From assembly GCF_030068605.1 (NCBI RefSeq), contig NZ_JASJOU010000002.1:682001-746000 (forward strand): a stretch of 64,000 nucleotides of DNA, given 5' to 3'. The stretch comes from Xanthocytophaga agilis (GTDB lineage: Bacteria; Bacteroidota; Bacteroidia; Cytophagales; 172606-1). The notes under the pieces are model-generated. The model was not told the DNA's origin, did no database searches, and saw only the letters and a list, made by a program, of their open reading frames with translations. Position 1 is the first letter of the stretch, and the number at the start of each line of letters is the position of its first letter. Both the position numbers and the translations under genes were made by a program. This document shows positions 1 through 64,000 of the stretch, piece after piece.

Positions 1-365
1 ACACTTTTACCTGAAACGATGGTTTGTCCTACAACGATACCAGCAGGTGCCAGTATATATCTTTTTTCACCATCTGCATAGTTTACTAATGCAATACGAG
101 CGGAACGATTTGGATCATACTCTACAGTTTCAACAGTAGCAGTAATATCAAACTTATCACGTTTAAAATCGATAATCCGATATTTACGCTTGTGTCCACC
201 ACCGATATATCGCATTGCACGGTGTCCGTTATCATTCCGACCACCTGTCCTTTTCAGGGTTTCAGTCAAAGACTTCTCAGGCTTGTCAGTAGTAATCTCC
301 TCAAAAGAAGGAGCCATTCTGAACCGTTGTCCTGGAGTAATTGGTTTTAATTTCTTAACAGCCAT
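1..365 (-). CDS. rplB: 50S ribosomal protein L2, N-terminal part (runs off the window edge)
   Basis: The first 121 residues of L2 are visible; the rest lies beyond position 1. L2 is a primary 23S rRNA-binding protein near the peptidyl transferase centre and subunit interface. The stretch [17 protein letters not shown] at about residues 44-60 is the highly conserved N-terminal part of the family. The start is the ATG read from 365, which gives the usual MAVKKLKP opening. It follows rplW by 55 nt on the same strand and is the last visible gene of the rplC-rplD-rplW-rplB group. Confidence 0.97.
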
Positions 366-420
366 TTTACTTATTTACTTTTAAACACGGATTATCGTGC
401 CGTGCCACATAAGTTAATTA

Positions 421-708
421 TTAAATATCTCCGTAGAAGTCAATCACTTCTCCTGCAGCCAACGTTACGATTGCTTTCTTATAAGAAACTGTACGACCAG
501 CAAGAACTTTAGATTGAGTAAAGCGAGTCTTTTCTTTACCAGCATAACGGATAGTTCTTACACCATTAACGTTAACGCCATAAGCACGCTCAATCGCCTT
601 TTTAATCTCTATCTTATTAGCCTTTTTATCAACAACAAAGGTGTAAATACCTTTTTCAGTCAAGGCATTCGCCTTTTCAGTAATCAGAGGTCTTTTAATG
701 ATACTCAT
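421..708 (-). CDS. rplW: 50S ribosomal protein L23
   Basis: L23 is a small protein at the polypeptide exit tunnel and the docking site for trigger factor and SRP. The 95-residue length fits the bacterial family, as do the opening SIIKRPLITEKA and the central segment YTFVVDKKANKIEIKKAIE. It lies 8 nt after rplD and 55 nt before rplB, so it is almost certainly cotranscribed with both. Confidence 0.96.
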   Translation of the reverse strand: MSIIKRPLITEKANALTEKGIYTFVVDKKANKIEIKKAIERAYGVNVNGVRTIRYAGKEKTRFTQSKVLAGRTVSYKKAIVTLAAGEVIDFYGDI

Positions 709-716
709 TTTTTGAG

Positions 717-1343
717 CTATTTAAGAAGTTCTTCAATTTTCACTAATGAACCTTCGCTTATCAATAAAAGATCCGCATTCATCAGTTCATATGTATTAAG
801 TTGATTCGCCAGAATAACTTTAGATTTTGGCAAATTGCGACTTGATAAAACAACATTCTTATTTACTTCAGGAAGAACTAACAATGTTTTTTTATCTAGA
901 GCAGACAAACTTTCCAGAATCTTAATATATTCTTTTGTCTTTGGCTGACTCAACGTAAAGTCTTCAACAACTGTAATTCCAGAATTAACAGCTTTGTAGC
1001 TTAATGCTGACTTTCTAGCCAACTCCTTAACTTTCTTGTTCAACTTAAAGCTATAATCACGAGGAACAGGTCCAAAAACACGACCACCATGACGATAAAG
1101 AGGGTTCTTAATACTTCCTTTACGAGAACCACCTGTACCTTTTTGCTTGTGAAGTTTACGGGTAGAACCATGAACCTCATTTCTTTGCTTTGCCTTATGG
1201 GTTCCCTGACGCTGATTAGCAAGATATTGCTTTACATCCAGGTAGATCGCATGATCATTTGGAGTTATGCCGAAGATCTCATCAACCAAGGCAATTTTTC
1301 TACCTGTCTCTTTACCCGAAATATTATATATTGATACTTCCAT
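717..1343 (-). CDS. rplD: 50S ribosomal protein L4
   Basis: L4 (208 residues) binds 23S rRNA domain I and sends a loop into the exit tunnel. The loop is recognisable at about residues 66-92 ([13 protein letters not shown], then RHGGRVFGP). In gammaproteobacteria L4 also represses the S10 operon; nothing here shows whether that occurs, but the new transcription unit starting at rplC would be the relevant target. It sits 37 nt after rplC and 8 nt before rplW. The start gives the usual MEVSIYN opening. Confidence 0.96.
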
Positions 1344-1380
1344 TGTTACTTACCTTTTTAGTACACACTTGATGTATGTA

Positions 1381-2016
1381 TTAGATGATTTCTCTGTGAT
1401 TATCAATGATGACAATAGAATTTTTAGCTCCAGGAACAGAACCACTGATCAAAACCAGATTTTTCTCTGGAATAACTCTCAAAACACGAAGATTTTGAAC
1501 AGTTACACGATTACCACCTGTCCGACCAGCCATACGCAATCCTTTAAACACCCGAGCAGGGAAAGAACACGCACCGATAGAACCTGGATGGCGTTGGCGA
1601 TTGTGCTGACCATGCGTACCCGCACCCACACCACTAAATCCATGTCTCTTTACAACACCTTGAAAACCTTTACCTTTAGAAGTGCCAACCACATCAACGA
1701 ACTCACCTGCTTCACATACATCTCCAACCTGGATAGTATCGCCTAAAGAAACTTTTACTACAAAGTCTTTAAACTCAACAAGCTTGCGCTTAGGAGTTGT
1801 ATTTGCCTTTTTAAAATGGCCTAACAATGGCTTGGCAGTGTTTTTTTCTTTCTTTTCTCCGAAAGCCAACTGTACTGCTTCATATCCATCAACCTCAATC
1901 GACTTTACTTGTGTAACCACACAAGGTCCTGCCTCAATTACTGTACACGCAACACTTTCACCCTCAGGTGTAAAGATGCTGGTCATTCCAATTTTTTTTC
2001 CTAAGATACCTGACAT
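1381..2016 (-). CDS. rplC: 50S ribosomal protein L3
   Basis: L3 (211 residues) is an early-assembly protein whose extension reaches the peptidyl transferase centre. Family signatures are [10 protein letters not shown] at residues 6-15, [14 protein letters not shown] at 114-127 and [14 protein letters not shown] near 159-172. It is the first gene of its own transcription unit: a Bacteroidota promoter lies about 85-115 bp upstream, and the previous gene rpsJ ends in a terminator. The leader between the predicted transcription start and the ATG is about 75 nt. Confidence 0.96.
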
Positions 2017-2099
2017 GATTGCTTAAAAACTTACGTGAATGTTTTAAAGCTTATGACTTGATTTTGACAACCAGCGGTCAGCTTTTGTAAAACGGACTG

Positions 2100-2129
2100 C
2101 AAAGGTAGAGGTTTATATTAAGAAAGCAA
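2100..2129 (-). promoter_or_regulatory. Promoter of the rplC-rplD-rplW-rplB unit
   Basis: On the minus strand TTG (2129-2127) is followed by a 19-nt spacer and TACCTTTG (2107-2100), an exact match to the Bacteroidota consensus TTG/TAnnTTTG. The predicted start is near 2093, about 75 nt before the rplC ATG. Confidence 0.8.
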
Positions 2130-2231
2130 GCAATAGATCAAAAAAAATAAAGCGCTAGGCACTTTTTTTTCACTTTTGCCGTTTCCTGCCTCTTTCTTGG
2201 TTATCTATTGAAGGATAAACTTTAATATATC

Positions 2232-2270
2232 AAATAAAAAACCTGCTTCTGTTAGCAACAGAGGCAGGTT
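2232..2270 (-). terminator. Intrinsic terminator after rpsJ
   Basis: A 14-bp stem (2240-2253 with 2257-2270, one G-T pair) closes on a 3-nt loop. Read on the minus strand it is followed by TTTTTATTTG. It lies 22 nt after the rpsJ stop and before the rplC promoter, so it separates rpsJ from the rest of the S10 genes. Confidence 0.85.
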
Positions 2271-2292
2271 CTGCTTCTGACAAATAAGCTCG

Positions 2293-2598
2293 TCACACTT
2301 TAATTTCTACATCAACACCACTAGGTAATTCAAGTTTCATTAATGCGTCAACTGTCTTTGCACTGGAAGAATGAATATCAATCAAACGCTTGTATGTGCA
2401 AAGTTGAAATTGTTCACGCGATTTTTTGTTAACATGTGGTGAACGCAATACTGTAAATTTTTCTTTTTCAGTAGGCAACGGAATAGGACCGCTCACTACT
2501 GCTCCTGTAGACTTTACAGCTTTTACGATTCTTTCACATGACTTGTCTACCAAGCTATGATCGAATGATTTTAATTTAATCCGAATTTTCTGAGTCAT
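2293..2598 (-). CDS. rpsJ: 30S ribosomal protein S10
   Basis: S10 (101 residues) is a 30S head protein, also known as NusE in antitermination. Family segments include [16 protein letters not shown] at the N-terminus, [24 protein letters not shown] in the middle (given in part) and [11 protein letters not shown] at the end. It lies 126 nt after fusA, with a hairpin between. It ends before a strong terminator, so in this genome it belongs to the str unit and not to the downstream S10 unit. Confidence 0.96.
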
Positions 2599-2673
2599 TT
2601 TATTATTTGTTCAGGCGCTGATACACGTTTGACCAGCAGGTTTTGACTTTGAAAAGAAACTTATATACATAAA

Positions 2674-2713
2674 ATAGACTACAAACTATTTTCTCAAACA
2701 ATCTGTAGTCTAT
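2674..2713 (-). terminator. Hairpin between fusA and rpsJ (possible attenuator)
   Basis: A 10-bp perfect stem (2674-2683 with 2704-2713) encloses a 20-nt loop, 12 nt after the fusA stop. The minus-strand sequence after it (TTTTATG) is only weakly T-rich. It may act as a partial terminator or an mRNA 3'-end stabiliser. Confidence 0.45.
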
Positions 2714-2724
2714 CCAATTTTACT

Positions 2725-4869
2725 TTACACTTTAGCTCCTTTAAGCTTTGCAATAACTGTTTCAGCCATGTTAGGAGGCAAAATCTCATAATGAGAGAAT
2801 GTCAATGTTGCAGAAGCGCGACCAGAGGAAATAGTACGCAGATCAGTTACATATCCGAATAGTTCAGACAATGGAACGTCAGCTTTTACAATTTGAGCAC
2901 CACCTTTGCTGTCCATACCTTTCATCAAACCACGACGACGGTTTAAGTCACCTGTTACAGGACCTGTAAACTCGTCAGGAGTAGTAACTTCTACACTCAT
3001 GATTGGTTCAAGTAATTTAGGACCAGCTTGTTTAGCAGCTTCGCGGAAACCATCACGTGCAGCGATCTCGAAAGACAGTGAGTCGGAGTCAACTGCGTGG
3101 AAAGAACCATGGAACAAACGTACTTTCATACTATCAACAGGATATCCTGCCATAGGTCCGTTTTTCATAGCTTCTGCAAAACCTTTCTGAACTGCAGGAA
3201 TAAATTCGCGAGGAATAGCACCACCAACGATTGCATTTACAAACTGGAAGCTTTCAGTTGGGTTAGCCGCTTTGAAATCTTCGTCTATTGGTCCGATTTC
3301 AAATACAATATCCGCAAATTTACCACGACCACCCGTTTGTTTCTTAAATACCTCACGGTGTTCGATAGTTTTGGTGATAGTTTCTTTGTAAGCAACCTGA
3401 GGAGCACCCTGATTGATTTCAACGTTAAATTCACGTCTCATCCGGTCAATGATGATTTCCAGGTGCAACTCACCCATACCCTTTAATACAGTCTGTCCAG
3501 TTTCCTGATCAGTCTCTACACGAAGTGTTGGATCTTCTTCTACCAGTTTAGTGATAGCGTTACTTAATTTATCAACATCAGCTTGTTTCTTAGGCTCAAT
3601 AGCATATCCAATTACAGGCTCTGGGAAGCTCATAGACTCCAGAATGATAGGCTTGCTTTCATCAACCAGTGTATCACCAGTTTTGATATCTTTGAAACCA
3701 ACACCTGCTGCGATATCACCTGCTTCTACCTTATCAATTGGATTCTGCTTGTTAGCATGCATCTGCATCAGACGAGAGATACGCTCTTTTTTACCAGTAC
3801 GCATGTTCAATACATAAGAACCAGCATCCAGATATCCTGAATATACACGGAAGAATGCAAGACGACCTACATATGGATCTGTTGCAATTTTGAATGCTAA
3901 TGCGGCAAATGGTCCATTTACATCTGGCTTTCTTTCTTCTTCTTGTCCTGAATCAGGATTTTCCCCCATAATTGCAGGCATATCTAATGGAGAAGGCAGA
4001 TAGGCAATAACCGCATCCAGCATAGTTTGTACACCTTTGTTTTTGAAGGCAGAACCACACAATACAGGAGTGATTGTCATGTCGATAGTAGCTTTACGAA
4101 TAGCCACCATCATTTCTTCACGTGTGATAGAGTTAGGATCATCAAAGAACTTCTCCATCAGATGGTCATCGTATTCAGCTACAGATTCAACCAGATATTG
4201 TCTCCACTCATCAGCAGTTTCAATCAGGTCTTCAGGAATATCAATGATTTTATATGTTTTACCTTTATCTGCTTCATTCCAGATGATACCTTTCATGATC
4301 AACAGGTCAACAACACCTTTAAATTGATCTTCAGCACCAATCGGAACTTGTAACGGAACAGGTTTAGCATTCAGTTTTTCTTTGATTTCTTTTACACAGT
4401 TAAAGAAATCTGCACCAGCACGATCCATCTTGTTTACGAAACAAAGACGTGGCACATGGTACTTGTTAGCCTGACGCCATACGGTTTCAGACTGAGGTTC
4501 TACACCTGATACGGCATCAAACAAAGCAACTGCACCATCCAATACACGCAGAGAACGCTCTACTTCTACAGTAAAGTCTACGTGACCAGGAGTATCAATC
4601 AGGTTAATCTCATATGTTTTTGTTATACCATCAAGAACCTCGCCCTGCTCTGTTGGATAATTCCATTGCGCGTGAGTAGCAGCAGAAGTAATGGTGATAC
4701 CACGTTCCTGTTCCTGCACCATCCAGTCCATAGTTGCAGCGCCTTCGTGTACTTCACCTATTTTGTGAGTTCTTCCTGTGTAGTACAGAACACGCTCACT
4801 GGTAGTTGTTTTTCCGGCATCAATGTGCGCCATGATACCAATATTGCGCAGATATTTTAAGTCAGCCAT
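2725..4869 (-). CDS. fusA: Translation elongation factor G
   Basis: EF-G (714 residues, usual length about 700) is the GTPase that drives ribosomal translocation. GTPase motifs are clear: AHIDAGKTT at residues 14-22, RGITI at 56-60, DTPGHVDF at 92-99 and NKMD at 146-149. Domains II to V follow without a break. [15 protein letters not shown] marks domain IV, and the C-terminus ends in the usual [12 protein letters not shown] region. It lies between rpsG (150-nt spacer with two hairpins) and rpsJ, the normal Bacteroidota str order without tuf. Confidence 0.97.
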
Positions 4870-4926
4870 AGTTTTACCTTGCGGTAATTACAGGTTTGAT
4901 ATATAAAAACGTTATTATTTATGTCA

Positions 4927-4948
4927 ATAGCGGACACTTGCCCGCTAT
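4927..4948 (-). other. Hairpin 1 in the rpsG-fusA spacer
   Basis: A 7-bp perfect stem, ATAGCGG (4927-4933) with CCGCTAT (4942-4948), has an 8-nt loop and lies about 60 nt before the fusA start. There is no T-run on the minus strand, so it is unlikely to be a terminator. It could be a processing or translational-control element. Confidence 0.5.
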
Positions 4949-4958
4949 CAATAAGAAT

Positions 4959-5003
4959 GTCATTTTACAGAAGCTTCCCTAAAGAAAAACCCTGTAAAAC
5001 GAC
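4959..5003 (-). other. Hairpin 2 in the rpsG-fusA spacer
   Basis: A 12-bp stem (4959-4970 with 4992-5003, one G-T pair) has a 21-nt loop and begins 17 nt after the rpsG stop. With hairpin 1 it makes the 150-nt spacer strongly structured, a place where mRNA processing or ribosomal-protein feedback could act. Confidence 0.5.
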
Positions 5004-5020
5004 ATATATATCGAAAGAAA

Positions 5021-5488
5021 TTAAAACTTAAAGTGAGAGAACGCTTTGTTTGCATCCGCCATACGATGAGTATCATCTTTCTTTTTCACAGCAGCACCTT
5101 CGCCTTTAGACGCAGCAACAATCTCCCCTGCTAATCTTTCTGTCATTGTTTTCTCACCACGTTTACGTGCATAGGCGATCATCCATTTGATACCCAATGC
5201 CTGACGACGCTCAGGACGTACTTCTGTTGGAACCTGGAATGTAGCACCACCAACCCGACGACTGCGAACTTCTACAGTTGGCATAATATTATTCAACGCC
5301 TTTCTCCATACATCCAATCCATTTTCATTTGTACGACTAGCAACCAGATCAACTGCATCATAGAAGATAGAGTAAGCAATACTCTTCTTTCCTTCATACA
5401 TCAATGAATTCACAAATTTGGTTACCAATACATCCTTAAATTTAGGATCAGGTAAAACGTAGCGCTTTTGAGGTTTAGACTTTCTCAT
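5021..5488 (-). CDS. rpsG: 30S ribosomal protein S7
   Basis: S7 (155 residues) is the primary assembly protein of the 30S head and contacts E-site tRNA. Recognisable segments are MRKSKPQKR at the N-terminus, NALNNIMPTVEVRSRRVGGA-type sequence in the middle (here KALNNIMPTVEVRSRRVGG) and MADANKAFSHFKF at the end. The length is normal. It follows rpsL by 151 nt and precedes fusA by 151 nt; both spacers are longer than in many bacteria and contain hairpins. Confidence 0.96.
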   Translation of the reverse strand: MRKSKPQKRYVLPDPKFKDVLVTKFVNSLMYEGKKSIAYSIFYDAVDLVASRTNENGLDVWRKALNNIMPTVEVRSRRVGGATFQVPTEVRPERRQALGIKWMIAYARKRGEKTMTERLAGEIVAASKGEGAAVKKKDDTHRMADANKAFSHFKF

Positions 5489-5519
5489 AATTTCTCGTGT
5501 GTGTTACACAACGCTTCTC

Positions 5520-5532
5520 CGGCATATTGCCG
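5520..5532 (-). other. Small hairpin in the rpsL-rpsG spacer
   Basis: CGGCA-TAT-TGCCG forms a 5-bp stem with a 3-nt loop, about 30 nt upstream of the rpsG start codon. There is no adjacent T-run. A role in translation of rpsG is possible but unproven. Confidence 0.35.
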
Positions 5533-5639
5533 AATACTCACGATTTTTAGTTAAAATAAAAGATTGATTTTTTATTAAATCGGACAAGGCCAAATAAATA
5601 CTTATACTACCATCTAAAAGACAGACAGCACTACTTTAC

Positions 5640-6056
5640 TTATTTTTTACCACCTTTTCCTTTTACTGGTTGTGCTGGCTGACCCGGTTTCGGACGTTTA
5701 GCACCGTACTTAGAACGACCTTGTTTACGGTTCTGAACACCAGCAGTATCCAACGCACCACGTACGATGTGATAACGAACACCTGGAAGATCTTTCACAC
5801 GACCACCACGAATCAAAACGATAGAGTGCTCTTGTAGGTTATGTCCTTCTCCAGGGATGTAAGCGTTAACCTCTTTCTGATTTGTCAAACGCACACGAGC
5901 TACTTTACGCAAAGCAGAATTTGGTTTTTTTGGCGTCGTTGTATACACACGTGTACACACACCGCGACGCTGCGGACAGGAATCCAAAGCAGGAGATTTT
6001 GACTTAAACTCCAACTGTGTTCTTCCCTTACGTACTAACTGTTGAATAGTAGGCAT
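5640..6056 (-). CDS. rpsL: 30S ribosomal protein S12
   Basis: S12 (138 residues) controls decoding accuracy at the A site. The decoding loops [12 protein letters not shown] (about residues 40-51) and [13 protein letters not shown] (84-96) are intact. Lys44 and Lys88 match the wild-type lysines whose substitution gives streptomycin resistance elsewhere, so no resistance allele is seen. The C-terminus carries an extra lysine/glycine-rich tail ([15 protein letters not shown]) beyond the usual length of about 124. It is the first gene of the str unit, with its own strong promoter. Confidence 0.97.
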
Positions 6057-6105
6057 TTATGTATTATTTTTTTACGTTTCTTAATACGTTTTTATTTTGG
6101 GAACG

Positions 6106-6135
6106 CAAAAGTAAAGTAAATAATCAAGATTGCAA
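6106..6135 (-). promoter_or_regulatory. Promoter of the rpsL-rpsG-fusA-rpsJ unit
   Basis: On the minus strand TTG (6135-6133), a 19-nt spacer and TACTTTTG (6113-6106) fit the Bacteroidota promoter exactly. The predicted start is near 6099, about 43 nt before the rpsL ATG. Confidence 0.8.
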
Positions 6136-6359
6136 AATTCTTTATATTTTTTTCAAGGGTCTATTTCCTTTGTGTCTCAGACAGAAACAATTGCTTATAT
6201 ACTCCTGTAATTGTGGTTTGATTATCGTCAGACTACTATACAGAATAAGCTTTCATATACAGCAACCATACACTCTATTCTCATAATAAAGCACTTTTGC
6301 CAGAGCAGACGCCATTCACCTCATTGTAAGGGATTTGGATTTTCTCTGATAGCTATAAA

Positions 6360-6387
6360 ATAAAAAAGGCAGCACACATGTGCTACC
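6360..6387 (-). terminator. Intrinsic terminator after purE
   Basis: An 8-bp stem (6368-6375 with 6380-6387, one G-T pair) with a 4-nt loop is followed on the minus strand by TTTTTTATTTTA. It lies 30 nt after the purE stop. Confidence 0.8.
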
Positions 6388-6417
6388 CTTCAGAGCATTA
6401 GAGACTAAAACAGATAT

Positions 6418-6906
6418 TTAAAACTGAGGTTGATTTAAGCGTTCATTCATCTTTTCAACTTTTCTTTTTAAATCATCTTTATACGCAGCTAAACGATTGG
6501 CTATTTTCTCATCAGAAACTCCCAGAATCTGAGCGGCAAGTATACCCGCGTTTTTTGCACCATCCAGTGCAACAGTAGCAACAGGTACTCCACCTGGCAT
6601 TTGTAAAATGGATAAAATGGAATCCCATCCATCTGTAGAATGAGAAGATTTTACGGGCACTCCGATTACAGGAAGGGTTGTTAAAGAAGCAACCATACCT
6701 GGCAAATGAGCAGCACCACCGGCTCCTGCTACGATTACTTTTATTCCACGGCCACGTGCCGCTTGAGCATATTCAACCATACGCAAAGGTGTACGATGGG
6801 CTGAAACAATAGAAACTTCGTAAGGGATGGATAATTCCTGAAGAATATTGGCAGCATCAGACATTACCCGATAATCAGACTCACTGCCCATAATAATACC
6901 TACCAT
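6418..6906 (-). CDS. purE: N5-carboxyaminoimidazole ribonucleotide mutase (class I PurE)
   Basis: PurE converts N5-CAIR to CAIR in de novo purine synthesis, acting on the product of PurK. It has 162 residues, normal for class I. Seen are MGSESDYRVM at 6-15 (phosphate binding, substrate Ser/Asp), SAHRTP at 35-40 with the catalytic His37, and GGAAHLPGM at 63-71. It lies downstream of purK on the same strand, with a 238-nt spacer that carries a possible separate -7 box (TATCTTTG at 6972-6965). It may therefore be transcribed both alone and with purK. Confidence 0.95.
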   Translation of the reverse strand: MVGIIMGSESDYRVMSDAANILQELSIPYEVSIVSAHRTPLRMVEYAQAARGRGIKVIVAGAGGAAHLPGMVASLTTLPVIGVPVKSSHSTDGWDSILSILQMPGGVPVATVALDGAKNAGILAAQILGVSDEKIANRLAAYKDDLKRKVEKMNERLNQPQF

Positions 6907-6964
6907 AGTTGGCTATAGATTAAAATAAAATATAAAGAAATTTGAGTGTGTATAGGTTTCGCTT

Positions 6965-6972
6965 CAAAGATA
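6965..6972 (-). promoter_or_regulatory. Possible -7 element of purE
   Basis: TATCTTTG on the minus strand matches TAnnTTTG exactly, about 60 nt before the purE ATG. No TTG is found at the normal distance upstream, so this is weaker than the rpsL or rplC promoters. Confidence 0.45.
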
Positions 6973-7144
6973 AAATCGCCTGCTAAGTACTGCTTTTTTT
7001 TCGTATCAAACAAGAAACTAAGACAAAATAAATATCTGACTAACAAACAGAAAGCAAAATAAAATTTCAAAAACATAAAATAGTTACAAAACAACTATCC
7101 TACTATCTGACATTAACCAAATAAGTCTATCATGAATACTGACT

Positions 7145-8287
7145 CTACTTGCTTATTACTTTCAGACCGTCACGGACTACCGAAACTTTATTCTGTAGAG
7201 AACTCAGGTTGATGTCCAGAATGGTTACATGTCCCATCTTTCTGAATGGCTTGGTAGTCTGCTTGCCATATAAATGAGGATATACACCTGCTATTTGCAA
7301 AACAGTTTCCATCCCTTCATAATATGCATCTCCGGTGTATCCTGCCTCACCAAGCAGATTTACCATAGCGGCAAGTGATTTTATGTGTGTACTTCCCAAT
7401 GGCAAATCCAGAACGGCTCTGAGATGTTGTTCAAACTGGGAAGTATAATTGGCTTTGATAGTATGGTGTCCGCTGTTGTGTGGACGGGGAGCAGATTCAT
7501 TTACCAAGACTTCTCCCTCTTTGGTCAAGAACATCTCAACAGCAAGTAAACCTACTATCTCCAACTTATCAGCCACTTTACGGGCTAATTGCTGAGCCTG
7601 TTCCTCTACCTCTACGGAAATCTGTGCAGGAGCAAACAGGTACTCTACCAGATTGTGTACCGGATGAAATACTAACTCCACCACTGGGAATGTTTCCATT
7701 TCGCCATTACTCCGACGTGCCACAATAACTGAAATTTCTTTCTCAAAATCGATAGCTTTTTCCAGCAGACCAGGTTCAGTAAAGGCTTTCCCCAGATCCT
7801 CAGCCGATTTTAAGCGCTGTACTCCTCTCCCATCGTATCCTGCTTTGCCCAATTTTTGAAATGCAGGAAGAAAGTCAACGTGTTTTGCTACGTCTTCAAC
7901 TGTATCTGTCAGCACAAAATCAGGTGTTGGAATGTCGTGGTCTTTGTAGAATTGTTTTTGTACACGTTTGTCCTGAATGATTCGGATTACCTTAGGCTGA
8001 GGAAATACTTTCACTCCTTCGGCTTCCAGTTTTTCCAGTGCGTCTACATTGACGTGTTCAATTTCAATGGTAAGTACATCTACATTTTTTCCAAAAGCAT
8101 AGACGGCGTCGAAATCCATCAGAGAACCCTGCACAAACTCATGGGCCAGATATTTGCAGGGGGCTTCCGCATCCGGGTCCATGATTTTGATATATGTATT
8201 TAAGTCGATAGAGGCTTGTATAAGCATGCGACCAAGCTGTCCTCCTCCGAGAATGCCTAGTTTAAATGTTTTACTAAACGGATTCAT
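7145..8287 (-). CDS. purK: 5-(carboxyamino)imidazole ribonucleotide synthase (PurK, ATP-grasp)
   Basis: PurK makes N5-CAIR from AIR, bicarbonate and ATP, feeding PurE. From the start chosen here it has 380 residues, near the family length. Seen are KLGILGGGQLGRML at the N-terminus, the ATP-grasp segment KAGYDGRGVQ, FEKEISVIVAR, and the C-terminal NESAPRPHNSGHHT signature. The frame is open upstream to an ATG at 8359. The extra 24 residues are Ser/Thr-rich, unlike the family, and a hairpin (8307-8325) lies in that stretch, so the ATG at 8287 is preferred. Confidence 0.94.
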   Translation of the reverse strand: MNPFSKTFKLGILGGGQLGRMLIQASIDLNTYIKIMDPDAEAPCKYLAHEFVQGSLMDFDAVYAFGKNVDVLTIEIEHVNVDALEKLEAEGVKVFPQPKVIRIIQDKRVQKQFYKDHDIPTPDFVLTDTVEDVAKHVDFLPAFQKLGKAGYDGRGVQRLKSAEDLGKAFTEPGLLEKAIDFEKEISVIVARRSNGEMETFPVVELVFHPVHNLVEYLFAPAQISVEVEEQAQQLARKVADKLEIVGLLAVEMFLTKEGEVLVNESAPRPHNSGHHTIKANYTSQFEQHLRAVLDLPLGSTHIKSLAAMVNLLGEAGYTGDAYYEGMETVLQIAGVYPHLYGKQTTKPFRKMGHVTILDINLSSLQNKVSVVRDGLKVISK

Positions 8288-8306
8288 TGTATTTGTAGCT
8301 AGTGAG

Positions 8307-8325
8307 CTGGTGACAGTATCACCAG
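8307..8325 (-). other. Hairpin just upstream of the purK start
   Basis: CTGGTGA (8307-8313) and TCACCAG (8319-8325) form a perfect 7-bp stem with a 5-nt loop. It lies between the two possible purK start codons, so it is probably in the mRNA leader. Confidence 0.45.
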
Positions 8326-8377
8326 TAGAAGTCGTTAGTGTTTGAGTTCTTGCAGACAAAGGGATTATTTGGGGTCA

Positions 8378-8385
8378 CAAAGGTA
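8378..8385 (-). promoter_or_regulatory. -7 element of purK
   Basis: TACCTTTG on the minus strand matches the consensus exactly. The predicted start near 8371 leaves about 84 nt to the preferred purK ATG. No good TTG lies 19-21 nt upstream. Confidence 0.5.
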
Positions 8386-8447
8386 TAGGATTTTATATTA
8401 GGAAAAGTATGTGATACAAAGAATAAAATATTTTGTCTACACTTTTC

Positions 8448-8477
8448 TTGCGTGCTATACTCCTGCGCCTATATTTG
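8448..8477 (+). promoter_or_regulatory. Promoter of tRNA-Ala
   Basis: TTG (8448-8450), a 19-nt spacer and TATATTTG (8470-8477) make a full-consensus Bacteroidota promoter that places transcription a few bases before the tRNA 5' end at 8488. Confidence 0.85.
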
Positions 8478-8487
8478 CAATCCGTTT

Positions 8488-8561
8488 GGGGTGTTAGCTC
8501 AGCTGGCTAGAGCGCTACAATGGCATTGTAGAGGTCATCGGTTCGACTCCGATACGCTCCA
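8488..8561 (+). tRNA. tRNA-Ala (anticodon GGC)
   Basis: A complete cloverleaf can be drawn. The acceptor GGGGTGT pairs with ACGCTCC, including the G3-U70 alanine identity pair. The D-arm is GCTC...GAGC. The anticodon arm CTACA-ATGGCAT-TGTAG gives anticodon GGC. The T-arm is ATCGG-TTCGACT-CCGAT, and the discriminator base is A. CCA is not encoded. It reads alanine codon GCC (and GCU by wobble). It is a single-gene unit with its own promoter and terminator. Confidence 0.95.
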
Positions 8562-8563
8562 CT

Positions 8564-8597
8564 AAACCCTCAGATCTTGTATGTTTTGAGGGTTTTT
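8564..8597 (+). terminator. Terminator of tRNA-Ala
   Basis: AAACCCTCA (8564-8572) pairs with TGAGGGTTT (8587-8595) and runs into TTTTT, 3 nt after the tRNA. Confidence 0.8.
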
Positions 8598-8807
8598 GCT
8601 TTAATAACTGCCAAAGTTGGTACTGTTTCGTTAAGATAAGTATGCTGTATCAAAAGTAATTTGATGACAAGTAGGAAGTCGATTCAACACTATAAAAAAG
8701 AATTAGTTAACTCCCAGACTTTCCTCCACCCATAAAGATAAATCTGATATACAATTAGTACTCCTGATTTTACCAATAGTTACCTCTTGATACCCCCTAT
8801 TCCAATC

Positions 8808-9914
8808 CTACGTAAGCTTTTTGTGTAACCACCTGCGAATCGGCTCATCGTACCATTTCAAAGCGGCATAGGCTAAAATGATACTACCTGTTAAAATAAG
8901 TAAAGCATAGGGCCACACCTGCACAATTGTTATGCCTTTATGATTGCTGATCCAGGCAACATAAAAATAGACTAGCGGGTAATGTACCAGGTAAAGTGGA
9001 TAAGATATATCACCTAAGAATTTGCATATTCTGTTTTCTCGTTGACTTTGAATTACCCCACTTGCACCAAGGTATACGATAAGCGGGAAAATGACGATAA
9101 TACAAATAGAGTCATAAATTCCATTCATCCAGAGATGCTCAGCCCCGCCAATGCGGGGCATATAAAGTACTATAGCTACTAAAAGACTGCACCATAAAAA
9201 GGCGTTTTTAATTCGGATCGGCTTTGCTATCCGGGATAATAACAGACCAGCAAAGAAGGGATATATGGTACGGGTTAACCCAATTCGTACCTGTTCCATA
9301 TTCAGCGTCCAGCCACCACTAACGTCGCCGTTTGTGATTGCCATATGGACAAGTGCGATAGCAGCGATGCCTACTAAGATACTCAATGCGGTGTTGGAAA
9401 ATTTCCGAATCCCGATAGCATATAGAATGTTGGCAATGTATTCAAAGAACAGTGACCATCCCACGCTGTTCAATGGGTGCATCTCCTGCCAGCCACGTAT
9501 ATCAAGTGATAAGGGCACGGGCAGGATTGTATAACCGATCACCAGCACCAGCAGCATCTTCCAGATGGGAACGGTATGAATAAGAGGCCATAGGGTGGAA
9601 TCTGTGAAATAGAATCCAATAGCGCCAAGGGTCATCCCCAAAACTACCATAGGCTGAAGACGGACAATACGGCGTTTGAAAAAGCTGCCAAGGGTCATCT
9701 TATTCCAGCGGTCGCCATATGCATAGCCCATCACAAAACCTGATAATAAAAAGAAAAAATCGACAGCCAGGTAACCATGATTGACCAGATTATCCAAATG
9801 GCCAGTGGCTAAAGGCTCAGCCAGGTGAAAGGTTACAACGATTATGGCTGCGACACCACGAAGGCCGTCTAATATGGGGTAGTGTGGCTTGGTGACTAAC
9901 TCTGTATTGTTCAT
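8808..9914 (-). CDS. Integral-membrane acyltransferase 3 family protein (OafA/YrhL-like)
   Basis: A 368-residue protein of the acyltransferase 3 family, which O-acetylates or acylates surface polysaccharides and other envelope molecules. Family marks are ILDGLRG at about 14-20, a conserved histidine at 30, and YLAVDFFFLLSGFVMGY near 48-64. About ten hydrophobic helices run to the C-terminus. No linked glycan genes are present, so the substrate cannot be inferred. It is a monocistronic gene with a plausible promoter just upstream. Confidence 0.88.
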   Translation of the reverse strand: MNNTELVTKPHYPILDGLRGVAAIIVVTFHLAEPLATGHLDNLVNHGYLAVDFFFLLSGFVMGYAYGDRWNKMTLGSFFKRRIVRLQPMVVLGMTLGAIGFYFTDSTLWPLIHTVPIWKMLLVLVIGYTILPVPLSLDIRGWQEMHPLNSVGWSLFFEYIANILYAIGIRKFSNTALSILVGIAAIALVHMAITNGDVSGGWTLNMEQVRIGLTRTIYPFFAGLLLSRIAKPIRIKNAFLWCSLLVAIVLYMPRIGGAEHLWMNGIYDSICIIVIFPLIVYLGASGVIQSQRENRICKFLGDISYPLYLVHYPLVYFYVAWISNHKGITIVQVWPYALLILTGSIILAYAALKWYDEPIRRWLHKKLT

Positions 9915-9954
9915 TAATAGAATCGGATATACACACTAGAAATAAATACTTGTG

Positions 9955-9983
9955 CAAAGTAAAAGCGAATAAACTATTGTCAA
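9955..9983 (-). promoter_or_regulatory. Probable promoter of the acyltransferase gene
   Basis: On the minus strand TTG (9983-9981), an 18-nt spacer and TTACTTTG (9962-9955) give one mismatch to the consensus, about 40 nt before the start codon. Confidence 0.5.
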
Positions 9984-10062
9984 ATTCGGACAACACCAGA
10001 CCGCAAACTGGCAAAAAATAGCTAACATTCAATTAGCTGACTACAGTTTAATTGTTCATACC

Positions 10063-10104
10063 ACATAAAAAAGGCTTCACTAATTAGTGAAGCCTTTTTT
10101 ATGT
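10063..10104. terminator. Perfect 42-nt palindromic terminator after acnB
   Basis: The whole segment is a perfect palindrome with A6 before and T6 after the GC-containing core, so it can terminate on either strand. It lies 12 nt past the acnB stop and 150 nt upstream of the acyltransferase gene, so its job is to end acnB transcription. Confidence 0.85.
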
Positions 10105-10116
10105 CAAAAACCTTTA

Positions 10117-12912
10117 TTAATAAGACAGCGTGTCTTTTGCAGTTGAAGTTAAATTCTTCAGAGGAGGTGCGAACTTAGTCAGATTGATACCAACAACTGC
10201 CGCTTTGTATTCCTCTATAGTAGGGATTCGTCCAAGGATTGAAGAAAGGACAACTACTGGTGTAGAGGCAAGAAGAGACTCTCCTTTTTTACGATCTGAA
10301 TCTTCTACAACTCTTCCCTGGAAAAGACGAGTCGAGGTTGCCATTACAGTATCTCCTTTTGCTGCTTTTTCCTGGTTACCCATACAAAGATTACAGCCCG
10401 GACGTTCGAGATACATCATATTTTCATATTCGGTACGTGCTGTGTTTTTTGGTGCATTATCATTGAATTCAAAACCAGAATACTTTTGCAATATCTCCCA
10501 ATCTCCCTCAGCCTGAAGTTCATCAATAATGTTGTATGTTGGAGCTGCCACTACAAGCGGTGCATGAAACTCAACTTTACCTTGTTGTTCTTCCAGATTC
10601 TTGAGCATTTGAGAGACAATTTTCAAATCTCCTTTATGCACCATACAAGATCCAACAAAACCTAGATCCACTTTTTTCTCGCCGCTATAGTAAGATAGTG
10701 CACGAATGGTATCGTGAGTATATCGCTTGGAAACGTCGTCATTATTCACATCTGGGTCGGCAATCATTGGTTCAGCAATTGCGTCCAGATCAATTACTAC
10801 TTCCGCATAATATTTGGCATTCGCATCTGGAGTTAAAGCAGGTTTTTCGCCTGATTTAATCTCTGCAATTCTCTTATCTGCTCTGTTGATCAATCCCTGA
10901 AGAACCTGTCTGCTGTTATCCATACCTTTGTCGATCATGATCTGGATTCGGCCTTTTGCAATTTCCAGTGATTGAATCAGCGTGTCATCTTCAGAAATAC
11001 AGATAGAAGCTTTTGCCTTCATCTCTGCTGTCCAGTCTGTGAATGTGAAAGCCTGGTCAGCAGGAAGGGTTCCAATGTGTACTTCAATAACTCTACCTTG
11101 GAAAACGTTCTCCCCGCCAAATTTCTGAAGCATCTGTGCTTGGGTAGCATGTACTACATCACGAAAATCCATATGATCCTTCATTTCGCCTTTGAAGGTT
11201 ACTTTTACAGATTCCGGAATTGGCATGGATGCTTCACCAGTAGCTAGTGCTAACGCAACGGTACCTGAGTCAGCCCCAAAGGCAACCCCTTTCGACATTC
11301 TTGTGTGAGAGTCACCACCAATGATGATGGCCCACTCATCGACTGTGATATCGTTAAGCACCTTGTGAATTACATCCGTCATGGAATGATATTCGCCTTT
11401 CGGATCACGGGCAGTAATCAATCCAAACTCATTCATGAACTTCATAAGCTTTGGAATGTTTGCCTGTGCCTTCTTATCCCATACAGAGGCAGTATGACAA
11501 CCAGATTGATAAGCACCATCTACAATTGGAGAAATCACGGTAGCTGCCATAGACTCGAGTTCCTGAGCGGTCATTAGTCCGGTTGTATCCTGAGAACCTA
11601 CAATATTCACTTCTACACGAACATCCGAACCAGCGTGTAATACTTTACCTGGAGTAATACCAACAGCGTTTTTATTAAATATCTTCTCTACTGCTGTCAG
11701 ACCTTGTCCCTCATTGGAAATCTCTTTTGACGGAGCAAATACAGGAGTTGGTTCTATACCTAAAATTTTTGCAGCAACTGTCTGGATTTTTTTACCAAAT
11801 ACGATGGCATATGATCCACCTGCTCTGATAAACTCTTTTTTCTGAGGCGTAAGTGCCTTAGAGATGTCAATCAGCTCCTTTTCACCATTATATAATTTCT
11901 TTGTCTTCGTATTGATTGTAAGAACAGTACCTGTAGCAACAGAGTATACTTGCTCAAGAATAGGCTCCCCATTTTCATTGCGAATAACTTTGCCATTCTC
12001 ATCTACCTTCTTTACCCAGTTTTTGAGGTCAATACCAATTCCGCCAGTAACATCAACAGTAGTAAGGAAGATAGGAGAAATTCCATTTGTGCCACCTACA
12101 ATAGGGGCAATATTCACAAACGGGACATAGGGACTTGCTTGTTTACCTGTCCATAGCGCCACGTTATTTACACCAGACATTCTGGATGAACCTACACCCA
12201 TAGTGCCTTTCTCAGCGATCAGCATTATACTCTTGTCAGGATGTTGTGCCTGTAATGCTTTGATTTCGGCTTGTGCCTGAGGGGTGATCATGCATTTACC
12301 GTGTAGTTCACGGTCTGAGCGGGAATGCGCCTGGTTACCCGGAGACAGCAGATCGGTTGAGATGTCACCTTCACCAGCAATAAAAGTCACTATATGAATT
12401 TCTTCAGGTACTTCAGGTAACTTTGTAAAGAATTCAGCCTGTGCGTAACTTTCAAGTATCTCTCTAGCTATTGGATTGTCGTTTTTGAATGCTTCTTTCA
12501 AACGATCCGTGTCGGCATCATACAGGAATACCTGTGTTTTAAGGACTTCGGCAGCTTGTTTCGCTATAGTAGTATCATCACCCAAAGCCAGATCCAGCAA
12601 CACTTCAATGGAAGGACCACCTTTCATGTGTCCTAATAATTCAAAAGCAAAAGCAGGTGAAATCTCTTCAACTATGGATGTACCCAGAATAATTTCTTTT
12701 AAGAACTTAGCTTTCACACCTGCCGCACTGGTAGTTCCCGGCAATACATTATAGATAAAAAAGCGGAGAGAATCTTTTCTGTGCGCATTATTGCGATCTT
12801 TTATTTGTGCAATGATCTCACTTAGCAATTCAGCACCATCAATCGGTTTTGGATGAAGATCCTGAACTTTTCTTTCTTCAATTTCTTTTAGGTATTCACT
12901 ATAAATGCTCAT
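10117..12912 (-). CDS. acnB: Bifunctional aconitate hydratase 2 / 2-methylisocitrate dehydratase
   Basis: AcnB interconverts citrate and isocitrate in the TCA cycle using a [4Fe-4S] cluster. It has about 931 residues from the start chosen; E. coli AcnB has 865. Cluster cysteines are seen in GSCMVHKG and PGCNLCMGNQ. The substrate-loop segment GGDSHTRMSKGVAFGADSG and the N-terminal helical repeat region (YLKEIEERKVQDLHPKP) are also present. The frame is open to an ATG at 12957, but the -7 box at 12945-12938 lies inside that extension, so the ATG at 12912 is the likely start. Confidence 0.95.
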   Translation of the reverse strand: MSIYSEYLKEIEERKVQDLHPKPIDGAELLSEIIAQIKDRNNAHRKDSLRFFIYNVLPGTTSAAGVKAKFLKEIILGTSIVEEISPAFAFELLGHMKGGPSIEVLLDLALGDDTTIAKQAAEVLKTQVFLYDADTDRLKEAFKNDNPIAREILESYAQAEFFTKLPEVPEEIHIVTFIAGEGDISTDLLSPGNQAHSRSDRELHGKCMITPQAQAEIKALQAQHPDKSIMLIAEKGTMGVGSSRMSGVNNVALWTGKQASPYVPFVNIAPIVGGTNGISPIFLTTVDVTGGIGIDLKNWVKKVDENGKVIRNENGEPILEQVYSVATGTVLTINTKTKKLYNGEKELIDISKALTPQKKEFIRAGGSYAIVFGKKIQTVAAKILGIEPTPVFAPSKEISNEGQGLTAVEKIFNKNAVGITPGKVLHAGSDVRVEVNIVGSQDTTGLMTAQELESMAATVISPIVDGAYQSGCHTASVWDKKAQANIPKLMKFMNEFGLITARDPKGEYHSMTDVIHKVLNDITVDEWAIIIGGDSHTRMSKGVAFGADSGTVALALATGEASMPIPESVKVTFKGEMKDHMDFRDVVHATQAQMLQKFGGENVFQGRVIEVHIGTLPADQAFTFTDWTAEMKAKASICISEDDTLIQSLEIAKGRIQIMIDKGMDNSRQVLQGLINRADKRIAEIKSGEKPALTPDANAKYYAEVVIDLDAIAEPMIADPDVNNDDVSKRYTHDTIRALSYYSGEKKVDLGFVGSCMVHKGDLKIVSQMLKNLEEQQGKVEFHAPLVVAAPTYNIIDELQAEGDWEILQKYSGFEFNDNAPKNTARTEYENMMYLERPGCNLCMGNQEKAAKGDTVMATSTRLFQGRVVEDSDRKKGESLLASTPVVVLSSILGRIPTIEEYKAAVVGINLTKFAPPLKNLTSTAKDTLSY

Positions 12913-12937
12913 AAATTTTCTTTTTAGTGCTAGTCCG

Positions 12938-12945
12938 CAAATGTA
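12938..12945 (-). promoter_or_regulatory. -7 element of acnB
   Basis: TACATTTG on the minus strand is an exact consensus match. It puts the start near 12931, about 19 nt before the chosen ATG. No convincing TTG is present upstream. Confidence 0.5.
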
Positions 12946-12957
12946 AATAATGTACAC

Positions 12958-13348
12958 AATATTACCAGTGATCTACATAAGATTCCACTGTAATGTAGTA
13001 CAATAGGCATTTTTGTATTAATTTTTCCTTTATCAACACTCCTGTTTTAGTCACTACGCACCTGCTTCCAGGCAAAATAGCCACTAGTCAAAACCCACAT
13101 TTTGCAGTTTTTTGTTTTCCCTTTACAGATTGCCAGATTCAGTAATTATAGTTGTTTCGGGATAACAGGAATGTCCTATTGATAACTTAAAAATAGTAAA
13201 AGTAATTCCCGAATAGATGACTCGAAGATAGACAAACGTATGCCCTTCAGATGCTTGTAATCATGTAAATACGTTAACTAAACGTGTCAGGCATTGATTA
13301 TCAGCATCTATTCTACACTGCTCAACTATTTACTTGCGAGGCCTTGGA
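12958..13348. other. 390-bp spacer without a visible gene
   Basis: This lies between the acnB promoter region and the 3' end of the leucine-rich-repeat gene. I see no open frame of convincing quality, no strong hairpin and no repeat. Codon-poor AT-rich sequence suggests plain intergenic DNA. Confidence 0.5.
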
Positions 13349-14332
13349 TCAGAAAGTAATCCGGCAATTTGGTAACCAGTTTTTTATAGAAGATTTAGCC
13401 TTTGCATTCAGTGGATTATCGGTAAGTATTAACTCCTTTAGATTAGTAAGTTGGGTAATTGATTCAGGAAGTTTAGTGAGCTTGTTTCCAGACAGATCTA
13501 ATCGCTTCAGGTTAGTTAGTTCAGCATGCTTAGGCCAGGATGTAAGGTAATTGTGTTTCAAGTATAGTGTTTCAAGCTGTTTCAACAGATTGAAAGATTT
13601 CGGAAGCTCTGAAAGGAGATTGTAAGACAGATTTAAATAGGTAAGCTTGCTCAGATTACCTATACTTTCCGGTAGGCTTATAAGTTGATTGTCTGCTAAC
13701 GCCAGCATCCCTAACTCTGTCAGAGAGCCCACTTGTTCGGGCAGTTCTCTGAGTTGATTTTTCACTAAAAACAATTTCTTCAGTTGGGTCAGTTTAGCAA
13801 TATCGGTTGGTATAGCTGTCAGCAGATTATCTGAAAAGTAGAGTTCCTGAAGTGCAGAAAGATAATTGATAGGTTCAGGCCATTGTTCAAATTGGTTTTG
13901 AATAAGATCAAACTCAATTAAATTGTTTAATCTACCAAAGGAATCAGGCAAAGAATTCAGCTGATTTCGTTGCAGGTTTACTACTCGTAGTTGATTTAAC
14001 TGACCAATGGCTTCAGGGAGGCTGGTAAGATTGTTTGTATCCAGACTTAACTCAGTAAGTAGTTTCATGTGTCTGATTCCCTCTGGTATACTACTCAGAG
14101 ATTTATCAGAAAGTTTCAATTGGGTAGCACCCTGTACAAATAGAAGCTGAGCAACAGGCCGGGCTTTTTTCCGGGGATAGACCAGCCGATAAATCTTTTC
14201 AATTTCGTCAAGGTAGGGTTGTATAGTAATAGTTAGCGCCTGAGCAACTTGTAAGCCAATCTGGATATTGTCCGGCTGTCCGGATGCAAATAATCGATAG
14301 ATGTTTTCTTCTTCAAAAAGAGTAACTGACAT
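13349..14332 (-). CDS. Leucine-rich repeat protein
   Basis: A 327-residue protein. Residues 1-70 form a helical N-terminal region without a signal peptide. From about residue 72 to 320 there are about 11 leucine-rich repeats of 23 residues (pattern LxxLPxxIxxLxxLxxLxLxxNxL). Examples include LPEAIGQLNQLRVVNLQRNQ and LPESIGNLSKLTYLNLSYNL. Such proteins bind other proteins; no enzymatic domain is attached. It probably stays in the cytoplasm. Its partner is unknown. It sits beside the immunity-like genes at 14528-15615 but on the opposite strand. Confidence 0.85.
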   Translation of the reverse strand: MSVTLFEEENIYRLFASGQPDNIQIGLQVAQALTITIQPYLDEIEKIYRLVYPRKKARPVAQLLFVQGATQLKLSDKSLSSIPEGIRHMKLLTELSLDTNNLTSLPEAIGQLNQLRVVNLQRNQLNSLPDSFGRLNNLIEFDLIQNQFEQWPEPINYLSALQELYFSDNLLTAIPTDIAKLTQLKKLFLVKNQLRELPEQVGSLTELGMLALADNQLISLPESIGNLSKLTYLNLSYNLLSELPKSFNLLKQLETLYLKHNYLTSWPKHAELTNLKRLDLSGNKLTKLPESITQLTNLKELILTDNPLNAKAKSSIKNWLPNCRITF

Positions 14333-14483
14333 AGAATATTTTTAAAAGCTGGGTTTAAACGGATCAAATAGTAAACATAACTAATCAAGACACACTTCCT
14401 ATAATTATCCAAGCATATTAGAAAAGTTTACATCAACATTTCAGAAAATAAAAAGACAATAGATGATATAATTTTTACCAAAG

Positions 14484-14504
14484 AATATCTTCAGCCAAGA
14501 TATT
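14484..14504 (+). other. Hairpin upstream of the SMI1-like gene
   Basis: AATATCTT (14484-14491) and AAGATATT (14497-14504) form a perfect 8-bp stem with a 5-nt loop, ending 23 nt before the ATG. It could be an operator dyad or a leader structure. Confidence 0.4.
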
Positions 14505-14527
14505 AGAGGTGTCTGTTCAAATTAAGT

Positions 14528-15286
14528 ATGAATAAATACGATATATTCTTTAATGAAGTAAAAGATCTCTCAATTCAGATCAATGCAGCGTCTATTAAAG
14601 ATTTTGAAGGTGCTTCTGAGCAAGAAATAGTTGCATTGGAAAATGAGATCGATTTCTATTTTGATAGTAGTTTGAAAACATATCTCAAGCACTTTGGCAG
14701 AAAAATTAGGATTAAGGATTTTGATTTAATGCTATTTACCATGCAAGATATCTTGAAAGCAGAAAAAGCAGCAAAAGAGGACACTATTAAAGCAAAAATG
14801 AATGACAAAATAAGAGATGTTTTAGACGGGAAAGAGTATCTGACAAAGACTGATAAAATCTGTTTTATCAATCTTTTTGATGTAAACTATTATTTTACAT
14901 TCATCAATTCCAAAGAAGAGAATCCCATTTTGTATGGTTGGGACGGAGCGCCAGAATCTTACAGTGATCGGTTAACCCTTACAGGCAATCTCAGATATGA
15001 GCTTTATATTAGCCTCTTATACAAATGTAATATAAGATTTCAGAAGGCAGATCATTTAGTAAAATATCAAAAGTATCCAGATGCAAGCCCTAACTATATT
15101 CATTTGGATGATTTGAAATGGTTGGATTTATTTAGAGAAAAAAACATTCCTGTCTACTCTGTCCATTCAGATTTACGTAATCTTAACGACAAGGTTAGGG
15201 AAATAGAAGTAAACGAAAATCGAATTATTGGCATCCAGGAATATGGCGAAGAATTTAAAAAATATATAAAGACTAAAATAACATAA
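14528..15286 (+). CDS. SMI1/KNR4-type protein (putative immunity protein)
   Basis: A 252-residue acidic soluble protein with no signal peptide. The segment FEGASEQEIVALENEI, then LKTYLKHFG (about residues 25-56), fits the start of the SMI1/KNR4 fold (the GAS...EIxxxE...YLxxFG pattern). This is the commonest immunity fold in bacterial polymorphic toxin systems. The rest is more diverged and I cannot align it confidently. It is followed after only 8 nt by a second small gene, suggesting translational coupling. No toxin gene is in reach, so it may be an orphan or an adopted immunity gene. It looks more AT-rich than neighbouring housekeeping genes. Confidence 0.7.
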   Translation: MNKYDIFFNEVKDLSIQINAASIKDFEGASEQEIVALENEIDFYFDSSLKTYLKHFGRKIRIKDFDLMLFTMQDILKAEKAAKEDTIKAKMNDKIRDVLDGKEYLTKTDKICFINLFDVNYYFTFINSKEENPILYGWDGAPESYSDRLTLTGNLRYELYISLLYKCNIRFQKADHLVKYQKYPDASPNYIHLDDLKWLDLFREKNIPVYSVHSDLRNLNDKVREIEVNENRIIGIQEYGEEFKKYIKTKIT

Positions 15287-15294
15287 GTAAATTA

Positions 15295-15615
15295 ATGAAA
15301 TTAAGCCATTCCTTTAGTGGAGCCCTGCGGACCTTCGCCTATTTTATGGCAAGTGGTACACATTATATGCTGGAAGGCATAGAGTATCTTTCTCTCTATG
15401 GAGAAGAACCCAGTGCTATCGAACAGGCCTTTGCGATTTATGCTAATGTGATTGAGGTAGATGAAAATGGAACAGTTTTAAATGCAAAGTATGCAGAAAA
15501 GAGAGCTACCCAATATATTCGCTCTTATTGTGATTCTGCTTTTGAAGTCGAGCCTCCATTTGAAGACTGGGAACTGGTATTACATGGCCCTCCACCACTA
15601 AAAGATCGTATCTGA
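15295..15615 (+). CDS. Small protein resembling DUF7677 (putative immunity-type)
   Basis: A 106-residue acidic protein opening with LSHSFSGALRTFAYFMASGTH and ending in a proline-rich tail (LHGPPPLKDRI). The opening (F-S-G-A-L-R-x-F-A, then L-x-G-I-E-Y) resembles the DUF7677 proteins, as far as I recall that family; this is a memory-based match. Function unknown. Its placement 8 nt after the SMI1-like gene supports an immunity cassette. Confidence 0.55.
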   Translation: MKLSHSFSGALRTFAYFMASGTHYMLEGIEYLSLYGEEPSAIEQAFAIYANVIEVDENGTVLNAKYAEKRATQYIRSYCDSAFEVEPPFEDWELVLHGPPPLKDRI

Positions 15616-15815
15616 CCCCATAAAAAATAGCAGAACATTTCTTTTAGCACCTTGATTATTTAGCACTAATCCATTGATGTTTCCATGTGTTGATTTATGC
15701 TCATATAGGGCGACTGAACTGAAATACACACAGGGTTAATCGTTGAGTATACTTCATCACAAGCATCAAGCAGAGAAGTTTACTTGGTTTGTTGGAAAAA
15801 AATAATTTTTGCCTA

Positions 15816-15916
15816 GAATTCACCGCAAAAATACAGATGCGTTGAATAAACCGCAGAAATAGCTTTTGCATAGAATAAACCGCAAGATGAATGGTTGATC
15901 GGAATTCACGGCAAAA
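15816..15916 (+). repeat. Four direct repeats GAATnnACCGCAaaa, 28-29 nt apart
   Basis: Copies start at 15816 (GAATTCACCGCAAAA), 15844 (GAATAAACCGCAGAA), 15873 (GAATAAACCGCAAGA) and 15902 (GAATTCACGGCAAAA). Two of them are also preceded by TTTTGCnTA. The spacing is close to 29 nt, not an exact multiple of a helical turn. Confidence 0.75.
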
Positions 15917-16065
15917 GTTTTCATATGAATAATTCAGTCCTAATCTTCAAAGAATGTCTGGATTAATTCGAATCCGTATAATGGTGATATGCCAATCGCT
16001 TCTACATTATTGGATAAATTCAATCTAGTTATAGTTTACACAGTAAATGCCTGATAATAAGGCCG

Positions 16066-16324
16066 GTTACATTAGGTTACACATGGTTACACTTGCGGTT
16101 ACACTTTTAAACTCCTGTAAATGAGGCCGGTTACACTGGTTACACTTATTTCTCACATACGTATATTAATATAGTATATAGTATATATAAAGGGAGTATA
16201 TACTTGCTTTTCTTTCTGGGAACTTTTACAAAAAATGGCAAAACTGTGTAACCAGTGTAACTGCGTTCACTATCAACTAGTTAAAGTGTAACCGCAAGTG
16301 TAACCATGTGTAACCAACTGTAAC
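16066..16324. repeat. Mirrored array of GGTTACAC units (large inverted repeat)
   Basis: The left arm has six GTTACA(C) units starting at about 16066, 16076, 16086, 16098, 16130 and 16139. The right arm has six complementary (G/C)TGTAAC units starting at 16246, 16255, 16286, 16298, 16308 and 16318. The spacings mirror each other (10,10,12,32,9 against 9,31,12,10,10). A 33-nt block, 16075-16107, is perfectly complementary to 16283-16315, and 16130-16145 to 16246-16261. The 100-nt centre is AT-rich (repeated GTATATA). Confidence 0.85.
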
Positions 16325-16516
16325 TCATTTGAGATTGGAGGTTTGTCCTCGCCACATACTACTAACCAGAGCAGTCTGTCACAGTGTAATAAACTTCAGG
16401 AGTATTCTTACAGAGGTCTGAATTACTAATTGCCACAGAGTAAAAATGGGTATTCGTCCATAAACCTGGGTAGTTTCTTTACATCTGTATTCAGATAATT
16501 CAAAACAGTGCGTTTC

Positions 16517-17593
16517 TTATTTCTTTTTCATTCCCTTCACCAACAAGTCCTTCACCAGTGTCTCAACTTCGGATAGTTCTTCAGTAATTTCACCTGATTC
16601 TGAGACTTTTCCAAAGTAATCACAAAGTACACCTGTCTCATAACTTTCCAGAATATGAGGATGTATATAATACTTTTTACATACAGCACGAGTATTACCC
16701 AGCTTTTGAGCTACTTCCTCAATCACCTGAACTACATTCTTTTTTGCTTCAGCAGCTGAGGTAAACTGACCTAATGAACAACAGGTCCTGAAGGCTTGCA
16801 AGGTTCCTGCCCAGGTACGAAAATCTTTTGCAGTGAAGGAATCCTGTGTAATCTCTTTCAGATAATTATTGACATCACTGGAGCCAATGTTTTGTCTTTG
16901 TCCTTTTTCGTCATAATACTGAAACAGTTCGTATCCAGGTATGTCACGACACTGCTTTATTAACTGAGTAAGACGTCGGCTTTGCAAAGCAATTTGATGC
17001 TCTACTCCTTTTTTGCCTTTAAAAGAGAAGGTAGTCTTTGTTCCTTCAATCTTGACATGCCTGTCACGTAAGGTAGTAAGTCCAAAAGAACCATATAGTT
17101 TCCGATACTCATCGTTTCCGATCCGAATATTGGTATATTCCAAAAGCCGTACAATGAGAGCAAGGACTTTACGATAGGTAATACCGGGAGAGGCAAGATC
17201 TTCATTTACCTTTTTCCGGATAGCAGGCAGATGTTCTGCAAACAAGTGAAGGCGATGAAACTTTGTCTCGCTTCGGACTGCATTCCAATCCGGATGATAA
17301 CGATATTGCTTCCGTCCTTTCTGATCAAAGCCTGTAGCCTGCAGGTGTCCATCTGCATCTGGGCAAATCCATACTTTCTCCCAGGCAGGCGGGATCACCA
17401 GACTATGGATACGTTTCAGTGTAGCCTTGTCTTTACAAAGTTTCCCGTTGGGATATATATATTCAAACGACTCACCTTTCAGTCGACGAGTAATACCCGG
17501 AGTTTGATCTGTAGTATATATCAGGCCTGCCCGCTTAGCTGAAACAGTTGGATCTAACAGCAGCTGTTCTGCTTTCTTTGAATGCTTTACCAT
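16517..17593 (-). CDS. DNA topoisomerase IB (poxvirus-type)
   Basis: A 358-residue type IB topoisomerase that relaxes supercoils through a 3'-phosphotyrosyl intermediate. An N-terminal beta domain (about residues 20-115) precedes the catalytic domain. Active-site elements are RIGNDEY at 157-163, TLRDRHVK at 174-181, KDFRTWAGT at 256-264, and the nucleophile in KKYYIHP, most likely Tyr309. The length is typical of bacterial members. It is monocistronic. These enzymes are scattered among bacteria and often transferred; this one borders the repeat-rich region, but a link is only suggested by position. Confidence 0.92.
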   Translation of the reverse strand: MVKHSKKAEQLLLDPTVSAKRAGLIYTTDQTPGITRRLKGESFEYIYPNGKLCKDKATLKRIHSLVIPPAWEKVWICPDADGHLQATGFDQKGRKQYRYHPDWNAVRSETKFHRLHLFAEHLPAIRKKVNEDLASPGITYRKVLALIVRLLEYTNIRIGNDEYRKLYGSFGLTTLRDRHVKIEGTKTTFSFKGKKGVEHQIALQSRRLTQLIKQCRDIPGYELFQYYDEKGQRQNIGSSDVNNYLKEITQDSFTAKDFRTWAGTLQAFRTCCSLGQFTSAAEAKKNVVQVIEEVAQKLGNTRAVCKKYYIHPHILESYETGVLCDYFGKVSESGEITEELSEVETLVKDLLVKGMKKK

Positions 17594-18205
17594 ATCTATT
17601 TATTAAATTAGTTCATCAGATTTGTGGAGAATAGTTACTAAGGCATATTAGTAGTTATCCTATCTATGTAATTCCATCATCTCACTATCTCTTTTGTTCC
17701 TTCAGACAGACTAGGAGGTTTCTGAAATCAACATCTTCGATTATACCTTGTCTCTTAGTTCCTTCCTATTAAAATCCCGTACCTATTCACAATTACAAAC
17801 AATCTACTGACAAACAAACAATTACATCCCATATAGTTTACAACTTATATTCACTGAGGCACCATTTCCACACTCCTGAAAAAACGGTAAGTATTACTTC
17901 CGAAAGAAGGCCATATCCAAAATATTCTTTTGTATTATTTACATTTTCTACATTCGTCTCAAAGTATAGGTATTACCTATTCTGAATACCCAACAGCTCG
18001 GTAACAGGTACAAACAAAAAGAAACGAATAACTTTTTTTTCGTTAAAAAAATCGCTAATTCTTTTTTATTTCTCTGATTTTCAATATAATTTGCTGTATC
18101 AACTCAAACTGCACAAACTATAACGGCTACATTTTTTAGCCTGTAGATTGACTATAACTGAACGCCTGTTCATATCTTTTTTAGCCACTAATCTCTTCAT
18201 TTGTT
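17594..18205. other. 610-bp AT-rich spacer without a visible gene
   Basis: This lies between the divergently transcribed topoisomerase IB and DUF1508/OmpA genes, so it should hold both promoters. I find no exact TAnnTTTG box; TTCATTTG just before the 18206 start is one base off. No strong hairpins or repeats are seen. Confidence 0.5.
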
Positions 18206-20770
18206 ATGCACTTTGAAATTATTCGCACCAACGATGTGTATGTGTTTCAGTTACTGGAGGACAACAATCTGCTAATGGCAGGTAACACTACTTACCAAGA
18301 TCCATCATCCTGTATGGATGCCATTCGTAACTTTATACAGTTAGCCGCTACAGCAGCTAATTATATAACACATACAGAGAGCGGAAACTACCTGTTTGCC
18401 ATACAGACAGGGGATACTGAGATTGCAAGAAGCATACCCTATGATAGTATGGAGAATGTGAATGTAAGTATCAATAGGCTGATTGAGCAACTCTCAACAA
18501 CAAGTGACTATGAAGTAAATGTTATAGAAACCCGGACCCAATCAATCCAGAGGCCAGGCCTTCAGGTAGATCTGGATGCCTATGACTTTACACAGTTATC
18601 CCGATCAGGAAAAGCAGGTTTTGAGGTTTTCCAAAGTGCAAAGAACAATCTGTACTACTTTCATTTCAATAATTCACAGGGGCAACCTATCCTTTATAGT
18701 CAGGCTTATGCCAGCGAAACAACCCGGAATAACGGTATATGGTCTGTGATACAAAATGCAGATAAAGAAAAACGATATGAACGCAAAGAAACCGATACTG
18801 GAGCTTATTTTATTTTAAAAGCTATAAATGGCAGAGAAATAGCCAGAAGTAACTTCTTTACTACTACAACTGAAAGAGATGAAGCTATACAGTCGCTGCA
18901 AAAAACGGTTCAAAGCTTTGCTGATAATTATAGAAAGCCTGAAAAGACAAGTACCCGCAACGGAAATCCTCCTGTAGACAAATATAACTTTACAGTGGTA
19001 TCTCAGTCCGGACAGGCGGGATTTGAAAGTTTCCAATCGGCAGACACCAAACAGTATTACTTTCATTTCAATGATACCGATGGACAGGCCATACTTTACA
19101 GTCAGGGATATGGAAATATAGCAGGACGCGACAACGGCATCCGTTCCGTTATCAAAAATGCCTACCAGGATGCCCGATATGTAAGAAACGAAGAAGAAGG
19201 GAAACATTATTTTATACTGAAAGCAGGCAATAATCAGGAAATTGCCCGGAGTCCATTGTTTGACACAACAGCGGCGATGGAGGCGGCTATCCTCTTTTTA
19301 AAAAATCAGTCTGTCACCTACGCTTCCAGATATCAGGTAGACTTATACACAGAAGAACTTCATACAGTAGAGACTCAACGGCTCAGCCTGCATGTTGACC
19401 ATCCTGAACCTGTGACCAATCTATCAGAGAAGTCCAAACGCACCATTGATCAGTATGACTTTACCCAACGGTCACCTGTGGGCATCAAGGGATTTGAACC
19501 TTTCTATAGTATAAAAAATAACGCCTATTATTTTCACTATAATAACGATCAGGGTACCCCCATCCTGTTCAGCGAATCTTACCCAACAGCTCAAACACGT
19601 GATAACGGACTCGAATCCGTCAAACGAAATGCACCGATAGAATCACGCTGGAGGGTTCAGGAAGAAGACGGACAATACTTTTATAGCCTCAGGTCGGGTA
19701 ATAATCAGGAGATAGCACGTAGTGCGTTCTATAACTCTCGTGAACTTGCTTTAGCTAATCTGGCAGTAATCCAGACTGCAGAATCTGGTATAGAGGTAGA
19801 GGCTCTCCCAATACAGGATAGCACCTATTTGTCTTACAATGGCATAACCAAATCAGAGCCAGTATTGGTTGACCCCATCATGCCCAGAGATATTCCGGCA
19901 CCCAAACCTAAAGTATACCCTCAAACGGAAGCGCTTCCTTTGACTTCAGTAGCATCTACATCGCCACTGACAGAGCCCGCAGTAGCCACTATGGCCTCAC
20001 AGGAAATAACATCTACAGGCCCTTCCGGTTGGGTTATAGGGGGTGTAGTAGCCGCCATACTGATATGTGGTGTTATATGGTATACGAGCTATCAATCCAA
20101 CACTACAGACACTACTCTTTTTGCAGCACAGGCAAATAAAGCAGAACCTGTAGTAAAAGATCCGAAACAAACCTCGGCAACAGTAGCAACCACTATTGAA
20201 AATTTCCAACCTATTGCCTTATATTTCAATAATGATTACCCAAATCCTAAAACAAAGACCAGTACTACGGAACTGACCTATGGCCAAACATATGCCAGCT
20301 ATTATAATCAGAAAGAAGTATTTACAAAGGAATATAGTAAAGGCAGTTCTAATGCAGAAGCCTTCAAACAGGAGGTAGAACAATTCTTTGACTCAAAAGT
20401 AAAAAAAGGCTACAATGACCTTACTGCACTTTCCGACAAATTATTAGCGAAACTTAAAGAAGGAAACAAAGTTGAGATCACAGTCACTGGATTTGCGAGC
20501 CCTCTTGCTGAAGGAGACTATAACAAAATGCTGACAGGCCGCCGGGTCAGCAGCATTGAAAATCATTTCCGAACATATAAAGACGGTCAATTTAAAGAGT
20601 ATATGGATAAGGGGCTGCTTCTGATTACAGAACAAGCCTCAGGTGAGGATAATGCCAGTAGCAACATTAGTGATAACCGGGACGATGTACGAAGTTCGCT
20701 ATATAGTCCTGCTGCCTCTGCAGAGCGCCGTGTAGAAATTACCAATGTAACTATCCAGAAAGCCAACTAA
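18206..20770 (+). CDS. DUF1508-repeat membrane protein with C-terminal OmpA-like domain
   Basis: An 854-residue protein without an N-terminal signal peptide. Three clear double DUF1508 (YegP-type) units lie at about residues 127-236, 262-370 and 410-520. The signature is GFExFxSxxxxxYYFHxNxxxGxPILxSxxY, then NNGIxSVxxNA, then GNNQEIARS. A more diverged copy is at 1-95. A Pro/Thr-rich linker and one membrane helix (GWVIGGVVAAILICGVIWYT, about 613-632) follow. An OmpA-like C-terminal domain (about 665-854) includes VTGFASPLAEGDYNKMLTGR and a C-terminal ERRVEI. The inferred topology is DUF1508 units in the cytoplasm and the OmpA-like domain in the periplasm near peptidoglycan. It is a single gene with a strong terminator. 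Confidence 0.8.
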   Translation: MHFEIIRTNDVYVFQLLEDNNLLMAGNTTYQDPSSCMDAIRNFIQLAATAANYITHTESGNYLFAIQTGDTEIARSIPYDSMENVNVSINRLIEQLSTTSDYEVNVIETRTQSIQRPGLQVDLDAYDFTQLSRSGKAGFEVFQSAKNNLYYFHFNNSQGQPILYSQAYASETTRNNGIWSVIQNADKEKRYERKETDTGAYFILKAINGREIARSNFFTTTTERDEAIQSLQKTVQSFADNYRKPEKTSTRNGNPPVDKYNFTVVSQSGQAGFESFQSADTKQYYFHFNDTDGQAILYSQGYGNIAGRDNGIRSVIKNAYQDARYVRNEEEGKHYFILKAGNNQEIARSPLFDTTAAMEAAILFLKNQSVTYASRYQVDLYTEELHTVETQRLSLHVDHPEPVTNLSEKSKRTIDQYDFTQRSPVGIKGFEPFYSIKNNAYYFHYNNDQGTPILFSESYPTAQTRDNGLESVKRNAPIESRWRVQEEDGQYFYSLRSGNNQEIARSAFYNSRELALANLAVIQTAESGIEVEALPIQDSTYLSYNGITKSEPVLVDPIMPRDIPAPKPKVYPQTEALPLTSVASTSPLTEPAVATMASQEITSTGPSGWVIGGVVAAILICGVIWYTSYQSNTTDTTLFAAQANKAEPVVKDPKQTSATVATTIENFQPIALYFNNDYPNPKTKTSTTELTYGQTYASYYNQKEVFTKEYSKGSSNAEAFKQEVEQFFDSKVKKGYNDLTALSDKLLAKLKEGNKVEITVTGFASPLAEGDYNKMLTGRRVSSIENHFRTYKDGQFKEYMDKGLLLITEQASGEDNASSNISDNRDDVRSSLYSPAASAERRVEITNVTIQKAN

Positions 20771-20783
20771 AGACTGCCTGTTC

Positions 20784-20837
20784 AGAACCTCACTGTCATC
20801 CAGATAAAAACTATATGACATTGAGGTTCTTTTTTTA
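20784..20837 (+). terminator. Terminator of the DUF1508/OmpA gene
   Basis: A 16-bp stem with one mismatch (20784-20799 with 20815-20830) runs directly into T7, 14 nt after the stop codon. Confidence 0.85.
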
Positions 20838-20967
20838 TACATTCAACAAGTCGTATAACCTGTTATCTTTTATTTACTGGAACATTCAGGCAACAATAAT
20901 TATTTTACTTTCGTTTATTTGCAAGTAATTCGCAACACACTCTTTTACATAATCTATAGTTTCTGTA

Positions 20968-21564
20968 ATGAAATCGTTTATTCCAGTTATAACCTCTCTC
21001 CTTCTAAGCTATCAGTTCGTATCAGCTCAGTCTCCAACAAAAGAACCAGTATTAAAAACACCTTCTTTACCAGTGTCATCTCGTGTGGATTCTATTATTA
21101 CTCCTCGCCCAAGAACTAGTCCGGTGGCGCTGGCACAATACAAATCCACCAATATGTATATTCGGGTAGTGTATGGTCAGCCCTTAAAAAGAGGAAGAGA
21201 AGTATTTGGAGTACTTCAACCTTTTGGACAAGTATGGCGTACAGGCGCCAACGAAGCAACAGAGATTACATTTACAAAAGATGTAAAGTTTGGTGGAAAA
21301 CCTTTACGGGCAGGAACCTATACCTTGTTTACAATCCCTGATGCCGAAAAATGGACAATTATTCTCAATGGAGAATTGGGTCAATGGGGTGCATTTAGTT
21401 ATGATCCATCCAAAAATACCCTTACAGTAGATGCAAAAGCTGACATCATCAAAGAAACGTATGAGGCCTTTACCATCAAGTTTGATGAAACCAAGGCAGG
21501 AGCAGATCTTTCTTTGCTTTGGGATAAAACCAAAGTAACGATACCTATTACGTTTGAAAAATAG
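20968..21564 (+). CDS. DUF2911 domain secreted protein
   Basis: A 198-residue protein with a signal peptide ending near residue 20 (FVSAQ). The DUF2911 domain spans about 55-195: RVVYGQPLKRGREVFG, then PFGQVWRTGANEATEITF, then KPLRAGTYTLFTIP and WTIILN. The family is common in Bacteroidota and of unknown biochemical function; predicted location is the periplasm. It ends 11 nt from the convergent deoxynucleoside kinase gene. Confidence 0.85.
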   Translation: MKSFIPVITSLLLSYQFVSAQSPTKEPVLKTPSLPVSSRVDSIITPRPRTSPVALAQYKSTNMYIRVVYGQPLKRGREVFGVLQPFGQVWRTGANEATEITFTKDVKFGGKPLRAGTYTLFTIPDAEKWTIILNGELGQWGAFSYDPSKNTLTVDAKADIIKETYEAFTIKFDETKAGADLSLLWDKTKVTIPITFEK

Positions 21565-21575
21565 TGTTTCTCATT

Positions 21576-22190
21576 TCAGAGGGATAAGTAGTGATTAATC
21601 TTCTCTACTATCATCTGAAAATCCTCAGGTCTGTTCAGGAAGTCCAGTTCGTTTACATCAATATACAACATTGGGCTTTCCTGATAAGACCTGATCCAGT
21701 TCTGGTAGTGTTTCTGCAACGTTGCCAGATAGGTAATATCTACACTTTGTTCATACAGCCTTCCTCGTTTCTTTACCTGCAAGGTTAGTTTAGGTAAACC
21801 AGCATCCAGAAAGATAAGTAAATCAGGTGGCCGCACCAACCGCATGATTATATCAAATAACCGATGGTACGTTTGATAATCCTGTGTACTCATTATTTCA
21901 GAGTCATGGAGATTTTTGGCAAATACAAATGCATCCTCATAGATAGTCCGATCCTGGATAACAGGATGTTTGGCCTGGCTAATCTGAATAAGCTGATCAA
22001 ACCGGCTGGTTAAAAAATGGACTTGTACCTGAAAAGCCCATCGTGGCATGTCCTCATAAAAATCGGCCAGATACGGATTTTCGTCAGGCATCTCTTTCAA
22101 CGCTTCCCAACCATAATGAGAAGCTAATAATCCTGCCAGTGTTGTTTTACCGGCACCAATATTTCCAGCAATCGCGATATGCATAGGCAA
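21576..22190 (-). CDS. Deoxynucleoside kinase
   Basis: A 204-residue dNK-family kinase that phosphorylates deoxynucleosides for nucleotide salvage. The P-loop is GNIGAGKTT at about 9-17, followed by LKEMPDENPYLADFY with the substrate glutamate. QDRTIYEDA (DR-S/T motif) is at about 79-87, and the lid arginines lie in KKRGRLYEQ. The substrate class (dA/dG or dC) cannot be read by eye. It starts 31 nt after the SLC13 permease gene on the same strand and is probably cotranscribed. The start could be the first or third codon (MPM). Confidence 0.9.
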   Translation of the reverse strand: MPMHIAIAGNIGAGKTTLAGLLASHYGWEALKEMPDENPYLADFYEDMPRWAFQVQVHFLTSRFDQLIQISQAKHPVIQDRTIYEDAFVFAKNLHDSEIMSTQDYQTYHRLFDIIMRLVRPPDLLIFLDAGLPKLTLQVKKRGRLYEQSVDITYLATLQKHYQNWIRSYQESPMLYIDVNELDFLNRPEDFQMIVEKINHYLSL

Positions 22191-22221
22191 AATGTTCAGA
22201 ATATACTATAAAACCACATGC

Positions 22222-23985
22222 CTAGAATGGCCAAAGATAAGGCACTAATACCACAATAATTAACACCAGAATAAACGTAAGCAATGAGCCTATCTTAAAA
22301 AAATCAGCAAACTTATATTTGCCTGGTGCATATACAAGAATGCAGGAAGGCTCGAAAGGAGTAACCAGAGAAACGGAGGCAGCCAGCATTACCCCAATAG
22401 CAAACGTTCTGGGGTTTACCTGAAGAGAAGTAGCCGTCTGTAAGGCGATAGGTAAAATAACCAGTGCCGCAGCGGCATTGGACATAGGTTGTGTTAGAAA
22501 TACAGTAAGAATCACAAAACCAGCCAAGATAGCCACATTACCAAGCGGCTTAAACAAATCCACAATCAGATTAGCCAACCACTCCGAAGCTCCGGTCTTC
22601 TGCATGGCCATACCAAAAGCACTCATACCTCCTATCAGGATTAATAATCGCCAATCAATGATCTCATAGGCTTTCTGTGATGAAATAGCCTTTGTCAGGA
22701 CAGATCCTACAGCCGCTGTTAGAAAACAAACGGAAAGAGGTACATTCGTTAAGGAACCTACTAATACAGCCAATACAAAAAGTCCTACAACCAGTATACC
22801 TCGTTTTTGTTTAAACAATAAAGGTTTAAACTCTCCCATTACTGTCAGATCATGATTCTCCCGCAGATAGGCCAATCGTTCGGGAGTTCCCTGTACCAGA
22901 AGCAGATCTCCTAGTTTTAAATCAATGTTGTGAATCTTTTCTCTGAGTGTCTCCCCATATCGGTGGATGGCAATGACCACCAAACCGAACCGCTGGCGAA
23001 AGTTTGCATTCTTGATGTTATTTCCTATCAGATCTGAGTCTGTACGGGTTACTAATACCTCTGCCAATTGTATTTCTGGTGATTCCAGCGAAGCATTACT
23101 CAACATATCACCGCGGATTTCTATACCATTGGTTTCTTTGATACGAATCAGATCGTCTAGTTTTGCTTCAACCAGCAATAAGTCATTTTCCTGAATAACC
23201 AGATCCGGATGAGGAAAATATACCTGATTATTTCTAAGTATTTTTAAAATACGTATATCCATTCGGCTCAGCTCCGTATTGAATATTCGCTGTCCTGCCA
23301 AAGCAGATCCTGGTGTTACAACCACTTCGCTTAAATATTCCCGCATAGAATATTCTTCCATATAGGTAGAATCTTTGTAATCAGGTAACATCTTATTGCC
23401 AACCAGAAACATAAATGCTATACCTGTCAGAAAGAGTATAATACCTATGGGGGTAATTTCAAACATTCCAATACTAGTCAGATTGTTTTTCTCCAGATAG
23501 CCACTGACTGCCACATTGGTAGAAGTACCAATCAGTGTACAGGTGCCACCCAGAATGGAAGAGAAAGCCAAGGGCATTAATAATTTTGAAGGACTGATTC
23601 GCAGTTTCTTGGCAACTCCAATCACTGGCCCCACAAAAATGGCAGTGACTGTAGTATTGTTCATAAACGCTGAGACACTGCCTGCGATAAACATCACCAG
23701 TGTAGCCACCACACCCGCAGTAGCCTTTGATGAGATCTTCACCAGCGAAGATCCAATCCTGTCCAATACACCTGTTTCCTGCAAGGCTCCACTGACAACA
23801 AAAATAGAGGCCAGAATAATAATGAAGTCACTGCTAAATCCTACAAAGGCTTCTTCAGGAGAAAGAATCCCGGAAAGAATTAGCACAATTAGCAATAGAA
23901 TTGTAACAACATCAACGGAAAGTTTTTCAGTAGCAAAAAGGATAATAGCTACAACTAAAAGAGATAGTACTAGTGCAATTTCCAT
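22222..23985 (-). CDS. SLC13/DASS-type permease with two TrkA-C (RCK_C) domains
   Basis: A 587-residue membrane protein with about 12 helices interrupted near residues 205-380 by two RCK_C/TrkA-C modules (VVTPGSALAGQRIFNTELSR and VLVTRTDSDLIGNNIKNANF regions). This is the usual architecture of the bacterial SLC13-like sodium-coupled anion (dicarboxylate or sulfate) family. SNTTVTAIFVGP-type and TSTNVAVSGY motifs mark the two transport repeats (here MNNTTVTAIFVGP and GTSTNVAVSG). Substrate unknown. It is the first gene of a two-gene unit with the deoxynucleoside kinase. Confidence 0.88.
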   Translation of the reverse strand: MEIALVLSLLVVAIILFATEKLSVDVVTILLLIVLILSGILSPEEAFVGFSSDFIIILASIFVVSGALQETGVLDRIGSSLVKISSKATAGVVATLVMFIAGSVSAFMNNTTVTAIFVGPVIGVAKKLRISPSKLLMPLAFSSILGGTCTLIGTSTNVAVSGYLEKNNLTSIGMFEITPIGIILFLTGIAFMFLVGNKMLPDYKDSTYMEEYSMREYLSEVVVTPGSALAGQRIFNTELSRMDIRILKILRNNQVYFPHPDLVIQENDLLLVEAKLDDLIRIKETNGIEIRGDMLSNASLESPEIQLAEVLVTRTDSDLIGNNIKNANFRQRFGLVVIAIHRYGETLREKIHNIDLKLGDLLLVQGTPERLAYLRENHDLTVMGEFKPLLFKQKRGILVVGLFVLAVLVGSLTNVPLSVCFLTAAVGSVLTKAISSQKAYEIIDWRLLILIGGMSAFGMAMQKTGASEWLANLIVDLFKPLGNVAILAGFVILTVFLTQPMSNAAAALVILPIALQTATSLQVNPRTFAIGVMLAASVSLVTPFEPSCILVYAPGKYKFADFFKIGSLLTFILVLIIVVLVPYLWPF

Positions 23986-24034
23986 ATATTCGGTCAGGAA
24001 CGTTAAAGTGCAACAGACAAAAGTCTATGCCATA

Positions 24035-24068
24035 AAAAATAAAAGTCATTTTGAATAAAATGACTTTT
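24035..24068 (-). terminator. Terminator after porT
   Basis: AAAAGTCATTTT (24041-24052) pairs perfectly with 24057-24068 over a 4-nt loop. Read on the minus strand it is followed by ATTTTTTATGG. It lies about 100 nt after the porT stop. Confidence 0.75.
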
Positions 24069-24168
24069 AATCTCGCTTCAATATATGCAAACCAAAGTAT
24101 ATAACTAATGCAAAAATCCAATATTCATTATTGTTCTTACAAAGACAAACCAACTGATAACCTTTGTA

Positions 24169-24891
24169 TTAGAAATACAGATACAGTGTCACACTATGCC
24201 CACCAAGCCGGCTAAGTCCACGGCTGTAGATATTTTTATCCTTTACCAGCAGATTGGTTATGCCATGCGAAAACCGGATCTCAGGAGTAAACTTAAAGAA
24301 TTCGTAAAATAGATCAGCACCGAATCCATATTCGATATTGAGGTCAAAATTTTGTGTACGAAGTGTATTCGAACCTCTGCTTTTTACATTAGAACCTACC
24401 TCAATAGCTGGTTTTATACCACCTACCATATACATCCGGATATTACCTCTTCGGATAGATTTATAACGTGCCAGCATGGATAACTCTACAAAGCCTGATT
24501 CCAGAATCAACTCCTTTACATTCCCAGCAGTAGAAGTATATTCTACTCTCCGTTCATAATAGGAAAAGGCAGGCACCAGACATATATCAAACTGCGGATC
24601 TAATCCATAGGCTACAATAAATCCCAACCCATAACTAGGTGACCACTTGGGATTGATAGCAGCAATGGTATCATTACCATTTACAAAACCGCTTGAATAC
24701 CGACGTGTAAGTGTAGATACATTACCCGCGATAAAAAAACCGTAGTGTACAGGCTTGTCGTCATAATCAGGCAGATGCAAGCTATACATACTTGGACGTT
24801 TCGTATTTTGGGCTTGCGTCGAAAAAGTCAGAAGGCAGCTGCCAGATAAGATAAAAAGGATAATCAGTTTATTCCAGTGTATTTTTTTCAT
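24169..24891 (-). CDS. porT: PorT/SprT-like outer membrane protein (type IX secretion system)
   Basis: A 240-residue outer-membrane beta-barrel protein with a signal peptide (to about residue 27, FSTQAQ). Alternating beta-strand sequence ends in an aromatic C-terminus (SVTLYLYF). PorT is needed for T9SS function and gliding in this phylum. The evidence is the PorT-family layout (VHYGFFIAGN, then SPSYGLGFIVAYGL, then FVELSMLARYKS, then YGFGADLFYEFFKF) and the position directly downstream of ubiE, an arrangement I know from other Bacteroidota. It could in principle be a generic porin-family barrel. The delta-60 protein at 47 kb carries the sorting signal of this system. Confidence 0.78.
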   Translation of the reverse strand: MKKIHWNKLIILFILSGSCLLTFSTQAQNTKRPSMYSLHLPDYDDKPVHYGFFIAGNVSTLTRRYSSGFVNGNDTIAAINPKWSPSYGLGFIVAYGLDPQFDICLVPAFSYYERRVEYTSTAGNVKELILESGFVELSMLARYKSIRRGNIRMYMVGGIKPAIEVGSNVKSRGSNTLRTQNFDLNIEYGFGADLFYEFFKFTPEIRFSHGITNLLVKDKNIYSRGLSRLGGHSVTLYLYF

Positions 24892-25089
24892 GCGATTAAA
24901 GATAATGTGCTCAGTGCTTATGTGCAGAGGTGCACATTAAAAGTACGTATGCAGGCTTACTAGTTGGCAGCCAACAACATTACTATCTTATATGATTTAT
25001 TCAGACAATGTAACGATGCCTGGTATGTATTTGGTATGTTGTGGATAGGTGTTTGTGAAATTATACATATTTTCAATCTGTGACTTTAG

Positions 25090-25830
25090 CTATTTTTCTT
25101 TCTTTCCAGTATAGATAGAACAAATACCAAAAGTCAATGCGAGGCTCCGGGTTTTGCGAAAGCCAACCTTATCCAGAATAGCTGTAAAATCTTTTCCATC
25201 AGGAAATGCACGAACAGATTCAGGTAAATACCGATAAGCGCTGTCATCTTTGGAAACAGTTTTTCCAATCAGAGGCATAATCCGGTATGAATAAAAATCA
25301 TAGAATTGTTTAAAAGGAAAACTACGTGGTTTGGAAAATTCCAGAATCACACATGTACCGCCTGGTCTGATTACCCGAAACATATCGGCAAGACCACGTT
25401 CCAGATTTTCAAAGTTCCTTACGCCAAAAGAAACGATGACAGCATCAAAAGAATTGTCTGAAAAAGGTAATTTTTCGGAATCCCCCAGTCGTAATTCTAT
25501 TCTCTGGTCCAGACCTTTCTTCTTTAACTTCTCTCTCCCAATAGCCAGCATTCCCTCTGAAATGTCTACCCCTACTATTTTATCTGGATTGAGTTTCAGT
25601 GCCTCTATTGCAAAATCAGCTGTTCCGGTAGCTATATCCAGAATCGTTTTTGGCTTTTCTGATTGCAATAGTTTAATGGCACGTTTCCGCCAGTAGATAT
25701 CGATACCAAAGCTAAGCAGGCGATTCAGCAGGTCATACTTAGGAGATATCGTATTAAACATGGAAGCGACCTGCTCCTTTTTGCCAGCTTGCTGGCCTTT
25801 ATAGGGTACAATTATTTTTTCGTCAGTCAT
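25090..25830 (-). CDS. ubiE: Demethylmenaquinone C-methyltransferase (UbiE/MenG)
   Basis: A 246-residue SAM-dependent methyltransferase making menaquinone from demethylmenaquinone. Seen are VASMFNTISPKYDLLNRLLS near 22-41, the SAM motif ILDIATGTADFAIEA near 62-76, and RVIRPGGTCVILEFSKP near 149-165, ending in SIYTGKK. Bacteroidota use menaquinone, so MenG is the relevant role. It is upstream of porT on the same strand with a 198-nt spacer. Confidence 0.95.
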   Translation of the reverse strand: MTDEKIIVPYKGQQAGKKEQVASMFNTISPKYDLLNRLLSFGIDIYWRKRAIKLLQSEKPKTILDIATGTADFAIEALKLNPDKIVGVDISEGMLAIGREKLKKKGLDQRIELRLGDSEKLPFSDNSFDAVIVSFGVRNFENLERGLADMFRVIRPGGTCVILEFSKPRSFPFKQFYDFYSYRIMPLIGKTVSKDDSAYRYLPESVRAFPDGKDFTAILDKVGFRKTRSLALTFGICSIYTGKKEK

Positions 25831-25850
25831 TTCAATACAGAAATTTTGTG

Positions 25851-25858
25851 CAAAGATA
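25851..25858 (-). promoter_or_regulatory. -7 element of ubiE
   Basis: TATCTTTG on the minus strand matches the consensus exactly, 20 nt before the ubiE ATG. The upstream half is only CTG at 18 nt. Confidence 0.5.
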
Positions 25859-26029
25859 GAGAAGTACGCTAAATTTCAGATTCTGAATTCAGATTTCAGC
25901 ATATTATCATTCACAAACCGAAGCTCCGAAATAGTAGAAGAGTTAATAAATCTGATCTCAGTCAAAGCCTTTCTTTTTTCAGAATCTATTACTCACAGCA
26001 ACATTGTTTGAAAAGAAAAGGTTGGAAAC

Positions 26030-26061
26030 TTGCGGAAATTATCCGGTTTATAATAATTTTG
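26030..26061 (+). promoter_or_regulatory. Promoter of exbB-exbD
   Basis: TTG (26030-26032), a 21-nt spacer and TAATTTTG (26054-26061) fit the Bacteroidota promoter with a slightly long spacer. They give a leader of about 110 nt. Confidence 0.55.
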
Positions 26062-26177
26062 GACTCAATTTTTCGTTGAATACGCAAATACAAATAGGAT
26101 ATGGGTAATATCATTGGCCCTCTGCACCTAAATTCCTGATAAAATTTATCATCTTATCTAAACACAAAATCCTAACA

Positions 26178-26897
26178 ATGTTTCTAACCATTCTTTTGCA
26201 AGTAGTGACCGGCGATACGACAGCAGTGGCCACCGATTCAGTTACAGCTACAACCAAAGAACTTTCTCTCCTGGACTTGTTAATGAAAGGGGGCTGGATC
26301 ATGCTTCCTATCGGTATTTTATTATTTGCCGCCATCTATATGTTTATAGAGCGCTATCTGTATATCAAGTCTGCCAGTAAAATGGATCCTGATTTTCTAA
26401 GTAAAATACGTGATCGACTGCGTGATGAAGATATACGTGGAGCACAGGAAGTATGTCAGTATTCCAAAACTCCTATTGCCCGTATGATTGGTAAAGGATT
26501 ATCCCGTATCGGTTCTCCAATCCGCGATGTGGAGTCTGCTATCGAAAACACGGCTCGGGTAGAGATCTACCAAATGGAAAAGAACCTGGGATTGTTGGCA
26601 GCTATTGCAGCTATTGCTCCTATGTTTGGTTTTCTTGGAACTGTAGTAGGTATGATCAAGGCATTCTTTGATATTTCAATTTCTGATAACATTAGTATTG
26701 GGGTTATTTCCAGTGGTATCTATACCAAAATGGTGACCTCAGCATCAGGTCTGATTGTGGGTGTATTGGCTCATATGTTACATACATATCTGAACAATAT
26801 GATCGACCGGAACGTAAACAAGATGGAGGTAACTGCCATAGACTTTATGGATATTCTGTATAAACCTGTTCAGGTAAAAGAAACTGTAAGAAGATAA
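26178..26897 (+). CDS. exbB: MotA/TolQ/ExbB proton channel family protein
   Basis: A 239-residue inner-membrane subunit of an ExbB/ExbD or TolQ/TolR energy-coupling channel that uses the proton gradient to drive outer-membrane processes. There are three membrane helices: about residues 36-56, 137-160 and 180-200. The large cytoplasmic loop has the family arrangement, and the conserved AAIAPMFGFLGTVVGMIKAF and GIYTKMVTSASGLIVG segments are present. It is followed by exbD after 36 nt. No TonB gene is adjacent. Confidence 0.92.
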   Translation: MFLTILLQVVTGDTTAVATDSVTATTKELSLLDLLMKGGWIMLPIGILLFAAIYMFIERYLYIKSASKMDPDFLSKIRDRLRDEDIRGAQEVCQYSKTPIARMIGKGLSRIGSPIRDVESAIENTARVEIYQMEKNLGLLAAIAAIAPMFGFLGTVVGMIKAFFDISISDNISIGVISSGIYTKMVTSASGLIVGVLAHMLHTYLNNMIDRNVNKMEVTAIDFMDILYKPVQVKETVRR

Positions 26898-26933
26898 TAT
26901 TTCCGGCACAGCATCCTGATAAACTAAACTCCT

Positions 26934-27347
26934 ATGAATCTTCGCAGACATCGTAGAAAAGAATCCGCAGTAGAAGCTTCTGCTCTGTCAGATATTTTAT
27001 TTTTCCTGTTACTGTTCTTTTTGATTATGAGTACATTGGCCAGTGCCAATGCTATCAAGCTTACATTGCCCAGAGCAGCAACGGGGCAAACTATCCCCAA
27101 ACAAAAGCTCAATCTGTATATTCGGGAAGAAAATGGGATATTGAAATATTATATTGAAAAATCAAATAGATCAGTAGCCTTTGAAGATCTTCAGACAGAA
27201 CTTACAGCCGAAGCCAGTAAACTGGACAATCCAACCATTGCCCTGCGTGCAGATGAAACTATTGTATATGGGGAAGTTATAAAGGTGATAGATATATGCA
27301 ATAAAGCTCGTCTTCCTGTCACTGCCATTGTAGACAAAACAAAGTAA
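26934..27347 (+). CDS. exbD: Biopolymer transport protein ExbD/TolR
   Basis: A 137-residue partner of the upstream channel protein. The single N-terminal membrane helix (ILFFLLLFFLIMSTLASANA, about 18-40) has the essential aspartate just before it (LSD, about residue 17). A periplasmic domain with ALRADETIVYGEVIKVIDIC is typical of ExbD/TolR. The gene closes the operon, which ends in a strong terminator. Confidence 0.92.
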   Translation: MNLRRHRRKESAVEASALSDILFFLLLFFLIMSTLASANAIKLTLPRAATGQTIPKQKLNLYIREENGILKYYIEKSNRSVAFEDLQTELTAEASKLDNPTIALRADETIVYGEVIKVIDICNKARLPVTAIVDKTK

Positions 27348-27359
27348 TCGTTTAGTACT

Positions 27360-27426
27360 CACCCAATGTAAAAGCACTGAAATGTCATATTGAAGCTTTT
27401 GCATTGGGTGTGGTATTATTTTTTTT
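27360..27426 (+). terminator. Terminator of exbB-exbD
   Basis: A 16-bp stem with one G-T pair (27360-27375 with 27395-27410) is followed, after 8 nt, by eight Ts (27419-27426). Confidence 0.85.
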
Positions 27427-27492
27427 AACAACGATCATCAGCAAATCCCTGTTTGTAATTTTTATAGATATTAACCATTAACCTTTTTCATT

Positions 27493-28395
27493 TTGAAACC
27501 AACACTACTCATTTTAGCCGCAGGTGTCGGAAGCCGATATGGTGGACTAAAACAAATGGACGGAATGGGCCCGTCTGGCGAAACTCTACTAGACTATTCT
27601 GTTTATGATGCTATTCGTGCCGGTTTCGGCAAAGTAGTTTTCGTAATTCGTAAAGATATTGAAGCAGATTTTAAAGAGATTTTTCATGAACGCTTCAGCA
27701 GCCGCTTTCCTGTTGAATATGTATTCCAGGAATTAACAAAGCTACCAGCAGGCTTCACCCCTCCGGAAGGAAGAACAAAGCCATGGGGAACTGTTCATGC
27801 AGTTCTGATGGGTGAAGAAGCTATTAACGAGCCTTTTTGTATGATCAACGCGGATGATTTTTATGGCTTCGAATCATTTGATCTTATTGCCAAAGAACTA
27901 TCCAAACTGGATCCAAATGGCACTGAATATATCAATATTGGCTATAAAATTAAAAATACACTTTCTGAACATGGTTCTGTAGCCCGCGGTATTCTGGAGG
28001 CAGATGCCAATGGCAACCTTACTCAGTTAGTTGAACGTACCAAAGTAGAGAAAACAGCTACCGGAGCACGTTATGAAACAGAAAATGGCTGGGTAGACCT
28101 AACCGGTGATGAGCCTGTATCTATGAACTTCATGGGTTTCCCTCCATCTGCATTCCCACTGATGAAAGAATATTTTACAGAATTTCTAAAGAAAAATGGC
28201 AATGACCTGAAGGCAGAATGTTTTATTCCTAACTTCATGGGAGAAATGTCCAAGCAAGGAAAAGCACATACAAAAGTTATTTCAACACCTGCCAAATGGT
28301 TTGGAGTAACGTATCGTGAAGACCGTCAGATGGTTGTAAATGCAATCAAAGAACTGGTAGCTCAGGGCAAATATCCTGAAAAGCTGTGGTCTTAA
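27493..28395 (+). CDS. Sugar-phosphate nucleotidyltransferase family protein
   Basis: A 300-residue NTP-transferase-fold enzyme. The nucleotide-binding signature LAAGVGSRYGGLKQMD is at about 7-22, and the metal-binding NADDFYG is near 118-124. The length and the KPWGTVHAVL segment fit glucose-1-phosphate thymidylyl/uridylyltransferase-like proteins of Bacteroidota, though the sugar cannot be named. The only start that keeps the N-terminal motif is a TTG at 27493; there is no in-frame ATG upstream. It is monocistronic and ends in a bidirectional terminator. Confidence 0.85.
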   Translation: MKPTLLILAAGVGSRYGGLKQMDGMGPSGETLLDYSVYDAIRAGFGKVVFVIRKDIEADFKEIFHERFSSRFPVEYVFQELTKLPAGFTPPEGRTKPWGTVHAVLMGEEAINEPFCMINADDFYGFESFDLIAKELSKLDPNGTEYINIGYKIKNTLSEHGSVARGILEADANGNLTQLVERTKVEKTATGARYETENGWVDLTGDEPVSMNFMGFPPSAFPLMKEYFTEFLKKNGNDLKAECFIPNFMGEMSKQGKAHTKVISTPAKWFGVTYREDRQMVVNAIKELVAQGKYPEKLWS

Positions 28396-28406
28396 TCAAA
28401 CACTAT

Positions 28407-28445
28407 AAAAAAAGAAGCTCCATTTTTCAATGGAGCTTCTTTTTT
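28407..28445. terminator. Bidirectional terminator between convergent genes
   Basis: A 12-bp perfect stem (28413-28424 with 28429-28440, 4-nt loop) is flanked by A6 and T5, so it serves both the nucleotidyltransferase and the Dabb gene. Confidence 0.85.
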
Positions 28446-28475
28446 ATCATCTATACACTCTTTCTGAGATAGCTA

Positions 28476-28877
28476 TTATAAACTTGTAGCATCATATACC
28501 TGTACACGTTCCCACAAATGAGAGTATAACTCAATAAACTTTTTGTGGATTGGGTGTTCCTGATAAATATCCTGATCCGCTTTGCTTTTAAACACAAAAG
28601 TGATTGAGTAAGCATAGGAATGATCAATTACAGGACGACGAGTCTCAGCAGGTACTCCAATATATCCTTCCTGAATTTCACCCACTGTTGCCAGCAACTG
28701 CAATCCCTGATACAATGAATCTTTGGCAACCTGGCTATTAGGTTCTTTCAGCCAGAAATATACAGTGTGTACAAACCCTTTCTTTATATGGTTCATGTTT
28801 TTCTTGGGTGATTTGGTTTGAGCAAAAATAAATGAAACAGCAAAAAATAAAACAGCAGAAAACAAAAGCTTTTTCAT
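28476..28877 (-). CDS. Exported Dabb (stress-responsive alpha/beta barrel) family protein
   Basis: A 133-residue protein with a signal peptide (MKKLLFSAVLFFAVSFIFAQ). One Dabb domain covers about residues 30-130: KKGFVHTVYFWLK, then YIGVPAETRRPVIDHSYAY, then FVFKSKADQDIYQEHPIHKKF. Dabb proteins form dimeric ferredoxin-like barrels; some are enzymes, but most have no known role. It is predicted periplasmic. No neighbour hints at its function. Confidence 0.85.
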   Translation of the reverse strand: MKKLLFSAVLFFAVSFIFAQTKSPKKNMNHIKKGFVHTVYFWLKEPNSQVAKDSLYQGLQLLATVGEIQEGYIGVPAETRRPVIDHSYAYSITFVFKSKADQDIYQEHPIHKKFIELYSHLWERVQVYDATSL

Positions 28878-29050
28878 AAATAATACAATAAGGTTTATGA
28901 TGCTAAGTTAAAATTTTTCTATAACGAGTAATAATAATTGTCAAAAAAACACTCTTTTACTAACTATCCAACGGCTTCCAAAAGGTTGATCTATGGAAAA
29001 AGTTGTTAGTCAAAGGTAAAAGCTCTTCGTTATTATTGTTAGCGACCCGT

Positions 29051-29422
29051 TTACATATCAACCTGCATTTTTCCCTTGCCATACTGTCCTGCACAGGAAA
29101 ACCAGGAGCCACCATAGATATACCATTCCAGGTTTTCCAGATAAACAACTGCATTTTCAGGGTCTATCTGAGGTAGTTCTTTATCAGTGATAATTCCTTT
29201 GTACCACCTACCTGACTGGGAAAAGGCCTCATATTCTACCAGGTAATGCAGCCACTTGGTACCACAGTGAATGCAGGTACAAAGAGTAACATCCGCATAC
29301 CTGCCATGTGTGTTATCTTGTCCAAGATAAGTTTCAGTATAGTCTTTAAAATAAAATGGAGGGATAAAACATTTGCATTTGGCTTCGGGTATGTGCATTG
29401 AGTAGTTAATTTTACTTTTCAA
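29051..29422 (-). CDS. Hypothetical protein with cysteine-pair motifs
   Basis: A 123-residue protein I do not recognise. It has CKC near residue 16, then CTCIHCGTKW near 48-57, which look like parts of a small zinc-binding site. The rest is rich in Trp and Tyr (WLHYLVEYEAFSQSGRW, EWYIYGGSW). There is no signal peptide or membrane helix. It stands alone between two AT-rich spacers. The coding call rests on the clean frame and the CxxC-like pattern. Metal binding is inference. Confidence 0.6.
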   Translation of the reverse strand: MKSKINYSMHIPEAKCKCFIPPFYFKDYTETYLGQDNTHGRYADVTLCTCIHCGTKWLHYLVEYEAFSQSGRWYKGIITDKELPQIDPENAVVYLENLEWYIYGGSWFSCAGQYGKGKMQVDM

Positions 29423-29655
29423 AAGTTATTGCCACCTCCATTAAAGTAATAAGAAAAGCTGTATAGCTAAAGTATTTGCTTTTCCTCCTGGTCCCAACAG
29501 CTTCACTACATTTTTTTGAAGCAGTTAACTAATAAATACATAACTGCATGTACAACAGAGACAGATACATGAATGGAAAAATCAACATTCCTTGAAAAAG
29601 GTTTAGTCAAAAAATTAACTTGCACATTCAAACCTATCATTAGCCTGCCATACAT

Positions 29656-30675
29656 ATGAATCTGATCCTCCGTTCGTTTGACCTTCCATTAAAACACACA
29701 TTTACCATCTCCTATGATTCCAGAGATGTACAACCTACTCTTATTGTAGAACTTACCGATGGAATACATCACGGATATGGGGAAGCAACATCCAACCCAT
29801 ATTATGGGGTAACTATCGAAAGTATGACGGCCATACTGGAAAGTCTTCGAAATCAGATTCAGGATACCCCTATTCTTTCACCTGAAGCATTCTGGCTGGA
29901 GATGCATTCGGTATTGAAAGATCACTCCTTTGCGCAATGTGCACTGGACATAGCTGCCCATGACTGGTATGGTAAATCGATAGGAGAACCACTCTATAAA
30001 CATTGGGGCTTATCAACACAAAACCTGCCCCTCACTAATTATACCATTGGCATTGATTCGGTAGAAAAGATGGTTGCCAAACTCAAAGAACTTCCCTGGC
30101 CTATTTATAAGATCAAACTTGGCACAGCTGATGATGTAGCAATCGTACGTGAGCTACGCAAACATACAGAGGCTATATTCAGAGTAGATGCCAATTGCGC
30201 CTGGACTCCCGAAGAAACTATTCGCAACTCGTATGAACTGCAAAAGCTCGGTGTTGAATTTATAGAGCAACCTCTGAAAGCTGATAACTGGACAGGTATG
30301 AAAGAAGTATATACCCATTCAGCACTCCCTCTGATTGCCGATGAGAGCTGCATAACAGAAAATGATGTTACCAAATGTCATGGACATTTTCATGGTATCA
30401 ATATAAAGCTGGTCAAATGTGGTGGTCTCACTCCTGCCCGACGCATGATTGCCGAAGCCCGTACCCTGGGTATGAAGGTTATGGTAGGTTGCATGACAGA
30501 ATCTACGATAGGAATTTCAGCAATTGGACAACTACTCCCCCTATTGGACTATGTAGATATGGATGGGGCATTATTACTCAGTAAAGATATTGCAACAGGT
30601 GTATCCATAGACTATGGCAAAGTAACCTTTTCGAATCAGAATGGAACAGGAGCCGAATTAATCGAAAATGCCTAG
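29656..30675 (+). CDS. Dipeptide epimerase (L-Ala-D/L-Glu epimerase type)
   Basis: A 339-residue enolase-superfamily enzyme that epimerises dipeptides, likely L-Ala-D-Glu from peptidoglycan turnover. The KxK catalytic motif is in YKIKLG (about 149-154). Metal ligands are in RVDANCAW (about 175-182), IEQP (about 203) and ADES (about 228), with the second catalytic lysine in INIKLVKCGG (about 250). It is followed 53 nt later by a PLP enzyme in the same direction. Substrate specificity is inferred from the family. Confidence 0.9.
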   Translation: MNLILRSFDLPLKHTFTISYDSRDVQPTLIVELTDGIHHGYGEATSNPYYGVTIESMTAILESLRNQIQDTPILSPEAFWLEMHSVLKDHSFAQCALDIAAHDWYGKSIGEPLYKHWGLSTQNLPLTNYTIGIDSVEKMVAKLKELPWPIYKIKLGTADDVAIVRELRKHTEAIFRVDANCAWTPEETIRNSYELQKLGVEFIEQPLKADNWTGMKEVYTHSALPLIADESCITENDVTKCHGHFHGINIKLVKCGGLTPARRMIAEARTLGMKVMVGCMTESTIGISAIGQLLPLLDYVDMDGALLLSKDIATGVSIDYGKVTFSNQNGTGAELIENA

Positions 30676-30728
30676 TTGCACCGATTCAACCTACGACCAT
30701 AGCATTCATTGCTATAGACCATTTCAGC

Positions 30729-31784
30729 ATGATACAGATTATACAACATCTACCTGACAGAGTCATTCAGACGGAGGGAAAAGAATTCTTATATTTTAGT
30801 GGTACATCGTATCTCGGAATTTCCAGAAATCCTAATTTTCAAGGATACTTACAGGAAGGTATTACCCAGTATGGTACTAATTACTCAAGTTCCCGTATAT
30901 CCAATATACAACTGGATATTTTTGAAGAAACCGAACAATATCTGGCTACTTATGTAAAGACAGAGGCTGCACTTACTTTTTCTTCCGGCTTTCTGGCAGG
31001 ACAAGCCATCGTGCGAATGCTACAGACAGAAGGTGAGCTATTCTATGCACCACGTACGCATCCGGCATTATGGACCAGCAACTCAGATCCTTCTTTTCTC
31101 TCTTCTTATCAGGAATGGATAGAACACATTTGCAATACAACAGAAGAGTCAACATCTTCTCCGCTGGTTTTTCTGACAAACTCCCTTGATCCCCTGTATG
31201 GAGAAAGCTATGACTTTTCCTGGTTACAGCACTTATCTACACATAAACGCTTTATACTGGTTGTAGATGATTCGCATGGCATTGGAGTAATAGGTAATGA
31301 TGGTAATGGCATTGCAGAACAAATACCATCTCTTCCTCATGTTGAAGTCATTATTGTAGGTTCTATTGGGAAAGCATTGGGTATACCCGGAGGAGTAGTT
31401 GCAGGTAACACGCAACGAATCGCTCAGCTAAAAAAATCACCTTTTTTTACAGCAGGATCTCCTATCCCACCTGCCTATCTCTATGCCTTTCTCCAGGCAA
31501 AGGGACTTTATCAGGATCTACGAAAAAAACTTTTTGAAAATATTGAGCTTTTTCAACAGGAAACATTGTCCTTACAACTCTTCCAGTCATTTCCGAATTA
31601 TCCGGTGTTTTACACCCAACACAATACGCTATATGACTCTCTCTATCAGCATCAGATACTAATTTCCAGTTTTCCATATCCATCTCCGTACCATCCCTAC
31701 ATAACACGGATTATTCTCAATGCTTCACATACTCAGGAAGATATCTATCAATTAATCAATAGTCTGAAAATACAAAAGGCATGA
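30729..31784 (+). CDS. PLP-dependent alpha-oxoamine synthase-like / class I-II aminotransferase
   Basis: A 351-residue fold-type I PLP enzyme resembling the AONS/KBL group. Seen are FSGTSYLGISRNP near 23-35, the VVDDSHGIGVIG aspartate region near 175-186, and the PLP lysine in GSIGKALGIPGG (about 213-224). It lacks the longer N-terminus of true AONS/KBL. It is coupled to the dipeptide epimerase, so it may act on an amino acid or dipeptide product, but the reaction cannot be named. The end of the gene overlaps the terminator stem. Confidence 0.82.
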   Translation: MIQIIQHLPDRVIQTEGKEFLYFSGTSYLGISRNPNFQGYLQEGITQYGTNYSSSRISNIQLDIFEETEQYLATYVKTEAALTFSSGFLAGQAIVRMLQTEGELFYAPRTHPALWTSNSDPSFLSSYQEWIEHICNTTEESTSSPLVFLTNSLDPLYGESYDFSWLQHLSTHKRFILVVDDSHGIGVIGNDGNGIAEQIPSLPHVEVIIVGSIGKALGIPGGVVAGNTQRIAQLKKSPFFTAGSPIPPAYLYAFLQAKGLYQDLRKKLFENIELFQQETLSLQLFQSFPNYPVFYTQHNTLYDSLYQHQILISSFPYPSPYHPYITRIILNASHTQEDIYQLINSLKIQKA

Positions 31785-31810
31785 ACCGATTGGTTCATGC
31801 CTTTTGTATT
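31769..31810. terminator. Bidirectional terminator overlapping the PLP-enzyme stop codon
   Basis: A 19-bp perfect stem (31769-31787 with 31792-31810) has a 4-nt loop. The left arm contains the stop codon of the plus-strand gene, and the right arm ends 14 nt from the end of the convergent proline dehydrogenase gene. Confidence 0.85.
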
Positions 31811-31824
31811 TTCATTTCTTACAG

Positions 31825-33027
31825 TTATAATTTCCGGCGACGCATCTCTTTTTTGATTAATCGAAACTCTCGGCTACTCTGTCCTGCTATTGCTGTATTT
31901 TCCGAAGCTCTGCGAAACAGATAAGGCATTACCGCAGCCACAGGGCCATAGGGCACATACTTGGCTACATTATATCCTGCATGAGAGAGGTTATACGATA
32001 AGTTGTCACTCATTCCATATAGCTGAGCAAAGAATATATGCGAATCAGCAGGAGCTATTCCAGCCTCCTTCATTAACTCTATAAGAAAATAGGTACTTTC
32101 TTCATTATGGGTTCCTGCACAAATAGCTATTTTAGGGTAGTTTGCTATACAGAAACGTAAAGCGTCATTAAAATCTCTGTCAGTAGAAGGTTTATTAGGC
32201 TGAATCGGATCTTGTCTTCCTTCTGCTTTAGCAACTCTTCCTTCTTTTTCCATATAGGCTCCACGTACCAACTTCACTCCCAGAAAATAGCCACCTTCTA
32301 CTGCTGCTTCATGCGCCTTTTTCAGATTATCCAGCATATCCCAACGATACATCTGAAAAGTATTATAGACAATTGGCTCTTCATGGTTAAACATTTCCAT
32401 CATTTCATAGGCCAGCCTGTCTATTGTATCTTGTATCCAGGTTTCTTCTGCATCAATAAAGATTCGGACCTTTTTCTCGTATGCCTTGTGGCAGATACGT
32501 TCCACACGTTCTTTTACATGGACAAAATCTTTCTGTTCTTCGGAGTTAAGTGCATTCCCGTTTTGCACTTTTTGCAACAATTCAGTAGAAGCCAATCCTG
32601 TAATCTTAAACACAGAAAAAGGAATAGCAGGATTACCAGCTGCCTTTTCAATAGTACGTATAATCTCCTGTGTAGTAGCTTCAAATCCAGCATCCGTTTT
32701 AGCTCCTTCTACAGAGTAATCCAGAATAGTTCCCACACGAAACTTCCATAACTCTCTGGTTGTCTTTTCGCATTCTTCTATTGTTTCTCCACCACAGAAA
32801 TGCTCAAATATGGTATTTTTAATAATCTGTCGTACAAAAGGAAATTTTATAGCAAAAGCAGCTTTCAGAAAGGCTGTTCCTGTTTTTACGAGAAAGTTGC
32901 TGTTCATAGAAGCAAACAATCCATACATTTTTCGCAGTTCGGAGTTTGACTTGGAGGAGAAAGCGATTTCTGTATCATCAAAGGAAATACGCTGCGGGGT
33001 GCTAGCTACCGGTTTGGGATCAATCAT
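31825..33027 (-). CDS. Proline dehydrogenase
   Basis: An FAD enzyme oxidising proline to pyrroline-5-carboxylate, the first step of proline catabolism; it is the stand-alone form, not PutA. It has about 400 residues from the chosen start. Family motifs are FIDAEETWIQ near 208, FQMYRWD, LGVKLVRGAYMEKE near 262-275 and the C-terminal YVPYGPV...PYLFRRASENT. The frame is open to 33078, but a -7 box (33083-33076) overlaps that first codon, so the ATG at 33027 is taken. A TCACA-N7-TGTGA dyad (33122-33138) about 55-70 bp upstream of the predicted transcription start could be an operator. Confidence 0.93.
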   Translation of the reverse strand: MIDPKPVASTPQRISFDDTEIAFSSKSNSELRKMYGLFASMNSNFLVKTGTAFLKAAFAIKFPFVRQIIKNTIFEHFCGGETIEECEKTTRELWKFRVGTILDYSVEGAKTDAGFEATTQEIIRTIEKAAGNPAIPFSVFKITGLASTELLQKVQNGNALNSEEQKDFVHVKERVERICHKAYEKKVRIFIDAEETWIQDTIDRLAYEMMEMFNHEEPIVYNTFQMYRWDMLDNLKKAHEAAVEGGYFLGVKLVRGAYMEKEGRVAKAEGRQDPIQPNKPSTDRDFNDALRFCIANYPKIAICAGTHNEESTYFLIELMKEAGIAPADSHIFFAQLYGMSDNLSYNLSHAGYNVAKYVPYGPVAAVMPYLFRRASENTAIAGQSSREFRLIKKEMRRRKL

Positions 33028-33075
33028 ATTATATATGTAGTAAGAGCTACTTTTGTGTTTGTTGATGTAACAACA

Positions 33076-33083
33076 CAAAGATA
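33076..33083 (-). promoter_or_regulatory. -7 element of proline dehydrogenase
   Basis: TATCTTTG on the minus strand matches the consensus exactly. The start near 33069 leaves a leader of about 42 nt and rules out the longer reading frame start at 33078. No clear TTG upstream. Confidence 0.5.
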
Positions 33084-33189
33084 CAATGAATTCATATTTT
33101 TTATCTGATCCTAAGTAAGAATCACACCTTTCATGTGATAAAAATAACTTTATTACAAGTTTTTACAGAGTAGCCCCCTAATGATAGGT

Positions 33190-33693
33190 CTATTCATGGG
33201 TCAATCTTTCAATCAGTTTCTGATGCTGAGGAAACATAGCTATTAAGTCCTGCCTCTTTGCCAGTTCAAAGTCTGCAAAATCAAAGCCTGGTGCGACAGT
33301 ACAACCAACAAGAGCAAAGCCATCTGCATTTTCTGAAACAGAACCAAACCAATATCCGGCAGGTACAACAGCCTGAAAAACTTCTCCTTTCTCAGGATCA
33401 GGCCCTAATCGAATTGTATGCAGGTTTCCTGTAGGGTCAATAGCATATACAGTCAAAGTGGTACCTGCATAGAAATGCCACATCTCATCTGACTGAATTC
33501 GATGCAGAGAAGAAAACTGCCCACCTTCGACCAGAAAATAAATACCCGTAGAGAAACTACGGGCACCGTTATATCTATCAGGTAAATGACTATGGTTGAT
33601 TGATTCGGCACTACGATAGGTTTCCGAAAAATAGCCTCCTTCCGGGTGTGGCTGAAGATGAAGCTTCTGAATCCAATAATCGGCAGCGTGCAT
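33190..33693 (-). CDS. Cupin protein of the DUF985 family
   Basis: A 167-residue cytoplasmic single-domain cupin. DUF985 marks are LQPHPEGGYFSETYRS near 13-28, SIYFLL-type GIYFLVEGGQFSSLHRI near 50-66, DEMWHFYAG near 69-77, and VPAGYWFGS near 110-118, ending in VAPGFDFADFELAKR. Members are of unknown or varied function, some sugar-related. It precedes the proline dehydrogenase gene on the same strand by about 160 nt and is probably transcribed separately. Confidence 0.85.
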   Translation of the reverse strand: MHAADYWIQKLHLQPHPEGGYFSETYRSAESINHSHLPDRYNGARSFSTGIYFLVEGGQFSSLHRIQSDEMWHFYAGTTLTVYAIDPTGNLHTIRLGPDPEKGEVFQAVVPAGYWFGSVSENADGFALVGCTVAPGFDFADFELAKRQDLIAMFPQHQKLIERLTHE

Positions 33694-33770
33694 CAGTATA
33701 ATCTAAACAATCTGGAAAGTATTTGTATTATAATAGAGAAGAATAGTATTGTTAGTGCATCTCGTAACTG

Positions 33771-34190
33771 TTATTCATGATTAGCAAAAAATTTTTCTCT
33801 GATTTGTTGTAGATGAGCAGCTGTTAGAGGCTTGGTTATATAGTCTGCAACAGAATCATACATTTTAGCTCTATTAATATCATCTACATACATAGAAGAA
33901 GAAAGCATGATCAAAACGATGTCTTTATTCTTTAATCCTTCAATCTGTTCATACTGATTCAAAAAATCCCACCCATTCATAGCAGGCATATTGATATCCA
34001 GAAAAATCAGATCAGGTAACACTTTGTCATTTTCATCCAACAATGCCTCCTGTAAATAGTTCAATGCTTGCTTTGCCCCCAGGCATGTTATAATATTCTC
34101 AGCAAAGTCATTTTTCTTAATAATCTTAGTACATATAAGATTGTTAATTTCATCATCATCAATCAACAATACTGTATTGAGTTTGCTCAT
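33771..34190 (-). CDS. Single-domain response regulator
   Basis: A stand-alone receiver domain of about 139 residues. The acidic pocket is LLIDDDE, the phosphoacceptor aspartate is in IFLDINMP (residue 74 when counted from the upstream ATG at 34217), a switch serine lies in IMLSSS, and the lysine is in YITKP. There is no output domain, so it acts by protein contact, as is common for Rcp1-like regulators of this phylum. No kinase is adjacent; the nearest is at 39.2 kb. The ATG at 34190 (MSKLNTVLLIDDD) is preferred to the one at 34217, which overlaps a 7-bp dyad (34217-34239). Confidence 0.9.
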   Translation of the reverse strand: MSKLNTVLLIDDDEINNLICTKIIKKNDFAENIITCLGAKQALNYLQEALLDENDKVLPDLIFLDINMPAMNGWDFLNQYEQIEGLKNKDIVLIMLSSSMYVDDINRAKMYDSVADYITKPLTAAHLQQIREKFFANHE

Positions 34191-34217
34191 GTGCTGAGAT
34201 TTTTTTAATAGGCCCAT

Positions 34218-34592
34218 GCATGATTTGTTTATTCATGCACATAACTGATTATGTATCTTATTATTTATCGTTACGAAAATAGGAGAAACGATTTGGCAAA
34301 TCAATAACCACTGACTTTTTTTTTTCAAAAATATACATTTAGAAATATTTAATTGTAAAATGTATAAAAACATCTTTAGTCGGTAAGAAACCAAAAATGT
34401 AAACAACTCGCAGTGAACAATTTAAAGATCAAACAATGTAGTTACACACATTTATTCAACTCAAAAAAGATACTTTTTTGACAGTCAATTCGAACCTATA
34501 ATTATAAAATTATTCCAAATATTACACAAATAGTACATCCCAAGCAAGATACTACCCGGTTACCTTCCAAAAATGCTACAACATCCACAATC
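34218..34592. other. 375-bp AT-rich spacer without a visible gene
   Basis: This lies upstream of the response regulator and downstream of the OmpA-like lipoprotein gene, both minus strand. Apart from the TGCATGA/TCATGCA dyad at its left edge (34217-34239) I see no clear promoter box, hairpin or frame. Confidence 0.45.
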
Positions 34593-35573
34593 CTAATCAG
34601 CTTGCAACATTTGGAAAACAGAATCCAGCTTGGGTTGAATACTAATTTCTATCAATGGTGTACGTGGCTGCTTTTCTGTTTTCTTTGTTTGTTCAGCAAA
34701 AGCTGTTTGGTACTTTATTGATACAGAAATTCTACTAAAAGTAACACCCTCTTTTTTCAGAGTCTCAGCCACATACCAGATACGGCTCTTTGATAACTCC
34801 TCTCCTACCATATCTTTCCCTCCAGACTGTATCAGTAATGATGTTGGAGTGATCGTATACTCAGGTTGAACTTTTAATATAGAAGCGATTTTCTTTAATA
34901 GATCAACTCCCTGTGGAGATAAATTTGTAGTATTTGAAGCAAAACCATAGGATTCAGGAAATACAATGGCAAGTTTTGTCATTCGTTGCTCTATTGTGAC
35001 AGCAGTATCTTTTGAGGACAAAACTGATTTCTCCAGCTTCTTCTTCAGATCACCAACACTTTTCTCCATTTTACGCATACTGCTTTCAAAAGCCAGCATT
35101 TTTATTTCTCTCTCCTGTAAAGAAGCAGCCAGTTTATCATTATTAGCCTGTTGAGCCAAAACTTTTTGCTCTTGTATCAATAGATCTTTTTCTTTTTGGG
35201 ATACATTCTGAGCAATGGAAACATCTTCAGAAGATAGACTGGCACTTAGCTGTTTGTATGATTTGTCTAACTGATCATATTTCTCAAACAAATCATCCAG
35301 CATTCTTTTGTTTTTATAATAATTCTGGGCAAGTGTCGCACTATCATTCTTTAGCTGAAGATAGGAATTAACCTGTCTATTATACTTAATAGCAATACTA
35401 TCACGCTCCTGTATATGACGTTCACTTTCCAGCGATAAGCGTGTTGTGTCTGCTACCCGGGTACGAACTATGTATTCATATCGGTTATTTAGTGTCTCAT
35501 ACTTTTTTGCACTGACACAAGAATACATAGCGAAAACCCCTATGACACATGCGTATACATATATTTTATTCAA
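34593..35573 (-). CDS. OmpA-like coiled-coil lipoprotein
   Basis: From a TTG at 35573 the protein opens MNKIYVYACVIGVFAMYSC, an excellent lipoprotein signal with the lipid-accepting cysteine at about residue 19. Starting at the ATG at 35630 would bury the signal behind 19 polar residues. A long coiled coil follows (about 60-200, heptad-rich K/E/L/Q). Then comes a C-terminal domain, ASNTTNLSPQGVDLLKKIAS to ISIQPKLD, that looks like a degenerate OmpA-like domain. It is likely an envelope protein, anchored to a membrane and close to peptidoglycan. It starts about 75 nt after the agmatine deiminase stop. Confidence 0.72.
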   Translation of the reverse strand: MNKIYVYACVIGVFAMYSCVSAKKYETLNNRYEYIVRTRVADTTRLSLESERHIQERDSIAIKYNRQVNSYLQLKNDSATLAQNYYKNKRMLDDLFEKYDQLDKSYKQLSASLSSEDVSIAQNVSQKEKDLLIQEQKVLAQQANNDKLAASLQEREIKMLAFESSMRKMEKSVGDLKKKLEKSVLSSKDTAVTIEQRMTKLAIVFPESYGFASNTTNLSPQGVDLLKKIASILKVQPEYTITPTSLLIQSGGKDMVGEELSKSRIWYVAETLKKEGVTFSRISVSIKYQTAFAEQTKKTEKQPRTPLIEISIQPKLDSVFQMLQAD

Positions 35574-35647
35574 TACAGACTTCCTATTAATGTCTGCAAA
35601 ATCATCGTTCAAACACGAGAATATCATCACTGCTCAAATAGTGTTTT

Positions 35648-36682
35648 CTAAAGTGGCTCCTGCTGACTTAAACAATGAAAACTTCCTAGCCCCCAAATAA
35701 TATCTGTAGAATCCAAACCTATAACTTTTCGGTCAGGGAAACATTTTGTCAGAATATCCAAAGCCTTGTCATCATTTGCATCACGGTAAGTAGGTACAAC
35801 CACAGCTGCGTTCCCAATATAAAAATTGGCATACGAAGCTGGTAACCGTTGATCTTCATAAATAACGGCTGATGGCATAGGTAACTCAATCACATTCAAA
35901 GGCTTACCATTTTCAAGCCGCATGGTCTGAAGTGTTTTCAGATTTTCCTGTAACGGTTCGTAATTGTCATCAGCTTTATCATGCTCTACTACTGTCACAA
36001 CAGTATCTTCGTTTACAAATCGCGTGATATCATCAATGTGTCCATCTGTATCATCCCCAACAATGCCGTCTCCCAGCCAGAGTATATTAGAGACGCCATA
36101 ATAATCACGCAAATATTGTTCAATCTCAGCCTGTGTCAGATGCGGATTCCTGTTTTTGTTCAACAAACAAGCTATTGTTGTCAGAACAGTCCCTTTTCCA
36201 TTGAATTCTACAGAACCTCCTTCCATAACAATGCCAGGCTGAAATACAGGTAATTTACGGACTTCAGCAATACGATAGGGAATCAGGTTATCCAGATCAT
36301 GCGGAGGGTATTTTTCTCCCCAGGCATTGTATTTCCATTTCACTACCACTTTTTTCCATTGTGCATCCTGACTAAGCAGAAATGCTGGACCATGGTCCCG
36401 ACACCATGCATCATTGGTAGGGTGTAAAAAGAAACTCACCTTTGATAAATCTGTTCCTATCTGTAAAAGCCATTCTTCTGCTTCAGCCTGCATAGAAGGT
36501 GTACTGACATTTATACACACCTGCTCACCTTCTGTGAGTGCTTTCACAAACTGTGCATATATAGGGTAAATACTTTGGATCTTACCAGGCCAGGAAGCCT
36601 CTTTGTGTGGCCAACTAAGCCATGTTGCAGCATGTTTTGCCCATTCGGCAGGAAAATAATATCCTAATTGTGCCGGAGTCAT
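35648..36682 (-). CDS. aguA: Agmatine deiminase (peptidylarginine-deiminase-type)
   Basis: A 344-residue enzyme converting agmatine to N-carbamoylputrescine and ammonia on the ADC polyamine route. Seen are ATWLSWPHKEASWPG near 19-33, DAWCRDHGP near 91-99, the catalytic GDGIVGDDTDGHID region near 204-217, and the nucleophilic cysteine in GLGSFHCLSQQEP near the C-terminus. The length is normal. The next gene downstream, the lipoprotein, begins within 80 nt and may share its transcript. Confidence 0.93.
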   Translation of the reverse strand: MTPAQLGYYFPAEWAKHAATWLSWPHKEASWPGKIQSIYPIYAQFVKALTEGEQVCINVSTPSMQAEAEEWLLQIGTDLSKVSFFLHPTNDAWCRDHGPAFLLSQDAQWKKVVVKWKYNAWGEKYPPHDLDNLIPYRIAEVRKLPVFQPGIVMEGGSVEFNGKGTVLTTIACLLNKNRNPHLTQAEIEQYLRDYYGVSNILWLGDGIVGDDTDGHIDDITRFVNEDTVVTVVEHDKADDNYEPLQENLKTLQTMRLENGKPLNVIELPMPSAVIYEDQRLPASYANFYIGNAAVVVPTYRDANDDKALDILTKCFPDRKVIGLDSTDIIWGLGSFHCLSQQEPL

Positions 36683-36832
36683 GAATATAAAATGTAATGG
36701 ATAAATACGTCAATAAATACCTGTATAATAACAAAAGGTAAGCCAGAAAAATCTGTGTATGAGTATACTATACCCAATATGTAACCTTTTCTTTGAAGTC
36801 GTGCTTCTGTGTTATATTTTTCAAACGAAATG

Positions 36833-36840
36833 CAAAGATA
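36833..36840 (-). promoter_or_regulatory. Possible -7 element of agmatine deiminase
   Basis: TATCTTTG on the minus strand is an exact match, about 150 nt before the start codon. No TTG at the normal spacing was found, so this is tentative. Confidence 0.35.
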
Positions 36841-36947
36841 TTTTTCTATAGCACACGAAAAAGTAAAATATATAAATTACCCTAAATACAGTCATCCATA
36901 CAACTATTCATACTATCCTTCAGAAATTCTTATTAGACTATAGTACT

Positions 36948-37571
36948 ATGCTTCAACCTATTGAATTATTAACCCGAACACTTTGCGACACCACGCCTAC
37001 ACACCCAGCAGAAATTGCTTTTTTATTTGGCCAGACAGTAGACAATCAGGAATCTGTTCTCAAACAAGCAGAATCATTACTCAAACAACGCAAAACCCAA
37101 CAAGTAAGCTTCCTGCAATCGCCTGCACTAAGTGGATATCCGGGTTTTGAAAGCTGGAAAGGTATATTGCTCACAAAAGGTATATCTGAATCCCAGATCA
37201 CAGGAATTCCTTTTGATAACCTGACAATGATTCATACACGAATTGAAGCAGAAGCACTCATACGTTATGCTAAACAACAGAATATTCAAACCATCTATAT
37301 TCTTGCAGCTCCGTTTCATCAGTTACGGGCATTTATGACAGCGGTAACACTGGCAGTTGAACTGTATCCAACTGTAAAGCTGTATAGCATGTCTGGCACT
37401 CCATTAGACTGGCAGCAAAATGTAGCTCATTCTCAGGGACAGGTACTAGGTTCTCGTAGTCAATTAATTGCAGGTGAACTGGAACGAATTGAAAAATATA
37501 TCCAGAAAGGTGATTTAGGAACCTATCAACTAGTTTTAGATTATCTGAACCAGCGAGATAGAATAGTATAA
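36948..37571 (+). CDS. YdcF/SanA-like (DUF218) protein
   Basis: A 207-residue protein with no signal peptide or membrane helix. It has the DUF218 pattern: an N-terminal IAFLFGQTVDN strand-loop, a middle TMIHTRIEAEALIRYAKQQ (the NTxENA-like helix), and IQTIYILAAPFHQLRAFMTA (the VTSxFHxxRA-like motif). Some members remodel envelope lipid carriers (ElyC, SanA), others bind SAM; the role here is unknown. Confidence in the family is moderate because each motif is diverged. Confidence 0.65.
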   Translation: MLQPIELLTRTLCDTTPTHPAEIAFLFGQTVDNQESVLKQAESLLKQRKTQQVSFLQSPALSGYPGFESWKGILLTKGISESQITGIPFDNLTMIHTRIEAEALIRYAKQQNIQTIYILAAPFHQLRAFMTAVTLAVELYPTVKLYSMSGTPLDWQQNVAHSQGQVLGSRSQLIAGELERIEKYIQKGDLGTYQLVLDYLNQRDRIV

Positions 37572-37635
37572 AATGGCAACCCATAAAGGGGGATTATATA
37601 GGTATCCACTCTAACCTTAATTTTCCAATAAATAT

Positions 37636-37666
37636 TTGGACATTTTGACTAGTCGCGCAATCTTTG
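37636..37666 (+). promoter_or_regulatory. Probable promoter of the MFS gene
   Basis: TTG (37636-37638), a 20-nt spacer and AATCTTTG (37659-37666, one mismatch) place the start near 37673, which favours the ATG at 37697 over the TTG at 37664. Confidence 0.5.
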
Positions 37667-37696
37667 TACTCTTCTAAATATGTATTACAAAATAAT

Positions 37697-38965
37697 ATGA
37701 TAAAAACATCTGAAACCGCTCTTTCCTCCCGTTCCGTCAATGCTGTTGTACTGGTTGCTGCACTGGGTTATTTCGTAGATATTTATGATTTATTGTTATT
37801 TGGTATTGTAAGAGTACCAAGCCTGTTGTCTCTCGGTTATGAAAAAGGTTCTCCCCTTCTCACAGAAAAAGGAGAGTTCCTGATCAATATGCAGATGTTG
37901 GGAATGCTTATTGGCGGTATTTTATGGGGAATAATAGGTGATAAACGAGGCAGATTATCTGTATTGTTTGGATCTATCTTTTTATATTCCATTGCTAATA
38001 TTGCCAATGGTATGGTAAATAGTGTAGAAGCCTATGCAACCTGGCGGTTTATAGCAGGTGTCGGACTGGCAGGTGAACTGGGAGCAGGTATTACACTGGT
38101 AGCAGAGGTGATGCCCAAAGAAAAACGGGGTATCGGAACGATGATTGTGGCCTCAGTAGGTTTAACAGGTGCCGTAGTAGCTAATCTTATTTATAAACTC
38201 TCTGGCGACTGGAGAATGTGTTATTATATAGGAGGAGGATTAGGATTGGCCTTGTTATTACTTCGCATTGGTGTAAGTGAATCCGGAATGTTCAAAACAG
38301 CACAAACGGAAAATGTGTCAAAAGGCAATTTCCTGGCTCTCTTCAGCAATAGAAAACGACTCTCCAAATACCTCCGTTGCATTTTGATAGGTCTTCCTAC
38401 CTGGTTTGTTATTGGTGTGTTGGTGACATTCTCTCCTGAATTTGCCAAAGCTCTTGGCATTGAAGGTGAAGTAAAAGGTGGTGATGCAATTATGTATGCC
38501 TATACAGGAATTGTATTAGGAGATCTGGCTACAGGTGCTTTAAGTCAGGTACTGAAAAGTCGCCTACGGGTCATGTATATCTTTCTTACTCTCAGTGCTA
38601 TTACTATCATTCTCTATCTGAATGCCTATGGTGTTTCTGTTGCGACACTCTATTTATTGTGTGGCGTACTGGGATTTGTAACAGGTTTCTGGGTGATTTT
38701 TGTAACAATGTCTGCCGAACAGTTTGGCACCAATCTGCGGGCTACGGTGACAACAACTACTCCAAACTTTGTTCGTGGTGCACTTCCCCTCATTATTATC
38801 TTCTTTAACTTTTGTAAAGATAAACTGTCTTATATGGGGCCGGATGCTGCCCGTATCAATGCAGGTCTCCTGGTAGGAGGAGTAATCATTCTGATTTCTG
38901 GCCTGGCGTTACGTGGATTGAAGGAAACATTCCATGAAGATCTAAACTATGTAGAACAGTTGTAA
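37697..38965 (+). CDS. Major facilitator superfamily transporter
   Basis: A 422-residue, 12-helix transporter. The sugar/organic-acid porter signature is visible: GIIGDKRGRL between helices 2 and 3, and RFIAGVGLAGELGAG in helix 4, followed by EVMPKEKRGIG. It resembles proline/betaine- or aromatic-acid-type MFS carriers, but the substrate is unknown. An in-frame TTG at 37664 exists but falls inside the predicted -7 box. It is monocistronic with a strong terminator. Confidence 0.88.
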   Translation: MIKTSETALSSRSVNAVVLVAALGYFVDIYDLLLFGIVRVPSLLSLGYEKGSPLLTEKGEFLINMQMLGMLIGGILWGIIGDKRGRLSVLFGSIFLYSIANIANGMVNSVEAYATWRFIAGVGLAGELGAGITLVAEVMPKEKRGIGTMIVASVGLTGAVVANLIYKLSGDWRMCYYIGGGLGLALLLLRIGVSESGMFKTAQTENVSKGNFLALFSNRKRLSKYLRCILIGLPTWFVIGVLVTFSPEFAKALGIEGEVKGGDAIMYAYTGIVLGDLATGALSQVLKSRLRVMYIFLTLSAITIILYLNAYGVSVATLYLLCGVLGFVTGFWVIFVTMSAEQFGTNLRATVTTTTPNFVRGALPLIIIFFNFCKDKLSYMGPDAARINAGLLVGGVIILISGLALRGLKETFHEDLNYVEQL

Positions 38966-38986
38966 CTGTTTATCCTATATTCTCTT

Positions 38987-39034
38987 AACGGATCAATGAC
39001 TTTGTATGTAAGCAAAGTTGTTGATCCGTTTTTA
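38987..39034 (+). terminator. Terminator of the MFS gene
   Basis: An 18-bp stem with two G-T or mismatched positions (38987-39004 with 39013-39030) and an 8-nt loop runs into TTTTTA, 21 nt after the stop. Confidence 0.85.
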
Positions 39035-39230
39035 TAAACGCCCTCAAGTAAATATGCAGGAGTAAAATATCCTATGTTACAATAATCAATGAAAGTGTAT
39101 TCATGAACGAAGCCATATAAATAAAAATTTTATAATCTCCTTGACTTTAGAAACACTTTAGTATTTTGCTTCTCTATAAATTATTCATATTTAGTTACTT
39201 GTATTAAATACACATCCACTTTCAGGCTTC

Positions 39231-40529
39231 ATGAAAGAATTGCTTAGCAGGATTATTGTTGGGAAAGATCCAGTTGTTGAGTCCAGAATTGCACATACCA
39301 GAATACTTCTTACAGGTCAGGTGGCAATGGTAGGAATGTTTATCAGTTTATTCTATATCATCCGAAACCTTATCTTACAACTCAATGTCTCTTATCACTA
39401 TCATGCCATTCTGTTGAGTCTTATGATACTGGTAGTAGTATTGAATAGAAAAGGACATCATTTAGCAGCTAAAATCCTTTTTCTTACCACTACTAATTTC
39501 TTAATTTTTCTTTTTTCATCAACAGCATCTTACTATACTGGCAGTTTTATCTACTTTATTCCAATCTTTCTGGCTGCATTTGTCCTTTTTGGCTACGAAG
39601 AACGTATCAAAGCAATCTTTTTCTTTTTGTTAACATTATTTCTTTTCATACTAGCCCATCTCATTGATCTTCATTTAGTACCTCAAGTTACTCTTTCGAC
39701 ACGAAAGATGTTTGAGAGTTTTATTGTCAACTTCTTTACAGCTAGTTTTTTGACTATGCTGCTTATCAATTTTCTGATAAGGGAGAATTACTATTACACC
39801 AAAGAGCTTATCCAAAACGAAGAACAACTCCTTGAAAAAAACACGCAATTGACAAAGATCAATCAGGAGTTGGATCAATTTGTCTACAGTACTTCACATG
39901 ACCTACGATCACCCCTAAGCACTATTCTTGGCTTGTTGCAAGTGATGGAACTGGAAAAAGAGAAAGAAAATGCGGGGTATTATATAGATCTGATCAGGAA
40001 TCGGGTTCATGCATTAGATCATGTGATTGGTGAAATTCTGGATTATGCATGGAATCAGAAAACAGGGATTCAGCAGGATGCCATTAATCTGCATGCCTTA
40101 TTGACAGAGATACTCACCAATTTCCTGCAGGATGAAAAAACACAAAAACTCAGTATAGAGATTGAGGTACCACCGACACTAGAAATTATTTCAGATAGGA
40201 GAAGATTAAAAATTATTCTGCTCAATCTCTTGTCTAATGCTATACGGTATCATAAATATGATCAGTCTAAACCATTTATACGGGTTAGCAGTACTATTCA
40301 TCAAAATCAACTGGAAATCTGTGTGGAAGATAATGGACCAGGGATACACCCTGATCATCAGGAGAAGATCTTTGAGATGTTTTACAGAGCCAGTGACAAA
40401 ACTACCGGATCAGGTCTTGGTCTTTATATTGTGAAAGAAACAACAGAAAAAATCGGCGGAACAATCCATCTCAGATCAGAATATGGCAAAGGCTCGTCCT
40501 TTATGGTAAGACTACCAATACTGCAATAA
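39231..40529 (+). CDS. Membrane sensor histidine kinase
   Basis: A 432-residue kinase. Residues 25-185 contain about six membrane helices with very short loops, so sensing is probably within the membrane. A short coiled coil (190-218) leads to the HisKA domain with His223 in STSHDLRSPL. The HATPase_c domain follows: NLLSNAIRYH, EDNGPGI and GLGLYIVKE. No response regulator is adjacent, so the partner lies elsewhere (the stand-alone receiver at 34 kb is one candidate). Confidence 0.93.
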   Translation: MKELLSRIIVGKDPVVESRIAHTRILLTGQVAMVGMFISLFYIIRNLILQLNVSYHYHAILLSLMILVVVLNRKGHHLAAKILFLTTTNFLIFLFSSTASYYTGSFIYFIPIFLAAFVLFGYEERIKAIFFFLLTLFLFILAHLIDLHLVPQVTLSTRKMFESFIVNFFTASFLTMLLINFLIRENYYYTKELIQNEEQLLEKNTQLTKINQELDQFVYSTSHDLRSPLSTILGLLQVMELEKEKENAGYYIDLIRNRVHALDHVIGEILDYAWNQKTGIQQDAINLHALLTEILTNFLQDEKTQKLSIEIEVPPTLEIISDRRRLKIILLNLLSNAIRYHKYDQSKPFIRVSSTIHQNQLEICVEDNGPGIHPDHQEKIFEMFYRASDKTTGSGLGLYIVKETTEKIGGTIHLRSEYGKGSSFMVRLPILQ

Positions 40530-40534
40530 ATGTT

Positions 40535-40542
40535 TATATTTG
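40535..40542 (+). promoter_or_regulatory. Possible -7 element of the SDR gene
   Basis: TATATTTG is an exact match 22 nt before the SDR ATG. No TTG at the expected distance. It gives the SDR gene its own start inside the 35-nt gap after the kinase gene. Confidence 0.45.
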
Positions 40543-40564
40543 CGGCAATCTGAATACCTTCATT

Positions 40565-41308
40565 ATGGACAATATCTTACTTATCACAGGTGGCAGTCGT
40601 GGCATTGGGCAGGCACTGGTAACAACCTACCTACAGAAAGGATATAAAGTTTTTTCAATTGCCAGAAGTCATTCCAGCGAAAAACATCCTCTGTTACACC
40701 AGATCTCATTTGATCTGAGTGCATCTCATGGGTTTGGAACACTGTTCAAAAACTTATTTAGAGAGATTGAAGAGGCTCAAACAGCTTCTATTCTCCTGAT
40801 TAATAATGCAGCGGCCTTACCTATTGGCAAAATTGATACTCTGACACAAGAACATATCCAGCAGGCAACACATGTCAATTTAACAGCCCCCTTACTATTA
40901 ACTTCTCTGTTTATTCAACACACGCAAGGCTGGAAATGTGACAAGAAAATTATTAACATTTCATCAGGTGCAGCGCATAAGCCTTATTATGGATGGACTA
41001 TATACTGCTCAACCAAAGCTGCCCTTGATATGTTAACCCGTACTGTAGCCATAGAACAAAGTACAGTAGAAAATGGAGTAAAGATACTATCGATCAGTCC
41101 AGGTGTGGTGGATACAGGAATGCAATCCGCTATTCGTGAATCAGCCAGAGAAGACTTTAAAGATATAGATCGTTTTATTGAATTAAAGAATACTAATGCT
41201 CTGGCAGAACCTGCTGATGTTGCCAATCAGATTTATCAGGTAGCAATGGATACGGATATAGAGAATGGAGCGATTCTTGATTTACGTACGCTTTCCACAA
41301 ATACATAA
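40565..41308 (+). CDS. Short-chain dehydrogenase/reductase (sepiapterin-reductase-like)
   Basis: A 247-residue classical-type SDR. The cofactor motif is TGGSRGIGQ at 8-16, the NNAAA motif is near 80, and the catalytic YxxxK lies in IYCSTKAA near 147-154, after INISSGAA. GVVDTGMQ follows the PG motif as in yeast Irc24/sepiapterin-reductase-like members. The substrate is unknown. It begins 35 nt after the histidine kinase gene and ends 9 nt from the convergent CDF gene. Confidence 0.88.
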   Translation: MDNILLITGGSRGIGQALVTTYLQKGYKVFSIARSHSSEKHPLLHQISFDLSASHGFGTLFKNLFREIEEAQTASILLINNAAALPIGKIDTLTQEHIQQATHVNLTAPLLLTSLFIQHTQGWKCDKKIINISSGAAHKPYYGWTIYCSTKAALDMLTRTVAIEQSTVENGVKILSISPGVVDTGMQSAIRESAREDFKDIDRFIELKNTNALAEPADVANQIYQVAMDTDIENGAILDLRTLSTNT

Positions 41309-41317
41309 GTAAGACCA

Positions 41318-42268
41318 TCAGGCATTAAGAACCTTATCTTTGGCAACTTTTTGAGCTTCCTTTCCAGAAAAGAGTTTCGCTTCAACATAGATTTTTGTGA
41401 TGTCAGGAAACTTCTCCCGAATAGTATGTTCCAGCCTTGAAATAACTTTGGGTAGTTCTTCTCCATTCAGATCATGTCTGAATTCGGCATCTAATACCAG
41501 TAAGATTTCGTTGGGAGCCATGTGCATAGTCAACGGATACCGCAAGGCAGCCACATCTTTGTCTTCTATAACCAATTTGTATACTCCTTCTACAATATAG
41601 GTCTGAGCACTTTCTCCAATCAATAACTTACGACTTTCTATCACCATTACAATGGCTACTATAGCCAGTACAACACCGATAAGAATAGAAGCCATACCAT
41701 CCAGTTTTGGGTTTTGAAAATAATGTCCCAGAAAGACTCCGGCAAACGCAATAAGCAAGCCTAGTATAGCAGCAGTATCTTCATAAATCACTGCAAATAA
41801 TGATGGATCTTTACTTTTACGCAGTTCTTGCCAGAATCGTCCATTGCCTTTGATCTGTAAAAACCGATGTACAGCAATCCAGAGCGAACCTCCTTCAAAC
41901 ACAATAGCTCCTCCCAACACTATATAATTCCAGAAAGGATCTCTAAGTGGTTCCGGATGTTCCAGATGACTAATTCCTTCATAGAAAGACATTCCACCAC
42001 CCAATGCAAAAACCAATATGGATACAATCAATGTCCAGAAATACATTTCTTTCCCATGTCCAAAAGGATGGTTCTGATCGGCAGGTTTCTTACTTCGACT
42101 AATACCTAATAAGAGTAATAACTCATTTCCGGAATCTACCAAACTGTGAATTCCTTCAGAAAGCATGGCGGAACTTCCACTAAAGTAGGCTGCCACAAAT
42201 TTTACTCCGGCAATACCTACATTGGCAGCTAAAGCTCCGTAAATAGGCAACTTAGATTCTCCTGTCAT
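41318..42268 (-). CDS. Cation diffusion facilitator family transporter
   Basis: A 316-residue CDF transporter, a proton-coupled exporter of divalent metals (Zn, Fe, Mn or similar). Helix 2 carries His41 and Asp45 in EGIHSLVDSGNE, in the HxxxD metal site. The helix-5 counterpart is YEDTAAILGL, the variant seen in the subfamily with NHPFGHGKEMYFW. The C-terminal cytoplasmic domain (about 220-300) contains the usual HMAPNEILLVLDAEF. Metal specificity cannot be read. Confidence 0.9.
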   Translation of the reverse strand: MTGESKLPIYGALAANVGIAGVKFVAAYFSGSSAMLSEGIHSLVDSGNELLLLLGISRSKKPADQNHPFGHGKEMYFWTLIVSILVFALGGGMSFYEGISHLEHPEPLRDPFWNYIVLGGAIVFEGGSLWIAVHRFLQIKGNGRFWQELRKSKDPSLFAVIYEDTAAILGLLIAFAGVFLGHYFQNPKLDGMASILIGVVLAIVAIVMVIESRKLLIGESAQTYIVEGVYKLVIEDKDVAALRYPLTMHMAPNEILLVLDAEFRHDLNGEELPKVISRLEHTIREKFPDITKIYVEAKLFSGKEAQKVAKDKVLNA

Positions 42269-42283
42269 AGCTGTATGATTTTA

Positions 42284-42333
42284 GAAAAAAATACTACACA
42301 GAATCCACAATTTGTAAGACTCCTGTGTAGTAT
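42284..42333 (-). terminator. Terminator of the TMEM220/nucleosidase unit
   Basis: An 11-bp perfect stem (42291-42301 with 42323-42333) with a 21-nt loop is followed on the minus strand by TTTTTT. It lies 33 nt after the nucleosidase stop and just upstream of the CDF gene. Confidence 0.75.
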
Positions 42334-42365
42334 ATAGCTATCTAAAAATCAGTACCAGACAGTTA

Positions 42366-43184
42366 TTATTTTATCAACCCGGCAATTTCTGTTACCAGAG
42401 CAGCTGAATTTTTAGCTGCGGTTTTATAAAATGTCATCATATCCCCGCGAGCATTTTCGTCAGCTTTATCACTCAGACTGCGAATAACCAGACAAGGGAC
42501 TTTTAACTGCCAGCAAACCTGTGCCACAGCAGCCCCTTCCATCTCTGTTGCTTCTGCATTAAAATCACGACGTAGCTGTTGTACTTTCTCCGAGGAAGAC
42601 ACAAAAATGTCTCCTGTCACAATGCGACCCACTACTACCTGTGGAGCTCTGTTCGTCAACGCGATTTTTTCAAAACGAGCTGTCCGGGATGCTTTCTGCG
42701 CTTTTAGCAACAATACAGAATCAGCAGGAAAATACTCTGGGTTCAGTTCTTTGGTAATAGGATTACGAGTCTGACGGCTAGGCTCCCGATTGTGCAGGAT
42801 TGTACTAAAGTCATGATAAGCAATACTCTGAGCAATAACAATATCTCCTGGCATCAGATCGGGATTTACGCCACCTGCAATTCCTGTGAATACAATTTCT
42901 TTAGGATGAAAAGTATGTATTAGCAAAGAAGTCGTCAGAGCCGCATTGATCTTGCCAATACCTGTTTCTGCAACTACAACTTTTCGGCCATTGAGTATAC
43001 CAGTTACGAATCGGATTCCTTCTACTTTCTGCTCTTTCTTGTCTTTCAATGACTCTTGAAGAATACGTACTTCTTCATCAAAAGCTCCTAATACAGCTGT
43101 GATATTCTGGGTTTGGGAAGTTTGTGCAAAAGGTTTATGTACAACAAGCAGAAAGGCAATACAAACCAGATAAATGTTTTTCAT
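42366..43184 (-). CDS. Exported 5'-methylthioadenosine/S-adenosylhomocysteine nucleosidase
   Basis: A 272-residue nucleosidase of the MTAN/PNP fold, cleaving MTA or SAH to adenine and a ribosyl thioether. It opens with a signal peptide (MKNIYLVCIAFLLVVHKPFAQ), so it should act in the periplasm; the usual MTAN is cytosolic and about 230 residues. Seen are ITAVLGAFDEEV near 29-40, ETGIGKINAALTTS, FTGIAGGV, the substrate-binding ATEMEGAAVAQV near 211-222, and the catalytic SLSDKAD. It follows a TMEM220-like gene by 33 nt. Confidence 0.88.
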   Translation of the reverse strand: MKNIYLVCIAFLLVVHKPFAQTSQTQNITAVLGAFDEEVRILQESLKDKKEQKVEGIRFVTGILNGRKVVVAETGIGKINAALTTSLLIHTFHPKEIVFTGIAGGVNPDLMPGDIVIAQSIAYHDFSTILHNREPSRQTRNPITKELNPEYFPADSVLLLKAQKASRTARFEKIALTNRAPQVVVGRIVTGDIFVSSSEKVQQLRRDFNAEATEMEGAAVAQVCWQLKVPCLVIRSLSDKADENARGDMMTFYKTAAKNSAALVTEIAGLIK

Positions 43185-43217
43185 AATGTTGTATGGATTA
43201 AGAAGCAGAAAAGAAAA

Positions 43218-43583
43218 TTATGTACGATTAGACCTTTTTATATACCCTATTAGTAAAAATATCAGCATAGCGACCGCACAGATTACTAGTCCTGCACTTT
43301 CACGGGCAAGTTCTTGATTCACACTTTTCATGGATAGCCCTTCTCCTTCTGTCACAAAACCTTCCCAGGCAGTCATCTGTAACCAGGAATTAACTGCTCC
43401 TGAAATATACAGTATTGCCAAAACCGCAAAAAGCTCCAGGTTATACCGTGCACGAAAGACAAGAAAAGAACAATAGGCAGATATAAGATAGATAGTCACC
43501 CACCAGACAGGATCAGGATCATTAAATTGCCAGTAGGTAAATAGTAAAAATATAAATCCAAAAAACAAACCGATGTAACGCAT
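43218..43583 (-). CDS. Transmembrane protein of the TMEM220 type
   Basis: A 121-residue membrane protein with four helices. The opening FGFIFLLFTYWQFNDPDPVWW (in part), with the QFNDPDP motif, is the mark of the TMEM220 family shared by bacteria and animals. A second conserved loop, WLQMTAWEGF, is around residues 67-76. Function unknown. It is probably cotranscribed with the exported nucleosidase downstream. Confidence 0.8.
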   Translation of the reverse strand: MRYIGLFFGFIFLLFTYWQFNDPDPVWWVTIYLISAYCSFLVFRARYNLELFAVLAILYISGAVNSWLQMTAWEGFVTEGEGLSMKSVNQELARESAGLVICAVAMLIFLLIGYIKRSNRT

Positions 43584-43613
43584 AACAAATCTGTAGGAAC
43601 AAATGAGTGTATG

Positions 43614-43642
43614 ATAAAGAAAAGCCCAATTTAGCAGGCTTT
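43614..43642 (-). terminator. Possible terminator of the NCS2 permease gene
   Basis: AAAGCC (43621-43626) pairs with GGCTTT (43637-43642), and the minus strand continues TTTTCTTTAT. It is short but correctly placed, 45 nt after the stop. Confidence 0.45.
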
Positions 43643-43686
43643 CCTCAATCTGTCATTGACGCCTGTCATAATTTCTTTTGTTTCTG

Positions 43687-44997
43687 CTACAAATGTTCTA
43701 ACACCAATGCCACTATAGCAGCTATATCAATCAGAATCAAGGCAATGGATACTTCTTTGGTTTTACCTAAAACTAACTTAATAATGGTCCAGCTCAGAAA
43801 ACCCCAGATAATTCCCTGTGTAATGGAATAGGTAAGTGGCACCAGCACCATAGCCAGAAAAGCAGGAATAGCATCATCCAACTCGCTCCAGTGAATCTGA
43901 GTAACAGGCTTCATCATAAACACTCCAACCAGAATCAAAGCGGGTGCTGTAGCAATAGCGGGAATAACAGAGAGTAAAGGCGAAAAGAACATAAAAGGCA
44001 GAAACAAAAGGCCAGCTGTCACAGCTGTCAAACCAGTACGTCCTCCCTGCTCTACTCCAACCGCCGACTCAATATAGGCAGTTCCAGGACTTGTACCCAA
44101 TAAGCCACCCAATGTAGTAGCCACAGCATCCGTTAATAGAGATTGTTTTACATTGCGGGGTTCACCTGCTTCATCCTGAAGGTTGGCAGCCTCGGCAACT
44201 CCCACAAAGGTAGATAGGCTATCAAACAGGTCTGTAAAGACAAAGGCAAAGATAACAGGTAGTAAACTTAACTGCATTGAACCTGCTATATCAAGTTGTA
44301 ATAACAAACTAAAATCTGGTGAAGAGAAAGCACCATTCCAGTTCACAATAGGTGTGCTACCCCAAATTCTACCAATAGATATAGCTAGCAAAGTAGTTGA
44401 CAATATCCCTATAATAATGCCCCCAGTCATCCGCTTAATCACCAGAATGGCTGTAATAAGAAGGCCAACAATGAAAATAATCTGATCTGGTTTAGTGATA
44501 TCCCCGATACCTACGAGCGTAGCAGGATTAGCCACAATAAACTTTGCATTGACAAAGCCAATAAAAGTGATAAACAATCCGATACCTGCAGAGATAGCAT
44601 AACGTAATTGCTTGGGTATGGCAGCTACAATATATGTTCGGATATTAAAGATAGAGAGTAAAAGAAAAATTATTCCAGCCCAGAATACAGCCCCTAATGC
44701 AGTCTGATAGGAAATACCCATTCCCTTCACAGCAGTGAACGTGAAAAAGGCATTCAGGCCCATACCTGGTGCTACTACAATAGGGTTTTTAGCATACAAA
44801 CCCATCATGAGGCTGCAAAAGAATGATAATAGAACAGTAGCAGTAAGCACTCCCGAAAAGGACATTCCTGTCTGGCTCAGAATGGCTGGATTTACTACAA
44901 TAATATACATGGTAGCTAGAAACGTTGAGATTCCAGCCAGAATTTCGGTTCGTACAGTGGTTTGGTTTGTGTGTAGAGAGAAGTATTTTTCAAGCAT
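43687..44997 (-). CDS. NCS2/AzgA-type purine permease
   Basis: A 436-residue membrane protein with about 13-14 helices of the AzgA (adenine/guanine/hypoxanthine) branch. Family marks are FSLHTNQTTVRTEILAGIST at the N-terminus, VAPGMGLNAFFTFTAVKGMG near 72-91, and the substrate helix segments ISAGIGLFITFIGFVNA and GTSPGTAYIESAVGVEQGGR. It likely imports purine bases with protons. No riboswitch is visible in the short leader, which is shared with the divergent TPM gene. Confidence 0.92.
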   Translation of the reverse strand: MLEKYFSLHTNQTTVRTEILAGISTFLATMYIIVVNPAILSQTGMSFSGVLTATVLLSFFCSLMMGLYAKNPIVVAPGMGLNAFFTFTAVKGMGISYQTALGAVFWAGIIFLLLSIFNIRTYIVAAIPKQLRYAISAGIGLFITFIGFVNAKFIVANPATLVGIGDITKPDQIIFIVGLLITAILVIKRMTGGIIIGILSTTLLAISIGRIWGSTPIVNWNGAFSSPDFSLLLQLDIAGSMQLSLLPVIFAFVFTDLFDSLSTFVGVAEAANLQDEAGEPRNVKQSLLTDAVATTLGGLLGTSPGTAYIESAVGVEQGGRTGLTAVTAGLLFLPFMFFSPLLSVIPAIATAPALILVGVFMMKPVTQIHWSELDDAIPAFLAMVLVPLTYSITQGIIWGFLSWTIIKLVLGKTKEVSIALILIDIAAIVALVLEHL

Positions 44998-45141
44998 AAG
45001 GCTGTATGGTTAGAAGATGTATTTGGCCGTTCCAAAATACCATCTTTTACCTAGTAAAACTCTTATCTCTCTCAGAAAACTATACAAACACAAAATCTTT
45101 CTTTACTTTCAGGAATCTTCTCTACTCTAAAAGTAAAATAC

Positions 45142-45582
45142 ATGGCACTTTTATCGTTTCTAAGTTCCAAAGAAGAAAGACTGCTGATCAATACCATTCA
45201 AAAGGCAGAAAGCCAAACATCTGGAGAGATTCGTGTACATATAGAACCGGGGACTCCAGATGCAGATCCGTTTCAACGAGCATTGGAAATATTTGCTAGA
45301 CTGGAAATGCATAAGACCAAACAACGCAATGGCGTGTTGTTTTACATTGCCACAGATACTCACAAATTTGCCATTGTAGCAGATTCAGGAATCAATCGGG
45401 TAGTGCCTGAAAACTTTTGGGAGGAAATAAAGGATACTATGCGAACCCGTTTTAAACAACATCAATATCTGAAAGGCCTGGAGGAAGGCATTACTCAAAC
45501 TGGAGAATATCTCAAAAAATATTTCCCTTCTTCGGGATATGATACTAATGAATTAGATGATTCTATTTCAACATCCAGTTAA
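45142..45582 (+). CDS. TPM domain protein, cytoplasmic form
   Basis: A 146-residue protein made of a single TPM (DUF477) domain with no signal peptide or membrane helix: INTIQKAESQTSGEIRVHIE, then NGVLFYIATDTHKFAIVADSGINRVVPENFW. TPM domains occur with LemA in Bacteroidota, and some plant homologues are PSII assembly factors. It is followed 45 nt later by a second TPM protein, but no lemA gene lies upstream, where it usually would. Confidence 0.88.
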   Translation: MALLSFLSSKEERLLINTIQKAESQTSGEIRVHIEPGTPDADPFQRALEIFARLEMHKTKQRNGVLFYIATDTHKFAIVADSGINRVVPENFWEEIKDTMRTRFKQHQYLKGLEEGITQTGEYLKKYFPSSGYDTNELDDSISTSS

Positions 45583-45627
45583 TCTATCAGACAATCTAAA
45601 TACTATACTACCCTCTCACTAGTCATC

Positions 45628-46467
45628 ATGAAAAGTACTTTTCTACTCTTTGGAGTATTATTACTAACTATTACTTCTTTTGCTCAGGAACAGTTTATTC
45701 CTCCTCGTCCTGAACATTTTACCCCTGTAGTAGACTCTGTCAATGTACTCACCCCCGAACAGGAGTCTGATCTGACACAAAAGATTAAGCGATTTGAGGA
45801 CAGCACAGGCACACAGATTGGAGTGGTATTACTGTCTTCTTTAAAAGGATATGATGTAGAAAGTTATGCTTTCCAGTGGTTTAAAAAATGGCAATATGGC
45901 CAAAACAAGAATAACAATGGGGTATTATTACTGGCAGCTATCAATGATCGGAAAGTTCATATTGAAACAGGCTATGGTTTGGAAGGTGTCATTCCGGATG
46001 CTCTCGCCAAGCGAATTATTGAAGAACATATCAAGCCTAATTTCAAAGCAATCAACTACCATCAGGGTGTTGACGAGGCTGTTGATGAGATGATTAAACT
46101 AGCCAGTGGCGAGACTTACACCAAAGAATCAGAGGAACCTGTGGAATGGTATTGGTATCTGATAGTCATTGTCTGCTTTATTCTCTTACCTTTTACACTT
46201 GTTATTTTAGTCATCATCTGGATTGTCAAGGCGATCAACAAGAGAACTGGAGGAACGACCTATACAGGCAAAGGGGTCAATAAGAACTCGAACAATCTGG
46301 GGTCTACCAGTACCTATTCAGATAGCACAGATACTACCAAACGAAAATACAGTGACTATTCAGATTATTCAGACTACTCAGATAAGAGTAGCTACAGTGA
46401 TTATTCAGATTATAGTGATAGTAGTGGTGGCAGTTCGGGTGGTGGTGGAGCTAGCGGTGACTGGTAA
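45628..46467 (+). CDS. TPM domain membrane protein with Ser/Asp/Tyr- and Gly-rich tail (YgcG-like)
   Basis: A 279-residue protein with a signal peptide (to about residue 19, TSFAQ). The periplasmic TPM domain covers about 30-160: VDSVNVLTPEQESDL, then NNGVLLLAAINDRKVHIETGYGLEG. One membrane helix is at about 174-197. The tail contains repeated SDYSDYSDYSD followed by GGSSGGGGASGDW. Such Gly/Ser-rich ends are usual in the YgcG family. The DYS stretch is encoded by imperfect 9-nt repeats (about 46340-46430) that could vary in length. Function unknown. Confidence 0.88.
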   Translation: MKSTFLLFGVLLLTITSFAQEQFIPPRPEHFTPVVDSVNVLTPEQESDLTQKIKRFEDSTGTQIGVVLLSSLKGYDVESYAFQWFKKWQYGQNKNNNGVLLLAAINDRKVHIETGYGLEGVIPDALAKRIIEEHIKPNFKAINYHQGVDEAVDEMIKLASGETYTKESEEPVEWYWYLIVIVCFILLPFTLVILVIIWIVKAINKRTGGTTYTGKGVNKNSNNLGSTSTYSDSTDTTKRKYSDYSDYSDYSDKSSYSDYSDYSDSSGGSSGGGGASGDW

Positions 46468-46488
46468 ACTTTATGTGGTCAAAAAAGC

Positions 46489-46884
46489 CTACAATATAAT
46501 GTGTGTATCTTTTTTAAGCCTTTCCAGAATTTCATAAGGTTGTAGATTTTCATGAAAAACAAGATCGAAAATTGTTCCGGAAGACTTTCCATATTGCTTT
46601 TCCAAAGCCTCTATATTTCTATCTACAATGGCATTGCTTTCTAAACTTCTGAAGATTTCATCAAGTAGACCAATTGCCCGATTATCATCAATTTGAGCCC
46701 AGTCTGCAATAGGTTCAATCATTAATCTTTCAATAAAGCAATCCAAGCTTTCAGATTGCCAGTAGTGATCCAGTTCATATTTATCAACCCATTTGCCTGT
46801 TATCTTATAAATAGCTGTTTTAGCAAAGTTGTAACTGACTCTATCACTTTCATAATCAACAATAACTTGTCTCAGTTCCTTCAT
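46489..46884 (-). CDS. Hypothetical protein
   Basis: A 131-residue soluble, acidic, mainly helical protein that I do not recognise. There is no signal peptide, membrane helix or metal motif. It ends 21 nt from the convergent TPM gene, stands alone, and looks more AT-rich than the nearby housekeeping genes. Its size and lack of partners would fit an orphan immunity or accessory protein, but no motif supports that. Confidence 0.6.
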   Translation of the reverse strand: MKELRQVIVDYESDRVSYNFAKTAIYKITGKWVDKYELDHYWQSESLDCFIERLMIEPIADWAQIDDNRAIGLLDEIFRSLESNAIVDRNIEALEKQYGKSSGTIFDLVFHENLQPYEILERLKKDTHIIL

Positions 46885-47111
46885 AAATTATACATCGATT
46901 AAGCAAAAATAGACTATATACAATATCCCCCTTAAAAACAAATCCAGGCAGATATCCAAAGAAGAAAGGCGTAGTCAAGTTATAAGAAAAGCTAAATAAT
47001 ACTCAAATAATATTCCAGCTTTTTCTTGAAACACTATAAATTCGCCCGAAGCAAAATGTTTACATACATTATTAAAAATCTATTAATTCCAGAAATATAA
47101 CCCCTATCCCC

Positions 47112-49787
47112 ATGCAAAAAAGACTACTATTTTTATTATTCTTTTTAAATCTCTTGTCGGTAGCAACTAAAGTTTTTTCGCAAACTTATGTACAAGACCC
47201 TACTTTTACTCCAATCAGAACAGAAGCAGGAAGTGGTTTTGCCAAGACATTTGCTGTTCAGTCAGATAAAAAGATTATTGTTATTGGAACATTTGATGAA
47301 GTAAATAGTAAAGTGACCAGGCAATTGGCTCGTCTCCTTCCAGATGGAAGTATTGACACAACATTTAAAGTTACACATCTTTCATTTGGAACATTCGAAT
47401 CCATAGCAATACAAGCTGATGGAAAGATATTAGTTGTCGGCAGGTTCACCTTACCATTTGAAAACACATCAAGAGGCCTCGCTCGTTTTAACACGGATGG
47501 TACTTTAGATGACACTTTCAACAAAAAAGTTGGAGCAAATGGTCTTTATATCCAATATGTAACATTACAAGGAACTGACAAAATTCTTATAACAGGATCT
47601 TTTAACTCATTTAACGGAAAACCTTTTAGCAAGATTGCCAAGCTAAATATGGATGGCAGTGTTGATGATACCTTTACTCCTATTACATCTATATCCGGAT
47701 CAATCAGCAAAGCAATGGTTCAAGCAGATAACAAAATACTAATTATAGGAGACTTTACATCGATTAACAATCTTCCCAAAAAATATATAGCTCGCTTAGA
47801 TAAAGATGGTAGTCTGGACGAAAACTTTACCCCTGCAACACGCACAAACTTACTACCACGTTACATAGCTTTACAAAGCGACCAAAAAGTAATTGTGGTA
47901 GGGAATTTACAGTCAACATTTACAAGTGATCCTCAAAAACAAGCAATTGAGCGATTAAATATAGATGGCACTATTGATTATAGTTTTACAGTTAATGAAT
48001 TAGGGCATTATGATTTTATGGAGGGTTTAACTATTCAACCAGATGGTAAGATTGTAGTGGGGGCCTTTTATGATTATTTTAAAAATCTCTATGATGAGGG
48101 ACAACTAGTAAGAATCAATACAGATGGGACTATTGATAAAATTTTTAATACCTCTACAGGTGTAAAACCTTTCATAACACGTACAATTGCCTTTACAGAT
48201 AATCAATTATTAGTTACAGGAGCTTATACCCAAATTACATCTTCTCTATTTCGGTTCAATATAAATGGATCAACAGATGATAACTTCAAATTTCAATCCA
48301 CTCAATATCTGGCTATTAAAAAGATAGTTCCACTACCTAATGATCAATTTCTCATTGAAAGTAACTTTACTTCATGGAAATTAAATGGATTTACAGCTAA
48401 ATCTTGTGCAAAAATCACCGCCAATGGAAGTATTGATTCCAGCTTCAACCCTCCGGCAGGAGAATTATCTGCATTTTCTCTGTCAGATGGTAAAATCATT
48501 GTTCTTCAGAATAGTCAGCAAGTACTAAGATTATTCAATGATGGTACCATTGATAGCACTTTTAAAGCTCAAAAATCAAATCTGACAATTACACATATAG
48601 TTCCGCAGAAAGATGGGAAGATATTAGTCTGTCAACGCAAAACAAACATGTATGGTTTTGCAACCAGTTCTATTATACGCTTACATACAGATGGAAGTAT
48701 CGACAATACATTTACACTTGAAAACTTTTCAAAGTTTGTTAGAGATATACTTATACAAGAAGACGGAAAGATTATACTATGTGGTATAGATGAAAGAAAG
48801 AGTCCCCTTGTTACAGGTATATACCGTCTTGATAATTCAGGAATGATAGAAGATTCACTTGTCACTTCGGTAAGTACGGTTGACTACAATTATACATTAG
48901 CACTACAAGGAGATGGTAAAATTTTGGTAGGTGGCTCATTTCAGAAATTTGCAGGCTCTCCTTATGATCTTATTGTTCGTCTTACAACAGATTTAAGTAT
49001 TGACAACACTTTCAAGGCTGGTAGTACACTGAAATTTAATGGCGATATCCACAAGATTCTTACCCAGAAAGATGATAAGATATTAGTATTTGGTGCATTC
49101 ACAGGTATTGATGCAATAGCCCATCCAGGTTATGTAAAATTGCATAGTGATGGGAGCATAGATACAGAATTCAATCTGGATGTAGATAAAAGTGAACGAG
49201 CCAGTTATCTTTACTCAACATCTAACAATAAATTAGTAGTTGCATTTCAAGGAAAAATTATACGATATACTTTACCTCAGGAGCAAACGATAACATTTGC
49301 AGAAATTTCAGATAAAGAAACGTCTGCTTCCTCTTTTAGGCTAATAGCCACTGCCAGTTCAAAATTGCCAGTCACTTTTTCTGTTGTTTCGGGTCCAGCA
49401 ACTATAAACAAAGATACGCTAACATTAACAGGAGAAGCAGGCATTGTCATAATAAAGGCATCTCAGGCTGGAAATAAGTATTACAAAGAAGCAATACCAG
49501 TAGAAAGAAGTTTTACCGTTCATAATGTACTAGCCTCTGAAGATCCACTCTCAAAGCAAATTATAGTATATCCCAATCCAGCCCATCATCAATTTTTCAT
49601 TCAAATGCCAGTGGATTTGCCAGTAAGTAATGTAACGCTTTTGAATTATCAGGGAAAACAAATTAATGCTAACATTTTGTTTTCTACTACAGGCTATATG
49701 GTCGAAACAGCAGTACCAGCAGGATTGTATATCCTTAGAATCACCTCAAAAGGCAAAATGATAAATAAGAAAGTTATCATGCAATGA
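47112..49787 (+). CDS. Secreted delta-60 repeat protein with T9SS type A sorting domain
   Basis: An 891-residue protein with a signal peptide (to about residue 24, KVFSQ). It contains about 13 delta-60 repeats with the core DGSIDxxF, for example PDGSIDTTF, TDGTLDDTF, MDGSVDDTF and IDGTIDYSF. The repeats form a beta-propeller-like array of 50-60-residue units. The C-terminal 80 residues (from about 810: IIVYPNPAHHQFFIQ to KKVIMQ) are a type A T9SS sorting domain, so it should be secreted or attached to the surface. Function unknown. It ends in a 21-bp terminator stem. Confidence 0.9.
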   Translation: MQKRLLFLLFFLNLLSVATKVFSQTYVQDPTFTPIRTEAGSGFAKTFAVQSDKKIIVIGTFDEVNSKVTRQLARLLPDGSIDTTFKVTHLSFGTFESIAIQADGKILVVGRFTLPFENTSRGLARFNTDGTLDDTFNKKVGANGLYIQYVTLQGTDKILITGSFNSFNGKPFSKIAKLNMDGSVDDTFTPITSISGSISKAMVQADNKILIIGDFTSINNLPKKYIARLDKDGSLDENFTPATRTNLLPRYIALQSDQKVIVVGNLQSTFTSDPQKQAIERLNIDGTIDYSFTVNELGHYDFMEGLTIQPDGKIVVGAFYDYFKNLYDEGQLVRINTDGTIDKIFNTSTGVKPFITRTIAFTDNQLLVTGAYTQITSSLFRFNINGSTDDNFKFQSTQYLAIKKIVPLPNDQFLIESNFTSWKLNGFTAKSCAKITANGSIDSSFNPPAGELSAFSLSDGKIIVLQNSQQVLRLFNDGTIDSTFKAQKSNLTITHIVPQKDGKILVCQRKTNMYGFATSSIIRLHTDGSIDNTFTLENFSKFVRDILIQEDGKIILCGIDERKSPLVTGIYRLDNSGMIEDSLVTSVSTVDYNYTLALQGDGKILVGGSFQKFAGSPYDLIVRLTTDLSIDNTFKAGSTLKFNGDIHKILTQKDDKILVFGAFTGIDAIAHPGYVKLHSDGSIDTEFNLDVDKSERASYLYSTSNNKLVVAFQGKIIRYTLPQEQTITFAEISDKETSASSFRLIATASSKLPVTFSVVSGPATINKDTLTLTGEAGIVIIKASQAGNKYYKEAIPVERSFTVHNVLASEDPLSKQIIVYPNPAHHQFFIQMPVDLPVSNVTLLNYQGKQINANILFSTTGYMVETAVPAGLYILRITSKGKMINKKVIMQ

Positions 49788-49788
49788 T

Positions 49789-49845
49789 ATACTCAATCCA
49801 TTGCTCTCTGAGTTATTAAGAGAGCAATGGATTGAGTATTATTTT
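49789..49845. terminator. Terminator between the delta-60 and NADAR genes
   Basis: A 21-bp perfect stem (49789-49809 with 49819-49839) with a 9-nt loop begins 2 nt after the delta-60 stop and ends 12 nt from the convergent NADAR gene. The T-run is weak (TATTTTG), but the stem is very long. Confidence 0.75.
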
Positions 49846-49851
49846 GAAGCT

Positions 49852-50292
49852 TCACCTTAACTCCTCCCGTAACTTCATCAATAGCTTCCCTAATTTATTT
49901 TTTCCACTACCATCACCTCCATCTCCCCAATAGGAATCATTTTCTGTATGTTCTATGATCCTAGCATCTTCTGTATTCAGTAAAAGTTCGGCAAGTTCAG
50001 TATGTTGCGTAAACTTTGCTTTGATAGCCTCATACATGATATTGTCTTTCACACTATCCCAATCACGTCGAAGCTTCACCTTCCGGCTTCTACCTAATTC
50101 AGCCGCTTTCATAGGGCTTATGGCTTTACGGATAGTTTCTTCATAGGGAGTATCCACAAACTTCTGCGCCTGAAAGTAATGTTCAGATGTAGGCCATAGC
50201 TTTCCTTTTAGCTTAATGGGATAAAGGGCAAAGTTGGAAAATTCTCCATAGGCTTCTCTAACACTATAAAAAAATATATCTTCCGTTTCCAT
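49852..50292 (-). CDS. NADAR family protein (YbiA-like N-glycosidase)
   Basis: A 146-residue single NADAR domain. FYSVREAYGEFSNFALYPI at the N-terminus, WPTSEHYFQAQKF near 33-45, and the C-terminal DSYWGDGGDGSGKNKLGKLLM are the family signature. Members hydrolyse N-glycosidic bonds of damaged riboflavin intermediates or remove ADP-ribose from nucleic acids, and some are linked to phage defence. It lies 10 nt after an unknown 202-residue gene and is almost certainly cotranscribed with it. Confidence 0.9.
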   Translation of the reverse strand: METEDIFFYSVREAYGEFSNFALYPIKLKGKLWPTSEHYFQAQKFVDTPYEETIRKAISPMKAAELGRSRKVKLRRDWDSVKDNIMYEAIKAKFTQHTELAELLLNTEDARIIEHTENDSYWGDGGDGSGKNKLGKLLMKLREELR

Positions 50293-50302
50293 TCGAAAAT
50301 CA

Positions 50303-50911
50303 TCAATTAGACAAACCTCTATTTTGTTCTACCAATTGTTTTGCAAGATCATAGTTCCAAGTACTTTCTTTAGCAGAAGGTACTCCACCTAAATAAAAAT
50401 CATAAACAAGCTGGCAATCAAAAGCCCAAATCAGTTGCCATAAGCTTTCTACACCTCCAAAAGGTGCGCCCCATGGATCATAGTATAGTACACCTTTGGT
50501 AGTTTCCAACTGTTCCAGGGCAACCAATGTATACTCACATGCCAGAATAGATTCAATAACTGACTCAAGGCTCCAGTTTCCTGGAGGAATAAAGAATGTA
50601 TTATAGCTGCGAATAGCTACAGATGTCAAATCTCTTAACCTCAAATATACTTTTCCTTCTTCACTCTGAAAATCAAAAGTATTCGTAAACCACTGTTTGG
50701 CAGATGGAGCCAAATAGTTATTCCAATCTACAAATGGAATAATTATTTCTCTATCCTTACTCTCATCTTCATCATCTTCCGGAAAATTAATTTTATCTGT
50801 CAGACTTTTGGTATATTGTAATTGCGCGAAGATTTGTTGCAGACTAGTAAATGATTCCTTATTCGGATAGGTAAATAGGATATAAAAATAGGGTGTATTT
50901 AACTGTTTCAT
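50303..50911 (-). CDS. Hypothetical protein upstream of NADAR
   Basis: A 202-residue soluble acidic protein with no signal peptide or membrane helix and no motif I recognise. It is aromatic-rich (YFYILFTYPNKESF at the start, YYDPWGAPFGGVESLWQLIW near 150-169). The composition and the WG-rich middle are reminiscent of immunity-type proteins, but that is impression only. It is the first gene of a two-gene unit with NADAR and is divergent from a radical SAM gene across a 58-76 nt gap. Confidence 0.65.
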   Translation of the reverse strand: MKQLNTPYFYILFTYPNKESFTSLQQIFAQLQYTKSLTDKINFPEDDEDESKDREIIIPFVDWNNYLAPSAKQWFTNTFDFQSEEGKVYLRLRDLTSVAIRSYNTFFIPPGNWSLESVIESILACEYTLVALEQLETTKGVLYYDPWGAPFGGVESLWQLIWAFDCQLVYDFYLGGVPSAKESTWNYDLAKQLVEQNRGLSN

Positions 50912-50987
50912 TTTAGTATATTTATCCTTTATTCTTATTAAGAAATTACCAATAGAGTCTTAACAGACTTTGGCTCACTATTCAGCA

Positions 50988-52229
50988 ATGTTTTTTTCTG
51001 CTCCCAAAGATAATCGCTTCAAACAAGTTTCTACACTGGTAGTGAAGGTTACTCATCGTTGCAACCTGGATTGTCAGTACTGTTATGAGTTTATCACTCA
51101 GAAGGGAGAAGATATGTCAGAGCAAACCTTCAGGCAACTAGCAGATCGGGTATTGGAGAATTCAGAGCAGAAGGTGATTACTTTTCTTTTTCATGGAGGG
51201 GAACCTACCCTGATAGCCAATAGCTGGTATGAGCAAGGGATCAACTATGTATTGAAAAAAGCAAAGCAAAAACAACAGGAGATTCGCTTCTCTATGCAAA
51301 CCAATTTGATTCATCTGCCTGATGAAAAGATCCAGTTATTCAAAACCTATAACATTCAACCAGGTGTGAGTCTGGATGGGACAGCAGATGCACCAGATTC
51401 TATGCGAGGTAGAGAAAGCCGGGTATTTCAAAATTTCCTAAAGCTCAAGCAAGCAGGTATATCCTGTGGTATACTGACCACCATCAACCATTCCAATTAC
51501 CAGCGGTTTGAACAAATATGCAAATTTCTGGTAGAACAGGCACAGGTTCATCACTTTAAAGCCAATGTAGTGACCAGTGTTGGTGCAGGATATAATCTGG
51601 CAGGCTTAAAAGCAGAACAGATTTTTGAAGCTCAGCGAGCCATTCTGGAATATATGATTGAAACGAAAGGTCAGAAACTTACTGAGCATAATCTTGTCAC
51701 AGAGATTGAACGGTTCTTCACATCAGCAGAAGATCAACATACTCTGCCACCTACACTATGTCATGAAAAGCAATGTGGCGCAGGTAAATCTGTTTTGGGA
51801 GTTACTCCAAAAGGTGAGCTACTTCCCTGCGGCCGTTTTCAGTGGAATGATACAGACTATTTTCTGGGAGACATTCATACCAAGCGATCAGCCTCCACTT
51901 TCCAGCAGCTTGAAGAAAAAGTAGATTCGTTTCATACACTGGTTCCAGAAAGCTGGTATGATTGTGACCAATGTCCGGCTCAAAAAATATGTATGTATGG
52001 CTGTCAGGCATTTATTGTCCGGTCAAAAAACAAAGCCAATGTGGACTGCCTGCCTACAAAAATGCGATTCGCCTACTATGAGGCAAATCGCACAAGATTG
52101 TGGCCTGTATATAAAGCTATCACTGCACAAAAGCAAGGTATGTTGCCTTTTAGAATCAAATCGGGTAATGGACACAAGCAATATGTCTTGCATCCTGCAA
52201 ATCAAACAGCCTATGTAATGGCAGATTAA
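50988..52229 (+). CDS. Radical SAM/SPASM domain protein
   Basis: A protein of about 413 residues. The radical SAM motif CNLDCQYCY (CxxxCxxC) is near the N-terminus. A SPASM region follows: CGAGKSVLGVTPKGELLPCG, then CDQCPAQKICMYGC and a late cysteine in NVDCLPTK. This supports two auxiliary [4Fe-4S] clusters, as in sulfatase-maturating and peptide-modifying enzymes. The substrate is unknown; no sulfatase or obvious precursor peptide gene is adjacent. An in-frame TTG at 50970 would add six residues; the ATG at 50988 is preferred. Its stop codon interleaves with that of the convergent mutarotase gene. Confidence 0.88.
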   Translation: MFFSAPKDNRFKQVSTLVVKVTHRCNLDCQYCYEFITQKGEDMSEQTFRQLADRVLENSEQKVITFLFHGGEPTLIANSWYEQGINYVLKKAKQKQQEIRFSMQTNLIHLPDEKIQLFKTYNIQPGVSLDGTADAPDSMRGRESRVFQNFLKLKQAGISCGILTTINHSNYQRFEQICKFLVEQAQVHHFKANVVTSVGAGYNLAGLKAEQIFEAQRAILEYMIETKGQKLTEHNLVTEIERFFTSAEDQHTLPPTLCHEKQCGAGKSVLGVTPKGELLPCGRFQWNDTDYFLGDIHTKRSASTFQQLEEKVDSFHTLVPESWYDCDQCPAQKICMYGCQAFIVRSKNKANVDCLPTKMRFAYYEANRTRLWPVYKAITAQKQGMLPFRIKSGNGHKQYVLHPANQTAYVMAD

Positions 52230-52573
52230 TATCTGTCGGGTGCATGATCACTGAGTTTAAATATCAGTTCGAGTTCAGCCCAGTGTTCATAATCTGTAAT
52301 AGGCTCCTGATAGGTTTTCATTTTCTCTTCCCACTCTCTGTTTTTAGGATTCAGTTGAAGGTACCGTTCCATATCACGATTTGGGTCAAAGTTATCTTTA
52401 GTATCCATTACCATGAATAGCTGTCTGCCAATGATCCATATCCGAATATCTACCACCCCCACCGCACGAAACGATTTAACTACCTCTGGCCATATATCAT
52501 CGTGATACATCATGTACTCGGCAATAAGACCCGGATTATTTTTAAGAAGGATTGTCTTGGCGTAGGATTTCAT
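52226..52573 (-). CDS. L-rhamnose mutarotase family protein
   Basis: A protein of about 115 residues of the RhaM/DUF718 family, which interconverts anomers of rhamnose or related sugars. Seen are KTILLKNNPGLIAEYMMYHDDIWPEV near the start (in part), VVDIRIWIIGRQLFMVMDT in the middle and the WAELELIFKL end. The conserved histidine lies in YHDD. The frame is open to an ATG at 52642, but the -7 box at 52620-52613 falls inside that extension, so the ATG at 52573 is used. No sugar operon is nearby. Confidence 0.83.
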   Translation of the reverse strand: MKSYAKTILLKNNPGLIAEYMMYHDDIWPEVVKSFRAVGVVDIRIWIIGRQLFMVMDTKDNFDPNRDMERYLQLNPKNREWEEKMKTYQEPITDYEHWAELELIFKLSDHAPDRY

Positions 52574-52612
52574 ATCGGCTGGTGCTTTTTTAGATAAATA
52601 ACGAACCGATAG

Positions 52613-52620
52613 CAAATGTA
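52613..52620 (-). promoter_or_regulatory. -7 element of the mutarotase gene
   Basis: TACATTTG on the minus strand matches exactly, about 40 nt before the chosen ATG. No clear TTG upstream. Confidence 0.45.
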
Positions 52621-52770
52621 AATAACTTTTAGCTGAACACATCTAAATTGAAGACATAACCTGCTTAATTCACTATGAATTATAACCAACTCTCTACAAT
52701 CGGTAACTTATGTATAAGATAAGATTTTATTGTTTCATAAAGTCACACTAAGTCACGAATACAGTACAGA

Positions 52771-52876
52771 AATATCAGAGATCCAGTATTACAGAGAATA
52801 ATATCAGAGCTCTAGTCATCTACAGAAAATATCGAAACTCTGATATTTTTCCAAAGCAATCAGTATTTCGATATTT
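52771..52876 (+). ncRNA. Candidate structured element with interleaved stems (pseudoknot-capable)
   Basis: AATATCAGAG occurs at 52771-52780 and 52800-52809. Its complement CTCTGATATT is at 52838-52847. AAATATCGAAA (52827-52837) abuts that complement, and its own partner TTTCGATATTT is at 52866-52876. The order A-B-A'-B' with perfect 10- and 11-bp stems allows either an H-type pseudoknot or two mutually alternative hairpins of equal loop size. The strand is uncertain because the pairing works on both. Whether it is transcribed is unknown. Confidence 0.4.
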
Positions 52877-52999
52877 CCAGACTATGATCATTATTTTGGT
52901 TAAAATCGTTTCTAATAAGAACTTCTATTGTATGATTGTCACATCAACAATTATGAAAAGTTATGTGCAAGAATTACAAGAGTCTTCTTACTCTTGATG

Positions 53000-53054
53000 A
53001 ATGACTAAAACAAAAGGCACCTTGTTATCCAAGATGCCTTTTGTTTTAGTCATT
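53000..53054. terminator. Long terminator after the fused Ddl gene
   Basis: A 24-bp stem with one G-T pair (53000-53023 with 53031-53054) and a 7-nt loop includes an A/T-rich base on both sides of a GC core. It lies 15 nt after the Ddl stop, and it could also stop plus-strand transcripts from the structured region. Confidence 0.8.
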
Positions 53055-53069
53055 ATCATGTTTGTAAAT

Positions 53070-55775
53070 TTATTGTGTCACTGAACTACGCTGACGGCCA
53101 TATTCCAGAATAGCATCAATGAACTGATACGGCTTATAGCCATTGATAGCAGTCTGGTGGAAGATACAGGTAGCAGGAGTCATGCCTGGCAGAGAGTTGA
53201 CTTCAATAATGATAGTCTCAGCCCGGTTATCATCAAAGATACGTACAAATGCATCGATACGTGCATATCCTTCGACATGCAGAATCTCAGCTGTTTTCTG
53301 TAAAGTAGCCCGAACCTGTTGTGAAATATACTTTTGTGCTTCTTGATCTTTCGAAAAACGGGCAGGGGTGATATTCTGACCTTCACCAGCCAGAAATTTC
53401 TCTTCCAGACTCAGAATCTCTCCTGATGCCAGTGCCTCAGATGGTTCAAACACTTCATATTCCAACTCTCCTGCTTGATTCAATTTCGTAAGTAATCCGC
53501 CTGTAATTTCCAGAAAGTGTTTCGCCCCTTTTCTTGAAATAAGCTCTTCAACCAAGAACCAGCTTTTCTGAGGGAATTCTTCACTGGCTTTCAGTTCCAG
53601 AATCTGAGATGGACCTTGTAGAAATGCCAGTGTCGGACGAAACATCATTTGAGCAAATGCAATCAACTCTTCACGAGAATCAATCTTCTTTACTGCCGAA
53701 CTACAACCATCATCTGCGGGCTTTGCAATAATCGGATAACTGAACTGAGACTCCAGACGTTTAACCACTCCCTCAGCATCTTTCTCCCAATCAGCTTGAT
53801 ATACTACATCATGATTGGCAACCGAAATGCCATGAGAGCGTAGAATCTTATTCGTTTCATATTTATTAATGGTTGTCTGAGAGCTTTCAACTCCCGAACC
53901 ATTGTAAGGCAATCCTACTTTTTCCAGTTCACCCTGTACAGCGCCATCTTCACCCGGACGACCATGTAATGCAATAAAGACCTCATCCACTGCATCTGCC
54001 AGCTCATGGTAGCTGATCGAATACGGATACTCAATAGCTTTACCTACATATTTTTCAGTAATAGACTTTGCTTCCTGTCCAATCTGCTGAATAATAGGAT
54101 GTTTCTTTCCACCTGACAAAATCTTCTCTTTAATATCATCCGCATTGTCTTTCAACATGATATTGATTGGCATTACGTACAATTCATGCTGCTGCTCTGT
54201 TCCTGTAAGAAAAACAGGAAGTGGATCATATTTTCCGGAGGAAGCCAGCTTTTCATAAATATTACGACCACTTTCCACAGAAATATGACGTTCAGAAGAG
54301 AAACCACCCATAATTACACCTACACGGGTTTTCTGTATTTCACTGCTATGTAAAGCAGAAATAGCATTATCCAAACTTTTCAGTTTACTTTTCAGGAAAG
54401 TGCTGTTTTTTCCGGCTTTGGTTCTTTCAACCAGTGAAGTACGGATAATGTATGTCAGAAACTGAGAAGGGTTCATACCAATCTCTGCAGCCTGGTGAAA
54501 GAAAAACGAGGAAGGCAACATACCGGATGTTGTATTCGGATCATTCAGGAATACTTCACCCAATGAATTGATAAACCCATCAATACGGGCATATACATTG
54601 AAATGTAATGCCTTAAACAACCGACAACATTCTTTACGGATAACTTCTAAATGGTTATCTGGCACATCAATCGGAGTTACTTTGCGGCTCATACCAGGCA
54701 GGTATTTACTCCGGTAATCAAATACATTCCCGCCTTTGATGATTTGTGTCGGTGGTAAGGCAATAGGTTGTCCGTCTTCACCTTGAATCACAATACAGGA
54801 AAATTCTTTTCCAGGCAGGAATCCTTCAATCAACACTTCTTCCTCCCCATTCAGGTTTGCCAGAATAGCTTTGCCTCCCTGTTGAGCTACCTTCTCCAGA
54901 TAGATATATAACTCTTCCGGATGATAGATGATATCACTCAATGATGCTTGTCCATCTTCAGACAAAGGGAGACAAGGCAATCCTATACCTTCCCGGATAT
55001 CTGTCAGTGATGTAATAAACCGAACTTTTTGCTCTTCTGTGTACTTCTGCCATTCTCCACCTGTTATCTCCTGAATAAAGAAACTGCGGTTGATTGCACC
55101 CACAATGTGCTGCATATCATTTTCAGTTACGACAGAGACACCAATGGAAGATCCTTGATTAGGAGCTTTCACGACAAAAGGTAGACCAATCTGATGAATT
55201 ACTTTACTAATCAGATCACCTTTGTAATCTGTTGCAAACCATTGATCACGTGATATAGTGGTAGTTTTAGGCGTGGCAAATCCCGCGGCACGCATCAATT
55301 CCTTCTGTATAGTCTTACTTACGCCAATAGCAGAAGACAAAATACCTGACCCACTATACGGAATACCGTACCATTCAAGCAAACCCTGAATACTTCCATC
55401 TTCGCCGGCAGGTCCGTGTAGTGTCAGAAAGGCAAATTCAAACAGGTTCGCAAAATCTTTGGGCTCTACCTTTTTTCCAACCTGTGAGATAATTCTATCC
55501 TGTTCCTCTTCTGATAACTTCCCAAACGACTCCAGGTAGATCTGAAATCCATGTGCAGAGGCAGGTAATGCAGATACAGGAGGATAAAAATCGCGGATTG
55601 TACCTTTATAGATAAACTCCCAGTTTAACAGAATAAAGTTGCCGAGGCTATCAACAAAAATAGGAACAGGCTCAAACAAGCTTTTATTCAAATTGTCATA
55701 TACAGTACGTCCACCAGCAAATGAGATCTCTCTTTCCCGAGATGGTCCGCCAAAAATGATACCTACTTTAAGCAT
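53070..55775 (-). CDS. Tandem fusion of two D-alanine-D-alanine ligase domains
   Basis: A 901-residue protein made of two Ddl/ATP-grasp units (about 1-450 and 485-895); a normal Ddl has 300-370 residues. Both have the N-terminal GGxSxE motif (Glu14, Glu495), an HGxxGEDGxxQG loop (120-131, 604-615) and YARID (395-399, 837-841). Unit 1 has the standard KAPNQGSSIGV loop (203-213) but NDPNTTSGM (411-419) where unit 2 and most Ddl have EVN(S/T)LPGM (858-865). Unit 2 has DDGCSSAV (688-695) instead of the GSSxGV loop. It makes D-Ala-D-Ala or a related depsipeptide or dipeptide for peptidoglycan; whether both halves are active is unknown. Monocistronic. Confidence 0.9.
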   Translation of the reverse strand: MLKVGIIFGGPSREREISFAGGRTVYDNLNKSLFEPVPIFVDSLGNFILLNWEFIYKGTIRDFYPPVSALPASAHGFQIYLESFGKLSEEEQDRIISQVGKKVEPKDFANLFEFAFLTLHGPAGEDGSIQGLLEWYGIPYSGSGILSSAIGVSKTIQKELMRAAGFATPKTTTISRDQWFATDYKGDLISKVIHQIGLPFVVKAPNQGSSIGVSVVTENDMQHIVGAINRSFFIQEITGGEWQKYTEEQKVRFITSLTDIREGIGLPCLPLSEDGQASLSDIIYHPEELYIYLEKVAQQGGKAILANLNGEEEVLIEGFLPGKEFSCIVIQGEDGQPIALPPTQIIKGGNVFDYRSKYLPGMSRKVTPIDVPDNHLEVIRKECCRLFKALHFNVYARIDGFINSLGEVFLNDPNTTSGMLPSSFFFHQAAEIGMNPSQFLTYIIRTSLVERTKAGKNSTFLKSKLKSLDNAISALHSSEIQKTRVGVIMGGFSSERHISVESGRNIYEKLASSGKYDPLPVFLTGTEQQHELYVMPINIMLKDNADDIKEKILSGGKKHPIIQQIGQEAKSITEKYVGKAIEYPYSISYHELADAVDEVFIALHGRPGEDGAVQGELEKVGLPYNGSGVESSQTTINKYETNKILRSHGISVANHDVVYQADWEKDAEGVVKRLESQFSYPIIAKPADDGCSSAVKKIDSREELIAFAQMMFRPTLAFLQGPSQILELKASEEFPQKSWFLVEELISRKGAKHFLEITGGLLTKLNQAGELEYEVFEPSEALASGEILSLEEKFLAGEGQNITPARFSKDQEAQKYISQQVRATLQKTAEILHVEGYARIDAFVRIFDDNRAETIIIEVNSLPGMTPATCIFHQTAINGYKPYQFIDAILEYGRQRSSVTQ

Positions 55776-55834
55776 TTATATAAGTAATTATTGATTACGA
55801 ACAATATACAAATAACAAACCTTATCACACAGTC

Positions 55835-56341
55835 TTACGACATCTGGTTAAAGGTATTGTGTTTTCGTTTACGCCGGGACTGATATTTGAAATTATCAGA
55901 CAAAATACTGATGTTGCCATCTACTTCCAGAACAGCCAGATTCACTTCTGCCAGGCTTGACACTCCATGCTCTCGGGCAGCAGCCTCTAATTCGTCTAAA
56001 GTCAGATGCGCTTTTTGTAAATTCTGCTTCTTAACCTGACCATTGTACACCAGCATAATTGACTCCCCTTCGACAAATTTACTTACAGACCGAAACCGGA
56101 ATAAAACAAACTTTAAAACAAAATTAGCAATAAACAGCGTACCCGCAGCAACCAGCCCTCCACTTAATGAATTATTGCTTCCAACCATGGCATTTTGCAC
56201 TGCATTGCTGATCAGAAGAATAAATACCAGATCGACAACAGATAATTGTGCCAGTTCTGTTTTCCCAAACAGACGAATTGCCAGAATGATAAATAGATAA
56301 ACTGCCAGAGACTGCCATACAATAGGCAATAAGTCCGCCAT
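55835..56341 (-). CDS. DUF421 (YetF-like) membrane protein
   Basis: A protein of about 168 residues with two to three N-terminal membrane helices (LAVYLFIILAIRLFGKTELA, then VVDLVFILLISNAVQNAMV, then LVAAGTLFIANFVLKFVLF) and a cytoplasmic DUF421 domain (about 90-150: MLVYNGQVKKQNLQKAHLT, then LAVLEVDGNISIL). Function poorly known; some relatives are linked to stress or sporulation. An ATG at 56395 is in frame, but it lies inside the terminator of the upstream nfu gene, so the ATG at 56341 (MADLLPIVWQSL) is preferred. Confidence 0.85.
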   Translation of the reverse strand: MADLLPIVWQSLAVYLFIILAIRLFGKTELAQLSVVDLVFILLISNAVQNAMVGSNNSLSGGLVAAGTLFIANFVLKFVLFRFRSVSKFVEGESIMLVYNGQVKKQNLQKAHLTLDELEAAAREHGVSSLAEVNLAVLEVDGNISILSDNFKYQSRRKRKHNTFNQMS

Positions 56342-56367
56342 ATAATTACAGTAGGAAACAGAACAAA

Positions 56368-56396
56368 CAAAAAAACGTGTCAGGTATCCCAACACG
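56368..56396 (-). terminator. Terminator of nfu
   Basis: ACGTGT (56375-56380) pairs with ACACGT (56392-56397 region) through a small internal loop. Read on the minus strand it is followed by TTTTTTTG. It is 27 nt after the nfu stop. Confidence 0.7.
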
Positions 56397-56422
56397 TCTT
56401 TCTATTTGTCGTCAAATGAGTA

Positions 56423-56677
56423 TTAGTCAAGTAGTGTTACATTTATTGCTTCTACACCTGTAATTTCAGGTACAGCGCGTTTAATTGCTTCTTCTACTCC
56501 TGCTTTTAATGTCATCGCTGACATAGGACAGGACCCACAATTACCTAACATTTCCAGCCGCAATACTTTCTCGTCAGTAATTTCGATTATACGAACATTA
56601 CCACCATCAGCTTCTAAATAAGGTCGGATCGAGTTTAAAGCCAGCTCTACCCGTGCGTCTAATGTATCTTGCATCAT
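56423..56677 (-). CDS. nfu: NifU C-terminal-domain Fe-S scaffold/carrier protein
   Basis: An 84-residue Nfu domain. The cluster-binding CxxC is in LGNCGSCPMSAMTLKAGVEE (about 44-63), after the conserved LNSIRPYLEADGGNV. It delivers or scaffolds Fe-S clusters. It lies in the same direction downstream of mrp, another Fe-S carrier, with a 159-nt spacer that holds its own promoter. It ends in a terminator. Confidence 0.93.
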   Translation of the reverse strand: MMQDTLDARVELALNSIRPYLEADGGNVRIIEITDEKVLRLEMLGNCGSCPMSAMTLKAGVEEAIKRAVPEITGVEAINVTLLD

Positions 56678-56696
56678 TGTTGTCTTGTAATATTAG

Positions 56697-56727
56697 CAAA
56701 GATATATAATATAATTATTTTGTGCAA
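56697..56727 (-). promoter_or_regulatory. Promoter of nfu
   Basis: On the minus strand TTG (56727-56725), a 20-nt spacer and TATCTTTG (56704-56697) fit the Bacteroidota consensus, 20 nt before the ATG. Confidence 0.7.
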
Positions 56728-56836
56728 TGTATCCATTTATTAACACTTCTCTATTTTCCAAAGATATAGGACACTGAGTATCAATATATGATTCCTGCGA
56801 CTTCATAAAAGGAATAATTTAGCACATTACTCAGGC

Positions 56837-57934
56837 TTACACTCTGATTTCCACAGGCTTTGTTTTATCTAACGTTGCATTGCGGATAGATACCTGCTGT
56901 GCAAGTGTTTCTGCCAGATCCCGAAATGCCTGTCCAGACACCTGGTCTGTCATAACAACTGGTTTGCCAGCATCTCCGGATTCCCGGATGCTCTGCACCA
57001 ACGGAATTTGTCCCAGTAATGGAACATCATATTGTTCAGCCAGTTGTCGGCCTCCATCCTTGCCAAAGATATAATACTTATTATCAGGTAGCTCAGCAGG
57101 CGTAAAATAAGCCATATTCTCTACAACTCCTAATACAGGTACATTGATAGCAGGTTGTTTGAACATAGACAATCCTCTACGAGCATCAGCCAGAGCAACT
57201 TTCTGTGGAGTAGTTACAATAATAGCTCCCGTAACTGGTACTGTCTGTACTAGTGTCAGGTGTATATCACTGGTTCCGGGAGGAAGATCAATTAACAGAT
57301 AGTCCAGTTCACCCCATTCTACATCAGTAATAAACTGCTTCAGGGCAGAACTTGCCATAGGTCCACGCCATACAACCGCTTCATCTGCTTTTCCAGTTAA
57401 AAAACCCATTGATAGCAGCTTTATACCATACTGATGAACAGGCATAATATAGTTTTTGCCATTTTTCTGAGTAACCTGCGGTTTCATATCTTCTGTATCA
57501 AACATAGTTGGTACAGAAGGGCCATAAATATCAGCATCAATTAGACCTACCTTGGCACCAAGCTTATACAAGGCAATAGCCAGATTAGAGGTAACTGTAG
57601 ACTTACCTACACCTCCTTTACCAGATGCAATCGCAATAATGTTTTTTACCCCAGGTAATACAGGACCATTCAATCGTGTAGAAGTTACATCTGCAATCAT
57701 TTTGATTTGAACATCAATATCCTCTCCTACTGCCTTTTTGATAGCATCTTCACAATCCTTCCGGATTTTTTCTTTTAGCGGACAGGCAGGTGTTGTCAAT
57801 ACTACTGTAAAACGAACCTGATTGATTCCAAATTCAACATCCTGAATCATGTTTAGAGACACCAGGTCGCGTTTCAAGTCAGGCTCCTGCACTGTACTCA
57901 ATGCCTCTAGTATTATTTCTTTGGTAATGGTCAT
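56837..57934 (-). CDS. mrp: Mrp/ApbC-type Fe-S cluster carrier ATPase
   Basis: A P-loop ATPase of the Mrp/NBP35 family (about 365 residues). An N-terminal MIP18/DUF59 domain (about 1-85) is followed by the deviant Walker A IASGKGGVGKST near 103-114, DADIYGPSVP near 135-144, and the LPPGTSDIHL region near 219-228. It binds and transfers Fe-S clusters. An ATG three codons upstream (57943) is equally possible. It stands just upstream of nfu, so the pair supports Fe-S protein maturation. Confidence 0.93.
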   Translation of the reverse strand: MTITKEIILEALSTVQEPDLKRDLVSLNMIQDVEFGINQVRFTVVLTTPACPLKEKIRKDCEDAIKKAVGEDIDVQIKMIADVTSTRLNGPVLPGVKNIIAIASGKGGVGKSTVTSNLAIALYKLGAKVGLIDADIYGPSVPTMFDTEDMKPQVTQKNGKNYIMPVHQYGIKLLSMGFLTGKADEAVVWRGPMASSALKQFITDVEWGELDYLLIDLPPGTSDIHLTLVQTVPVTGAIIVTTPQKVALADARRGLSMFKQPAINVPVLGVVENMAYFTPAELPDNKYYIFGKDGGRQLAEQYDVPLLGQIPLVQSIRESGDAGKPVVMTDQVSGQAFRDLAETLAQQVSIRNATLDKTKPVEIRV

Positions 57935-57943
57935 GCTTCCCAT

Positions 57944-58299
57944 GGGAGAATCAACAAATAGTAATGATGTTTGGTTAATAGGAAATCTTAAAAGCTAGTA
58001 TGCCTCAATTGAATGTCGGACATTGTCATGAAGGATAACAAAAATTATCCAGAAAAAATCCTCAACACGTGACAAAGTTAGGTGCAGGAAGAATGTTTTT
58101 GCAATAAATTGTAAGGAAACTTGCAATAAAATCGCAATTTGTAAGTAGAAGCAGTAATAGATTACCTCAGATTTGTCTTTGCCTTCTACTTTGTGACCCG
58201 ATTCCAAAAATCAATTTTCAACGCAAAACACTGAAAAAATCAGTATCTTGCAACTTACAAAAGAGAATAATCCATTTATTTACTGAATTTCGGAGTTGT
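57944..58299. other. 355-bp spacer between divergent mrp and dnaG
   Basis: This should contain both promoters, but I find no exact TAnnTTTG box on either strand (TATCTTGC before dnaG is a weak candidate). A small dyad GGATAA-N6-TTATCC (58033-58050) and loosely repeated TTGCAAT/TTGTAAG stretches (about 58098-58145) are present. A 70-codon minus-strand frame has no recognisable features. Confidence 0.45.
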
Positions 58300-60291
58300 A
58301 TGCGGATACCGAATGAACTTGTGCAGCAAATCCAGCAGGCAGCAGATGTGCTGGATGTAGTAGGAGATTATGTTTCGCTAAAAAAGAGAGGAAGCAACTG
58401 GATTGCCTGTTGCCCGTTTCATAATGAGAAAACCCCTTCATTTGCCGTATCTCCTGCAAAAGGTATCTATAAGTGTTTTGGTTGTGGCAAATCAGGTGAT
58501 CCTGTCAAGTTTGTCATGGACATTGAGGGGGTAAGTTTTGCAGAAGCCCTACGACATCTTGCTCGAAAATATAACATCGAAATCCCTGAAGTTGAGTATA
58601 CTCCTGAAGAAACCCAGCGACAAAATGAAATAGATAGCTTGTATATCGCATTAAATTTTGCCAAGGACTTTTTTAAACAGCAACTACAAACACCGGATGG
58701 GCAGGCTATTGGTCTGTCGTATTTCAAAGAACGTGATCTGCGAGATGGAACTATTGATGCATTTGATCTGGGTTATAGTTCATCTGCCTGGGATGCCTTT
58801 ACAAAAGAAGCGTTAAGCAAACACTATAATCTGGATATCCTCCAAAAGGCAGGTCTGACTATTGTCAATGACAAAGGGAGACAATACGATAGATTCCGGG
58901 ATCGGGTAATTTTCCCAATTCATAATTTGTCAGGTCGAGTAATCGCATTCGGTGCCCGGATCATGACCAATGATAAGAATCAGCCCAAATACCTGAACTC
59001 TCCCGAAACAGAAGTCTATCACAAAAGTCGCATCCTGTATGGCATCTATCAGGCCAAAAATGCCATTCGTCAGGTTGATAACTGCTATCTGGCTGAAGGA
59101 TATATGGATGTTATTTCCCTGCACCAGGCAGGTATCCAAAATGTTGTGGCATCATCAGGGACATCCTTGACAAAAGAACAGATTCAGTTAATCAGCCGAT
59201 TCACCAAAAATGTTACGATGCTGTATGATGGTGATGCAGCTGGTATCAAAGCCTCTATACGCGGAACTGATCTGGTACTGGAAGAAGGGCTGAATGTAAA
59301 GATTGTTATCTTCCCGGATAATGATGATCCGGATAGCTACGTCCGTAAAGTGGGATCTGTAGCGTTTCAGGAGTTTGTCAAAAATAACAGTCAGGACTTT
59401 ATCACGTTTAAAGTCAAACTCTATTCCAAAGAAATTCAGAATGATCCATATCGGAAGTCAGAGGTTATTAAGGAGATGGTAGCCAGCAATGTTAAGATTC
59501 CAGATCCTATTCAACGTTCTGTATTTCGCCGACAAATTGCCCATTTGCTGGATGTAGACGAACAAACCCTGATCACAGAAGAAAACTTTCTGATCAAGAA
59601 GGAAAGAGTAGATTATCAGAAGCGTACAGAAAAACAGCAGACACCGCCCCCTGACTCTTATCCTCCTGAATCGTATCATTCATTTGAAGATCAGTTACCA
59701 GAAGGTGTTTCATTTGCACCAGAAGAAACCTATGCGGTTGAAACTGGAAGTAAAGTAACGGATCATAGTCGCTCATCTATGAGTTATCGGGAAGAAGGGG
59801 TGATTCGGTTGATACTTCATTATGGCGATCAGGTATTGGAAGGTACTGAAGATACTGTATGTGATTTTGTAATGAGAGAGCTAGAGGATATTGCGTTTCA
59901 AACGCCTCTTTATCAACAGGTACTGGATATATTTCGGTCTGAGTGGATGAATGGTCGAATTTTGAAAAGTGAAGATTTTCTACGACATCCAGATCCTCAG
60001 ATACAGGATATGACGATTACAATGCTAACTGAAAAATATACTATCAGTGATAACTGGTTTAATAAATTTGATATTCGAGTAGCACACGAAAGTGATAACC
60101 TGCTGGAAGAAACCTATAACCAGGTATTGCGCCTGAAACAGGAAGTGGTACGGGATAAAATTGCAGAAAATTTCAAGGCCATTCAGGCTACCAAAGATAT
60201 AAATCAACAACTGCAATTGCTTCGTGTTCAGAAACAATACAAAGAAATCGAAAGGCAGATTGCCAACATTTTAGGTAATGTAATACGTTAA
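58300..60291 (+). CDS. dnaG: DNA primase
   Basis: A 663-residue primase that makes RNA primers at the replication fork. The CHC2 zinc ribbon has C38, H41, C59 and C62 (CCPFHNEKTPSF ... YKCFGCGKSGD). The RNA polymerase/Toprim core has LAEGYMDVI near 266-274 and LYDGDAAG near 307-314. The C-terminal helicase-binding region (about 505-660) is present. A Pro/Glu-rich linker lies at about 445-500. The last codons sit in a 15-18-bp hairpin. The start gives MRIPNELVQQIQ, the usual opening. Confidence 0.96.
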   Translation: MRIPNELVQQIQQAADVLDVVGDYVSLKKRGSNWIACCPFHNEKTPSFAVSPAKGIYKCFGCGKSGDPVKFVMDIEGVSFAEALRHLARKYNIEIPEVEYTPEETQRQNEIDSLYIALNFAKDFFKQQLQTPDGQAIGLSYFKERDLRDGTIDAFDLGYSSSAWDAFTKEALSKHYNLDILQKAGLTIVNDKGRQYDRFRDRVIFPIHNLSGRVIAFGARIMTNDKNQPKYLNSPETEVYHKSRILYGIYQAKNAIRQVDNCYLAEGYMDVISLHQAGIQNVVASSGTSLTKEQIQLISRFTKNVTMLYDGDAAGIKASIRGTDLVLEEGLNVKIVIFPDNDDPDSYVRKVGSVAFQEFVKNNSQDFITFKVKLYSKEIQNDPYRKSEVIKEMVASNVKIPDPIQRSVFRRQIAHLLDVDEQTLITEENFLIKKERVDYQKRTEKQQTPPPDSYPPESYHSFEDQLPEGVSFAPEETYAVETGSKVTDHSRSSMSYREEGVIRLILHYGDQVLEGTEDTVCDFVMRELEDIAFQTPLYQQVLDIFRSEWMNGRILKSEDFLRHPDPQIQDMTITMLTEKYTISDNWFNKFDIRVAHESDNLLEETYNQVLRLKQEVVRDKIAENFKAIQATKDINQQLQLLRVQKQYKEIERQIANILGNVIR

Positions 60292-60313
60292 GATTGTATT
60301 ATATTACCTAAAA
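60269..60313. other. Hairpin spanning the dnaG stop codon
   Basis: An 18-bp stem with one G-T pair (60269-60286 with 60296-60313) encloses the TAA in its loop. It is AT-rich and lacks a T-run on the plus strand, so it is a weak terminator but well placed between the convergent dnaG and rhomboid genes. Confidence 0.45.
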
Positions 60314-60317
60314 ATCA

Positions 60318-60953
60318 CTAAATACTTCCTCCTAAAATCTGACTCATAAATAAATTTACGACAGGAGGATAAACGATTACACTAAACACAATTCCAAACA
60401 AAGCCCCCCATAAGTGAGCATCATGGTTAATATGGTCGCCTCCTCTTTTTGACATATATACAGAATAAAGCATGTATAAAGCACCAAATAAAAATGCTGG
60501 TATTGGAATTGGAATAAACATGAATCCCAGCTTAGCTTGAGGGTTAAATAAAATAAATGCAAAAACTACAGCAGATACCCCTCCAGACGCGCCCAGCGAG
60601 TTATAATAGGAATAGTTCTTATATTTCAGATAGGTGGGTATATCCGAAACAATGATTCCAACTATATATAGTATTCCAAACAATGTAAGCCCCGCACCTG
60701 GATATAAAACAGAGAAGACTTTTTCTTCCATCTGTACACCAAATGAGAACAATGCTATCATATTAAACAACAGGTGCATACCATCCTGGTGGATAAATCC
60801 GGATGTTATAAAACGACTATATTCTTTTCGATGTGCTACCCTATACGGATTCATCATCCACTTTTCCATTATATCAGGACGCTGCCATGCATATAAAGAG
60901 GCCAGTACAGTAATTATAATAAAAACAAGAGTAAGCGAAAATGTAATATCCAT
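60318..60953 (-). CDS. Rhomboid-family intramembrane serine protease
   Basis: A protein of about 211 residues with six or more helices. The catalytic serine is in SLGASGGVSAVVF, and the catalytic histidine is in HDAHLWGALFG. The conserved HLLFNMIALFSFG lies in the helix 2 region. It cleaves membrane proteins within the bilayer; the substrate is unknown. The frame is open to an ATG at 61034; the ATG at 60953 (MDITFSLTLVFI) starts directly at the first family helix and is preferred. Confidence 0.88.
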   Translation of the reverse strand: MDITFSLTLVFIIITVLASLYAWQRPDIMEKWMMNPYRVAHRKEYSRFITSGFIHQDGMHLLFNMIALFSFGVQMEEKVFSVLYPGAGLTLFGILYIVGIIVSDIPTYLKYKNYSYYNSLGASGGVSAVVFAFILFNPQAKLGFMFIPIPIPAFLFGALYMLYSVYMSKRGGDHINHDAHLWGALFGIVFSVIVYPPVVNLFMSQILGGSI

Positions 60954-61044
60954 AAATAGGGGACAATAAATAATAAGAACAAAGAGTATCAATATCCTTT
61001 GCTCTGCAAAATAGTATATTTTTTTGGGATACAACGGTTCAGGC

Positions 61045-62001
61045 TTATTCTTTCAGGTTTGAACTGACAGATAGTGGAAATGTACCCGAAATCTTATGCA
61101 CCAGCACCTCATTGATCTTTACATAGGATTCATGCGTCCAGCCAGCAACATGGGGGGAAAACAATACTTTATCTGATTGTGCCAGGTAAGCAAAAGCAGA
61201 CTGTTGTTCAGAAGTAAGTGTTTTCAACTTTTCGTTCTCCAATACATCCAGACAAGCCCCCAGTATTTTGCCTTTCTCAATAGCAGCCTGCAAAGCAACG
61301 AAAGGAGCTACTTCACCACGAGATGTATTGATGAAGAAAACAGAATGACGGAAGTTATCAAACATCACCTCATTAAACCACCGATTAGTTTCGGAAGTCA
61401 ACGGTACATGCAAACTAACAACCTGCGCCTGATCACAGATTTCTTCCAGAGTACTCTCCTGTGCCCATTCATCTGAAAAATCTTTCAGATACTTATCATA
61501 AGCCAGCACATTACATCCAAAGGCTTTTACACGTTTGGCAAACTCATGTCCTGTATTCCCATATCCGATAATTCCGACTGTTTTTCCCTTTAGTTCTGTA
61601 CCCCGATTCCCTTCCCTATCCCATACCAGACTCCGGACCTGTCTGTCAGCCCTGCTTAGGTGATTCATCAGCGAAAGTAACATACCCATTGCATGCTCAG
61701 CTACAGCATCCCGATTGCCTTCCGGAGCATTGAATAGTTGGATGTCTCGTTTTAAGACAGCGTCTACATCAATCTGATCAAGCCCTGCTCCTGCTCTAGC
61801 AATAAATTTTAGCTTTGTAGCCCGTTCGAGAAATGCTTCATCCAGTTGCATTTTACTACGGACTATGATTCCTTCATAATTGCTTATAGTCTCCAGTACT
61901 TCAGCACGACTGATATCTGGTTGATAATTTACAGCATATCCTTTTTCTCCCAACATTGGAAGCAGAGAGGCATGCATCTTATCTATAACAAGTATTTGCA
62001 T
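61045..62001 (-). CDS. D-isomer-specific 2-hydroxyacid dehydrogenase (SerA-like)
   Basis: A 318-residue NAD-dependent dehydrogenase without a regulatory ACT domain. The Rossmann motif is VGIIGYGNTGHEFA near 142-155. The catalytic Arg lies in INTSRGEV near 225-232, followed by the glutamate and the histidine in FSPHVAGWTHES near 284-295. 3-phosphoglycerate dehydrogenase is possible, but specificity cannot be told by eye. It starts at the ATG at 62001, or two codons earlier. It lies between rhomboid and mgtE. Confidence 0.88.
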   Translation of the reverse strand: MQILVIDKMHASLLPMLGEKGYAVNYQPDISRAEVLETISNYEGIIVRSKMQLDEAFLERATKLKFIARAGAGLDQIDVDAVLKRDIQLFNAPEGNRDAVAEHAMGMLLSLMNHLSRADRQVRSLVWDREGNRGTELKGKTVGIIGYGNTGHEFAKRVKAFGCNVLAYDKYLKDFSDEWAQESTLEEICDQAQVVSLHVPLTSETNRWFNEVMFDNFRHSVFFINTSRGEVAPFVALQAAIEKGKILGACLDVLENEKLKTLTSEQQSAFAYLAQSDKVLFSPHVAGWTHESYVKINEVLVHKISGTFPLSVSSNLKE

Positions 62002-62021
62002 GGTCATAAATTAGTGAGCTG

Positions 62022-62029
62022 CAAAAATA
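62022..62029 (-). promoter_or_regulatory. -7 element of the 2-hydroxyacid dehydrogenase gene
   Basis: TATTTTTG on the minus strand is an exact consensus match, 20 nt before the start codon and immediately after the mgtE terminator. No TTG at the usual spacing. Confidence 0.45.
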
Positions 62030-62039
62030 ATAGGTTTTT

Positions 62040-62068
62040 AAAATAAAAAACCCTCTAGGTAGAGGGTT
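62040..62068 (-). terminator. Terminator of mgtE
   Basis: AACCCTCT (62049-62056) pairs with AGAGGGTT (62061-62068) over a 4-nt loop. On the minus strand it is followed by TTTTATTT, about 34 nt after the stop. Confidence 0.85.
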
Positions 62069-62101
62069 ATAAAGATTTCATCTCTTGTATTGAAATACTC
62101 T

Positions 62102-63460
62102 CTACAAACTATATAACAACTTTGCAGTAAAGAAATATACAGTTAACCCCAGCAAGTCATTTGCTGTTGTAATAAAAGGCCCAGAAGCAACAGCAGGATT
62201 CACACCAAATCTATCCAGTACCAACGGAGTTACTGTTCCCATAAATGAGGCCAGCAGTACAACCGCTAAAATAGAAATTGAAACTACAATAGATAATTTC
62301 AGATCACGGGTAGCACCATAAATGACCAGAAATAAAACCATAGACAACAAAGCGCCATTCAGCATCCCAATACTAAACACCTTCAACAAACGTCGAATCA
62401 CACTCTGCTCAACTACAGATGGACTTGCCAGACTTTGCAAAATGACAGAAGAAGACTGTACACCTACATTTCCACCTGTGCCTGCAATTAGTGTCATAAA
62501 ATAAGCCAATGCCCCTACTGCCCCCAACACGGGTTTACCTATCATGTCTGTTAGCCAGGCGGCCAGCAATCCTCCTGCCATTCCTATAATCTGCCAGGGC
62601 AAGCGAGCCTTTACAGAAGCCCATACTGTATCATCTTCCTCAATACCACCTGACAAACCCGTCATTGCCTGCCGATCCTGTTCTGCCTGTTCGGTAATTA
62701 CGTCGACAATATCATCGATGGTAATCCGACCTAATAACCGACCATTCACATTCACTACCGGTACAGATTCCAGATCATAACGTTGCATAATATCAGCGAC
62801 TTCTTCAGCAGATTGGTGAGAATCAACGGATACAACATCATCCTCATAGATATCTGCCACCTTTGTCGATACACGTGACAATACAATTTTTTTCAGTGAT
62901 ACCCTTCCTCTTAATACATTGTTATCGTCTACTACATAAACAGAGTTCACTTTCTCTACTTTCTCTGCTTGCCTTCTGATTTCATCTACCGTCTGTGTTA
63001 CCGTCCATTTGATATTGGCCTTTACAAGCTCCTTTGCCATTAATCCACCAGCTGTGTCCTCCTCATAATGTAATAGGTCAATAATATATCTTGCTTTTTC
63101 CCGATCTTCCAGCAAAGCCAGTACCTCTTCTTTGGTACGGGTTGGCTGCTCATTCAGAATATCGGCTGCATCATCTGAATCCAGATAAGAGATGAACTGT
63201 GCAATGGTTTCTGTTGAAAACGCTTTAAGAAAATCTTCCCGCCAGTTTGGAGCCAGATTATTAATTACCTGAGCAGCGGTTTCTTCATCCAGAATGGCTA
63301 TGATATATTGTGCATATTCATCTGTAGGAAACTCATACAGAAGAGCTGCCATATCTGCCGGATATAACTCGTCCATTGCCTGACGCAAAAAATCATCATC
63401 ATGTGTTTCTATTGCATCTATCAATAGGTCCAGATAATCTTGCGTCAGTTCAAATGCCAT
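62102..63460 (-). CDS. mgtE: Magnesium transporter MgtE
   Basis: A 452-residue Mg2+ channel. The N-terminal helical domain (about 1-130) has the family repeats PADMAALLYE and SDDAADILNE. Two CBS domains (about 135-255) include SVYVVDDNNVLRGRVSLKKI and ESVPVVNVNGRLLGRITIDD. The five-helix pore domain (about 285-452) contains AGTGGNVGVQSS and MGTVTPLVLDRFGVNPAVAS. Mg2+ gating through the N and CBS domains is known for the family. It is directly downstream of rsmA on the same strand. Confidence 0.95.
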   Translation of the reverse strand: MAFELTQDYLDLLIDAIETHDDDFLRQAMDELYPADMAALLYEFPTDEYAQYIIAILDEETAAQVINNLAPNWREDFLKAFSTETIAQFISYLDSDDAADILNEQPTRTKEEVLALLEDREKARYIIDLLHYEEDTAGGLMAKELVKANIKWTVTQTVDEIRRQAEKVEKVNSVYVVDDNNVLRGRVSLKKIVLSRVSTKVADIYEDDVVSVDSHQSAEEVADIMQRYDLESVPVVNVNGRLLGRITIDDIVDVITEQAEQDRQAMTGLSGGIEEDDTVWASVKARLPWQIIGMAGGLLAAWLTDMIGKPVLGAVGALAYFMTLIAGTGGNVGVQSSSVILQSLASPSVVEQSVIRRLLKVFSIGMLNGALLSMVLFLVIYGATRDLKLSIVVSISILAVVLLASFMGTVTPLVLDRFGVNPAVASGPFITTANDLLGLTVYFFTAKLLYSL

Positions 63461-63583
63461 GCAAAGAGAAAGAGATAAGGGTGATAAATGAATAAACCAA
63501 CAGATTACCCAATGTATTCTGATTCTGTTTTACCATAGTGGTCCTCATGAATCATGCCACATTCAGCAACTATTTTTCGGCTG

Positions 63584-63591
63584 CAAAATTA
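63584..63591 (-). promoter_or_regulatory. Possible -7 element of mgtE
   Basis: TAATTTTG on the minus strand is an exact consensus match, about 125 nt before the mgtE ATG. TTG at normal spacing is missing. Confidence 0.35.
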
Positions 63592-63727
63592 CAGGAAGAT
63601 CCATACAAATGATAGTAACACAGAATTTTTTCCAGGTAAAAAAACTATTTTTTGTCTAATTTTTAAGTCTATAAAATTAAGTTTGTGTTAAAAAAATGCA
63701 AATAACTCGTATTGATCTGAAGATGGT

Positions 63728-64000
63728 TTACTGCATAGCACTAAACTGCTGTGTCAGATAAACAAAATCTGCTACAGAAAGTTGTTCGGCACGTTTGTCT
63801 AATAAAGGATTTTCCAGTAATTCAGGTGATAGCCCCAGTGGTTTCAGCGAGTTTCGAAGTGTTTTGCGCCGATTATTAAAACCTTGTTTCACCACTTTAA
63901 AAAACAGTGCCTCATCGCATTCCAGAGCAGCTACTTCGTTTCGTCTGAGACGAATTACACCTGATTGTACTTTGGGTGGGGGATCAAATACATGAGGAGG
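63728..64000 (-). CDS. rsmA: 16S rRNA (adenine1518/1519-N6)-dimethyltransferase, C-terminal part
   Basis: The last 90 residues of RsmA/KsgA are visible; the N-terminal methyltransferase domain lies beyond position 64000. Seen are VFDPPPKVQSGVIRL, then FFKVVKQGFNNRRKTLRNSL, and KRAEQLSVADFVYL before the stop. The enzyme dimethylates two adenines in helix 45 of 16S rRNA during late 30S assembly. The gene is followed by mgtE after about 270 nt. Confidence 0.93.
   Translation of the reverse strand, partial: PPHVFDPPPKVQSGVIRLRRNEVAALECDEALFFKVVKQGFNNRRKTLRNSLKPLGLSPELLENPLLDKRAEQLSVADFVYLTQQFSAMQ

Follow-up and report, generated by a model that had tools for sequence, protein, structure and literature searches.

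A mirrored iteron array of Xanthocytophaga agilis as a probable solo copy of a SaPI/PICI-type replication origin

A mirrored array of twelve short repeats occupies positions 16066–16324 of the window, that is, of the whole 64,000-nucleotide stretch of Xanthocytophaga agilis DNA analysed here (contig NZ_JASJOU010000002.1, positions 682,001 to 746,000). This array is most probably (about 0.8) a solo copy of a SaPI/PICI-type replication origin, and likeliest the remnant of a former replication module. PICI origins are reported always to have an AT-rich region between two sets of iterons and to lie immediately 3′ of rep (PMC6092414), and the C-terminal domain of SaPI Rep to recognise an origin directly downstream of its own gene (PMC7581432). 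The window array possesses the two opposed iteron sets around an AT-rich region. It does not lie 3′ of a rep gene, and so is classed here as a homologue of such an origin rather than as a complete rep-ori; because no VapE gene is found nearby, it is called a solo origin. Its homologue on contig C8 of the same genome does follow a replication gene, and an initiator related to SaPI Rep was found for that homologue only. Of the options offered by the first-pass annotation, the data support two: a replication-type origin and the control region of a lost element. A narrow literature search found no paper on solo PICI-type origins, and searches with the unit sequences returned nothing related, judging by titles and abstracts.

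The architecture is as the first-pass annotation had described it. Each arm carries six GTTACAC-type units, with spacings of 10, 10, 12, 32 and 9 on the left and 9, 31, 12, 10 and 10 on the right; the claimed 33-nt perfectly inverted block is present within 42-nt arms (16066–16107 and 16283–16324) that are 95% complementary, and the AT-rich centre has the length announced. An inner 16-nt perfect inverted pair has exactly 100 nt between its arms. Ten of the twelve units are exact GTTACAC, both outermost units deviating at the last base. GGTTACAC, an 8-mer, is present 11 times in the 64 kb, nine of them inside the array, against an expectation of 1.13 and a maximum of 4 in 100 shuffles. A motif similar to the right spacer, TGATAATCA, occupies a comparable position in origins whose iterons differ. 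As for the supposed “gene desert,” the array is indeed intergenic, but its actual setting is a gap of about 900 bp between two convergent genes (Table 1). Control of the neighbouring genes by the array was rejected, because both of them direct their 3′ ends towards it. Further along the window, a gene at 18206–20770 encodes an 854-aa protein with five DUF1508 stretches.

Table 1. Features of the array and its surroundings (window coordinates).
Feature	Position	Strand
Left arm, six GTTACAC iterons (first GTTACAT)	16066..16145; starts 16066, 16076, 16086, 16098, 16130, 16139	+
Right arm, six inverted GTGTAAC iterons (outermost CTGTAAC)	16246..16324; starts 16246, 16255, 16286, 16298, 16308, 16318	-
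AT-rich centre, 100 nt, 75% A+T; homologous among copies (alignments span the centre)	16146..16245	.
Left 25-nt spacer, CTGTAAATGAGG type; alike among copies, no complementarity to the right spacer	16105..16129	+
Right 24-nt spacer, TTGATAATGA type, in the window copy TTGATAGTGA	16262..16285	-
Outer left motif ending CCTGATAATAAGGCC; common to VapE-linked and several solo copies	16030..16064	+
Second dispersed repeat block, GAATWMACCGC units at 15816, 15844, 15873	15784..15937	+
Left neighbour gene, DUF7677 (context only)	15295..15615	+
Right neighbour gene, DNA topoisomerase IB (context only)	16517..17593	-

The second repeat block is unrelated to the array and also lies near VapE-linked origins; it may be part of the same remnant. 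In the window's own 9.77-Mb genome (G000), its GAATWMACCGC repeat has 94 exact units, spaced about 28 bp apart, versus 3 for the reversed pattern. It recurs at G000 C1:228591-228729, C9:246124-246262 and C29:36171-36395, is mirrored in some places, and is found close to both VapE-linked and solo origins.

The array is one of a dispersed family, which fits the earlier suggestion that it was copied as a unit. By blastn, homologues that include the centre were found in G000 on C9, C14 (two), C1 (two), C8, C23 and C2, together with a decayed copy on C4 that keeps only the centre; weaker rows were interpreted as chance matches or as further pieces of the copies already listed. Eight more copies are present in Xanthocytophaga flavus YF14B1 (G006), a member of the same genus. 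No match was obtained in a third, incomplete genome of the genus, in five genomes of other genera of the family, or among the PLSDB plasmids and INPHARED phages. Of 291 genomes of the order, three contain the 17-mer GGTTACACTGGTTACAC, and all of them are included in this analysis. Four copies (C2b, g71, g72 and g73) have changed in a coordinated way, with GTTACAG units in either arm. Single arms with unrelated spacing, named beforehand as the outcome that would speak against the first-pass interpretation, are absent from the well-preserved copies, though some decayed ones have lost units or an arm.

What gives this family an identity is the company that some of its members keep. The C8 homologue (77% identity, E 3e-37, blastn) starts 34 bp past the stop codon of a VapE gene, whose 731-aa product combines BT4734-like_N (BT4734_N), PriCT_2 and VapE-like domains. 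The operon runs HTH_17, DEAD/ResIII helicase, BT4734-like protein, VapE, array and then a 193-aa protein, which has no Pfam match and matches PHROGs named Holliday junction resolvase and endonuclease. A search for the VapE domain in G000, G006, G007 and the distant genome G254 gave 12 matches, none of them in G007. A mirrored array lies 3′ of VapE in 9/9 full or nearly full loci (G000, G006 and G254), and at each of these, L086 included, none of 200 shuffles equalled it. The tenth match above the cut-off is a fragment on C28, where the array fails the shuffle test at the fragment's own stop codon; the weak matches L090 and L089 gave 3/200 and 0/200. Sister arrays thus do stand 3′ of BT4734/VapE primase-helicase genes, and the link to primase/VirE-like genes that the first-pass annotation had mentioned holds. 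The units beside VapE are of the GTTACAC type at C8:141k, G006 C62, G006 C5 and G254, of the GGGTAAG type at C6, C8:289k, C29 and G006 C61, and AGGTTGA at G006 C60.

Several side observations accompany these loci. L096, in G254, holds two mirrored GTTACAC arrays (1109-1364 and 10218-10474) about 9 kb apart and in inverted relation, one directly following VapE and the other placed past an endolysin gene and before a HigB/HigA-like pair (by eye). At L089 and L090 (G006 C55 and G000 C16), mirrored AGTGA-type units surround a gap of about 270 nt just past the stop of a 479-aa gene with a weak VapE-domain match, in both species; these may represent one more class of origin. Near one of the VapE loci, L092, there is an integrase-like gene.

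The VapE profile matches the solved chain 7pds_A, “Similar to D. nodosus vapE” (E 1.4e-26), which we take to be the SaPI5 protein. The structure model of VapE is poor (mean pLDDT 45), with block means of 68–88 for residues ~641-730, whose predicted order of helices and strands could be that of a winged helix. By eye, the C-termini of four GTTACAC-type Reps (C8, G006 C62, L155 and G254) carry RG followed by F or T, and the GGGTAAG and AGGTTGA Reps of these genomes have HG or YG at that place; that C-terminal residues track the iteron class is suggestive only.

How, then, might such an origin work? In a full module, of which C8 is the example, a helicase comes first, followed by a BT4734-like protein, VapE (the presumed initiator, Rep), the origin and a nuclease-like protein. 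By analogy with the SaPIs, the C-terminal DNA-binding domain of Rep would recognise the iterons, one Rep ring would form per mirrored set, and the intervening AT-rich centre (16146..16245 in the window, a candidate melting region) would be melted for replication to start. Since the rep gene is absent from the window locus, the origin there could act only through a Rep supplied in trans, for instance the C8 VapE or that of an incoming element with the same iterons.

How far this arrangement extends was looked at in a phylum sample of 148 genomes, which holds 17 VapE-domain loci outside G000 (12 loci plus five weak ones in the shuffle test). Four of the 17 (L105, L108, L110 and L119) reach 2/200 shuffles or better and 13 do not. 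None of five VapE loci from named phages or plasmids has a significant 3′ array, the lowest value being 16/200. Outside the genomes examined closely, the mirrored array 3′ of VapE is therefore often lacking. The first-pass annotation had also proposed a motif search for an associated primase gene. An exact iteron-motif scan of IMG/VR returned nine viral contigs, three of which contain a VapE relative (tblastn) followed in each case by the GTTACAC array; two of these, L155 and L160, are near-identical, and L158 holds only part of the VapE gene. Helicase, VapE, array and nuclease succeed each other in L155 and L160 as on C8, with an L155 VapE only 27% identical and an L155 array equalled in 0/200 shuffles. 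The other six contigs show no VapE match in the stretch examined, and a degenerate-pattern scan of IMG/VR checked by VapE alignment confirmed no relative. One contig, L156 (75,955 bases), has a small mirrored GTTACA cluster inside a long ORF, at about 1758-1840.

Copies that stand apart from any VapE gene are the majority in both Xanthocytophaga genomes: 21 solo sites (9 GTTACAC/GTTACAG and 12 GGGTAAG) against 4 VapE-linked ones in G000 (C6, C8:141k, C8:289k and C29), and 17 (6 and 11) against 4 in G006 (C5, C62, C61 and C60). The solo counts come from three origin queries, the window array and two GGGTAAG-class origins, and so cover the GTTACAC/GTTACAG and GGGTAAG classes. They include the C4 relic and the partial copies C1:1078k and G006 C10:4.2k, some solo sites being decayed; neither count includes the copy beside the C28 VapE fragment or the weakly matching VapE loci of C16 and C55, and the pattern pairs at C12:137746, where an ORF overlaps, and at C22:107259 were taken to be chance. 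Among 18 GGGTAAG-class stretches, three (L137, L138 and L146) have six clean units per arm as judged by one fixed pattern, and L140, L142, L143 and L151 are decayed or partial. The spacings of the solo L137, 9, 11, 11, 31, 9 and 10, 31, 11, 11, 9, are close to those of the window array in spite of the different unit.

In X. flavus the window site is occupied by a GTTACAG-type array that is oppositely oriented, its flanks being 95–98% identical, and at the C1a site the species keeps the outer flank around an interior that resembles the window copy (88%). Collinearity with X. flavus is broken within about 100 bp of the arrays at C9, C1b and C4 (L023, L028 and L030), as if arrays marked rearrangement points. 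Among four GGGTAAG solo pairs common to both species, the cores of two are more divergent than their flanks. In the pair C6_292 about 16/275 core positions differ versus 21/1199 in the flanks (p 4e-4), and in C1_1520 about 7/272 versus 10/1200 (p 0.02), these counts being worked back from percent identities. The core of C14_5 is 88.8% identical versus 94.8 and 89.4% for its flanks, and C1_228 shows no such difference (92.9% versus 93.3 and 88.4%). Among the GTTACAC/GTTACAG pairs, whose flanks are mostly 94–98% identical, the core is more divergent in C14a (31/258) and C2b (18/217) but not in C14b (6/257). Divergent cores between similar flanks suggest sequence exchange among copies, with fast mutation as an alternative.

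Did the solo copies descend from full modules? At the window site, none of 12 module proteins gave a tblastn match at E up to 1, and contig C2 has no VapE match, so that descent is judged from other sites. Among 38 solo sites searched with module proteins, three bear accepted module-gene traces: C-terminal pieces of VapE at C1:1078k (E 9e-7) and G006 C4:48.7k (E 2e-4), and at C23 a weak nuclease protein match (E 0.043) together with a match at the nucleotide level in the expected position (best E 5e-9). Other weak matches were set aside: one to the nuclease, 1.7 kb away from the C4 relic (E 0.003, 27.7% over 101 aa), and those with E of 0.43 and 0.97. In X. flavus the C23 array is lost, and DNA resembling part of the nuclease trace is kept. 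The window copy is likeliest the remnant of a phage-type or satellite module, whose noncoding origin would have outlasted its genes and would still be exchanging sequence with other copies.

The other 35 sites, with no accepted trace, leave some room for a different history, in which a unit of about 300 bp containing only the origin spreads by itself through Rep or recombination in trans. The GGGTAAG copies are 84–97% identical to one another and their homology extends no more than a few tens of bases past the outer units (by eye); in the pair C6_292/gC61_206, whose flanks are 98–99% identical, each core is closer to a VapE-linked copy (0.96) than to the other (0.94). Such a cassette is possible though rather unlikely: three solo sites do bear module-gene traces; no transposase occurs among 20 flanking proteins scanned at nine copies, and no target-site duplication was found, the mean at 13 sites with hand-set ends being 4.31 nt for own repeats and 4.68 nt for mismatched pairs. 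A target-duplicating transposon or MITE was rejected on this last comparison. Quite improbable, too, is that the bacterium keeps solo origins of several specificities as decoys that titrate the Rep of an invading or resident element and limit its replication. The excess of solo over VapE-linked sites, their spread over at least three unit types (GTTACAC, GTTACAG and GGGTAAG), and two cases on C14 where different classes stand side by side (111760-111974 with 111988-112240, and 243108-243360 with 243707-243991) would suit such a role. A precedent exists in lambda, where the phage is arrested by ectopic copies of its origin carried on a plasmid (PMC4488673), but those decoys sat on a multicopy plasmid, and at C23 one chromosomal array has been lost in X. 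flavus. Conservation of the units bears on the origin reading as well and speaks both ways. Unit mismatches by alignment column are few in C2w (the window copy), C1a, g66, g71 and g73 (2, 1, 0, 3 and 4), compared with 9, 9 and 10 in the VapE-linked C8, g67 and g69, partly through a misplaced outer unit. Iterons differ much less than the rest in C2w-g66 (2/76 mismatches versus 30/170 in spacers and centre, p 8e-4), C1a-g66 (1/76 versus 63/167, p 2e-11), g71-g73 and C2w-C9 (p 2e-11 to 2e-3 over the four). As none of the four is a simple orthologous pair, the protection may go back to a period spent next to a rep gene. The three orthologous solo pairs C14a, C14b and C2b, from which C1a-g66 was excluded because its interior appears exchanged, show no significant iteron protection (12/228 versus 43/504, p 0.13), and any function of the solo copies is thus hypothetical. 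It is less probable still that the solo origins form a maintained collection of several Rep specificities that is renewed by exchange with circulating VapE elements and serves as an origin-decoy immunity; if they did, this would starve invading elements of their initiator.

Two further readings dispense with replication altogether. The arms could pair as the long stem of a transcript, and the single sequence does fold very stably (-112.5 kcal/mol, z -11), as any mirrored array would. Over all classes, the short spacers are somewhat more complementary within copies (86/184) than between them (1141/2944), but permuting arms within a class abolishes the difference (p 0.16 for GTTACAC and 1.0 for GTTACAG). 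Moreover, the two arms have 24-nt spacers that are unlike in sequence, though each is conserved, no sign of stem-keeping changes was seen between copies, and there is no Rfam match at gathering score; the long-stem RNA of the first-pass annotation is therefore not supported, and is highly improbable. Hardly more plausible is a platform for a host regulator or a chromosome-organising protein. Copies are dispersed in both genomes, mostly intergenic, with units spaced by about one helical turn, but the copies scanned have unrelated flanking genes in unrelated orientations, and homologous copies adjoin VapE genes in phage-like operons.

Several known systems invite comparison. Like the SaPI/PICI rep-ori, the array has two opposed sets of short iterons around an AT-rich region, its sister copies follow a VapE-type primase-helicase, and the unit sequence varies by locus; it differs in lacking a Rep in cis at the window, in its many copies genome-wide and in its Bacteroidota host. 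Flavobacterium phage mumin6-4, Cellulophaga phage phi46:1 and Nonlabens phage P12024L all carry a VapE gene, near which a PF04851 helicase and a VRR-NUC gene are annotated in the first two, but neither of them in the stretch of P12024L examined; unlike C8, none of the three has a mirrored array 3′ of VapE, and their VapE identity is 28–31%. The SCCmec Cch2 site also lies downstream of an initiator helicase and is bound by the C-terminal domain of that helicase, but consists of only three direct iterons without the mirrored twelve-unit layout (PMC7581432). With MITEs and dispersed palindromic repeats the array shares its shortness, inverted arms and many copies; unlike MITEs, it has no detected target duplication and is homologous to an array beside a replication gene.

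An otherwise puzzling repeat array thereby gains an identity. The data indicate that VapE primase-helicases of some Bacteroidota are accompanied by the PICI-type origin layout, the spacing being roughly kept as the unit sequence changes, and that in two genomes origins without a replication gene outnumber those with one by four to five times. Whether as scars, hitch-hikers or decoys, solo origins would in each case affect the interplay of phage, satellite and host chromosome.
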